Assembly (NCBI GenBank): GCA_021781955.1
Contig: JAJXVV010000006.1
Coordinates: 1 to 47,254, forward strand
Source of the DNA: a bacterium
Lineage (GTDB): Bacteria > Patescibacteriota > Minisyncoccia > Phycocordibacterales > UBA2100
Direction: 5' to 3'
DNA: 47,254 nt
Position numbers and translations under genes: made by a program. The stretch's first letter is position 1; each line of letters opens with the position of its first letter. Positions 1-47,254 of the stretch are shown piece after piece. The notes under the pieces were generated by a model, which ran no database searches, was not told the DNA's origin, and worked only from the letters and a program-made list of their open reading frames with translations.

Positions 1-2
1 TC

Positions 3-2852
3 TCGAGCCTTTCCAACGCCCTTCTCTCCACCAACGCCAACGGTTCCGTCGTCGCCACCACCTCAATCGGCACCAACCTCCTCTCCGGCACCCTCGGCAT
101 CGGACAAGGCGGCACTAACGCCACCTCGCAGACCACCAACGGCGTCAACTACTTCAACGGCACGAGCATCACGAGCGGTAGCAATCTCACGTGGAATGGA
201 ACGACATTTGTCTTGATAACACCGAGTAGCGCAAATGCCGGCAATGGCATCGAAATGTCGAGCGGCGCGACAAGCACGTTCCTGCACATCAATACGAGTG
301 GCAGTGCCTACAGTCCGCTCGTGCAACAAGGCGATACGCAACTTATCCTGAAAGGTTCTGCCGCGGACAGTGCCGATACTCCTGGCTTCGTCATCGCGCC
401 ATGGAGTGGGTCGTTGAAAGGGATCCGCTTGGATAACAACGGCAATCTCGGCATCGGCACGGCGAATCCAGCAGGCGCGTTTGAGACTTCAAACAGTTAC
501 AGCGGCACGAGCCAAGGCGGAGAAGCATATATCACTAACGCCTATAGCTCTGTCTCCGGCACACGCGTCTCCGACCTCACCTTCCGCTTGACCGATTCGG
601 TTGGGACTAAAAAGAATGCGGCAATGATACAAGCGCTCTCAAACAATCAAGATTCTTCAACCGGCGACAACTTGCTTTTCTACACGCGCACTGCCGATGC
701 TGCCCCGACAGAGAAGATGCGCCTCGATAACAACGGCAATCTCGGCATCGGGACCACGATCCCGGTATCAAACACCAACTACGGCGGACTCTCCCTCAAC
801 GGCACTTCGGGCGGTGTCTTTTCGCTCATGACCAACGGTTTGGAAACAGGAAGGGTACAAGAAGATGGCAACGGACTTTCTATAAATGAAATTGCCAGTC
901 TTCCGATAATGCTTCTCACAAGTGACGTTGAGCGTATGCGTGTGCTTGCAAACGGCAACGTCGGCATCGGCACTCCGACTCCCCAATACAACCTTGAGGT
1001 GCATGGACAGGAGAACGTATACAGCACCACGACGCCGATGACTGCGGCGACAGCAAATCAGTTGACAATCCGCGAGGCAACCAACAATCCTGCCTATAGC
1101 TTGGCCTTGGGATTCTTCGACAATGCCGGCGCTTACTACAGCGGCGTAATCCAGTCAACGAATGCCGGTTCGGGATCGTCTTTGCTGCTAAATCCCAATG
1201 GTGGCAACGTCGGCATCGGCACCACCTCACCCGCAACGAAGCTCGACGTATTCGGATCAGGCGGGACACCCAGTCTTTCAACGGACAATGGCCTGTTCCA
1301 GGTTGGACAGACTTATAACCACCTTCAAATCGGCGCAGACAACAACGTGCCGTACGAGATCTGGTTACAAACAAAAGATTCTAGAAATATTGGCGTGTCT
1401 TATCCGTTGTCGTTAAACCCCCTCGGCGGCAACGTCGGCATCGGGACCAATAATCCTGCATCCAAACTCGATGTCAAAGGTCCCGACACTTCTTCGACTA
1501 CGCTCAGCTTCCGCGTCACTGACTCCTCGACCAACCAGCTCTTCGCGATTGACGACTCCGGTGTTGCCTCAGTGGGTAATTCATCAGGCACCGGAGACGC
1601 TTCCGCGCAGTTCGCGGCCGACGTGAACGCATGGACGATCGGCTACCGCTCATCCGACAAAGCGTTCGTAATAGCTTCTTCAACGAATCTTTCGAGTGGT
1701 GCTGTGCTTGCGATCGCAAAGGGCGGCGCAGCAACCTTTAGTGAAGGTGTCGTACCGAACGCGACTAACAGCTACAACCTTGGCGTCTCGGGGGCCAACT
1801 GGAGCTGTCTCTACTACAACAACTCCACGCTCGGCACCTGTGCCTCTGACGAGCGCCTCAAGACCGACATCAACGACCTTTCTTTCGACTATGCGAGCTC
1901 CACTTTCGGCACCGCCTCGACGACCGCGCTTGAGCAGGTGTCGCAGTTGCGTCTGCGCACCTTCGCCTACAAAACGGCGACATCGAGCATATACGAAGGC
2001 CTCATCGCGCAAGAGGTTCTCCCGATCGCGCCGGAGCTTGTTTCGACATCGAGCAACGGCTACTACCAGCTTCAGTATGGCAGCATCCAGTGGCTCACGC
2101 TCCAAGCCCTGCAAGAACTCGACGCCAACGTAAACGGAATCGCAAGCGGCACGACGACAGCTTCGATATCGCCGCAGGCGCAGAGTTTCGTGACGAACTT
2201 CTTTGCTGGCCTCTTTGCGCGTCTCACCAACTGGTTCGCGAACGCGAACAACGGCATCGATAACCTCTTCGCCAAAAACCTCTATGCCAGCAACGTGACG
2301 GCAGACACGGGCACGTTCGGAACGCTCTGCGTTACCGACGCCGCCGGCAAGACCTGCATCACGCGCCCACAGCTCGACGCGCTCCTTGCGGCGGCCGGAC
2401 AGGCGAGCAGCGGAAATGCCCCAACGGCAGCCGCCGGAGGAAACACCTCCCCGGGAGGAATTACCTCCAGCAGCACGCCCCCGCAGCTCCAGGTCAACGG
2501 CAACAACCCCGCCACCGTGAATGTCGGCACCGCCTACGCCGACCTCGGCGCGACCATCACCGGCCCGCAGGGCGACACCAACCTCGGCATCAGCGCCTCG
2601 GTCGATGGCGCGACCTCGACGCCGGTTTCCGCCATCTCCATCGACACCAGCGTCGCCGGCACCCACACCATTCGCTACAGCGCCACCGACCAGCAGGGCC
2701 AGATCGGCACCGCGACCCGCACCGTCCAGGTCGTCGCGCCGACAGCGCAGCAGGGAAGCGCTGGAGGCGGCTCGTCAAGCGTCGCGACCTCGACAGCAAG
2801 CATTTCTGGCCAAGCCGCAACGACGAGCGCCGCAACCTCGACGGCGCAGTAA
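3..2852 (+). CDS. Surface/tail-fibre-like repeat protein with Peptidase_S74 chaperone domain and C-terminal DUF5011-like Ig domain; 5' truncated by window edge
   Basis: Frame is open from base 3 without a stop (SSLSNALLSTNANGSVVATT...), so the listed TTG start at 213 is not real. Repeated NGN(L/V)GIGT.xP motifs; SDERLKTDI S74 signature; 'NGNNPATVNVGTAYADLGATITG...AGTHTIRYSATDQQGQIGTATRTVQV' DUF5011-like. Confidence 0.85.
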   Translation, partial: SSLSNALLSTNANGSVVATTSIGTNLLSGTLGIGQGGTNATSQTTNGVNYFNGTSITSGSNLTWNGTTFVLITPSSANAGNGIEMSSGATSTFLHINTSGSAYSPLVQQGDTQLILKGSAADSADTPGFVIAPWSGSLKGIRLDNNGNLGIGTANPAGAFETSNSYSGTSQGGEAYITNAYSSVSGTRVSDLTFRLTDSVGTKKNAAMIQALSNNQDSSTGDNLLFYTRTADAAPTEKMRLDNNGNLGIGTTIPVSNTNYGGLSLNGTSGGVFSLMTNGLETGRVQEDGNGLSINEIASLPIMLLTSDVERMRVLANGNVGIGTPTPQYNLEVHGQENVYSTTTPMTAATANQLTIREATNNPAYSLALGFFDNAGAYYSGVIQSTNAGSGSSLLLNPNGGNVGIGTTSPATKLDVFGSGGTPSLSTDNGLFQVGQTYNHLQIGADNNVPYEIWLQTKDSRNIGVSYPLSLNPLGGNVGIGTNNPASKLDVKGPDTSSTTLSFRVTDSSTNQLFAIDDSGVASVGNSSGTGDASAQFAADVNAWTIGYRSSDKAFVIASSTNLSSGAVLAIAKGGAATFSEGVVPNATNSYNLGVSGANWSCLYYNNSTLGTCASDERLKTDINDLSFDYASSTFGTASTTALEQVSQLRLRTFAYKTATSSIYEGLIAQEVLPIAPELVSTSSNGYYQLQYGSIQWLTLQALQELDANVNGIASGTTTASISPQAQSFVTNFFAGLFARLTNWFANANNGIDNLFAKNLYASNVTADTGTFGTLCVTDAAGKTCITRPQLDALLAAAGQASSGNAPTAAAGGNTSPGGITSSSTPPQLQVNGNNPATVNVGTAYADLGATITGPQGDTNLGISASVDGATSTPVSAISIDTSVAGTHTIRYSATDQQGQIGTATRTVQVVAPTAQQGSAGGGSSSVATSTASISGQAATTSAATSTAQ
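430..1450 (+). repeat. Degenerate in-protein repeats encoding NGN(L/V)GIGTxxP(A)
   Basis: Copies of 'ggcaa(t/c)(c/g)tcggcatcggcac' near 450, 733, 955, 1204 and 1432. Confidence 0.8.
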
Positions 2853-2896
2853 CCCCCCCGTGAGCGGGCCCGCAAGCCCGTGGTATCCTGCGGGAT

Positions 2897-3223
2897 ATGT
2901 TCTTCGGATCCACGCCTGCCGTACCAGTCGACAAAGCCGCCGCGCGGATAGGGGAGCCCGGCGTCGCCCTTGTCGACGTGCGCACTCCGGCTGAATATGC
3001 CGACGGCCATGCGAAAGGGGCGGTCAATTTCCCGCTCGATACCCTCGACGAGAACCAGGCCGCACAATTGAAATCCTTCGCCGAGGTATACGTCATCTGT
3101 CGCAGCGGCGGAAGAAGCGCGGCGGCGACTTCAGCACTGGTAGGGAGCGGTGTCAAGGCTATCAACGTGTCCGGCGGAATGCTCGCCTGGAGCGCCCGCG
3201 GCCTCCCCGTCGTTCTCGAATAA
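2897..3223 (+). CDS. Rhodanese-like domain protein
   Basis: 108 aa; VALVDVRTPAEYADGHAKGAVNFPL and active-site loop CRSGGRS. Confidence 0.9.
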   Translation: MFFGSTPAVPVDKAAARIGEPGVALVDVRTPAEYADGHAKGAVNFPLDTLDENQAAQLKSFAEVYVICRSGGRSAAATSALVGSGVKAINVSGGMLAWSARGLPVVLE

Positions 3224-3255
3224 CGCCGGGAGAACGTGGTACCATAAGGCGACCT

Positions 3256-4398
3256 ATGAAGATAGTCATGACCGGCGGCGGTACGGGCGGGCATTTTTAT
3301 CCGCACATAGCCGTTGCGGAAGCAATCGAAGATATCTGCAAGGAACGCGTGCTGGTGGAGCCGGAGCTTTTTTACGTCGGTCCGAAGCCGTTCGACGCAG
3401 AAGCGCTCCTGGAGCATGACATCATCTACAAGCCCTCGCCAGCGGGGAAGATGCGCCGTTACCCGAGCCTCTTGAACGTGTTCGGAGTCTTTTCCACCGC
3501 CATCGGCATCATTCGCTCGACCGCGCAACTGTTCGGCCTCTATCCCGACGTCGTATTCTCGACCGGCGGTTATGGCGCGTTCCCCACGCTGTACGCCGCG
3601 CGGCTGCTCCGCATCCCGATCATCGTGTACGACGCCGACGCGACGCCGGGCCGCGTTTCGCTCTGGTCATCGAAGTTCGCGCGCTGGATCGCGCTCGCGC
3701 ATCCGGATGCCGCAGCGAAATTCCCGGCCGGCGTTCGGGATCGGATCGCGCGCGTCGGACATCCGATCCGCCGCGAGATACAGAGCGCAACGCGCGAAGG
3801 CGGCTACGAATTCCTCAAACTGGATCCGAGCGCGCCGACCATCTTCATCATGGGCGGCTCGCAAGGGGCACAGGCGATCAACAATGCCGTCCTCGACGCG
3901 CTCCCGACGCTCCTGAAGGAGTTCAACGTCGTGCACCAGGTCGGCACCGCCAACCTGGGAGAGGTGAGCAGCATCGCCTCGGTCACGCTGAGAGATTCTC
4001 GGTACGCGGAACGATACAAGATATTCGGCCTCTTGAACACGCTCGCGATGCGCATGGCCGCGGGCATCTCGAAGCTCATCGTCGCGCGCGCGGGTTCCGG
4101 TACCATTTTTGAGATCGCGAGCTGGGGCATACCGTCCATTCTCGTGCCGATACCCGAAGACGTGTCCCATGATCAGACCAAGAACGCGTTCTCCTACGCT
4201 CGCGGCGGAGCCGCCGTGGTCGTAGAGCAACGCAACTTCACGCCGCACGTGCTGGTCGCCGAAGTGGAGCGCATCGCTGGCGATGACGAGGTGCGCGCGA
4301 AAATGTCGGCGGCCGCCAAAGTGTACGCGCGGCCCGACGCGGCACGAAAAATAGCGACAGCCTTGCTCGACGAGGCGCTCTCGCACGAACCCGTATGA
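3256..4398 (+). CDS. murG: UDP-N-acetylglucosamine--N-acetylmuramyl-(pentapeptide) pyrophosphoryl-undecaprenol N-acetylglucosamine transferase
   Basis: TGGGTGGHFYPHIAVAE, GGYGAFP, GGSQGAQAIN, ARAGSGTIFE motifs. Confidence 0.93.
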   Translation: MKIVMTGGGTGGHFYPHIAVAEAIEDICKERVLVEPELFYVGPKPFDAEALLEHDIIYKPSPAGKMRRYPSLLNVFGVFSTAIGIIRSTAQLFGLYPDVVFSTGGYGAFPTLYAARLLRIPIIVYDADATPGRVSLWSSKFARWIALAHPDAAAKFPAGVRDRIARVGHPIRREIQSATREGGYEFLKLDPSAPTIFIMGGSQGAQAINNAVLDALPTLLKEFNVVHQVGTANLGEVSSIASVTLRDSRYAERYKIFGLLNTLAMRMAAGISKLIVARAGSGTIFEIASWGIPSILVPIPEDVSHDQTKNAFSYARGGAAVVVEQRNFTPHVLVAEVERIAGDDEVRAKMSAAAKVYARPDAARKIATALLDEALSHEPV

Positions 4399-5735
4399 GC
4401 GTCAAGGTACGATTCCCCCCATCGCCGACCGGCTGGTGCCACGTCGGTACCGCGCGCATGGCCGTGCTCAATTACCTCTTCGCCCGCAAGCACGGCGGTA
4501 CGATCGTCTTCCGCAGCGAGGACACCGACAAGGAGCGCAGCTCGCGCGAATACGAGGCGGACATCATCGAGCAGCTGCGGTGGCTCGGCCTTTCATGGGA
4601 CTCGTTCCAGCGGACGAGCGAGCTCGTCGCGCATCACACACACGCGCTTACGACCCTCATCGAAACGGACAAGGCATATCTCTCGTGCGAGGAGAGCAAG
4701 CGCGAACCGGGCACGTTCGTCGAGGTCGTGCGACTGCGTAATCCCGGGAAAGCGGTCACGTTCACCGACCTCATTCGCGGGGATATCACGTTCGATACTG
4801 CCGAGCTTGGCGACTTCGCCATCGCGCGCGCGATCGACGACCCCCTCTATCATCTTGCGGTCGTTGTCGACGATGCGGCCGAGGGCATCACGCACGTCAT
4901 ACGCGGAGAGGATCACATCTCGAACACGCCGCGCCAGATCCTCATCCAAGAAGCGCTCGGGTACGAGCGGCCGCAGTACGCGCACTACCCGCTCCATCTC
5001 GGCGCGGACAAATCGAAGCTCTCGAAGCGCACGGGCGATGTCGCGGTGCGCTCGTACCGCGAGAAAGGTTTCTTGCCCGACGCGCTGATCAATTACATCG
5101 CCCACCTCGGGTGGACGCCGCCCTCGGGCAAAGAGCTCATGTCGCTCGACGAAATGGTCGAAGAATTCGAGCTCACCGAGCTCCACAAGAGCGGGGCCGT
5201 GTTCGATCTCGAGAAATTGCGCTGGTACAACCGGGAGTACCTCTTGCGGGAGACGGAGGCTTCCTTCGCCGCCTACGTCTTGCCGCTTTTGAAGAGCGCC
5301 ATCGAGCTGCGCGGCTTGCCGTGGGACGATGCCGTCGGCGGGAAACTCGTACCGACTTTGCGAGAGCGGATGAGCGTCGCCTCGGACCTCGCCGAAATGA
5401 TCGGCGCAGGGGAGTACGACTTCTTCTTCGCCGATCCCGCCCCCGATGCAGCGCATATTCCAGAAAAGAAATCGAATCCTGCCGACGCTCGAACCCATCT
5501 CGCATACGCGAGGACGGCGCTCGAAGGTTTAACAACATTCACACCAGAGACTGTCAAGGATACGCTATGGACATACGCGGCCGAGCATGGCCGGGGCGCG
5601 GTGCTGTGGCCGCTGCGATACGCATTGACGGGGCAGCAAAGAAGCCCGGACCCGTTCGTGGTGGCCAGCATCATCGGCAAGACGGCCACGCTGCGCAGGA
5701 TCGACCACGCACTCTCGCTCATCGCTCGCCTATGA
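4395..5735 (+). CDS. gltX: Glutamyl-tRNA synthetase
   Basis: Class I motifs RFPPSPTGWCHVGTAR and KSKLSKRTGD; start overlaps murG stop (ATGA). Confidence 0.95.
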   Translation: MSVKVRFPPSPTGWCHVGTARMAVLNYLFARKHGGTIVFRSEDTDKERSSREYEADIIEQLRWLGLSWDSFQRTSELVAHHTHALTTLIETDKAYLSCEESKREPGTFVEVVRLRNPGKAVTFTDLIRGDITFDTAELGDFAIARAIDDPLYHLAVVVDDAAEGITHVIRGEDHISNTPRQILIQEALGYERPQYAHYPLHLGADKSKLSKRTGDVAVRSYREKGFLPDALINYIAHLGWTPPSGKELMSLDEMVEEFELTELHKSGAVFDLEKLRWYNREYLLRETEASFAAYVLPLLKSAIELRGLPWDDAVGGKLVPTLRERMSVASDLAEMIGAGEYDFFFADPAPDAAHIPEKKSNPADARTHLAYARTALEGLTTFTPETVKDTLWTYAAEHGRGAVLWPLRYALTGQQRSPDPFVVASIIGKTATLRRIDHALSLIARL

Positions 5736-7069
5736 TGAGCCGCGTTCGAGCACTCACCGCACGAATCGTTTTTGCAGCGTGTGTGCTCACGACGATCCCG
5801 CTCGTGGCATACGCGCAAACCGCGACGACCTCGCAGAGCGACCTGCAGACGCGGATCGACGCGCAGAACGCGCAGATATCGCAACTCAACCAGGACATCG
5901 CCAAGTACCAGCAGCAGCTCGACCTTACGACCGTCAAGAAACAAACGCTTCAGAACACGCTCTCGCAGATCAAGACCTCCATCAAAAAGACGAGTACGTC
6001 CATCAAGGTCATCCAGGCGCAAATAACCACCACCAATCTGCAAATCCAGCAACTCTCCGGCACGATAGCCGATACACAGCGATCTATCGCGACCGAAAGC
6101 GCGGGCCTTGCACAGGCGCTTCGCGCGGTAGGAAAGGTCACTTCGCAGCCGCTCGCGCTCACGCTGTTATCCGACGGCGGTATGAGCGCGGCATGGAGCG
6201 ATATGACCGCCCTCGCGACGATAGAGCAAGCGGTGGGCGACGATATGCGGCGGCTTGCTGATTCCCAGCAGCGGCTTTCCGACGCAAAATCATCCGCAGT
6301 GCAGAAGCAATCGGAGCTGAAGGTCAGCCAAAACACTTTGCAGACCCGGAAAGGCTCGCTGAGCGCTCAGCAAGAATCGCAGAACCAACTGCTCACGCAA
6401 ACAAGATCGCAGGAAGCGATATACCAATCGATCATCGCGCAGAAGAAGGCGCAGGAGCAAGACTTGGAGACGGCGCTCTCGAACCTGAAAGGGCAGTACA
6501 ACGTTGCGGTCGATCCCACGCAGGTGCCAACGCCGAGCCCAGGCATCCTTGCGTGGCCGATCGATGGCAAGATCAGGATCACGCAATACTTTGGCGATAC
6601 GCCGTTCGCACAGGTACACGCATCGCTCTACAGCGGCCACGGGCACGACGGGCTCGATATCGGCGCGCCCATAGGAACGCCGGTGCATGCCGCGCTCTCA
6701 GGGACGATACTCGCGACCGGAGACACTGATACGTATCACGGAATTTCCGGCGCGCAATGTTACTCGTTCGGCAAGTGGGTCATGATCAAGCATGCGAACG
6801 GCCTTAACACCATGTACGCGCACCTTTCGAAGATCGGCGTATCGCCGGGCCAGTCGGTATCAACGGGCGATGTCATCGGATTCAGCGGCGAGACCGGGTA
6901 TGCGACCGGCCCGCACTTGCACTTCGGCGTTTACGTCGGTGCGGTGACGCAGATCATACCGCTCGGCCAGGCGACCAAGGCGGTCGGTACGCCATGCTCA
7001 AAAGCCATTATGCCCGTACCGCCGGTTTCCGGGTACCTGAATCCGCTCAACTACCTGCCGAGCATCTAA
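5732..7069 (+). CDS. Coiled-coil M23 peptidase (EnvC/NlpD-like murein hydrolase)
   Basis: Start MMSRVRALTARIVFAACVL overlaps gltX stop (ATGATGA); signal-like N-terminus, coiled coil, C-terminal 'GHGHDGLDIGAPIGTPVHAALSG...HLHFGVYV'. The track ORF start at 5111 runs through gltX and is not the real start. Confidence 0.9.
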   Translation: MMSRVRALTARIVFAACVLTTIPLVAYAQTATTSQSDLQTRIDAQNAQISQLNQDIAKYQQQLDLTTVKKQTLQNTLSQIKTSIKKTSTSIKVIQAQITTTNLQIQQLSGTIADTQRSIATESAGLAQALRAVGKVTSQPLALTLLSDGGMSAAWSDMTALATIEQAVGDDMRRLADSQQRLSDAKSSAVQKQSELKVSQNTLQTRKGSLSAQQESQNQLLTQTRSQEAIYQSIIAQKKAQEQDLETALSNLKGQYNVAVDPTQVPTPSPGILAWPIDGKIRITQYFGDTPFAQVHASLYSGHGHDGLDIGAPIGTPVHAALSGTILATGDTDTYHGISGAQCYSFGKWVMIKHANGLNTMYAHLSKIGVSPGQSVSTGDVIGFSGETGYATGPHLHFGVYVGAVTQIIPLGQATKAVGTPCSKAIMPVPPVSGYLNPLNYLPSI

Positions 7070-7446
7070 GAAACGGGGCGCAGGAACTTCTCTGGACATC
7101 GGCTCTTCTTTGGCTCTGGCCAAGAGAACTCAAACGCCGAGATAGCGCTTAAACGCATCACGTCTCGGCGAGAGCGGCCCAGGGGAGCGGCCGCGCAGAA
7201 ATCGGCCATAGCGGCTCTCTGCGGCACGCGATAAAAGAGACGGAAGAAGGCATCGGGTATCCGCCGAGCGCACGGCCTCGGCGGCAAGGGCGGCGTTATA
7301 TCTGTACGTACTTATTTTACGTAGCTACATGTCGCAAAAGATATATTGTGCGACACGCTCTATCTCGTCCACCCTAGCTCTGTCTATATTACGCCACACG
7401 GCATGATCCATCGCATCTCCGCGAAAACGCTTCGTTCGTCCCATCG

Positions 7447-7506
7447 AACGGCGCTGATGCGCGACGCCGCCTTCACTCGCGACCCGAACGCGCCGTTTTA
7501 TTTTTA
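7447..7506 (+). terminator. Possible hairpin/terminator AACGGCGC...GCGCCGTT followed by TTATTTTT
   Basis: 8-bp inverted repeat (7447-7454 / 7490-7497) followed by a T-rich run; the loop is long. Confidence 0.4.
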
Positions 7507-7560
7507 GGGAAAAACGGGGCAGGAAGGGAGCCTTCCCCTTCCCCTGCCGAAGGGGCGCTC

Positions 7561-8163
7561 TCAAGCCCTGCGCCAGGGGATGTCGTACTGCTCGAACTCA
7601 GGCAGCAATGTGCGACCGTATAACAGACGTGCGATGACTTCCGCGTGGCTCAGGGCGCCGGTGAGCGCGTTGTGCGGCGTCGGCTCATGCGGGATGCCGC
7701 AATAATTGAGCGCCTGATCGAGGTCGAGCGCCGAATGGCGCTTCACCTTATCGAACGGCGGACGCAAGCCGCGGTTCACCATGTGCATGTATGCAAGCGT
7801 GTGCACGTCGAGCGTGCGGTACGAGAGCGGCCAATTCGTATGCCCGGCTCGCTCGGCCGCATAGCGCAAGAAGTCGCGATCGAAAGAAACGTTCTGTGCG
7901 GCGAGCGTGCGATCCTCGAGCTTGTCGCTCCAGGCGAGAAATCGATGGATGAGATCCGCCTCGGACTGCTTCTTCTGGTCCGTGATCTCCTCCATGCGAA
8001 AGCCGTTGACGGCAAGCGCTGTGTCCATAACGTGCGCGCCATCCCAAACGCGGCACTCCTCGTAGAAGCGGTACGTCGGATTCGCGAGATCGAGCGCGCC
8101 GACGGACACGATGGAATGTTTCCACGGCTCCGTTCCCGATGCTTCCACGTCTACGACCAGCAT
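7561..8163 (-). CDS. DnaQ/RNase T-like 3'-5' exonuclease
   Basis: MLVVDVEASGTEP (Exo I DxE), AQNVSFDRDFLRY (Exo II), HNALTGALSHAEV (Exo III). Confidence 0.85.
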   Translation of the reverse strand: MLVVDVEASGTEPWKHSIVSVGALDLANPTYRFYEECRVWDGAHVMDTALAVNGFRMEEITDQKKQSEADLIHRFLAWSDKLEDRTLAAQNVSFDRDFLRYAAERAGHTNWPLSYRTLDVHTLAYMHMVNRGLRPPFDKVKRHSALDLDQALNYCGIPHEPTPHNALTGALSHAEVIARLLYGRTLLPEFEQYDIPWRRA

Positions 8164-8178
8164 AAGAGGGATTATAGC

Positions 8179-8559
8179 CTAATTCGTGAGCCCTTTGCAG
8201 GCTTTTCCGGCAGCGTATCCCGCAGACTGGGCGGCCTGTTCGCTCACGAACCACACCTGATTTGCCGGCGCTATCTTCCCCGCCCCGGCACACCAGGGAA
8301 AGTAATAGGCCTTGCCGTCACGCGAGGCGATCAGAAAGCCGCCGAGCGGTCTCGAAAGGAGGGGCTGGACGCCTGAGGCGGTATCCGCTATCGCCACCGG
8401 CTGGACGGCCTCCTCGAGCGCAGAAAAGCGCCCTAATCCGAACGATATGAAAGCAAGCAAGAAAATGACGGCGATACCGCCCCATTCGGCCCCGGGCCCA
8501 TCCAGCCACCCGATCGCGCCGCCCTTGATATCTGCCACGGTTTCCTGTATAGTAGCCAT
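8179..8559 (-). CDS. Membrane-anchored hypothetical protein with Ada-like/thermonuclease-tail-like C-terminus
   Basis: 126 aa from ATG at 8559 ([11 protein letters not shown]...); TM segment [18 protein letters not shown]-term '[22 protein letters not shown]...[11 protein letters not shown]'. Confidence 0.7.
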
Positions 8560-8578
8560 GTTAAGGACATCATACCGT

Positions 8579-8851
8579 ATGGCAACAACGAAAGCAGGCG
8601 GAACAGCGAAAAACCTAAGGGATTCCAACCCGAAGTATTTGGGCGTCAAGCGCTCCGATGGCCAGAAGGTCACCGTCGGAGAGATTGTCGTGCGCCAGCG
8701 CGGAACCGCCATCCTTGCCGGTAAGAATATCGGGGTTGGCAAGGACCACACGCTTTTTTCCCGTGTCGCAGGTACCGTGAAGTTCCGTACGACCCGCAAG
8801 ACCAATTACGACGGCCGCTCGTCGCGCCGCCACATCGTAGACGTCGTCTAA
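8579..8851 (+). CDS. rpmA: 50S ribosomal protein L27
   Basis: [31 protein letters not shown]...RQRGT...[16 protein letters not shown]. Confidence 0.95.
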
Positions 8852-8863
8852 AGCATCTTTAGA

Positions 8864-8902
8864 TACAGCCCGACCGCCAAAGGCGGTCGGGCTGTGTTTT
8901 TT
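8864..8902 (+). terminator. Rho-independent terminator downstream of rpmA
   Basis: Perfect 14-bp stem ACAGCCCGACCGCC / GGCGGTCGGGCTGT, AAAA loop, then GTTTTTTG. Confidence 0.95.
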
Positions 8903-8914
8903 GTCCCTCTATAT

Positions 8915-9364
8915 TCATCCTTGATCAGCTATGATCGAAAGTTTGATGGTGGCGCGGTGCGAACCGAGATTGATCTGCCCCTCGTACTCCCCCGTCGTCT
9001 TGATGTGCCCGGGCACGTGTATCGACTCGAGCGGCACCGGAACGCCCTTTTCCTTCTTGATCGCATCTGCTATCAGGTGCGGCGAGAGTTGCTGATACAG
9101 GTGGCGATTATCGTTGGTGCGTACGCGCAGAACGAACGTCGCGCCTTCGAGCTTGTCGATGTCTTCTTTGCGCTTCGCGTCGTCGTGCGCATCCTGTTTT
9201 GCCTGTGCCGCATACCGTTTCTTATGGTCGGCTATGGCCTTGGGCGTCGCCTGCACGGCCATCCCCCGCGGGATCAGGTAGTTGAGCGCGTATCCGTCTG
9301 ACACGTCCTTAATGACGCCGGCTTGCGCGACCCCACCAACATTTTTGACGAATATGAGCTTCAT
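8915..9364 (-). CDS. rplI: 50S ribosomal protein L9
   Basis: MKLIFVKNVGGVAQAGVIKDVSDGYALNYLIPRGMAVQAT. Confidence 0.93.
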   Translation of the reverse strand: MKLIFVKNVGGVAQAGVIKDVSDGYALNYLIPRGMAVQATPKAIADHKKRYAAQAKQDAHDDAKRKEDIDKLEGATFVLRVRTNDNRHLYQQLSPHLIADAIKKEKGVPVPLESIHVPGHIKTTGEYEGQINLGSHRATIKLSIIADQG

Positions 9365-9376
9365 ACGAGACTTCTC

Positions 9377-10624
9377 TTATTGCGCATTGAGTATCTCAAC
9401 CGCCTTATCCATTTGCGGATCTTTCCCTGCCGCGATATCCGCATCGGTAACGGGCACCACGACGTCTGGCGTAATGCCGCTGTGCGGGATCTGCGCGCCG
9501 TCAGGCCCGAGCCAGCGAGCGACGGTGATCTTGAGCGAGGTGTCCGCCGTTATCGGGAACAACTCTTGCACGACTCCTTTGCCGAACGTATCGGTCCCGA
9601 CCAGGGTCGCGATGCCGTACGTGCGGAGTGCCTTCGAGAGGATCTCGGAAGCCGATGCCGTCCCTCCGTCCACAAGAATGACCATCTTCAGGTTCTTATT
9701 GAAGACGTCGTAGCCGTAGGATCGATGCACGACGTTCGGTTGATGCCCGGCATAATCTTCGGTCACGATAATATCCCCGGTGGGCAAGAACCAGCTCGCG
9801 GCTTGCACCGCTGCCTCAAGGTATCCGCCCGGATTGCCACGGAGATCAAGCACGAGCTTCGTGTCGCCGGAGAGGGCGAATTCGCGCAAAGCGTTGCGGA
9901 AAAGGTCCGGCGAGTTCGAGGTGAATTCCGCGAATGTGATCACGAACACGCCATCAGGCCGAGCGGTGGTCGTGACGATGGGCACATTGATGACGTCGCG
10001 CATTACCTGAATGTCCTTCGGCGTGCTCCACCCCGAACGTGCGACGGTGAGCGTCACGATGCTCCCCTTCGGGCCGCGGATCTGCTGCACGGCGGTCGTC
10101 ACGTCGAGGCCCGCGGTTGAGGTACCGTTGATCTTAAGTATCTGGTCGCCCGCCTTGATGCCTGCCCGATCGGCAGGGGTACCCTTAAGTGGCGAAACGA
10201 CCGTCAACACGCCGTTCTTGACGTCGATCTCCATGCCGACCCCCTCGAAGGAGCCGCTCATATCGGAGGCGAACTGCGTATTTTGCGTCGGCGGCAGGAA
10301 GAAGGTGTACGGATCGTTGAGCGAGTCGGCAAGGCCGCTGATCATGCCGTATACCTTTTGCTGATCGAGGCCGCTGGTCGTAGTCGCGATGGGAGAGGAA
10401 GTCGCGACCGCAGCCGGAACGAAATTCTCATTGAGCAGGTTCCACGCTTTCCACACGGGCGAGAAGTCGACCCCCTGCGGCTCACTGCCGTCGACTGAAA
10501 GGCGCGCGGCCGCCACGTTCTGGTTCGAACCAATGAGAAAGCCGACCGCAAAGCCGGCAGCGACGGCAACGATACCCCCGACGAGGATCGCGCGCACGGT
10601 CAGGGTCTTTGGGCCCATTTGCAT
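9377..10624 (-). CDS. S41 family C-terminal processing peptidase (PDZ domain)
   Basis: PDZ segment; LVLDLRGNPGGYLEAAV; DGGTASASEILSKALR; GTDTFGKGVVQE (Ser/Lys dyad). Confidence 0.92.
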   Translation of the reverse strand: MQMGPKTLTVRAILVGGIVAVAAGFAVGFLIGSNQNVAAARLSVDGSEPQGVDFSPVWKAWNLLNENFVPAAVATSSPIATTTSGLDQQKVYGMISGLADSLNDPYTFFLPPTQNTQFASDMSGSFEGVGMEIDVKNGVLTVVSPLKGTPADRAGIKAGDQILKINGTSTAGLDVTTAVQQIRGPKGSIVTLTVARSGWSTPKDIQVMRDVINVPIVTTTARPDGVFVITFAEFTSNSPDLFRNALREFALSGDTKLVLDLRGNPGGYLEAAVQAASWFLPTGDIIVTEDYAGHQPNVVHRSYGYDVFNKNLKMVILVDGGTASASEILSKALRTYGIATLVGTDTFGKGVVQELFPITADTSLKITVARWLGPDGAQIPHSGITPDVVVPVTDADIAAGKDPQMDKAVEILNAQ

Positions 10625-10720
10625 ACGGCGATTATCGCAGATGGCGTCGTTCGGGTCAAAAGCCTGCGGCTGTGGGCATCTCGGCGATCACCTGCTCGAT
10701 TTTTAGCGTATACTGGTGCG

Positions 10721-11632
10721 ATGCGGACCCGGCACACCTACAAAGACCTCGTCTGGATCGACCTCGAATCTCCCGACCGTGACGAAGTGCAGGACATCGT
10801 CGACGAGTTCCATGTCGAGCCGTTCGTCGCCCAAGAGCTGCTCTTGCCGTCTACAAAACCGCGTGCCGAGGTGTACCCTGCGCACCTCTACCTCGTGCTC
10901 CACTTCCCTGCCCTTCGTCACAGCCATAGATCGCGTGAGCAGGAGATCGATTTTATCGTGGGCAAGCGCTTTATCGTCACGACGCGGTACGATACGATCG
11001 ACCCGCTGCATAAGTTCTCGAAACTCTTCGAGGTCGACTCAACGCTCGAACGCGGGATTATCGGCGATCACGCAGGATACGTGCTCTTTTCAATGCTGAA
11101 ACGCCTGTACAAGGCGGTGGAGCACGAGCTTGAGTACATCAATCACGACCTGGGGGTCATCGAAGAACACATCTTCTCCGGCCGCGAGGTCGCCATGGTG
11201 GAGCCGATTTCCCGTTCCGCGCGCGACTTGCTCAATTTGCGCCAAGTCATCGAGCCGCACCGGGAGGTCTTGCGCGAACTCGAGCTCGAAGGCGCGAAGT
11301 TCTTCGGTGAAGATTTCGCCCCTTACCTGCGCTCGATATCCAACGAATACTACCGGGTCCACAATCATGTCATGCGCGAGACCGAATCGCTCCACGAACT
11401 CCGCGAGACCAACAACTCGCTCCTCTCGACACGAGAGAACGAGACGATGCGCATCCTTACCATCATGGCGCTCCTCACCTTCCCGCTGTCGCTCATCGTC
11501 GCGATACTCGAATCAAACACGAGCGCAAATCCGCTCCACGGCCAGCCTTACGACTTTTGGATCATCATCGGCATCGTTGCGGCCGTAGGTCTCGCCATGG
11601 TTATGTACTTCCGGCACAAGGAGTGGCTGTGA
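10721..11632 (+). CDS. CorA-like divalent cation transporter with atypical ESN in place of GMN
   Basis: CorA soluble domain and two C-terminal TMs: LTIMALLTFPLSLIVAILESNTSANPL...FRHKEWL. Start ATG at 10721 (MRTRHTYKDL). Confidence 0.85.
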   Translation: MRTRHTYKDLVWIDLESPDRDEVQDIVDEFHVEPFVAQELLLPSTKPRAEVYPAHLYLVLHFPALRHSHRSREQEIDFIVGKRFIVTTRYDTIDPLHKFSKLFEVDSTLERGIIGDHAGYVLFSMLKRLYKAVEHELEYINHDLGVIEEHIFSGREVAMVEPISRSARDLLNLRQVIEPHREVLRELELEGAKFFGEDFAPYLRSISNEYYRVHNHVMRETESLHELRETNNSLLSTRENETMRILTIMALLTFPLSLIVAILESNTSANPLHGQPYDFWIIIGIVAAVGLAMVMYFRHKEWL

Positions 11633-11634
11633 GT

Positions 11635-13110
11635 ATGGATATCGTCGCACGGTTCCGCGCGTGGCTCCGTCTCGACCGCGCTCCCCAGCTTTCTTTTTTC
11701 AACACGATGGGCAAAGAAAAGCAGCGATTCCTGCCCGTACCAGACGCAAAAGAAGTGCGCATGTACAATTGCGGCCCGACCGTGTACGGACGGCAGCATA
11801 TCGGCAATCTCTCCATGTTCGTCTTCACCGACGTGCTGCGCCGCGTTCTCGAGTACAACGACCTGCAGGTGAAGCAAGTCATCAACATCACCGATTTCGG
11901 GCACCTGTCCTCCGACGCCGACGAAGGCGAGGACAAGATGTCGATAGGCCTCCGGCGCGAAGGCCTTGAGCCGACGCTCGAGAATATGCATGCGCTCGCG
12001 GAAAAGTACGCGGCGCTCTTTTTCAACGACATCAAGGCGCTCAACGTCCGCACGGAAAAGATACAATTCCCGCGCGCATCCGAACACGTGCCCGGACAGA
12101 TCGCGATGATACGCACTCTCGAGGAAAAAGGGTACGCCTACCGCACGCCGGAAGGCATGTACTTCGACACGGCGCGCTTCCCCGAATACGGCAAGCTGGG
12201 CGATATCGACCTTGCCGGTCTCCGAGCAGGTGCGCGCGTCGCGTCCTCGCACAAAAAGAATCCTACCGACTTCATTTTGTGGAAGAGCAGTGACGGCCTT
12301 GGCTGGGATTCGCCGTGGGGCAAGGGCTTCCCCGGCTGGCACATCGAGTGCTCGGCGATGGTGCGCGCCACGCTCGGCCAACAGATTGACATCCATACGG
12401 GCGGGATCGAGCACATTCCCGTGCACCACAACAACGAGATCGCCCAATCCGAGTGCGCGACCGGCAAGCGCCCCTTTTCCCGCTTTTGGCTGCATCGCGC
12501 GCACCTGCAGCTCGCGGGCGCGAAAATCGCGAAGTCAGAGGGCAACGTGGTCTACCTCCCCGACATCATCGAGCGCGGTTTCCACCCGCTGTCGCTGCGC
12601 TACCTCCTGCTTGGCGCGCACTATCGCACGCCGGCCAACTTCACCTGGGACGCACTGGATGCCTCGCAGCGGGCTTATGCAAAACTGCTCGCGCTCTTTC
12701 TCCCGCTCCCGAACGAAAATGCCGAGGTACCAGCGCGCTGGAAGGCAAGATTCCTTGCGCGCATCGATGACGACCTCGACACGCCCGGAGCGCTCGCGAC
12801 GCTTTGGGAGATGACGAAGGACAAAACCCTCTCCCCTGCGCAATTGCGCGCCGCGCTCCTCGACTTCGATCGCGTCCTTGGTTTGGATTTCGCGGAGCCC
12901 GACGAGGCGGCGAGAAAATTGGCCGCGGCGGATTCTGAGAACGAGATCTCCCTCGAATCACTCCCTGAGGAGGTGCGGCAGCTTGTGAACGAGCGCGAGG
13001 TCGCTCGCGCCAACAAGAACTACCCGGCCGCAGACGCGCTTCGCTCTCGCATCGAGGACTTAGGCTACAAGCTCAAGGACGGAGAGGTGCCGCGAACTTT
13101 CAAGCTCTGA
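11635..13110 (+). CDS. cysS: Cysteinyl-tRNA synthetase
   Basis: MYNCGPTVYGRQHIGNLSMF, GWHIECSAM, KIAKSEGN. Start ATG 11635, or GTG 11629 overlapping the upstream stop. Confidence 0.95.
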   Translation: MDIVARFRAWLRLDRAPQLSFFNTMGKEKQRFLPVPDAKEVRMYNCGPTVYGRQHIGNLSMFVFTDVLRRVLEYNDLQVKQVINITDFGHLSSDADEGEDKMSIGLRREGLEPTLENMHALAEKYAALFFNDIKALNVRTEKIQFPRASEHVPGQIAMIRTLEEKGYAYRTPEGMYFDTARFPEYGKLGDIDLAGLRAGARVASSHKKNPTDFILWKSSDGLGWDSPWGKGFPGWHIECSAMVRATLGQQIDIHTGGIEHIPVHHNNEIAQSECATGKRPFSRFWLHRAHLQLAGAKIAKSEGNVVYLPDIIERGFHPLSLRYLLLGAHYRTPANFTWDALDASQRAYAKLLALFLPLPNENAEVPARWKARFLARIDDDLDTPGALATLWEMTKDKTLSPAQLRAALLDFDRVLGLDFAEPDEAARKLAAADSENEISLESLPEEVRQLVNEREVARANKNYPAADALRSRIEDLGYKLKDGEVPRTFKL

Positions 13111-13116
13111 CATCAC

Positions 13117-15972
13117 TCACCCTTTGACGACGAAGTTGACCAATCTACCCGGGACCGCAACGGTGCGGACGATCTCCTTTCCGTCCAGTCGTTGCGCGAC
13201 CGACTGCTTTGCCGCCGCCTCCATAGCCTCCCCTGACGCACCAGCGGCCACCCGTGCCTCACCGCGAGTCTTGCCGTTGATTTGCACCGCGATCGTAATG
13301 GTCGCGTCACGAGTCTTCGCTTCGTCGTACTCCGGCCAGCCTTCGAGGTGGATGGACTTCTTTTTTCCGGACAGCGACCAGAGTTCTTCGGCCATATGCG
13401 GCGAGAACGGTGCGAGCAATTTGAGGAATGCTGCCCATTGCTTTTTCTCGACAGCTTTATATTCCTCGATATCGTTCAAGAACATCATCAGCTGCGCGAT
13501 GGCGGTATTGAATTTCATCGCGGCGATATCCTCTCCCACCTTCTTGATGGTCTTATTGAGCGGCACCTCGAGCTCGGGGACATTCTTCGCACCGACATAC
13601 TCCTGCGCGCGCCACACGCGCTCGAGGAAGCGGCGTACACCGACGACGCCGTCCGGATTCCATGGATAGCTCGATACCTCGTTGTATGGGCCGATGAACG
13701 CCAAATACATGCGCACCGTATCAGCGCCGAGCGTTCGGACGACCTCGTCGGGGTCGATGACATTGCCGCGCGATTTACTCATCTTTTGGCCGTCAGGCCC
13801 CAAGATGATAGAGCGATTCATGCGGTGCGTATACGGCTCCGATTCGCGAACGAGCTTCAGGTCATAGAGCGCCTTGTGCCAAAAGCGCGAATAGAGCAGG
13901 TGCATCGTCGTGTGCTCCGCGCCGCCCGAATACAGATCGACCGGCATCCAGTTCGCGAGCTTCTTCGTGTCCGCGAATCTCGTTTTGTTCTTCGGGTCCG
14001 CGTAGCGGAGAAAGTACCAAGAAGAATCGACGAACGTATCGAGCGTGTCTGTCTCGCGCTGCGCTTTTCCCTTGCACTTCGGGCACTTCACGTTCACGAA
14101 GGTCTTCGCCTTCGCGAGCGGGGAACGGCCGCTGCCGTCTGGTAGATAATCGCGGACGGCGGGCAACCTCACCGGCAAGTCTTTCTCCGCTACTGGGATC
14201 GTGCCGCAACTCGCACAGTGGATGATCGGTATCGGTACGCCCCAGTATCGCTGTCGCGAGACGATCCAGTCGCGCAGGCGGTAGGTCGTCTTTGAACGCC
14301 CGTATCTCTGCGTCAGGCTCCTCCGAGCCTCTTCGGCGGTCGATCCGGTGAATTCGCCCGAATCTGCGAGAATGCCGTCGCCCGTGTAGGCAGATCCCGC
14401 ACTATGTATGCGCGAAAGAACAATGTCGAGCTCCGCGTGCGTCATCCGATCCCAGGTTAGCTCCAGGGGATCGAGCCACACGACCTCGTGAGCAGCGGTT
14501 TCGTCGGCGCGCACCTCCTCGCGCGTGGTGTTCGCGTCGAGCTCGAACAGGACGCTCGTACCGAGCGCGATACGGTTTACATCCTTATGCGCCGCAAAGA
14601 ATTCAGTGTATATCGGGCCGCCCAACGACCTCACAAGCTTCAGATTCGTATAACCGGTCTCTTCATGTATCTCACGCCGTGCGGCCTCTACCCAACTCTC
14701 CCCCTCCTCGACGCCGCCGACGACGAAGGTTGTCCACGGATGCTTTTTCCATCGGAGACAAAGGAACTTGTTGGTCGCCGGGTCTCGAACGATACCGAGT
14801 ATCGTCTTCCGGAACACGACATCCTTGCCCGGACGATGCGGGTTGCGTTCATCGACAACGCGAGGGGCGATCACGTGCCGGATCGGAAGATCAAACTTCT
14901 TCGCGAACTCGAAGTCGCGCTCGTCGTGCGCCGGCACGGCCATGATGGCGCCCGTGCCGTACGAACCGATCACATAATCGGCGACCCACACAGGGATCGC
15001 TTCGCCGTTCGCGGGATTGATGGCCTTCACGCCCTTGAGCTCAATGCCGGTCTTTTCTCTGCTCTCCTGCCGCTCAAGCTCGGTTTTTTTGTCGGCAGAA
15101 GCGACGTACTTCCCTACCTCGTCCGCGTTTGTTATTCCGGCGAACGGACCGTCCTTCTTGAGCGCCGCGATCACGAAAGGGTGTTCCGGCGCGAGCACCA
15201 GGTACGTGCAGCCGAAAAGCGTGTCGGCGCGCGTGGTGAATACGGTGACGCTCTCTTCGCTACGGGCTATCTTGAAATCGATCTCGGCGCCCTCAGAGCG
15301 GCCTATCCAGTTGCGCTGGGATTCTTTGATCTGCTCCGGCCAGTCGAGCGTATCGAGGTCGTCTATGAGGCAATTGGCGTAATCGGTTATCTTCACGTTC
15401 CACTGGAGCATCTGCTTTTGCACGATCTCGCTGTCGCAACGCTCGCAGCGGCCGTTCACGACTTGCTCGTTGGCGAGCACGGTCTTGTCCTTCGGGCACC
15501 AGTTGACCGCCGTCTCCTTCTGATAGGCCAACCCTTTTTTATAGAGCTGCAAAAAAAGCCACTGCGTCCATTTGTAGTAGGCAGGGTCGATGGTGGAGAC
15601 TTTGCGCGACCAGTCGAACGACGCGCCCATCGACTGTATCTGCTTCGTCATGTACGTCATGTTCTTTTCCGTCCACGTGCGCGGATTGAGACCGTGCTTG
15701 ATCGCGGCGTTCTCCGCAGGCAGACCGAACGCGTCGAATCCGATGGGGTAGAGCACGTTCTTCCCTTCCATCCGCATTTTCCGCGCGAGAATGTCCGGCA
15801 CGGCAAAGGCGTACCAGTGCCCGACATGCAAATTACCCGAAGGGTACGGGAACTCGACGAGCAGGTAGAAATTGTCCTTGCCGGGCGCTGTATCAGGCGT
15901 CGTGTAGATCTTGTGCCTCGCCCAATACTGCTGCCATTTCTTCTCGATCTTTTTGTGGTCGTAGGGCTTCAT
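13117..15972 (-). CDS. leuS: Leucyl-tRNA synthetase with inserted Nudix domain
   Basis: PYPSGNLHVGHWYAF, TRADTLFGCTYLVLAPEHP, VPAHDERDFEFA, RDWIVSRQRYWGVPIP, KMSKSRGNVIDP; Nudix box GGVEEGESWVEAARREIHEETGY. Start ATG at 15972 (MKPYDHKK). Confidence 0.95.
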   Translation of the reverse strand: MKPYDHKKIEKKWQQYWARHKIYTTPDTAPGKDNFYLLVEFPYPSGNLHVGHWYAFAVPDILARKMRMEGKNVLYPIGFDAFGLPAENAAIKHGLNPRTWTEKNMTYMTKQIQSMGASFDWSRKVSTIDPAYYKWTQWLFLQLYKKGLAYQKETAVNWCPKDKTVLANEQVVNGRCERCDSEIVQKQMLQWNVKITDYANCLIDDLDTLDWPEQIKESQRNWIGRSEGAEIDFKIARSEESVTVFTTRADTLFGCTYLVLAPEHPFVIAALKKDGPFAGITNADEVGKYVASADKKTELERQESREKTGIELKGVKAINPANGEAIPVWVADYVIGSYGTGAIMAVPAHDERDFEFAKKFDLPIRHVIAPRVVDERNPHRPGKDVVFRKTILGIVRDPATNKFLCLRWKKHPWTTFVVGGVEEGESWVEAARREIHEETGYTNLKLVRSLGGPIYTEFFAAHKDVNRIALGTSVLFELDANTTREEVRADETAAHEVVWLDPLELTWDRMTHAELDIVLSRIHSAGSAYTGDGILADSGEFTGSTAEEARRSLTQRYGRSKTTYRLRDWIVSRQRYWGVPIPIIHCASCGTIPVAEKDLPVRLPAVRDYLPDGSGRSPLAKAKTFVNVKCPKCKGKAQRETDTLDTFVDSSWYFLRYADPKNKTRFADTKKLANWMPVDLYSGGAEHTTMHLLYSRFWHKALYDLKLVRESEPYTHRMNRSIILGPDGQKMSKSRGNVIDPDEVVRTLGADTVRMYLAFIGPYNEVSSYPWNPDGVVGVRRFLERVWRAQEYVGAKNVPELEVPLNKTIKKVGEDIAAMKFNTAIAQLMMFLNDIEEYKAVEKKQWAAFLKLLAPFSPHMAEELWSLSGKKKSIHLEGWPEYDEAKTRDATITIAVQINGKTRGEARVAAGASGEAMEAAAKQSVAQRLDGKEIVRTVAVPGRLVNFVVKG

Positions 15973-16036
15973 TGAGCCAAAGAATAGCACAAAGCCGCGC
16001 GGGCGCTACTTTTCCGCGCAGCCATGCCCGCCCACG

Positions 16037-17008
16037 TCATTTCGCGGGCACGAGCTTGGAGAGCGGCGAATACAACTGCGGATCGATGGTGCGGTCGAAG
16101 CACTGGTGCCCGGCATCGTGCCACCAATTATCCGAGATCGGGGTCCCCTTCGCGCCAATGGCGACCGGCGCCATCGGATACGTTCGTGCGTCTGACGCGC
16201 CGTATGTTTGGGTCATCGCGTTGAACGTCGCGCACAGCTTGAAAGAGCGCGCGCTCGCCGTCGCGTACTCGTACGCAGCCCCGGTCTGCACGTCGGTCGG
16301 CACCGTGAAGCCGCCCAGCGGGTCATTCAGCTCGGCGAGCGTCGGGGGCAGCGTTTCCTTGGCCTGCCAGTAGGTGACGATATGACTTTGTATCTCTTGC
16401 AAGTCGCTCACGCGCTGCTCGTCGTAGCGGTACTGCCGCGCCTGGTATGGCGTGCCGAACATCACGAATCCCGCGACGACCGCGAACGCGGCAAGCGCCG
16501 CGACCGAGTAACAGACCATGCGCTTTCGAGCCTCGTTCTTTTCCCAGTAACCCCAGTAGTCCGCGATGAAATGCATGAATGCGATCGCGGCGACGGACAA
16601 GAGCAGCAGCGATTTGAGCAGGAAACTCAGAGTGAGTTCTTCTCCGGTAAAGAATGCCGCGAGTAACGAGATAAGATCTCCCGCCATTGCCGCACCTGCC
16701 ACGAAGAGCGTAAGGATGAGCGCCCAACGGCGCACCCAAATGTCCGCGCGGGCATGGTCACGCACGATGTCCCTCCTGATGAGCCGCATCAGGATCGCGT
16801 ATATCGGGAACAGCACCACGATGGCGGCCATCTCATTGCCGATGCCGCTGTCGTAGGGATTGGGCGAGAGGTACGAAAGAGGGTCCGGGAACGCGTAACT
16901 GATGTAATTGAAGAAGAGGAGTATGAAAGCGATCACGCTCCAGTACAGTGCCACCATGGCGCCGGCCCAGAGGAAGAAATCCTTCGGCGTGACCTTTGGC
17001 TTGTCCAT
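16037..17008 (-). CDS. Multi-TM protein, DUF5671-like
   Basis: 323 aa from ATG 17008 (MDKPKVTPKDFFLWAGAMVALYWSVIAFILLFFNYISY...); at least 5 hydrophobic segments. Confidence 0.7.
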   Translation of the reverse strand: MDKPKVTPKDFFLWAGAMVALYWSVIAFILLFFNYISYAFPDPLSYLSPNPYDSGIGNEMAAIVVLFPIYAILMRLIRRDIVRDHARADIWVRRWALILTLFVAGAAMAGDLISLLAAFFTGEELTLSFLLKSLLLLSVAAIAFMHFIADYWGYWEKNEARKRMVCYSVAALAAFAVVAGFVMFGTPYQARQYRYDEQRVSDLQEIQSHIVTYWQAKETLPPTLAELNDPLGGFTVPTDVQTGAAYEYATASARSFKLCATFNAMTQTYGASDARTYPMAPVAIGAKGTPISDNWWHDAGHQCFDRTIDPQLYSPLSKLVPAK

Positions 17009-17062
17009 GGCACCAATGGTAGCCCGCCGCGAAACAAGGCACAATATGGCCTCCGGAACAAC

Positions 17063-18163
17063 TCAGGAATGCCTGAACTCAACGACATCACCGTCTTGCA
17101 TGACGTACTCCTTACCTTCGCTGCGCACCAATCCCCTCTCGCGCGCCTTGCCCCACGAGCCCGCCGCGAGCAGAACGTCCCACGCGATGACCTCCGCGCG
17201 GATGAATTTGTCGCGGAAATCGCTGTGTATCGCCGCGCCAGCTTCGGGGGCGGTCGCTCCTCTGGGAATGGTCCACGCGCGGCTCTCCTTCTCGCCCGTG
17301 GTGAGGAACGAGATGAGGTCGAGCAGCGCGTAACCGGCTTTGATGAGCGCGTCTATCCCATCATCCACGACACCGAGTTCTCGACGGAAATCGGCGCGTT
17401 CATCGTTGCCGACGTCAGAGAGCTCGTTCTCGACACCCGCATCGACAAATACATATCCCGCACCGGAGGAGTCGAGGAACTCCTTGAGCTCGCGCCACCG
17501 TTCGCCCTGTTCGGCGTCCACGTTCACGTTGCCGCTCTTACGATTGAGCACGTACAGGATCGGCTTCATCGTGAGCAGGTGAAGTCCTTTGGCGACGAGC
17601 TTCTCGCCCTCGTCGAGGGCGACCGTGCGCGCCGGCTTCCCTGTCTGCAGGACTGGCACGAGTTTGCGCAACACGTCGCGCTCGGCGACAAGGTCTTTGT
17701 CGCCGCCTTTCGCATCACGCTCGACGCGCTCGAGCCGTTTCTCCGCGACTTGCAGGTCCGCGAGCACCAGTTCCATGTCGATGATCTCGATGTCATGCCG
17801 CGGATCCACTTGACCGGCGACGTGATGCACGTCCTCGTCGTCGAACATGCGGACCACTTCGGCGATAGCGTCAGTTTCTCTGATGTGCTGCAAGAATTGA
17901 TTGCCGAGACCTTCGCCCTCGGAGGCGCCTTTCACGAGCCCCGCTATATCGACGAACTCCACCGCTGCCGGCACTTTCTTTTCCGAATGCGACATGTCCG
18001 CGAGCCGATCAAGGCGATGATCGGGCACCGCGACGATGCCGACCGACGGGTCGATCGTGCAAAACGGATAATTCTCCGCAGGCACTCCCTTGCGCGTCAG
18101 CGCATTAAAAAGCGTCGATTTACCGACGTTGGGCAACCCGACGATGCCGATACTCAATGCCAT
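17063..18163 (-). CDS. ychF: Redox-regulated ATPase YchF
   Basis: MALSIGIVGLPNVGKSTLFNALTRKGVPAENYPFCTIDPSVGIV. Confidence 0.95.
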   Translation of the reverse strand: MALSIGIVGLPNVGKSTLFNALTRKGVPAENYPFCTIDPSVGIVAVPDHRLDRLADMSHSEKKVPAAVEFVDIAGLVKGASEGEGLGNQFLQHIRETDAIAEVVRMFDDEDVHHVAGQVDPRHDIEIIDMELVLADLQVAEKRLERVERDAKGGDKDLVAERDVLRKLVPVLQTGKPARTVALDEGEKLVAKGLHLLTMKPILYVLNRKSGNVNVDAEQGERWRELKEFLDSSGAGYVFVDAGVENELSDVGNDERADFRRELGVVDDGIDALIKAGYALLDLISFLTTGEKESRAWTIPRGATAPEAGAAIHSDFRDKFIRAEVIAWDVLLAAGSWGKARERGLVRSEGKEYVMQDGDVVEFRHS

Positions 18164-18200
18164 CGGCCTATACTAGCCGAAAAAGAGGGCCGACGCACGC

Positions 18201-18770
18201 CTACGGCCAGGGTTTGAAGCGCTCGGATCTTTCAGACTCTTCCGCGAACTGTTTTTCTTCATCGGCGATACTGTCCTCATGCGCGCGATCCGTGTCGAAG
18301 TCGTCTACCCGGTCGTGCCGGCCGACCTGACCGAGCGAGAACGATCGGACGGTCTTCATGCTGAAGTAGAATGCGGACAAAAAGACAAGCGCGATGGCGA
18401 TACGAAGCACGAACGCGAGCGAGGTCGCGTTCCCGTAATCCCCCAGCGCCCACGACGCGTAGATACCGGCGCCTACGGCAGAAATGAGCGCATCGCCGAC
18501 GCTCACGAGCCATTCGCGCGGCGAGGTGAGTGCCGCGAAGCCGACAGCCGCGAGCGAACCCATCACCTCATACGGAAGCTCGGCCCGCAGATCGTGGCCA
18601 TAGAGCGGAGAGGCGATGAGAAGCAATCCCACAGCGACGAGGATAAGCTGACGCGACGCGTCGCCGCTATAGTGCGGAATGCGGGTGCCGAGCGGTTCGT
18701 ACGCGTACCCCAGAAGCGCGTCCTGCTCTTCTTCCCTGCGGATATCCGACACCTCCTCTCCCCTGGCCAT
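18201..18770 (-). CDS. Hypothetical membrane protein
   Basis: 189 aa from ATG 18770 (MARGEEVSDIRREEEQ...); several TM-like segments. Confidence 0.6.
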   Translation of the reverse strand: MARGEEVSDIRREEEQDALLGYAYEPLGTRIPHYSGDASRQLILVAVGLLLIASPLYGHDLRAELPYEVMGSLAAVGFAALTSPREWLVSVGDALISAVGAGIYASWALGDYGNATSLAFVLRIAIALVFLSAFYFSMKTVRSFSLGQVGRHDRVDDFDTDRAHEDSIADEEKQFAEESERSERFKPWP

Positions 18771-18790
18771 ATGCGTTGTATTATGGCACG

Positions 18791-19090
18791 CTAGCGCTGC
18801 GCAGCAAGCGTGAGCAGTGCTCGCTCGTCGTCCGCTCCGGAGGCCGAAACAACGCGCTTCGCGCCGCACCGCATGCAGCGATGCACGATGCGGTAGCGCG
18901 GCGACGAGCCTTCGAGCGCGACAGGTTCCATCATGCCGCCACATGGTTCGGCGCGATCTCCCGGCTCTCTGTCCACATGCTTGCTCCACAAACAGCGCGG
19001 GCAGTGATTGGTATAACCGTTGCCGCTCACCTGAGCGGCGCAGTGCTCGCAGGTGAAATCCTCGACGCGGCGAGTGAATCCCATGTTCAC
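18791..19090 (-). CDS. RNHCP-like zinc-ribbon protein
   Basis: FTCEHCAAQVSGNGYTNHCPRCLWSKHVD..PGDRAEPCGGMMEP; C-terminal CMRCG. Start GTG 19090 or ATG 19084. Confidence 0.8.
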   Translation of the reverse strand: MNMGFTRRVEDFTCEHCAAQVSGNGYTNHCPRCLWSKHVDREPGDRAEPCGGMMEPVALEGSSPRYRIVHRCMRCGAKRVVSASGADDERALLTLAAQR

Positions 19091-20439
19091 TATCGAACGG
19101 TGGCCGCGGCAGAGGTGTTGAAGCTATTCCCGCTTTGCGTCGTGCAGGAGAGCGAGAACGGCAGCTGCTGGCCACTTTGTGCAGTGGCGGGAACGATGAT
19201 TGGCATCGAGCCTTCATTGGCCTGCGCGAGCGTGCTCGTCGAGCCGGTGAGCTGGCAGGGTGATTGCGTGCTCATGCCGACGCTCGTCCATGACACGACG
19301 ACCGAGCGGCCCGCGCTGACGATCGATGGTTGCACCAGAATGAACGCGAGCGGCTGCGTCGTCGCGTACGACGTGCCCGATGTCGTGGTGCCGTACGATG
19401 ACGCGCCGCCGAGAACGTTCGTTATCGACGTTTGGCCGTTCAGCTGGGTCGTCGCGCCGGGCGCCACAGTCGGCGACATCTGTTGCTGCAGCATCGGCGA
19501 AAGCTGCGTTTGTTGCATCGCGGGCGAGTTGTAGCAGTTGGAAGGGAACGCCGTACCGGCTTGTACCGGCTGGACGACCACCGGATTGATGCTCGTCATG
19601 CAGTAGTAATTCTGCGACATGATCTGTCCGGCGCCAACGCCTGTCGGCGTGCCGAGTGACGCGGATTGATTTACCGTCGTCGGTGCTGTAAGACCGGTCG
19701 TTTGCGTACCGCTGTAATTGTAAGCGGTCGGATACGTCCACGGATTTGGCCCGGAATTATTCACGTACCCCGCAGGCAAGAAGTTATTCGACGTGACGTC
19801 AGCGTTGCTATACGCATACGAGATCCCGTTCGCATCTTGGAAGTTCCCGGCGACACTAACCGACGGGCCAGCCACTTTGAGCTTACTCGCGAAATAATTG
19901 ACGATGCCAGCGAACGAACGGCCATTGAATATACCCTGATTATTAGCGGCCTCTTTCGGGAAATATGGTGCTGCCGGTTGATTCGGGTTTTGCTGATACA
20001 GTTGGATGAACTTTGCGGCACCGTTAATGCCGAGAAAATGATTCAAATAGAGTCCGAGCGTCATATCAAGCTGTGCTTGCTGTATAAGCGCTCCGTTGCG
20101 GTACCTCGCGTCGGCGAGCGCTGCAGCAGTCACCTTTGCGGAGACTGTCGGATCAGCTCGCAACGACGGATCGACCGCCCGCCCATACGCGGCCTGGCTC
20201 GCTGGCACCCAATATCTGGCATACCATTGGAACATGCCGTACGGACCGCTCGGAGTGCCTGCCGTTGGATTACCGCCGCTCTCCACGTTCGCGATCTTTG
20301 CTATAACTCCCGAGGGCAGGCGGTACTCCTGTTCCAACTGGCCGAAAACCTGATTGAGACTGGTGTCGGCATAAGCGAACGGCGCGAACGACGCCGTAAC
20401 GAACGACAGGACCGCAAGTGCAGCGACCAAACGTTGCAT
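19090..20439 (-). CDS. Secreted lytic transglycosylase-like (SLT/lysozyme-fold) protein
   Basis: Signal peptide MQRLVAALAVLSFVTASFAPFAYA; VIAKIANVESGGNPTAGTPSGPYGMFQW. Confidence 0.65.
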   Translation of the reverse strand: MQRLVAALAVLSFVTASFAPFAYADTSLNQVFGQLEQEYRLPSGVIAKIANVESGGNPTAGTPSGPYGMFQWYARYWVPASQAAYGRAVDPSLRADPTVSAKVTAAALADARYRNGALIQQAQLDMTLGLYLNHFLGINGAAKFIQLYQQNPNQPAAPYFPKEAANNQGIFNGRSFAGIVNYFASKLKVAGPSVSVAGNFQDANGISYAYSNADVTSNNFLPAGYVNNSGPNPWTYPTAYNYSGTQTTGLTAPTTVNQSASLGTPTGVGAGQIMSQNYYCMTSINPVVVQPVQAGTAFPSNCYNSPAMQQTQLSPMLQQQMSPTVAPGATTQLNGQTSITNVLGGASSYGTTTSGTSYATTQPLAFILVQPSIVSAGRSVVVSWTSVGMSTQSPCQLTGSTSTLAQANEGSMPIIVPATAQSGQQLPFSLSCTTQSGNSFNTSAAATVR

Positions 20440-20499
20440 AGGTACTGTCAGTATACGTCCAAAGGCGGCACACGAGTGTCGGTCGTGTTGAAAACTCCG

Positions 20500-20748
20500 C
20501 TACAGGAGAACGACCGCGCGATCGTTGGCTACCTCGATGACACCGCCTTCGATGTCGACGGTCTTCGTTTCGAGCGTCTCCCTGATGGTGATGGTGCCTT
20601 TTTGCAAGGTCGCGACCAACGCCTCATGATGCGGTAGGATCGTGATTACGCCCGAAGTGGTCGGTATCGTCGCGGAGAGCGCTGCGCCGTCGAAGCGCGT
20701 CTCCCCCACCGACGCGACAACGAGGTGGAACGTGCCGGTCGAGGACAT
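20500..20748 (-). CDS. atpC: ATP synthase epsilon subunit, beta-sandwich domain only
   Basis: 82 aa MSSTGTFHLVVASVGETRFDGAALSATIPTTSGVITILPHHEALVATL...; immediately downstream of atpD. Confidence 0.88.
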   Translation of the reverse strand: MSSTGTFHLVVASVGETRFDGAALSATIPTTSGVITILPHHEALVATLQKGTITIRETLETKTVDIEGGVIEVANDRAVVLL

Positions 20749-20749
20749 A

Positions 20750-22244
<1,495 letters not shown>

Positions 22245-22248
<4 letters not shown>

Positions 22249-22844
22249 ATGAATTCTGTACCCAATATCTCACGCGCTTTTTCCATCGCTTTGCCCCGAT
22301 GATCGACCTTGCTCTTTTCCTCGGTCGTCGACTGGCCGCCCGTTTTGCCCATGTCATCGTAAAAGAAAACGGGATCGTAGCCGAAACCGCCGGTCCCGTG
22401 CGGCTCGCGCATGATGCGGCCGCGCGCGGCCCCTTCGCACGTGCGCGATGTTCCCGTGCGCGGGTCGTACAGCGCGACGACTGCGACGAATTGCGCGCCG
22501 CGCTCGCCGTCCGGCACGTTCTCCAGCGCCGCAAGGAGCTTGTGGTATCGATCAGCGTCAGTGCCTGGCGCATAGCGTGCCGTGTTGATCCCGGGAGCGC
22601 CGCCGAGCGCATCCACCTCGAGCCCGGAGTCGTCGGCGAGCGTGAGCATGGCGGCACGCTCGCCATACGCCTTGGCCTTCAGTACGGCGTTCTCCTCGAA
22701 CGTTCTCCCCGTCTCTTCCGGTTCGAACCCTTCGAGCGCCGGCACGTCATTCACGCTCACGAGCTCGAACGGAGCACCATGCAACGCATGCTCGATCTCG
22801 ACGAGCTTGCCCTTATTTCGAGTAGCGATGAGGAGCGGCCGCAT
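22245..22844 (-). CDS. rdgB: XTP/dITP diphosphatase (RdgB/HAM1)
   Basis: LLIATRNKGKLVEIEHAL, TFEENAVLKAKAYG, LADDSGLEVDALGGAPGINTARYAP, GFGYDPVFF. Confidence 0.95.
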
Positions 22845-22848
22845 AGTT

Positions 22849-23190
22849 TCAGTCGTCACGCCGCAAATTTTCCTCAAAGGCTCTTGAAAACGCGCTGATC
22901 GCACTTTCCGGGTCCTCGACCTGTTGCTTGCGGATATACGACCCGACGTGATGCACAAGGGTCGACTCGATGAGCCTGGACGGAACATCCGGACTGGTGT
23001 CGGTAAGGAGCGAGCGGACCATAGTGCCGAGAGCTTCAGTGTGTCGTTCCTCGCGTAAATCCGGGATCTGTCCCACCAAATACTTGATAGCGTTTGCCGC
23101 CGCGCCCTCAATTCCGCGACGCTCGGACGCGATCTCTCTTCCTCGTCGCAACATCGCATCGAACGGTCCTTCCATGCTGCCCATACTCAT
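22849..23190 (-). CDS. Hypothetical 113-aa protein within the atp operon
   Basis: MSMGSMEGPFDAMLRRGREIASERRGIEG...; ATG overlaps atpG stop (ATGA); 4 nt before rdgB. Confidence 0.7.
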   Translation of the reverse strand: MSMGSMEGPFDAMLRRGREIASERRGIEGAAANAIKYLVGQIPDLREERHTEALGTMVRSLLTDTSPDVPSRLIESTLVHHVGSYIRKQQVEDPESAISAFSRAFEENLRRDD

Positions 23191-24137
23191 CTCATCGCCT
23201 CGATGCCGGAGGTGATCTCCGAGACTTCGCGCGTGATGGCGGCTTGGCGGACTTTGTTGAACGTGCGCGTGAGCCCTTGCGCCATTTCTTTCGCTTTGTC
23301 GGTCGCGCTCTTCATCGCGACCATGCGCGCGCTGTGCTCCGAGGCCTTCGCTTCGAGAAGGGCGTGGAAGACGGCGATGTTGAGGAGTTTCGGCAAAAGT
23401 GCGGCGAGCACGGAATTCGCATCGGGTTCGATGGTGTAGGTTGCGGGAGACGCTTGACGCTCCGCCGTCTCGAGCGGGACATACTTGCCGCGCACGGGCC
23501 GGATATTCTCTACGATGGCACGCATCATGTCCGGCTTGATGGGGACGATCTGACGGAGAGTCGGCTGCTGTTCGAAAGTCGAGATGAAATTCTGATACGC
23601 GACGTAGACCGTGTCTACCTCCCCTGCGGCGTGCCACGCAAGCACGTTGTCGGTCACCTTGCGAATGTATTCTTCGGACACGCCGTCGCTCACGTTCTCG
23701 TACCGTGCCCGAACCTCATAGCCGCGATTCGCGAAATACTCCGCACCGCGCCTCCCGATGCCGACGAACATGACCTCGCTTTTTCTCCACCCGCGCTCAT
23801 GCGTCTCGCGCTCCACGAGCCGGATCACTCCGCTGTTGAGGGCGCCTGCCAGCCCTTTATCGCTCGTCACCACGATCACGCAGGTTTTCGGCGTCGACGG
23901 ATCGCCCTTAGGATCCCTGAAAGACATTTCTTGCATGAGCGGGTGATGCGGCGCGTACACCGTGCCGGACAAACGCTCCAAAATGGATAATCCGGCGGCC
24001 GCATACGCGCGACCGGAAAGCGCGCGCTCTTGGCTCTTGCGCATCTTGACGGCAGAGACCGCCTCCATGGCATGCGTGACCGTTCCCGTCTTTTGATACG
24101 AGAGTATCTTGAGCTTGATGTTCTTCAAGCTCGCCAT
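23187..24137 (-). CDS. atpG: F1Fo ATP synthase subunit gamma
   Basis: MASLKNIKLKILSYQKTGTVTHAMEAVSAVKMRKSQ; VVTSDKGLAGALNSGV. Confidence 0.95.
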   Translation of the reverse strand: MASLKNIKLKILSYQKTGTVTHAMEAVSAVKMRKSQERALSGRAYAAAGLSILERLSGTVYAPHHPLMQEMSFRDPKGDPSTPKTCVIVVTSDKGLAGALNSGVIRLVERETHERGWRKSEVMFVGIGRRGAEYFANRGYEVRARYENVSDGVSEEYIRKVTDNVLAWHAAGEVDTVYVAYQNFISTFEQQPTLRQIVPIKPDMMRAIVENIRPVRGKYVPLETAERQASPATYTIEPDANSVLAALLPKLLNIAVFHALLEAKASEHSARMVAMKSATDKAKEMAQGLTRTFNKVRQAAITREVSEITSGIEAMR

Positions 24138-24140
24138 ACA

Positions 24141-25712
24141 TTATTCCGACTCAACGAATAATTCCTTGTGCGCCGAACGGAACTCCTCGATCGCCTTGTT
24201 GAGCTCTCGCTTCGTGTCATCCGAAAGCATGCCGGACTTTTTGATCTCGGCGAGCGTCTTTGAGTACTGTCCGTCGAAGAATTCCGTGAGGAGCTGTTCC
24301 GTTCGTCGCACGTCCGCAATAGAAACTTCGCTGAAAAGCTTGTATCCTGCGGCGTAGAGAACGGCGGCCTGCATCTCGAGCGGGATAGGCGCGCCATTCT
24401 TTTGTTTCAAGAGTTCGACCATGCGCTGGCCGGAAGCGATCTGATCGGCCGTCGCTTTGTCGAGGTCTTGTGCGAATTGCATGAACGCCTCGAGGTCGCG
24501 GAATTGCGCGAGCTGGAGCTTGAGACCGCCCGCGACCGATTTCATCGCCTTGGTCTGTGCCGATGAGCCGACGCGCGACACCGAGATGCCGACGTCGATC
24601 GCGGGCCGCACGCCCTTGTTGAAGAGCTCCGTGATGAGGAATATCTGGCCGTCGGTGATGGAGATGACATTGGTCGGGATGTATCCCGAGACGTCGCCGT
24701 CCTGCGTCTCGATAATGGGAAGCGCGGTGATGGAGCCGCCTCCCTTCTCATCGCCCAGGCGGCACGCGCGCTCAAGCAAACGCGAATGCAGGTAGAAAAT
24801 GTCGCCCGGGTACGCTTCACGGCCCGGCGGACGGCGCAGCAAGAGAGAAAGCTCGCGATACGCGACGGCTTGCTTCGAGAGATCGTCGTAGACGATGAGC
24901 ACGTCCTTGCCCTGATCCATGAAGTACTCGCCGATGGCAACGCCTGAGAACGGCGCGAGGTACTGGAGCGCCGCAGGCGCGGATGCCGGCGCGTCGACGA
25001 CGATCGTGTATTCGAGCGCCCGCTCGCGGCGCAACTGCTCGACAATGCGAGCCGTTTTGCTTTCCTTTTGGCCGATCGCCACGTAGATGCAAACGGGGCG
25101 CTTGGCGGCGGGCTCGTTGCGCTGATTGATGATCGTGTCGATCGCGACGGTCGTCTTGCCCGTGCCACGGTCGCCGATGATGAGCTCGCGCTGACCGCGC
25201 CCGATCGGGATCATCGCATCGATGGATTTCACGCCGGTCGCGAGCGGTACGGTGACGGATTTTCGGTCGATCACGCCCGATGCTTGGCGCTCCACCGGCA
25301 TGAGCGTCGTCTTCTTGAACGGTCCCTTGCCGTCGAGCGGCTCGCCGAGCGCGTTGACCACACGACCGAGCAGCTCTTCGCCGGAGGGCACCGAAAGGAT
25401 GCGGCCGGTCGATTTCACCGTCATACCTTCGACCACGCGGGCCGTGTCGCCAAGTATGGTCGCGCGCACTCCGTCCTCTTCGAGGTTCAAAATGAGACCG
25501 AACAGCTCCTGGTGCTCCTTGAGCGTCTGGGCAAGCTTTTGACCCTTTCCTTCTTCGAACACGATGATCTCGCTCATCACTGCCTTCGAGAGGCCGTCGA
25601 TGGCGACGACGCCATCGCCAACCGAGACGACGCGCCCCACGTGCGCGCTCTCGTGCGTCGGGGTGAACTTCTCGATCTCTTTGACTATCTTTTGTACTGT
25701 CGCAGTATCCAT
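24141..25712 (-). CDS. atpA: F1Fo ATP synthase subunit alpha
   Basis: GRGQRELIIGDRGTGKTTVAIDTIINQ; ISVSRVGSSAQTKAMK. Confidence 0.97.
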   Translation of the reverse strand: MDTATVQKIVKEIEKFTPTHESAHVGRVVSVGDGVVAIDGLSKAVMSEIIVFEEGKGQKLAQTLKEHQELFGLILNLEEDGVRATILGDTARVVEGMTVKSTGRILSVPSGEELLGRVVNALGEPLDGKGPFKKTTLMPVERQASGVIDRKSVTVPLATGVKSIDAMIPIGRGQRELIIGDRGTGKTTVAIDTIINQRNEPAAKRPVCIYVAIGQKESKTARIVEQLRRERALEYTIVVDAPASAPAALQYLAPFSGVAIGEYFMDQGKDVLIVYDDLSKQAVAYRELSLLLRRPPGREAYPGDIFYLHSRLLERACRLGDEKGGGSITALPIIETQDGDVSGYIPTNVISITDGQIFLITELFNKGVRPAIDVGISVSRVGSSAQTKAMKSVAGGLKLQLAQFRDLEAFMQFAQDLDKATADQIASGQRMVELLKQKNGAPIPLEMQAAVLYAAGYKLFSEVSIADVRRTEQLLTEFFDGQYSKTLAEIKKSGMLSDDTKRELNKAIEEFRSAHKELFVESE

Positions 25713-25738
25713 ATCTTACGTGTGATGAGCGTGTCGAA

Positions 25739-26128
25739 CTAGGCGCGCGTGGCCCGATTATACATCTCTGATAAATATTTCTTATAACTGCCGTCGACGA
25801 GCCGCTCGCGGCCCTCGAGCCTCCAACCGCCGATGAGCGAATCGTCTATGGCGACCGTGACATCGGAAGGCTTCACGCCCATATCCTCCAGAATCGCATG
25901 CGCCGCATGCTTCGCGGTGCGCTCATCGCGTTCGCGTGCGATGAGCAAGGTAACGCCGTTGCGCTGCCGGTCACGCGTCGCGATGCGCTCGAAAGCGCGC
26001 GCGATCCTCGACGTGAGGGCGAGGCGGCCGTGCGCCTCAAGACTCTCTTTGAGGGACTCGACGGCGTCTTTGGGCGCCGCGCCCTTCTGTATCACGTCCC
26101 ACAAAGCCTGTGCGTAATCAGTTTCCAT
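25739..26128 (-). CDS. atpH: F1Fo ATP synthase subunit delta
   Basis: Position between atpF and atpA; C-terminal 'VTVAIDDSLIGGWRLEGRERLVDGSYKKYL'. Confidence 0.85.
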   Translation of the reverse strand: METDYAQALWDVIQKGAAPKDAVESLKESLEAHGRLALTSRIARAFERIATRDRQRNGVTLLIARERDERTAKHAAHAILEDMGVKPSDVTVAIDDSLIGGWRLEGRERLVDGSYKKYLSEMYNRATRA

Positions 26129-26131
26129 AGG

Positions 26132-26581
26132 TTACGCGTTCTTCTCTCGAAGAATCTTCTCCGCAGCGAGCATCGCTGCACGCGCGATCTCGTGTTCGGA
26201 TTCCTTGAGCGCCAGGCGTTTTGCCTCCTCGGCGCGAGCGGCAGCGTCTTCGAGCACGCCCTGCGCGCGAGCTTCGGCCTGCTTCACGATATCTGCCCCC
26301 GCACCATCCGCTCGCGTACGCGCTTCAGCGAGAAGATCCTCGGCCTCCCGAGCCGCCTTGCCGACTACCTCCTTCCCTTCCGCTTGCGCTTCAGCGAGCC
26401 TGCGCTGCGCGGCATCGGCGGTACGCACGCCTTCGGCTATCTTCTCGCGACGCTCATCAATGAGCCGCAATACCGGCCCATACAAGAAGTACGTAAGTGT
26501 CGCGAGCAGCAGCCCGAAATTGACCGCTTGGATGAGGAGCAGCCGCCAGTCGATGCCGAATGTTGCGAATAGTTGACCCAT
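26132..26581 (-). CDS. atpF: F1Fo ATP synthase subunit b
   Basis: MGQLFATFGIDWRLLLIQAVNFGLLLATLTYFLYGPVLRLIDERREKI plus charged coiled coil. Confidence 0.93.
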   Translation of the reverse strand: MGQLFATFGIDWRLLLIQAVNFGLLLATLTYFLYGPVLRLIDERREKIAEGVRTADAAQRRLAEAQAEGKEVVGKAAREAEDLLAEARTRADGAGADIVKQAEARAQGVLEDAAARAEEAKRLALKESEHEIARAAMLAAEKILREKNA

Positions 26582-26714
26582 GATCGGGAGATTAAAACGC
26601 TTGTAGGCGAGCGCGATCCGCGGCGCACGAGGCACAGGCCGCGTTTCGTACCGAACCGCACGACGAGCGGCATGTGCCGACGTGCAACGATGGAGCGTGC
26701 CGCATACGAGCGTC

Positions 26715-26942
26715 TTAAACGAACTTGATGATGAAGGAGACGACTAGTGCCAAGATGCCGAGCGCTTCGGTGAACACGATGGCCAAGATCATGTTGGAAA
26801 CGATCTTGCCTGAGGCGTCCGGGTTGCGGCCGATCGCGTCCATGGCGCGGCCGCCGATGAGACCGATGCCGATGCTCGGGCCCAAGACGCCCAAGCCTGC
26901 GGCGAGCGCCATGCCGATCAATTTTGCCGATTCAACGTCCAT
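26715..26942 (-). CDS. atpE: F1Fo ATP synthase subunit c
   Basis: GPSIGIGLIGGRAMDAIGRNPDASGKI...VFTEALGIL; lacks the Na+-type Q...ES/T signature, so probably H+-type. Confidence 0.95.
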   Translation of the reverse strand: MDVESAKLIGMALAAGLGVLGPSIGIGLIGGRAMDAIGRNPDASGKIVSNMILAIVFTEALGILALVVSFIIKFV

Positions 26943-27031
26943 AGTAATAATCTTTTAAAAGCGATGAATAATATGGCGGCATTCTAGCACGCCAAAGCGC
27001 ACTTTCAACACGCGCGCCCGCTCAAGGGCAG

Positions 27032-27793
27032 CTAATGCGCCGCGTACGGATCAGTGACGGCGAGCTTGAGGAAAAAGAGCGTGAGCATCGAGAAGACGAC
27101 CGCTTGGATGAAACCGACGAACATCTCGAAGCCGATCGCGACCGACGGCAGCATATACGGCACGAAGTAGGTTATGACTGCGACGAGCACTTCGCCCGCG
27201 AAGATGTTGCCGAAGAGGCGGAACGAGAACGAAATGAGACGCGAGACCTCGCTGACGAGCTCGATCAATCCCACGATGAAATTGAGCAGCCGCTCGCCGA
27301 TGCTATGCCCGCGGAAGTTGATGAATTTGCTCACGTAGCGGAAAAAACCGAGCGTCGCCACGCCCGCGAGCTCGATCGTAATAACGGAGATGAGCGTGAG
27401 CGAGAGCGTCATGTTGAGATCAGTGTTGACGCTGCGAAGGAGCGGTACGAACGCGCCATTCTCGTAGAAGCCGATCGAGCCGATGCCCGGGAAAAACTCG
27501 ATGCTATTGGCGGCGAACACGAACAGGAATATCGTGATGAGGAGCGGGAAAAATCGCCGCGCGAGCTCGCGGCTCTCGAACGTCTCGGCGGCGAAGTCGT
27601 AGGCGTATTCGAAAAGCGCCTCAAGCAAAAGCTGGAAACGACTCGGAGCCATCGAAAGCTTCCGGTAAATGACCGCGGCCATGATGATGAGCATCGCCAT
27701 CACGACCCAGCTCGTCACGAGCGAATTGGTGATGGGCAGACCCCAGAGCTGTCCGAGGTGCGCAGGCGCAAGCTCGACCGTAACGCTATGCAT
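27032..27793 (-). CDS. atpB: F1Fo ATP synthase subunit a
   Basis: SFSFRLFGNIFAGEVLVAVITYF; first gene of the operon. Confidence 0.95.
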   Translation of the reverse strand: MHSVTVELAPAHLGQLWGLPITNSLVTSWVVMAMLIIMAAVIYRKLSMAPSRFQLLLEALFEYAYDFAAETFESRELARRFFPLLITIFLFVFAANSIEFFPGIGSIGFYENGAFVPLLRSVNTDLNMTLSLTLISVITIELAGVATLGFFRYVSKFINFRGHSIGERLLNFIVGLIELVSEVSRLISFSFRLFGNIFAGEVLVAVITYFVPYMLPSVAIGFEMFVGFIQAVVFSMLTLFFLKLAVTDPYAAH

Positions 27794-27870
27794 AGTGCCG
27801 CGATTGTAGCATACATGCGCGCATTAGCACTTCGACCGAGGATATCGGGATTCGTAAATCGCGCTATGGA

Positions 27871-28740
27871 CTATGGGAGCCGGTGGCCTATGAATTCGTT
27901 CACCTCTCGCGCGACGATGCGCTCCCCTCCTTTGAACCCATGGCCGACCTTGGGCACGACGACGACGCGATGCCGCGACCGGATGTTCGCGTCGAACCAC
28001 TGCGCGATCTCTTTTGCGGCGCGGTCGGCATACTCGTCCTTCTCCGCCCACAACACGAGCACCGGTATCTTGAGGGAGCGGAGCGCAACGGGTTTTTGTG
28101 CCTGCCGCCCATACGGGAAAACATTCTCGGGCGTATGCGGCGTGTAGAGCGAAACGAGCCGCTGCGCATCCAACACTTCGTACCACAGCGAACGCGAGAC
28201 GAGCTCGTGCGGTGTGCGTTGCGCCACGAGTGCTCGTGCGCGTTTCGTCATCTGCTCGAACTTCTTCTTCCCCTGGCGGAACAGCTCCGCCTCGTAATCG
28301 CTGATCGGCGCGAAGAGGATGATACCTTTTACGCCCTTTCCTTTTTTATATCCCCAATACACCGATTTCTGGCAACCCGTCGAGTGCCCTGCAAGGAACA
28401 CGTCTCTCACACCTTGCCGCCACGCGAAGTTGACCGCGCCTTGGATGTCGTCGAGCGAATCGGTGAAGATCTCGTGCGCCGCGCCACCGCGTTCTTTCTC
28501 CGAATCCTTGCGGCGCAGCACCGTAACCATCTCAAAGCCGCGATTGTTGAACGAAAGCACCGCGGTGTCTTTGCTCACAATGCCGTCGAGCACGCGTGCC
28601 ATGCTAAAGGCGGAGCCGCCGAGCCCGTGCACGAAGATGACGACCCGCTTTACTTTCTTGGGGCCGAACCACAACGCGCGCATCGTGTACCCTTTTGGCG
28701 TCTCGAACTCGAACGCAAAACAAGGTCGCATATTTTTCAT
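27871..28740 (-). CDS. Alpha/beta hydrolase
   Basis: FVHGLGGSAFSM, FLAGHSTGCQKSVYW, VLVLWAEKDEY, KVGHGFKG. Confidence 0.85.
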   Translation of the reverse strand: MKNMRPCFAFEFETPKGYTMRALWFGPKKVKRVVIFVHGLGGSAFSMARVLDGIVSKDTAVLSFNNRGFEMVTVLRRKDSEKERGGAAHEIFTDSLDDIQGAVNFAWRQGVRDVFLAGHSTGCQKSVYWGYKKGKGVKGIILFAPISDYEAELFRQGKKKFEQMTKRARALVAQRTPHELVSRSLWYEVLDAQRLVSLYTPHTPENVFPYGRQAQKPVALRSLKIPVLVLWAEKDEYADRAAKEIAQWFDANIRSRHRVVVVPKVGHGFKGGERIVAREVNEFIGHRLP

Positions 28741-29315
28741 ACCGTACTTCCTACCATCTCATCGAGCAGGCGTCGAGTGAGCGCGCGGGGCAGGCCGGCG
28801 ACGCACGCCACTTCCCCATCGACCCTTTCGATCCACGGCTTGAACAGCTCGTGTTGGATGCAAAATCCCCCGGCGCACCCGAAGACGCAGCCGTCGGCGA
28901 TGACTTGCGCGATCGCTTCGTCGGACATCGGACGGAAATGCACGACTGCCTGTTCGACGCCCTCGCGCGATCGCCCAGTGCGCGTGTTCGTTATGACGAC
29001 GGCACCGACCGCGTTCACCGGTGCGGTCGAATAACTCCGCACATACCGTTCGGCCTCCCCTGCATCGCGCGGCTTGCCGCGCACCTCGCCGCGCCACACA
29101 GCGACCGTGTCGGAGGTAATGAGCAGCGCCTCGCCTTCTATCTTCGATAAAAGCGTGCCGGCCTTCTCGCGCGCGAGACGAAGCGTGAGCGCCTCCGGCA
29201 TTTCCCCTTCGACAGCGCTCTCGTCGATGTCGGCAGACATCACTTCGACCGCATAGCCCATGTCTTCGAGCATTTTTTTGCGCCAAGGGGAACGCGAACC
29301 GAGAACGATACGCAT
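28737..29315 (-). CDS. maf: Maf family nucleoside triphosphate pyrophosphatase
   Basis: MRIVLGSRSPWRKKML; LLITSDTVAV. Confidence 0.93.
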   Translation of the reverse strand: MRIVLGSRSPWRKKMLEDMGYAVEVMSADIDESAVEGEMPEALTLRLAREKAGTLLSKIEGEALLITSDTVAVWRGEVRGKPRDAGEAERYVRSYSTAPVNAVGAVVITNTRTGRSREGVEQAVVHFRPMSDEAIAQVIADGCVFGCAGGFCIQHELFKPWIERVDGEVACVAGLPRALTRRLLDEMVGSTV

Positions 29316-29318
29316 GGA

Positions 29319-31609
<2,291 letters not shown>

Positions 31610-31637
31610 GGCACAAGTATACCCGACCGCGGGCGCG

Positions 31638-32711
31638 TCACCCGCCGATGAACAAATGATCGTAGTGGATGACGGGGCGGGCGCGCTTCACGCCCTTGAG
31701 CTCGCGCGCTCGCGCGGCGCTATACTGCGCGACGCCGAAACCGAGCGGTCTTTTGTCTGCACCAAGCACCTCGATGATATCCCCTTTCTCGAACTGGCCG
31801 ACGACGCCGACGACGCCGATCGGCAGCACGCTCATGACGCGCTCGTTGGAGCGCAGGAGCGCTTCCGCGCCGGCGTTGACGATGATCGCGCCTTTGGAAA
31901 GCCCTTCCGAATAGGCGAGGCGGCGTTTGTGCGCCGACGACCGCCGCTCCGGCACGAAGCGCGTACCCGTTCCCTTCCCTTCCAAGATGTCGCGCAGCAC
32001 CCGCGCGCGCGTGCCGCGCGCGAGGTGCACCGCGATGCCCTGCGTCATGAGTTTCTTGGCGACGGCGAATTTCGTCAGCATGCCGCCGCGGCCGAACGCG
32101 GTCTTCGAGGGCGCGACATGCTTTTGCCGCGACGCGAGCTCCGCCAGCGTTACTTCGGGCACCACCTCGGCGCGCGGGTCGCGCGGGTCGCCCGCGAGCA
32201 ATCCCTCCACGCTCGTGAAGATAATGACCGCATCGGCATCGATTTGCGAAGCGACGAGCCCCGCCAGCTCGTCATTGTCGGTAAAGAGCAGCTCGGTCGT
32301 CGCGACCACGTCGTTCTCGTTGACGACCGGTACGACGCCGCTTGCGAGCAACTGCTCGAAACAGGTGCGCATGTTGAGATAGTGACGCTTATCGCGGAAA
32401 TCCTCCTTGGTAGCGAGCACCTGCGCGCACAGCTCTCCGTGCGCTGCGAAAGCCTCGGCATACGCGCCCATTAAACGCACCTGTCCGACTGCGGCGAGCA
32501 CCTGCTTGTTCTCGGTTGCGCGCGGGTGCGCGGGCCGTAGCGAGCTGCGGCCCGCGCCCACGGCACCCGAGCTCACGAGCACGACCTCGACGCCGCTCGA
32601 TCGCGCCTCAGCTATTTGCGCGACGAGACCTTTGAGCACGCGCAGATCCAGCTCGCCCTTTCCGGTCGAGAGCACCTGCGTGCCCACTTTGACGACGACA
32701 CGCTCGTACAT
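31638..32711 (-). CDS. proB: Glutamate 5-kinase with C-terminal PUA domain
   Basis: VVVKVGTQVLSTGKG, VLVSSGAVGAG, VVNENDVVATTELLFTDNDELAGLVA, GRGGMLTK. Confidence 0.92.
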   Translation of the reverse strand: MYERVVVKVGTQVLSTGKGELDLRVLKGLVAQIAEARSSGVEVVLVSSGAVGAGRSSLRPAHPRATENKQVLAAVGQVRLMGAYAEAFAAHGELCAQVLATKEDFRDKRHYLNMRTCFEQLLASGVVPVVNENDVVATTELLFTDNDELAGLVASQIDADAVIIFTSVEGLLAGDPRDPRAEVVPEVTLAELASRQKHVAPSKTAFGRGGMLTKFAVAKKLMTQGIAVHLARGTRARVLRDILEGKGTGTRFVPERRSSAHKRRLAYSEGLSKGAIIVNAGAEALLRSNERVMSVLPIGVVGVVGQFEKGDIIEVLGADKRPLGFGVAQYSAARARELKGVKRARPVIHYDHLFIGG

Positions 32712-32900
32712 GAGCCGTACGATACGGCACTTTCTCGTTTCGCGCGAGCACGAAGCGCCGTGGCGCGCGGGGCGTCCCAGGACGGTCTTAAATATAAAGG
32801 TGGCTTCCTAAAAAATAAGACGGGATACTCAATGGAACACCTAAACTAACTAGCCTTTTCAAGCTATCTGAGGAATTTGTCGTTAATAAATCCCTTCTTG

Positions 32901-32972
32901 TGACCCTACGGGGAATCGAACCCCGGTTTCGATCGTGAGAGGATCGCGTCCTAGCCGCTAGACGATAGGGCC
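32901..32972 (-). tRNA. tRNA-Glu (CTC)
   Basis: GGCCCTATCGTCTAGCGGCTAGGACGCGATCCTCTCACGATCGAAACCGGGGTTCGATTCCCCGTAGGGTCA; anticodon stem CGATC/GATCG, loop CTCTCAC; no encoded CCA. Confidence 0.95.
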
Positions 32973-33037
32973 TCTACTTCGCATTACTGCGACGAGTAGC
33001 GGCATTTTAGCGTATTTCCTGGCCTCACGCGAGCCGC

Positions 33038-34762
33038 TCAATTCCGATCCGGCGGAATGTTGTAGTAGTTGATGAGGAACTGTTCGAGCTGATAGTACGG
33101 CTCGTCCCACGTGTACGCGGAATACTCCTGCCCCACCGGGCGGTAGGCGTAGAGGAAGATGATGAACTTCGGATCGCTCGCGGGCAGATAGCCGAAGAAC
33201 GAGTGGATGAATATGCCCATCGGGTAGTAGCCGCCAGCGGGATCGGGAATTTGTGCGGTGCCGGTTTTCGCGGCGGCGGTGTAATGTTGCATCTTGATCG
33301 CGCCGTGCAGTTCATAGTCGTCGTACACGGTTTCGAGCATGTGCGTGACCTCTTCTGCGGTCGTCGTGCTGAAAACGCGCACGCCTGCGCCCACGGGCAC
33401 CTGCCTCGTGATCCCGTTCTCGTACTGCACGGCAGTCACGACATGCGGGTCCGGCATGACGCCGCCATTCCCAAGCGCGGCGAGCGCGCGGATCATCTCG
33501 AGCGGCGTCACGGCGACCCCTTGGCCGAACGCCGCCGTGGCGTACTGCACCGCAGGACCGGTGCCGTTGCCGAGGCTATGCAGATCGGGCGGCGTTTCGT
33601 TGGGCAGGTCGATGCCGGTCGTCGTGGCAAAGTATGAATCCATGTAGCGCGTGAAGGTCGGGTAACCGGTCTTGGTGGCGACCCATGCGGCGCCGACGTT
33701 GAGCGACTGATCGAGTATCTGCCCCATCGAAATGACCCCGCGCGGCTTGAAGTCCCAGTTGCACACCTTCGCCTTCGAGTAGGTAGCGCACCCGGTGTCG
33801 TCGTACGTCGTATCCGGAGTGATGGCGCCGGAATCGATGCCCGCTGCCATCGTGAGCGGCTTCATGATCGAACCCATTTCGTATCGGCCGGTCGCGAGAC
33901 GGTTGCTGTAGATGCTCGGGTCGGTAACGCTGCCGGCGTTGTTGAGATTGAAATCCGGCAGTTGCGCCATCGCGATGATAGCGCCGGTATGCGGGTCCAT
34001 GATGATGCCGCCGTCGAAATCGGGCGTGTACTTCGTCATGACGGTCTGCAGCGTCGCCACGAGCTCTTGCTGCACGGAAGGCTCGATCGAGGTGATGACC
34101 GATCCGGTCTGCGCGCTCGGATCGCTCGAGAGCACGCTCTTCAGGTTGGTGAATATCTGCGCGAAAGGGTTCACGTAGAGCCCATTGTCGGGGAGCGAGA
34201 GCGTCGAGTTCCAACTTTTCTCAATGCCGTAGATGCCGGTCTTCATCGTGCTCGTACCCACGTAGCCGAGAAAGCCGACCGTCTGCGCCGCAAGATTACC
34301 TCCCGGGTAAAATCGCCACTGATCGGCGACCAAGAGCACCCCCGGAAGGCCGAGCGCGCGGATCTGCGCCGCCTGATCGTCGTTGACGTTGTACGCGATC
34401 TCCTCATAGGGATCGTTCGGCTTGGCCGCGCTCGCGAAGAAGTGCGTCGCGTCTATCGGAACGATGGCGTTCAGCTTCGCGTACGTGTCGGTCGCGTTTT
34501 TGAGATTCTCCGGCTGGATAGCGATGCGCCAGCCTGTTTGCATGACCGCAGCGGCCACGAGCTCGCCGTCCTTTGAGGTGAAATAGATGTTGCCGCGATC
34601 GGGTGAATCGGGATTCGCTTCGACATACTGCGAGATGGCGTCTTGCTGGTAGGAAGCGCTGTCGACCACTTGGATGAAGTAGAGACGCACGACGATGAGG
34701 AGCGCGAACGCGACGAACGCACTCGCCAAGAGCCGGGTACGGAGAATGAACTTAGTTCGCAT
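33038..34762 (-). CDS. ftsI: Penicillin-binding protein / peptidoglycan transpeptidase (FtsI/PBP2-like)
   Basis: GSIMKPLTMAAGID (SxxK), AAKTGTAQIPDP (KTG), N-terminal TM; position downstream of rsmH/ftsL-like. Confidence 0.88.
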   Translation of the reverse strand: MRTKFILRTRLLASAFVAFALLIVVRLYFIQVVDSASYQQDAISQYVEANPDSPDRGNIYFTSKDGELVAAAVMQTGWRIAIQPENLKNATDTYAKLNAIVPIDATHFFASAAKPNDPYEEIAYNVNDDQAAQIRALGLPGVLLVADQWRFYPGGNLAAQTVGFLGYVGTSTMKTGIYGIEKSWNSTLSLPDNGLYVNPFAQIFTNLKSVLSSDPSAQTGSVITSIEPSVQQELVATLQTVMTKYTPDFDGGIIMDPHTGAIIAMAQLPDFNLNNAGSVTDPSIYSNRLATGRYEMGSIMKPLTMAAGIDSGAITPDTTYDDTGCATYSKAKVCNWDFKPRGVISMGQILDQSLNVGAAWVATKTGYPTFTRYMDSYFATTTGIDLPNETPPDLHSLGNGTGPAVQYATAAFGQGVAVTPLEMIRALAALGNGGVMPDPHVVTAVQYENGITRQVPVGAGVRVFSTTTAEEVTHMLETVYDDYELHGAIKMQHYTAAAKTGTAQIPDPAGGYYPMGIFIHSFFGYLPASDPKFIIFLYAYRPVGQEYSAYTWDEPYYQLEQFLINYYNIPPDRN

Positions 34763-35153
34763 TGTGTGCCATTGTAGCAACGCCGATGACGCCTGGACGG
34801 TAGACGTATTGGGTCGAGGCGACCGGCGCCAGGCCCAGCTTTGCTCCCTCTTGCGGCGTGATGGCCGAGGTAAGATCGAGGTAATGCTGCTCCAGCATGC
34901 CTATGTTACCGTTGATCGTGTCGATCTGGACGAGCGCCTCGCGACGCGCCATGACGTTCAGAATAGACGCGCTGACGAAATAGAGGTAGAGCGCGAAGAG
35001 GACGACGAGCGTCGCGCCGAGGACGCGGGTGAGGAGCCGCTCGCGCGGATGCTCGAGCGCGATCGATACGGCCTGCGACCCAGCGATAAATTCAAACTTC
35101 CCCTGGAGCACCGAGGTTTTGTACTTGCTTATTTTGAGCACTTGCTTGGTCAT
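34752..35153 (-). CDS. FtsL-like single-TM protein
   Basis: 133 aa, one TM (LLTRVLGATLVVLFALYLYFVSASILNV), between rsmH and ftsI. Confidence 0.65.
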   Translation of the reverse strand: MTKQVLKISKYKTSVLQGKFEFIAGSQAVSIALEHPRERLLTRVLGATLVVLFALYLYFVSASILNVMARREALVQIDTINGNIGMLEQHYLDLTSAITPQEGAKLGLAPVASTQYVYRPGVIGVATMAHNAN

Positions 35154-36102
35154 ATAATGCTGCTTTTACGATAATGCGCAGTTTGGCGCTGCGCGCGCGA
35201 CGATTCTGTGAGAGCTCCGTATCGGAAGCTGTCAGAGGTTTCCTGGTGAGGTGGACCGCCTTGCCTTCGCGCACAAATCCTGCGAGGAGACGCTTCACTG
35301 CCCTGTCTTCGATCGAGTGGAAGGTGATGACCGCGAGTCGGCCGGCTGGTTCGAGCATCTCGAACGCCGAACGGATCCCCTCGTCGAGCGCACCGAATTC
35401 ATCGTTGACGGCGATGCGCAACGCTTGAAAGGTCCGGGTCGCCGGATGGATCCGACCGCGTCGATAAGCCGCAGGCACCGCCTGCGCGATGCATTCCGCG
35501 AGCTCTCGAGCGGTCGCGAACGGCCGCTGCATGCGTCGCTCGACGAGCGCCTTCGCGATGCGGCGCGAATACCGCTCCTCTCCGAAGCCATAGATGATGT
35601 CCGCGAGCGTCGTTTCCTGCCACGTGTTGACTACCGTGGCCGCGGTCACGTCGCGCTGGTCCTTCGAGTACGTCATCAGGAGCGGTTCGTCTGCCGAGAT
35701 CGAAAACCCTCTTCCGGAGTCGAGCTGGTACGAGCTCCACCCGAGATCGAAGAGAGCCTTCGTCAGTTTCTTGACGCCCCGCTTCGCGAGTTCCGTCTTG
35801 AGATCGCGAAAATCCGCTCGAATGAGATGCACGGTCGCCTGGGATCCTGCAAGCGCTCGCTCCCCGCGAGCGATCGCGTCAGCATCGAGATCGAAACCGA
35901 CGAACACGCCTTCGCTTCCGAGCGATGCCGCGAGCGCCTTCGCGTGCCCCGCGCCACCCAAGGTGGCGTCGAGCACGATGTCGTTCTGCCGCACATCGAG
36001 CGCTTCCACTACGTCATGTAAAAGAACCGCCTGGTGTACCTGTTTCGCAGGTGGCACCGGATCGTCGGAGGAAGGTGAGCGTCTTGTGCGCGAGACGTTC
36101 AT
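35092..36102 (-). CDS. rsmH: 16S rRNA (cytosine(1402)-N4)-methyltransferase
   Basis: DATLGGAGHAKAL, FDLGWSSYQLDSGRGFS, VITFHSIEDRAVKR, NRRARSAKLR. Confidence 0.95.
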   Translation of the reverse strand: MNVSRTRRSPSSDDPVPPAKQVHQAVLLHDVVEALDVRQNDIVLDATLGGAGHAKALAASLGSEGVFVGFDLDADAIARGERALAGSQATVHLIRADFRDLKTELAKRGVKKLTKALFDLGWSSYQLDSGRGFSISADEPLLMTYSKDQRDVTAATVVNTWQETTLADIIYGFGEERYSRRIAKALVERRMQRPFATARELAECIAQAVPAAYRRGRIHPATRTFQALRIAVNDEFGALDEGIRSAFEMLEPAGRLAVITFHSIEDRAVKRLLAGFVREGKAVHLTRKPLTASDTELSQNRRARSAKLRIIVKAALYDQASAQNKQVQNLGAPGEV

Positions 36103-36135
36103 AAAAAATTGATCCTCCGGCGATCCGAAGCCGCC

Positions 36136-36570
36136 TTACAATGCGCCAATCTCGCCGAGTTTCTCTGCGAGCGCATCCGCTTGTTTCTCGATCTTCGCTT
36201 TGTATCCGTGCCAACGCTCCGCGTCCCACACCTCGACCCGATCGGAGACCCCGGCAAAAACGACCGTCTTGCCGAGGCCCGCGAACTGCTTGTGATGTTC
36301 CGGTATGAGCACGCGCCCGATCTGGTCGACCTCGAGCTCCGAGGCGCCCGACAGGATGAAACGGCTGAAGCCGCGCGTATCCGCCTGCGCGAAAGAAAGT
36401 TCGCCAAGCCGCCCTGCGACCTTCTGCCAACCCGCCTTCGGGTAGACGAAGAGGCAGTTGTCCAAGCCGCGCGTAACGACGATGCGCTTTCCCAGTCCGG
36501 CACGAAACGTTTTCGGGAGACTCACCCGCTTCTTTTCGTCGAGCGTATGTTCGTACTCACCGATGAACAT
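36136..36570 (-). CDS. mraZ: MraZ transcriptional regulator
   Basis: MFIGEYEHTLDEKKRVSLPKTFRAGL; first gene of the dcw-like cluster. Confidence 0.95.
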   Translation of the reverse strand: MFIGEYEHTLDEKKRVSLPKTFRAGLGKRIVVTRGLDNCLFVYPKAGWQKVAGRLGELSFAQADTRGFSRFILSGASELEVDQIGRVLIPEHHKQFAGLGKTVVFAGVSDRVEVWDAERWHGYKAKIEKQADALAEKLGEIGAL

Positions 36571-36574
36571 GATT

Positions 36575-36619
36575 TTCCACTTTTTCCCACTACTAAGTAA
36601 TATATCCCACTATACACCA
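36575..36619 (-). promoter_or_regulatory. Putative MraZ-box operator upstream of mraZ
   Basis: Minus strand TGGTG-N5-TGGGA-N15-TGGGA-N5-TGGAA, all on a 10-nt phase, directly before the mraZ ATG. Confidence 0.7.
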
Positions 36620-36740
36620 CCGCAAGCCAGTTATCCACACCCGAGAGCCGGATCAGGAAAGTGAAGGTCGGCGAATAGCGGCGCGCGGCTGGCGTCTCGC
36701 GCCGACCGACGCGAAGTTTTCTTTGTGCTAAAATCGCCGC

Positions 36741-38327
36741 ATGTTATCCATCTTCAAGAGCGCGACGCCGGAAGCGCTTGAAGACATACACGAGGAGATG
36801 CGCGTGCGGCAGACCGACCGCTTCATTTTCCTCTTCTCGATGGGCTCGCAGTTCGATCATCTCATCGTCCAGCAGATCTCGCGCCTCGGCGCCTACTGCG
36901 TCGTCGCCGATCCCTCGAGTGTGAAGGCCGAAGACGTGCGAAGGGCGGCGCCTTCGGGCATCATCCTCTCGGGCGGCCCCGCGTCGGTCTTCGATGAACC
37001 GCCGCCTTTCGACGATGCGATATTCGACCTTGGCATTCCGACGCTTGGCGTGTGTCTCGGTTTCCAGATGTGGGCCAAGCACGTGGGCGCCGAGGTCGCG
37101 CCGCAATCCAAGCGCGAGTTCGGCGTGCACACGTTCCGGATCAAGAAAGGCGGATCTTCGCTCTTCGAGGGCGTCTCGAACGAGACGCAGGTGCTTGAAA
37201 GCCACGGCGACGCCATCAGCGACGCGCCGTTCGAGATACTTGGCGCAACGGACAATGCGGAAGTGGCCGCGGGGCACGCGGGGCATTTGTGGGGCGTTCA
37301 ATTTCACCCGGAGGTGACCGACACGCTTGAGGGCGGAAAGATGTACGACAATTTCTTGAACATCTGCGGCATCACCGAGCGCTTTCCTGCTCGCAGCGTC
37401 GCGCAGGCGAAGATCGCGGAGCTCAAGAAGATCGTCGCGGGAAAGCGCGTGCTCATCGCGCTCTCCGGGGGTTCCGACTCCTCGGTCGTCGCGTACCTGC
37501 TCAAAGAGGCCGGTGCGCGGCTGAAGGGTGTCTACATCCGTGGCATCGACCGTCCCGACGACGAAGTCTACGTACACGAATACTTCGGCGAGGAAAATTG
37601 GATCGAGCTGGAAATCGCCGACGCGACCGATGAATTCTTGAAAGCGCTCAAAGGCCACGCGAGCATGCGCGACAAGCGCCTCGCGATGCGCGGCGTGTAT
37701 AAAGAGGTGCTCGAAAAGAAGCTCAAGTCGTGGAAGGCCGATTTCATCGCGCAGGGCACACTTTACACCGATATCCGCGAGAGCGGCCACGGCCACGCCA
37801 CGGGCGCGCGCGTCGCCGAGATCAAGGTGCATCACAACGTGAAGCTTGGTTTCTCCGTGCCGGAGATCGCGCCGCTCGAAACCGAGGTGAAGGATTCGGC
37901 GCGCGGCATCGGCCGCGAGCTCGGCGTGCCCGAAGACCTGCTCGTGCGCCACCCCTTCCCCGGCCCGGGCCTCGTGGTACGCATCGAGGGCGAGGTGACT
38001 GCCGAAACGCTCCGCATCGCGCGCGCGTGCGATGAGATCTACATCGAAGAACTTCGCGCTGCCGGGCTGTACGAGAGCGTCTGGCAAGCGGGGGCGACGT
38101 TCACCCGTTCGATGCACACCGAAAGCAAGGGCGACGGCGCAGGCCTCGGCGCCGTGCTCGCGCTCTGGGCCGTGTGGAGCGTGAACGGCTTTACTGCGCG
38201 CTTCGCCCAGCTCCCCTACGACTTCCTCGACAAAGTCTCGCGCCGCATTACCAACGAGGTCCGCGAGGTGGCCGCGGTCGTCTACCGCATCTCCGACAAA
38301 CCCCCCGCGACTATCGAGTGGGGTTGA
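36741..38327 (+). CDS. guaA: GMP synthase (glutamine-hydrolysing)
   Basis: GVCLGFQ amidotransferase Cys, GVQFHPEV, LIALSGGSDSSVVA P-loop, HPFPGPGL. Confidence 0.96.
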   Translation: MLSIFKSATPEALEDIHEEMRVRQTDRFIFLFSMGSQFDHLIVQQISRLGAYCVVADPSSVKAEDVRRAAPSGIILSGGPASVFDEPPPFDDAIFDLGIPTLGVCLGFQMWAKHVGAEVAPQSKREFGVHTFRIKKGGSSLFEGVSNETQVLESHGDAISDAPFEILGATDNAEVAAGHAGHLWGVQFHPEVTDTLEGGKMYDNFLNICGITERFPARSVAQAKIAELKKIVAGKRVLIALSGGSDSSVVAYLLKEAGARLKGVYIRGIDRPDDEVYVHEYFGEENWIELEIADATDEFLKALKGHASMRDKRLAMRGVYKEVLEKKLKSWKADFIAQGTLYTDIRESGHGHATGARVAEIKVHHNVKLGFSVPEIAPLETEVKDSARGIGRELGVPEDLLVRHPFPGPGLVVRIEGEVTAETLRIARACDEIYIEELRAAGLYESVWQAGATFTRSMHTESKGDGAGLGAVLALWAVWSVNGFTARFAQLPYDFLDKVSRRITNEVREVAAVVYRISDKPPATIEWG

Positions 38328-39663
38328 AGGGATGTTCGTCGAACGCTTTCGTCCACACGCTCACGAAGCGCGGCAGCCAAGAATTGGCTGCCGCGCTTTT
38401 ATATGCCCAGGTTTTGTACGGCTTTCCCTCTCGTGAGAGGAGTTCCGGGTACGCGCCATGCTTTTCTATTTCCTGCCGAATTGCGCGGAGTATGCGGCGT
38501 GCTTCGTCCGCATATGCGCGCTCGTACGCGCCGAGGTCGAGCAGTCGGTCAGCGAATTCAGTGTTGAACGCGGGCCACACGGTGCGGCCTTGATACGATG
38601 GCGCGGCGACGCGGTGCACCGCGCGACGGCGCGGATTGCGCACCGACATGAGGTACAGTCCCGTTTTTTCATTACGGAACGCTGCCTCGTTGAGCACGAT
38701 ATCCGCGGTCGCACGAAAAAGGCGTCGCTCATGCGTGTCGGACAGATCCCAAAAACCATGCTGGGTATGTGCGAAATCCAACGACACATCGGCTGCAACG
38801 CTCGCAGCCTCCCGTTCAAGCGAGTGGCGGACATAGCCGCGATCGCCGAAGATGTCGAGAATGTCTGCTTTGTAGTGCTTGAGCGTGCGGCCGAGCAGCC
38901 GAGCAACAGTTTGGTCGTCGATGATGCCCAGATCCACGGCGCGCGCGAAGGTCGTCCAGGTGTTGGCATTGGTGACGAAGCGTAGTTTCTCTGCGCGTGT
39001 GTCGGTCGCTGAAGAGCGCGCCTTACTTGCGTCACACAACAGCCGCACGCGCTTCCCGAGCTTCACCCGTTCCAAACCACCTGCCAACTGTGTGAGTGCG
39101 GTGCGCAGATCGTTCCCGTACTCCGTGCGAGATTCCTGGCCAACAGCGCGCGCACGCGCGTAGACGTCCTCATACGCTGAACCTGCCGGCGCTTCGATGA
39201 GCTGGTCGAGCGCCGCGATGCTGCCGAGCAGCGAATCCGAAGGCGGCGAGAAATAATTCGCCCCCAGCATGCGCCGTTTTGTGAGCGGCACGAGCGTCGT
39301 CGTCACGTTGCCGCTCCGCACGCTTTCGAGCACGAGCCGCGCGCTGCGCTCCATAAGCACCACGCGCGCCTCGGCATCTTCTTCACTCACGATGGTGGCC
39401 GGATCGAGGAGCGCCGGATAGAACCAGGCGAAATTGCGCGGATAGTACGCGCGCGCATGAGGGGCGCCCGTCACGATGAACGGCAATTCTAGCGAAAAAG
39501 CAGAAGCGACTGCATGACGATAAATCGTGCTGAAGTCCCTGCGGCGCACGCGCGAGCGCGTGCGCCGCAGCCGGTCGCTCGCGAAATTATACATTTGTAT
39601 CGCGTTGGCAATGCTCTGCGCGAGCCTACCCGAGTAGACCCGCACCTGTCGTTTTGAGTTCAT
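38311..39663 (-). CDS. Hypothetical protein, possibly a six-hairpin glycosidase-like fold
   Basis: 450 aa; 'ARAYYPRNFAWFYPALLDP', 'GAYPELLSREGKPYKTWAYKSAAANSW' resemble (alpha/alpha)6 glycosidase motifs. Confidence 0.55.
   Translation of the reverse strand: MNSKRQVRVYSGRLAQSIANAIQMYNFASDRLRRTRSRVRRRDFSTIYRHAVASAFSLELPFIVTGAPHARAYYPRNFAWFYPALLDPATIVSEEDAEARVVLMERSARLVLESVRSGNVTTTLVPLTKRRMLGANYFSPPSDSLLGSIAALDQLIEAPAGSAYEDVYARARAVGQESRTEYGNDLRTALTQLAGGLERVKLGKRVRLLCDASKARSSATDTRAEKLRFVTNANTWTTFARAVDLGIIDDQTVARLLGRTLKHYKADILDIFGDRGYVRHSLEREAASVAADVSLDFAHTQHGFWDLSDTHERRLFRATADIVLNEAAFRNEKTGLYLMSVRNPRRRAVHRVAAPSYQGRTVWPAFNTEFADRLLDLGAYERAYADEARRILRAIRQEIEKHGAYPELLSREGKPYKTWAYKSAAANSWLPRFVSVWTKAFDEHPFNPTR
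38367..38402 (+). terminator. Rho-independent terminator of guaA, located inside the convergent coding region
   Basis: Perfect 14-bp stem AGCGCGGCAGCCAA / TTGGCTGCCGCGCT, GAA loop, TTTTAT. Confidence 0.85.
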
Positions 39664-39674
39664 AAAGTAACCAG

Positions 39675-39745
39675 TGGACCTACGGGGAGTCGGACCCCGA
39701 CCTCGTCCATGCCATGGACGCGTTCTACCGCTGAACTATAGGCCC
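39675..39745 (-). tRNA. tRNA-Ala (GGC)
   Basis: GGGCCTATAGTTCAGCGGTAGAACGCGTCCATGGCATGGACGAGGTCGGGGTCCGACTCCCCGTAGGTCCA; loop ATGGCAT. Confidence 0.95.
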
Positions 39746-39820
39746 AAGTGAAGAACAATGCGGAAGCTCGCTCGCATTTTTCCCGAACGCCAGGTCTACA
39801 TGGCTTCCGCATATAGGCCC
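39746..39820 (-). ncRNA. Conserved structured 5' leader of tRNA-Ala(GGC)
   Basis: 75-nt ungapped similarity (62/75) to 45261-45335; -10-like TAGTAT 10 nt upstream of the block. Confidence 0.55.
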
Positions 39821-39862
39821 GAATTCATGAATACTAGCAAAAAGTGATAGGATGAGCCATCC

Positions 39863-39933
39863 CCCGCGTCGTTCAATGGATAGGACGCAAGCTTCCGGAG
39901 CTTGTAATGTGGGTTCGATTCCTGCCGCGGGGA
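39863..39933 (+). tRNA. tRNA-Arg (CCG)
   Basis: CCCCGCG...CGCGGGGA acceptor stem; CAAGC TTCCGGA GCTTG anticodon arm; GGGTTCGATTCC T arm. Confidence 0.92.
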
Positions 39934-40890
39934 CTAATCGGTTTCGAACAATTCGCTCAACGATTCGTCGCTCTCCAAACGGCGGATGGCCTCAGCGAAA
40001 AGCTCGCCGACCGAGATAACTTCGATCTTATCCGCAAGCGTGCGGCCGGTCGAGACGGAATCGGTGATGAAAAGCTTCTTGATAGCGGACTTCTGCACGG
40101 TCTCGACGGCAGCGCCGGAGAGGACGCCGTGCGTCGCGGTCGCGTAGATCTCGCGCGCGCCGCTCTCGACGAGGAGATCAGCGGCGCGGGAAAGCGTGCC
40201 GCAGGTGTCGGCCATGTCATCGGTGATAAGTGCGACCTTGCCTTTCACGTCGCCGACGAGCTTCATGTGCGCAACCTGGTTCGGGATGTCGCGCTCCTTA
40301 TGGATGATGGCGAGCTCGCCCTCTCTCATGAGCCGCTTGCCATAGGATTGCGCGCGCACCACGCCGCCCGCATCGGGAGAGACGACCACAAGCTCGTCCC
40401 GCGAGAGCGCGTCCTTGAAGAGCTCCTTGAAATGCGGGACGAAGACGCGGCGCGCGTAGAGGTTGTCGACGATGGTCTTGCGGAAAAAGCCGCCGATGGC
40501 GTCGTTGTGGAGGTCGAGCGTGAGCAGGCGATCGGCGCCCATGCTCTCGAGCATGGTGGCGAAAACGCGCGCCGAGATCGGTTCGCGGGATTTCGTCTTA
40601 CGGTCCTGGCGCGAGTATCCGAAGTACGGCATGACGACCGTGATTTCGTGCGCGGAGGCGCGCCGAGCCGCGTCGAGCGCCAAAAGCAGCCGCACCCAAT
40701 TCTCAGCGGGCGGATTGGTCGATTGCACGAGGAACACGTGTTTGCCGCGCAGATTCTCTAGGAACTGAACCTGCTGCTCTCCGTCGGAGAAGGCGCGACA
40801 TTTGACGGCGCCGAGCGGAACATTCAAATTCTCGGAAATCTTCTGCGCCAATCCGTCGTTGCTGCCGAGACTGAAGAGCTTGTACTCCAT
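39934..40890 (-). CDS. prs: Ribose-phosphate pyrophosphokinase
   Basis: SDGEQQVQFLENLRGKHVFLVQST, PYFGYSRQDRK, ALITDDMADTCGTL. Confidence 0.95.
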   Translation of the reverse strand: MEYKLFSLGSNDGLAQKISENLNVPLGAVKCRAFSDGEQQVQFLENLRGKHVFLVQSTNPPAENWVRLLLALDAARRASAHEITVVMPYFGYSRQDRKTKSREPISARVFATMLESMGADRLLTLDLHNDAIGGFFRKTIVDNLYARRVFVPHFKELFKDALSRDELVVVSPDAGGVVRAQSYGKRLMREGELAIIHKERDIPNQVAHMKLVGDVKGKVALITDDMADTCGTLSRAADLLVESGAREIYATATHGVLSGAAVETVQKSAIKKLFITDSVSTGRTLADKIEVISVGELFAEAIRRLESDESLSELFETD

Positions 40891-40915
40891 TGAGAGCCTA
40901 GTATAGCAGATGATT

Positions 40916-40986
40916 TCGGGATGCCGAGAATCGAACTCGGGCTACAAGCACCCCATGCTTGCGTACTACCACTATACGACATCCCG
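40916..40986 (-). tRNA. tRNA-Pro (GGG)
   Basis: CGGGATG...CATCCCGA acceptor stem; CAAGC ATGGGGT GCTTG anticodon arm. Confidence 0.93.
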
Positions 40987-41014
40987 TTCTGGTCCGATGC
41001 GATCAGGTCCTGTT

Positions 41015-41085
41015 TCGGGCCGCCGGGAATCGAACCCGGTCTTTACGCACCCGAAGCGCACGTACTACCGGTATACTACGGCCCG
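41015..41085 (-). tRNA. tRNA-Pro (CGG)
   Basis: CGGGCCG...CGGCCCGA acceptor stem; TGCGC TTCGGGT GCGTA anticodon arm. Confidence 0.93.
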
Positions 41086-41148
41086 AAACAGAACCCCATC
41101 CATCCGTGACATATATGTATACCATGCCGCCAGCCTATTCCCCAGCAT

Positions 41149-41183
41149 AAAAAAGCGACCCCGAGGCTTGGGCCTGGGGTCGC
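41149..41183 (-). terminator. Rho-independent terminator for the 41238-41519 gene
   Basis: Minus strand GCGACCCC-AGGCCCAAGCCTC-GGGGTCGC-TTTTTT. Confidence 0.9.
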
Positions 41184-41237
41184 GAAGTAAGTGTCCTGCG
41201 TCTATCGCGCAGTGTTTTAGAATTCGATCACCTCCCT

Positions 41238-41519
41238 TCACGCATGACCGCATTCCGCGTCATTGTCGAGGAAACGCAGGACGCAGGCATTACTGCAGAA
41301 CACCAGCATTCCGTAAATGTCGGCGCCATTGCACTTGTAAAGCGTCGGGAACGCGCGCCCGTTCTTCAGCCTGAAGCGAGTGCCGCAAGCTGGACACGTG
41401 TGCGCTTGTTCCGGGCTTACGTGGTGGTCTTCAGCGAAGAATCCTCCGTTCATCGGATATGGTGAGCCGATAGGGATAGTCGGCTGCGGGTCAAGCATCG
41501 GGATCATATCGCCCTCCAT
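41238..41519 (-). CDS. Small Cys-rich zinc-binding-like hypothetical protein
   Basis: 93 aa; CPACGTRF...YKCNGADIYGMLVFCSNACVLRFLDNDAECGHA; own downstream terminator. Confidence 0.65.
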   Translation of the reverse strand: MEGDMIPMLDPQPTIPIGSPYPMNGGFFAEDHHVSPEQAHTCPACGTRFRLKNGRAFPTLYKCNGADIYGMLVFCSNACVLRFLDNDAECGHA

Positions 41520-41724
41520 CGTTCAAGAGACACCTTGTGGAAGGATTCGTATCCGAGAGATAAACGCCAATGTCAGTCTTTGCCAGGACACCTCCTATGC
41601 AATTATCAGAGAACTTGCTCATCCTACACCTATCCGAGCGATTTGCATCATCGTTCGCCAAACTTGTGGACAAGCACCGCTGTGAGTCTCTACCAGTCCG
41701 CTCGCACCTATTTTAGCAGAAAAC

Positions 41725-41805
41725 AGGGGTAAATACCCCTTCATTCGGGGGTGGTTTACCCCATCATGCACCCCATCATGCGGTACCCCTCGGCATGATG
41801 GGGTA
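41725..41805. repeat. Iteron/operator-like cluster (TACCCCATCATGC copies plus AGGGGTAAATACCCCT palindrome)
   Basis: Direct copies 41757-41769 and 41769-41781 (1 mismatch), inverted copy 41793-41805, degenerate copy 41734-41746, palindrome 41725-41740. Confidence 0.8.
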
Positions 41806-41962
41806 GCTCACCTCGATATTGGCTTTAATGCTAGGCTTTTCGGTGGTCGCTCTCAAAAATCCTAAGTCCTACTTCACTCCGCTCCAGCCCCTTGCTGTCG
41901 CTCCGTGAAGGGCGGCCACGGAGTACCGTGTCCGCCCCTCCGCAATTCCGAGTCTGTGCCTC

Positions 41963-42049
41963 GGCCTTCTCCTTCCGTCCCGCAGTTTCTTTTTTGTTGG
42001 GGGGGTTAGAACCACGAGAAAAAAGGATGGGACGGGAAGGGGGAAGGCC
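41963..42049. repeat. Long imperfect inverted repeat (about 87 nt hairpin) upstream of the replication-relaxation gene
   Basis: GGCCTTCTCCTTCCGTCCC...CTTTTTT pairs with AAAAAAG...GGGACGGGAAGGGGGAAGGCC. Confidence 0.8.
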
Positions 42050-42073
42050 TCGTTTCCGGGGGTCGTAAGTGGG

Positions 42074-42079
42074 TATAAT
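42074..42079 (+). promoter_or_regulatory. -10 box TATAAT upstream of the replication-relaxation gene
   Basis: gggTATAATctacctaatagctATG. Confidence 0.6.
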
Positions 42080-42092
42080 CTACCTAATAGCT

Positions 42093-42929
42093 ATGCCTGA
42101 ACCGAGACGAAAAAAGTTCGAAAGAGGCCATGCCAACGACCCCCTACAATTGACTCCCCGCGATATATCCATACTACGGGATGTTGCCGAGTACCGCTTT
42201 CTGAACTCGGAGCAGCTTTTAGCACTCCACCCCGGCGGAGAGCGCAATCTCAAACAGCGCTTGCACCTGCTATACCGCCACGGACATCTCGACCGCCCCG
42301 ACGTTCAGAAAAGGGCCTTGCTCGCTTCTTCCCACATCGTCTATGCTCTCGACCGAAGGGGCGCGGAGGTTTTGGGCAAGGACGCGCAGGAGCGCGAAGG
42401 ACTGTTTCGCCGCATCCGCGAGCTTGAGCATACCTCGCCGCTCATCGCCCACGCGTTGATGATTTCACAATTCAGAGTGTGTCTTACGCTCGCCCTTAAA
42501 AGTCGTCCGAGCGTGAAGCTGATACGCTGGACGCAGGGCAACGACTTGAAAGTTCTGTTGCGGAGGCGCGGCGAAAATCCATCGCTCGTGCCGGACGCCT
42601 TTTTCATATTGGAAACGTCCGAGTTCAACTATCCGTGTTTTCTCGAAGCGGATCGCGGGACGATGACGCAGGAACGATACGTGAACAAGCTCCGTATGTA
42701 CTGGCAATACTGGCGCGAGGAAGGTTTCAGCAGGTCGCTCGGCATTACCCATTTCCGTGTCCTCACGATTACTCCCAACGAGAAGCGAGCGGAGAATCTT
42801 TGCCTAGCGGCCAAAGAAGCCGACGCCCGCAAACAAGGCAGCGGCATGTTCCTGTTCATGTCCGAGACGGCATACGGCACGACGAGGCCGGATGCGATCG
42901 TGCAGGCCGCGTGGAAGTGCCCGAAGTGA
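42093..42929 (+). CDS. Replication-relaxation family protein
   Basis: MPEPRRKKFERGHANDPLQLTPRDISILRDVAEYRFLNSEQLLAL...VPDAFFIL...FLEADRGTMTQERYVNKLRMYWQYW. Confidence 0.8.
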   Translation: MPEPRRKKFERGHANDPLQLTPRDISILRDVAEYRFLNSEQLLALHPGGERNLKQRLHLLYRHGHLDRPDVQKRALLASSHIVYALDRRGAEVLGKDAQEREGLFRRIRELEHTSPLIAHALMISQFRVCLTLALKSRPSVKLIRWTQGNDLKVLLRRRGENPSLVPDAFFILETSEFNYPCFLEADRGTMTQERYVNKLRMYWQYWREEGFSRSLGITHFRVLTITPNEKRAENLCLAAKEADARKQGSGMFLFMSETAYGTTRPDAIVQAAWKCPK

Positions 42930-43043
42930 TACTGTAAAGTGATATGACCGAGACCGATGACGAGAGAAAATTAAGGGAAGAGAGGGAAAGCCAAGCGTTA
43001 CAAACCCTTGAGGGGTTATCGGTGATGACGCTATACTGTCGAT

Positions 43044-44594
43044 ATGCCCCTCTACTTCCTCTACGCCCGCAAGTCCACCGACACCGAGGACATGCAAGTC
43101 CTCTCTATCGAAAGCCAGCTCGCCGAGCTGCGCGAGATCGCCAAGCGTGAGGGCATCGAGATCGGGCGTGAGTTCGTCGAGAAGCAGTCAGCCAAGAGAC
43201 CCGGCCGCCCAGTCTTCAACGAGATGCTCTCCCGTATCGAGAGGGGCGAAGCGTCCGGAATCCTATGCTGGAAGATAGACCGCCTCTCGCGCAATCCGGT
43301 GGACAGCGGCCGCGTGAGCTGGCTCCTGCAGCAGGGAACCATACAGAGCATCACGACCCATGAGCGCACCTTCTGTCCGACAGATAACGTGCTCGTGATG
43401 TCCGTCGAGTTCGGAATGGCCAATGAGTACGTGCGGCAGCTTGCCGCCAACACTTCGCGCGGATTGAGAGCGAAGGCGCGTCTCGGCCACTACCCCTGCA
43501 ACGCTCCCGTCGGATACCTCAACAATCCGCGCACCAAGACCATCGTCGTGGACAAACGCAGAGCGTCCATTGTCCGCGCCGCCTTCGAGCTGTATGCCGA
43601 GAACAAGTCCCGCCTCGAAGACGTGAGCCGCTTCCTCTTCGAGAGCGGCATCAGGACGAATGCGGGAAGGCGGCTCGGGAACGGCGGCAAGCCGCTCACC
43701 CGAGACCAGATCAAGCGCCTCCTCTCCAATCCCTTCTATTACGGCCACTTCCGCTTCAAGGGAGAGATGTACGAAGGCAGGCATGCGCCCATCGTCGAAA
43801 AGTCCCTTTTCGACCAGGTGCAGAAGGTATTGCAGCTGCGCGGCAGGCCGCACAAGGAACCTAAAAACAACGCACAGGCGCTCTGCGGACTGCTCCGCTG
43901 CGGCGAGTGCGGGATGAGCGTCACCGCCGAGGTGAAGTTCAAATATCAGAAGAACGGCAACGTCCACCGCTACGTCTATTACCGCTGTACCAAGAAGAAA
44001 GGTTCCTGTTCCCAGCCCCACATCCGCGAAGAGCGTCTCGTCTTGCAGGTGAACGAGCTTCTCGAAGAGTTCACTATGTCCAAGACGTGCGCCGACGAGC
44101 TGCTCCGGCTCTCGGCGGAGGACGAGAAGGAGGCTGCTGCTGCCGCTGTCTCCGCCATCCAAGCCCTGCGGGCGGAGATCGAGGAGAAGAGCGAGAAGCT
44201 CGCCCGCCTTACCGACCTCTACGTTGAGCAGGATATAGCACGGCATGACTATCTCGAAAGGAAGGCCGCCCTCATGTCCGACAAGAGGTCGGAAGAGGAG
44301 CAGATCGTCAAACTTGAACGAGACGCCGCTTCATGGCTCGAACCTCTGCGCAACTGGATATCCGAGGCTCAAACGCTGGACGAAATACGAAAAAACAGCG
44401 ACCTCCCCTCCAAAAAATCCTCCCTCCAAAAAATCTCAGGATCGAACCCGTCCTTAAGAGACCGTCTTATCGAATTTAATCCCATCCCGCCATACGCTTC
44501 GCTCCGCGAAGCGCGTCAAAATTTCTCTGTAAATCAGTCCTGTATTTTATGGGTGCACCCTATAGGATTCGAACCTATGACCTTTCGAATGTGA
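43044..44594 (+). CDS. Large serine recombinase (resolvase + recombinase + zinc ribbon); 3' end antisense to tRNA-Val
   Basis: YARKSTDTEDMQVLSIESQLAEL, GILCWKIDRLSRNPVDSG, LLRCGECGMSVTAE..YYRC; C-term WVHPIGFEPMTFRM lies in the tRNA. Confidence 0.93.
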   Translation: MPLYFLYARKSTDTEDMQVLSIESQLAELREIAKREGIEIGREFVEKQSAKRPGRPVFNEMLSRIERGEASGILCWKIDRLSRNPVDSGRVSWLLQQGTIQSITTHERTFCPTDNVLVMSVEFGMANEYVRQLAANTSRGLRAKARLGHYPCNAPVGYLNNPRTKTIVVDKRRASIVRAAFELYAENKSRLEDVSRFLFESGIRTNAGRRLGNGGKPLTRDQIKRLLSNPFYYGHFRFKGEMYEGRHAPIVEKSLFDQVQKVLQLRGRPHKEPKNNAQALCGLLRCGECGMSVTAEVKFKYQKNGNVHRYVYYRCTKKKGSCSQPHIREERLVLQVNELLEEFTMSKTCADELLRLSAEDEKEAAAAAVSAIQALRAEIEEKSEKLARLTDLYVEQDIARHDYLERKAALMSDKRSEEEQIVKLERDAASWLEPLRNWISEAQTLDEIRKNSDLPSKKSSLQKISGSNPSLRDRLIEFNPIPPYASLREARQNFSVNQSCILWVHPIGFEPMTFRM

Positions 44595-44627
44595 ATCGAA
44601 CGCTCTAACCAGCTGAGCTAAGGGTGC
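44554..44627 (-). tRNA. tRNA-Val (CAC)
   Basis: GCACCCTTAGCTCAGCTGGTTAGAGCGTTCGATTCACATTCGAAAGGTCATAGGTTCGAATCCTATAGGGTGCA; loop TTCACAT. Confidence 0.95.
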
Positions 44628-44728
44628 CCTGCCCCGAGAAGATCGAGGGGGTTCGCAAAGGATACTCTATTTCTCGCTGTGGATAAAGGGAGTGGCGCGG
44701 ACGAGCGGTATGCATATATGCTAGTGGC

Positions 44729-45199
44729 ATGGACAAGCACCTGCGTACCGCCGCCCCTTTCATCGGCGTTTTCGCGGCAGGCATCGTCGGCATGCTCTTC
44801 GTCGGACAGAGCGTCGGCATCTGGTATGCCAACCTCAACCTGCCCCCTTTCACGCCGCCGACCGTCGCGTTCCCCGTTGTCTGGACCTTCCTCTACCTCA
44901 TCACGGCGACCGCGTGCGCGATCGTCTGGCGCAAAGAGCCGCAGAACGATCACACCGAGGGCTGGGTGCGTTATTTTTTTGTGCAACTTTTCATTAACGC
45001 GGGCTGGGTCATCTTTTTCTTCGGCTTTCACTCGATCACGGTCGCATTCGTCGACAACTTCATACTCGTATTCATCGTGCTCGGGCTGACGGCGAGCGCG
45101 TGGGAAATCGATCGCACCGTCACCTACCTCATGCTCCCCTATTTGCTGTGGGTCGTCTTCGCGCTCTACCTCACGATGGAGATATGGTCTCTGAATTAG
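44729..45199 (+). CDS. TspO/MBR family tryptophan-rich sensory protein
   Basis: Five TM segments; YANLNLPPFTPPTVAFPVVWTFLYLITATACAIVWR; NAGWVIFFFGF. Confidence 0.85.
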   Translation: MDKHLRTAAPFIGVFAAGIVGMLFVGQSVGIWYANLNLPPFTPPTVAFPVVWTFLYLITATACAIVWRKEPQNDHTEGWVRYFFVQLFINAGWVIFFFGFHSITVAFVDNFILVFIVLGLTASAWEIDRTVTYLMLPYLLWVVFALYLTMEIWSLN

Positions 45200-45260
45200 G
45201 TTTTGAGTGTACACTGATCGATTGAGAGAACTCTTTTTGTTTGCTATATTTCTTCAGCAA

Positions 45261-45335
45261 GGGTCTATATACGGAAGTCACATAGACCCGGCGTCCGGAG
45301 AAAATGTAAGCGAGCTTCCGCTTTGTTCCTCACTT
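45261..45335 (+). ncRNA. Conserved structured 5' leader of tRNA-Ala(CGC)
   Basis: Matches 39746-39820 (minus strand) 62/75 ungapped; hairpin GGGTCTAT...ATAGACCC; -10-like TATATT 10 nt upstream. Confidence 0.55.
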
Positions 45336-45409
45336 GGGCCTATAGTAAAGTGGTATTACGCGGCATTCGCATTGCCGAGTCCGGGGTTCGACTCCCCGTA
45401 GGTCCACCA
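45336..45409 (+). tRNA. tRNA-Ala (CGC), CCA present in DNA
   Basis: GGGCCTATAGTAAAGTGGTATTACGCGGCATTCGCATTGCCGAGTCCGGGGTTCGACTCCCCGTAGGTCCACCA; loop TTCGCAT. Confidence 0.95.
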
Positions 45410-46903
45410 AATTTGATTTGCCGAAGAAGTTGCCTCGGGGCTTCGCCCCTCGGCATTGGTTTCCGCCAAGAAATTCCAGGGGGTTTTGAAATCCGCCAAA
45501 AGCATTCCCGCCGAAAGTCGGCGGTTCGAGCCGATGGAAACAAGAAAATCTCTCGCCCCCGAGGGATTTTCTTGTTTGGAGAGATTTTCGGCTTGGTTGG
45601 CTTCAGTAATCCAGTTTCGCATGAGTTCGAGCCAATGATTACCTTTTCGCTCAAAATCCGATAATTTCTCCTCAAATGTTTTCTTTTCCGCCATTAAAAC
45701 ATTCTTTTTCTCTTGATACTCGCCAAGTTCCAACGCCTCGCCAAGATATGCGTCTGTAAGGCGTTCTAGTCGCGTTTTAATGGCGGAAATTTGATCGCGG
45801 AGATTTTGAGCGAAAAGGTCTGATGAGTGGCGGGATTCCTTATTCTCATTTTCCAGTTTTGCTAAAAACTTTTCCCGCCACTCATCGGGCAAAGAAACTT
45901 TTTGACACAGATTTTTCACTTGTTCAGTCAAAACATCTTCCCGCAAAAAGCGATTTTCAGAACATTTGATAGTTTTGCTCTTGTGGGTGCAACGATAGTA
46001 AATAAATTTCAAACCACTTTTCTTTATGTGTCTTTCGGCGGTTATGGCATAGCCACATACCCCACAAGTAGCAAAACCTAAAAACTGAAAATTCTTTGGT
46101 CCTCGCTTTTTGCGGGGCTTCCCATTCTGAACAAGTGCTGTTTGGATTTGGTCAAAAAGTCTCTTTGCAATCATTGGCTTATGCGAACCCACATGCACCT
46201 CGCCACGATATTGAAAATGTCCATAGTAAAAGGGATTTTTCAAAATATGTTCAATACTGGCGAGGTGCAAGGGTTTGCCTGTTTTGCTAACCAAGCCAAG
46301 AGAAAACATTTTGCGCTGAATTGCCGTGAGCGTATATTGTCCCGTAGCAAAAGCCCCTAACGCTTCTTTTACTTTGCCAAAGGTCTTTTTGTCCGGCTCA
46401 ATAGTTCGCAATCTCGGCTCATTGAAATATCCCAAAGGGGCTTTTGCTGAAAGTTCGCCACGGCGTATTTTTTGGCGAATACCACGCAAAATGTTTTCTC
46501 TTAAATTGTCGGTGTAATACTTTGCTTGTCCGAAGGCGACACTCAACATAAATTTTCCTTGGGGTGTCGCCTCGAACCAGAAAGTAGGGAATTTTAGCGA
46601 TTGGATTTTGAGAGTATCAACAAGGTAAATCACACGCCCACCATCAATCGAGTTGCGAGCTAAACGGTCTGGATTCCACGCTAAAATTCCCTGTGCATTG
46701 CCTTTTTCAATTTCGCCAAGCATTTCGTTAAATACTTCACGACCTGGCTCTTTGGCGGTTTTGCTCTCGTAAAATTCTTTTTCAACGAAAAGGTTGTTTT
46801 GCTTGGCGAATTCCCGAAGCTCCGTCAGTTGCGCCTCAATAGACAAAACTTGGCGTTCTTCGTCCTCTGATGATTTACGACAATAAATAAAGTATTTGAT
46901 CAT
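45356..46903 (-). CDS. Large serine recombinase; 3' end antisense to tRNA-Ala(CGC)
   Basis: YCRKSSEDEERQVLSIEAQLTELREFAK, GILAWNPDRLARNSIDGGRV, ATCGVCGYAITAE; tail WWTYGESNPGLGNANAA lies in the tRNA. Confidence 0.93.
   Translation of the reverse strand: MIKYFIYCRKSSEDEERQVLSIEAQLTELREFAKQNNLFVEKEFYESKTAKEPGREVFNEMLGEIEKGNAQGILAWNPDRLARNSIDGGRVIYLVDTLKIQSLKFPTFWFEATPQGKFMLSVAFGQAKYYTDNLRENILRGIRQKIRRGELSAKAPLGYFNEPRLRTIEPDKKTFGKVKEALGAFATGQYTLTAIQRKMFSLGLVSKTGKPLHLASIEHILKNPFYYGHFQYRGEVHVGSHKPMIAKRLFDQIQTALVQNGKPRKKRGPKNFQFLGFATCGVCGYAITAERHIKKSGLKFIYYRCTHKSKTIKCSENRFLREDVLTEQVKNLCQKVSLPDEWREKFLAKLENENKESRHSSDLFAQNLRDQISAIKTRLERLTDAYLGEALELGEYQEKKNVLMAEKKTFEEKLSDFERKGNHWLELMRNWITEANQAENLSKQENPSGARDFLVSIGSNRRLSAGMLLADFKTPWNFLAETNAEGRSPEATSSANQIWWTYGESNPGLGNANAA
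45404..45527 (+). repeat. 124-bp perfect inverted repeat, left arm
   Basis: Exact reverse complement of 47010-47133, compared base by base. Confidence 0.97.
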
Positions 46904-47009
46904 AGCTTCGGGAATTAAATTTATAAAGGCATTGCACTTACACCGACAATTTCTAAAAATCTCTCCTCATCGGCTCTTGCGCCTTTGGCGCAATCCAAAC
47001 TTCGTTTGG

Positions 47010-47133
47010 GAACCGCCGACTTTCGGCGGGAATGCTTTTGGCGGATTTCAAAACCCCCTGGAATTTCTTGGCGGAAACCAATGCCGAGGGGCGAAGCCCC
47101 GAGGCAACTTCTTCGGCAAATCAAATTTGGTGG
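47010..47133 (-). repeat. 124-bp perfect inverted repeat, right arm
   Basis: Exact reverse complement of 45404-45527. Confidence 0.97.
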
Positions 47134-47254
47134 TGTTTGTTTGAAAAAGTTAGAACCCATTTTGCGGAGAACCCCCAAGAATGAGGACGCCCCGCCACCG
47201 CCTCGCGGACTCGGCGGACACCAAAGAAAAATGTTCCTTGCTTTTCGGATTTGC

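Follow-up and report, generated by a model that had tools for sequence, protein, structure and literature searches.

The 75-nt leaders of the two tRNA-Ala genes in the window (the whole 47,254-nt stretch of DNA analysed here) are probably copies of a small DNA element that is non-autonomous, belongs to the type formed by REPs and by the ends of IS200/IS605 transposons, and would act as a single-stranded hairpin. We put the probability of this reading at about 0.64. The element is a dispersed hairpin of ~70-75 nt found across Patescibacteria, and it carries a 9-nt guide that complements the 9 nt directly following the element and, at tRNA genes, also its left flank.

ARAGORN identifies seven tRNA genes in the window, both tRNA-Ala genes included; the source genome is small (741 kb, 46 tRNAs) and contains an RNase P RNA gene. 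The first-pass annotation had observed that the two tRNA-Ala leaders align without gaps at 62/75 positions, that 12 of the 13 differences are transitions, that a -10-like hexamer (TAGTAT or TATATT) stands exactly 10 nt before each block, and that the tRNA-Glu and tRNA-Val leaders read in the window do not resemble the pair. All of this is reproduced here, with the remaining upstream pairs matching at just 12-25/75. The features of both loci are collected in the table.

Table. Features of the two element-bearing tRNA-Ala loci (window coordinates)
Feature	Position	Strand	Basis
tRNA-Ala(GGC)	39674..39745	-	ARAGORN
Element copy 1, the entire tRNA-Ala(GGC) leader	39746..39820	-	model R2, E=1.8e-13; 62/75 vs copy 2
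Copy 1 left copy GGGCCTATA, identical to tRNA-Ala nt 1-9	39812..39820	-	sequence
Copy 1 guide TGTAGACCT	39792..39800	-	sequence comparison; permutation test
Copy 1 conserved hairpin P2, between CGTTC and the TCACTT tail	39752..39784	-	covariation
Copy 1 right end/target GGGCCTATA, tRNA-Ala(GGC) nt 1-9	39737..39745	-	comparison and permutation test
-10-like TAGTAT, 10 nt upstream of the left copy	39831..39836	-	sequence; spacing statistics
tRNA-Ala(CGC)	45336..45409	+	ARAGORN
Element copy 2, the entire tRNA-Ala(CGC) leader	45261..45335	+	model R2, E=3.3e-18
Copy 2 left copy GGGTCTATA, 8/9 identical to tRNA nt 1-9	45261..45269	+	sequence comparison
Copy 2 guide CATAGACCC, 8/9 with the left copy, 7/9 with tRNA nt 1-9	45281..45289	+	sequence comparison
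Copy 2 conserved hairpin P2	45297..45329	+	covariation; covariance model
Copy 2 right end/target GGGCCTATA, tRNA-Ala(CGC) nt 1-9	45336..45344	+	sequence comparison
-10-like TATATT, 10 nt upstream of the left copy	45245..45250	+	sequence; spacing statistics

Read toward the tRNA, the element consists of a left copy (tRNA nt 1-9), a loop (frequently AAGCNNNGCTT), the 9-nt guide, two bases, a CRYTCGG linker, the hairpin P2 and a CTCRCTW tail, after which the tRNA begins. Copies away from tRNA genes share this plan from the loop to the right end, and at tRNA and non-tRNA copies alike the sequence right after the tail mostly reads N7-TA-R. In both window leaders the first nine bases repeat tRNA nt 1-9 (8/9 in copy 2) and form pairs with leader nt 21-29. 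The guide of copy 1 complements the left copy and tRNA nt 1-9 at 8/9 positions counting wobbles, with a C.A mismatch at position 4. Stems P1 and P2 covary, with two-sided changes at 20/20 model pairs and in 226 cells, against 55 in shuffled and 27-50 in slid controls; the alignment that gives the 226 cells was fitted to the structure, and an unfitted set of nine sequences agrees with it. A hairpin with a GGAA tip, proposed earlier for leader positions 11-18, falls in the loop, which is not conserved among copies. A second proposed hairpin, GCG-AGCTTC-CGC, is indeed conserved, but as the tip of the longer conserved hairpin and not as a separate small one. We also considered a loop-to-tail pseudoknot (GAGGATCG/CGATCCTC) and rejected it as a general feature: it is present in few copies, and loops vary.

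A covariance model built on the nine Ala leaders finds matches in 38/52 genomes of the genus and 83/297 of the order, and a broader model finds them in 55/238 genomes of the class and, at a stricter cut-off, in 19/240 of the phylum. The search of relatives that had been suggested as a check therefore recovers the block, with strong covariation, and its description as conserved, structured and downstream of its own promoter is confirmed. For the same reason, recent gene duplication, put forward as the simpler alternative, is not the explanation. The idea of an element tied to alanine does not survive, however. At loci fetched from 46 genomes the element stands before 74 tRNA genes, which represent 12 amino-acid types; searches for leader plus tRNA place it 5' of tRNA-Ala in several congeneric species and in one other family, and also 5' of tRNA-Thr and tRNA-Trp, while phylum-level copies lie 5' of tRNA-Gly, Glu and Lys. 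One genome (G112) carries it at 11 tRNA genes, and genomes contain 0-14 model matches each. An Ala-specific riboswitch or leader is thus rejected, both by the 12 amino-acid types and by copies at non-tRNA sites, which also speak against a dedicated tRNA leader.

Within the window, the covariance model finds no copy besides the two tRNA-Ala leaders, and tRNA-Ala(TGC), the third tRNA-Ala of the genome, has no leader. A third copy of the element lies outside the window (G000:C9:125065-125134), directly 5' of tRNA-Lys(TTT). A weak fourth match (L236, G000:C11:52861-52943, minus strand, E=4.3e-4) lies away from tRNAs; its right flank, GACCGTAAA, seems complementary to the stretch 5' of its hairpin (ACGGTC). 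In another genome (G005), a truncated tRNA-Ala-like stretch, GGGCCCATAGTTCAGTGG..., stands immediately 5' of an intact tRNA-Ala(CGC) (L060); it is apparently a pseudo-tRNA with no relation to the element. Rfam covariance models give the element no match at gathering score; weak antisense 'Plastid-ycf2' scores land on the tRNAs, and membership of a known Rfam family is rejected. No such element is described in Patescibacteria in the open-access papers that we searched. Viral carriage was considered as well, and a search of IMG/VR with two exact patterns gave no match.

The pairing of the guide with the right flank is common to the copies at tRNA and non-tRNA sites. Among tRNA copies (n=55), guide and right flank pair at 7.05/9 Watson-Crick positions against 4.40 when shuffled (z=14.8); among non-tRNA copies (n=32), the values are 7.22/9 and 4.63 (z=13.1). 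The nine right-flank bases used here lie outside the covariance model. For 67/74 guides, moreover, their own tRNA is a better partner than any dissimilar acceptor. The copies at Ala(CGC) and Pro(GGG) in one genome (G013) have cores that are 98% identical and guides that share 4/9 bases, each guide fitting its own tRNA; either the guide was rewritten on arrival, or the cores were homogenised by gene conversion. Core similarity is only slightly higher within genomes (0.69) than between them (0.67), so that most copies are probably old. At two loci (L086, L094), left flank and guide have changed together and departed from the tRNA.

Copies away from tRNA genes are mostly extragenic, with 40/48 outside long ORFs and 8/48 inside; random positions in these loci fall inside such ORFs in 66% of cases. 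In one genome, two dispersed copies (L202/L203) have the right end GACACGATAAGA in common and diverge beyond it, and another such pair (L204/L205) shares GCCACAATAGAAA in the same way, which indicates that the right end belongs to the element. A long extra hairpin (ACCCC...GGGGT) precedes the copies at L202 and L203 (G016), repeated at both sites, and there may be larger composite elements. Head-to-tail arrays are also seen, with identical neighbouring copies in G112. One inner copy of a G192 array (L116) combines the Ala sequence GGGCCTGTA on its left with a guide and right end that differ from it (TGCTCCAAC/GTTGGAGTA), an arrangement explained if an element that brings its right end along inserted behind an N7TA already present. 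Some orthologous sites are empty. The spacer between the divergent tRNA-Arg(CCG) and tRNA-Ala(GGC) genes is 116 nt long in the genome of the window (G000) but 24 nt in G010 and G033, and the element is missing from most tRNA-Ala(GGC) and tRNA-Trp genes of relatives. The promoters also agree with insertion between promoter and tRNA. Where a tRNA gene bears the element (n=53), the highest-scoring -10-like box peaks 9-12 nt 5' of the left copy, and at 188 element-free tRNA genes it peaks at a like distance from the tRNA itself; the median -10 score is 5.9 before the left copy and 5.7 before element-free tRNAs, but 3.7 directly 5' of the tRNA in element-bearing genes. Comparison of near-identical genomes caught no recent insertion between them.

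We hypothesize that base-pairing of the guide picks a 9-nt site (N7-TA, before G10 in tRNAs), and that the element is cut and joined beside it. Insertion between tRNA nt 9 and 10 would rebuild the tRNA 5' end: the right-end nine bases would be carried in by the element, and the former tRNA 5' end would be left behind as the first nine bases of the leader. Because the element's own right end equals the target site, the 5' end would be restored and the tRNA would survive; insertions with non-matching right ends would break the tRNA and be lost. A single 9-nt guide would in this scheme read both the left target and the right end. The leader would then be transcribed and removed, presumably by RNase P, whose RNA the genome encodes.

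Integrative elements that target tRNA genes restore the 3' part of the tRNA from element-borne sequence, with an integrase. The element described here is similar in that a tRNA gene would be targeted and restored, but in our model it is the 5' nine bases that are restored, and by an element of only ~75 nt. A closer parallel is offered by the ends of IS200/IS605 transposons such as IS608 and ISDra2, in which a guide beside a subterminal hairpin pairs with the flanking cleavage or target site; guide sequences 5' of the hairpin select the cleavage sites (PMC6006769, PMC8266576), and IS608 has been retargeted by changing the guide (PMC8266576). Here the likeness is one of complementarity only. Natural IS200/IS605 guides, unlike the present one, are tetranucleotides, whereas the nine bases of our element stand in Watson-Crick register and could serve both flanks; the genome of the window also lacks tnpA. 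The reading of 12-17-nt sites by IS608 needed engineering (PMC5934647).

We advance more tentatively, as a proposal less likely than not, that Patescibacteria harbour target-matched mobile DNA of a class so far undescribed, in which each copy would carry a guide rewritten for its tRNA target, read both of its ends with that guide and bring in the first nine bases of the tRNA, so that many tRNA genes are colonised harmlessly by means of a putative new enzyme. If the insertion model is right, some nine bases of DNA-DNA pairing naturally choose an insertion site in Patescibacteria, a mode of site choice achieved only by engineering in IS608 (PMC5934647). It would also show how almost every tRNA gene could be entered harmlessly from its 5' flank, account for leader-bearing tRNAs across the whole phylum, and point to a single-strand DNA recombinase with programmable targets.

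What enzyme could mobilise such an element? A narrower form of the preferred explanation is a true REP family mobilised in trans by a RAYT/TnpA_REP Y1 transposase, possibly one since lost from some genomes. Like REPs, the element is short, dispersed, mostly extragenic, non-autonomous hairpin DNA that occurs singly or in tandem and has its recognition stretch on the 5' side of the hairpin foot (PMC6006769, PMC3733652), and a guide 5' of the hairpin beside the cleavage site follows the logic of both IS200/IS605 and REP (PMC6006769, PMC8266576). At one locus (L149, G032:C21), an ORF for a RAYT-like Y1 transposase (237 aa, 594-1307) lies between two copies in the same orientation (436-504 and 1327-1404), with a further repeated palindrome of the ACAAAGCTCNGAGCTTTGT type beside them; this is possibly a REPtron. 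RAYT as a partner, an idea prompted by this locus, was rejected: other RAYT neighbourhoods are empty of copies and show no enrichment, and the domain and the element do not co-occur across the 297 genomes of the order (Y1_Tnp, PF01797, in 51/83 genomes with the element vs 131/214 without, OR 1.01, p=1). Y1_Tnp is absent from the genome of the window, and copies flank one of about 36 transposase loci examined. A mobilising enzyme was found neither by the Y1_Tnp search of the genome, nor by order-wide co-occurrence, nor in transposase neighbourhoods. In addition, the element differs from REPs in its 9-nt guide, which changes from target to target where REPs have a constant GTAG/CGTC tag, in its exact placement at tRNA 5' ends, and in its low copy number; CGTC near the hairpin occurs only in some non-tRNA copies. 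CGTC-type REPs likewise have no dedicated transposase (PMC3733652). On balance, we consider RAYT mobilisation unlikely, though the best of the alternatives.

Rather less likely is a functional, structured pre-tRNA leader, in which a mimic of the acceptor stem and a second hairpin would control RNase P processing, folding or tRNA dosage. Such a leader would explain the strong covariation and the position of the element between promoter and tRNA, where it would be transcribed. Compensatory changes also partly keep P1 as the left copy drifts at L086, and the joint changes of left flank and guide at L086 and L094 would suit an RNA hairpin as well. The composition of the stems points the other way. 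In stems kept as RNA, G.U is expected far above A.C. The G.T:A.C counts are 18:35 in P1 and 20:27 in P2, against 70:10 in the tRNA acceptor stems of the same loci (Fisher p=1.8e-10 and 1.4e-7, respectively), from which we infer that the pairing is not kept up as sense RNA. These counts agree better with a hairpin of single-stranded DNA, although such evidence is indirect, and transcription of the sense strand is expected all the same.

The distribution of the element further disfavours an RNA role, whether as riboswitch, ncRNA or processing element: it is missing from most orthologous tRNA genes, isotype specificity is absent, and the same element recurs at non-tRNA sites and in arrays. T-box and other leader RNAs are comparable as structured leaders linked to a tRNA; unlike them, the element has no terminator, specifier, T-box sequence, isotype specificity or Rfam match. 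The first-pass annotation is partly supported, its sequence observation standing exactly and its RNA-leader interpretation being mostly wrong or disfavoured. A conserved, covarying 'leader' need not be RNA. The insertion model for its part predicts that the right end of the element overwrites tRNA 5' strands, and the proportion of acceptor wobbles (31% vs 22%, p=0.13) lends this no support. Among tRNA-Trp genes of the genus (L266-L285), an acceptor U.G wobble at position 4 or 6 is common with or without the element; as element-free tRNA-Trp genes carry these wobbles too, they were rejected as a trace of overwriting.

An explanation that dispenses with an enzyme, and which we judge improbable, is that replication slippage and gene conversion at tRNA genes lengthen, shorten and correct the nine-base direct repeats and the hairpin. 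Direct repeats do flank the element, tandem copies are identical, and the near-identical cores with different guides at two tRNAs of G013 would be expected of conversion, but the arrival of the element at new tRNAs and non-tRNA sites throughout the phylum is left unexplained. The probability of an attC-like folded site for a tyrosine recombinase is lower again. An integron attC site is a folded single strand with an outer stem, an unpaired spacer and an inner stem with an unpaired base, and occurs in head-to-tail arrays of small cassettes. The element has a similar plan, with a guide/right stem, a CRYTC/TCRCT internal loop, an inner stem with an unpaired 3' base, and head-to-tail arrays; however, it has no conserved recombination boxes (GTTRRRY/RYYYAAC), and its outer stem copies and tracks the target, whereas attC boxes are fixed. 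Finally, a relic of tandem tRNA duplication, that is, a degenerate tRNA, would account for the first nine bases equalling those of the tRNA and is scarcely credible, since the similarity stops at nt 9-10 and the remainder is a motif common to unrelated tRNAs and non-tRNA sites.
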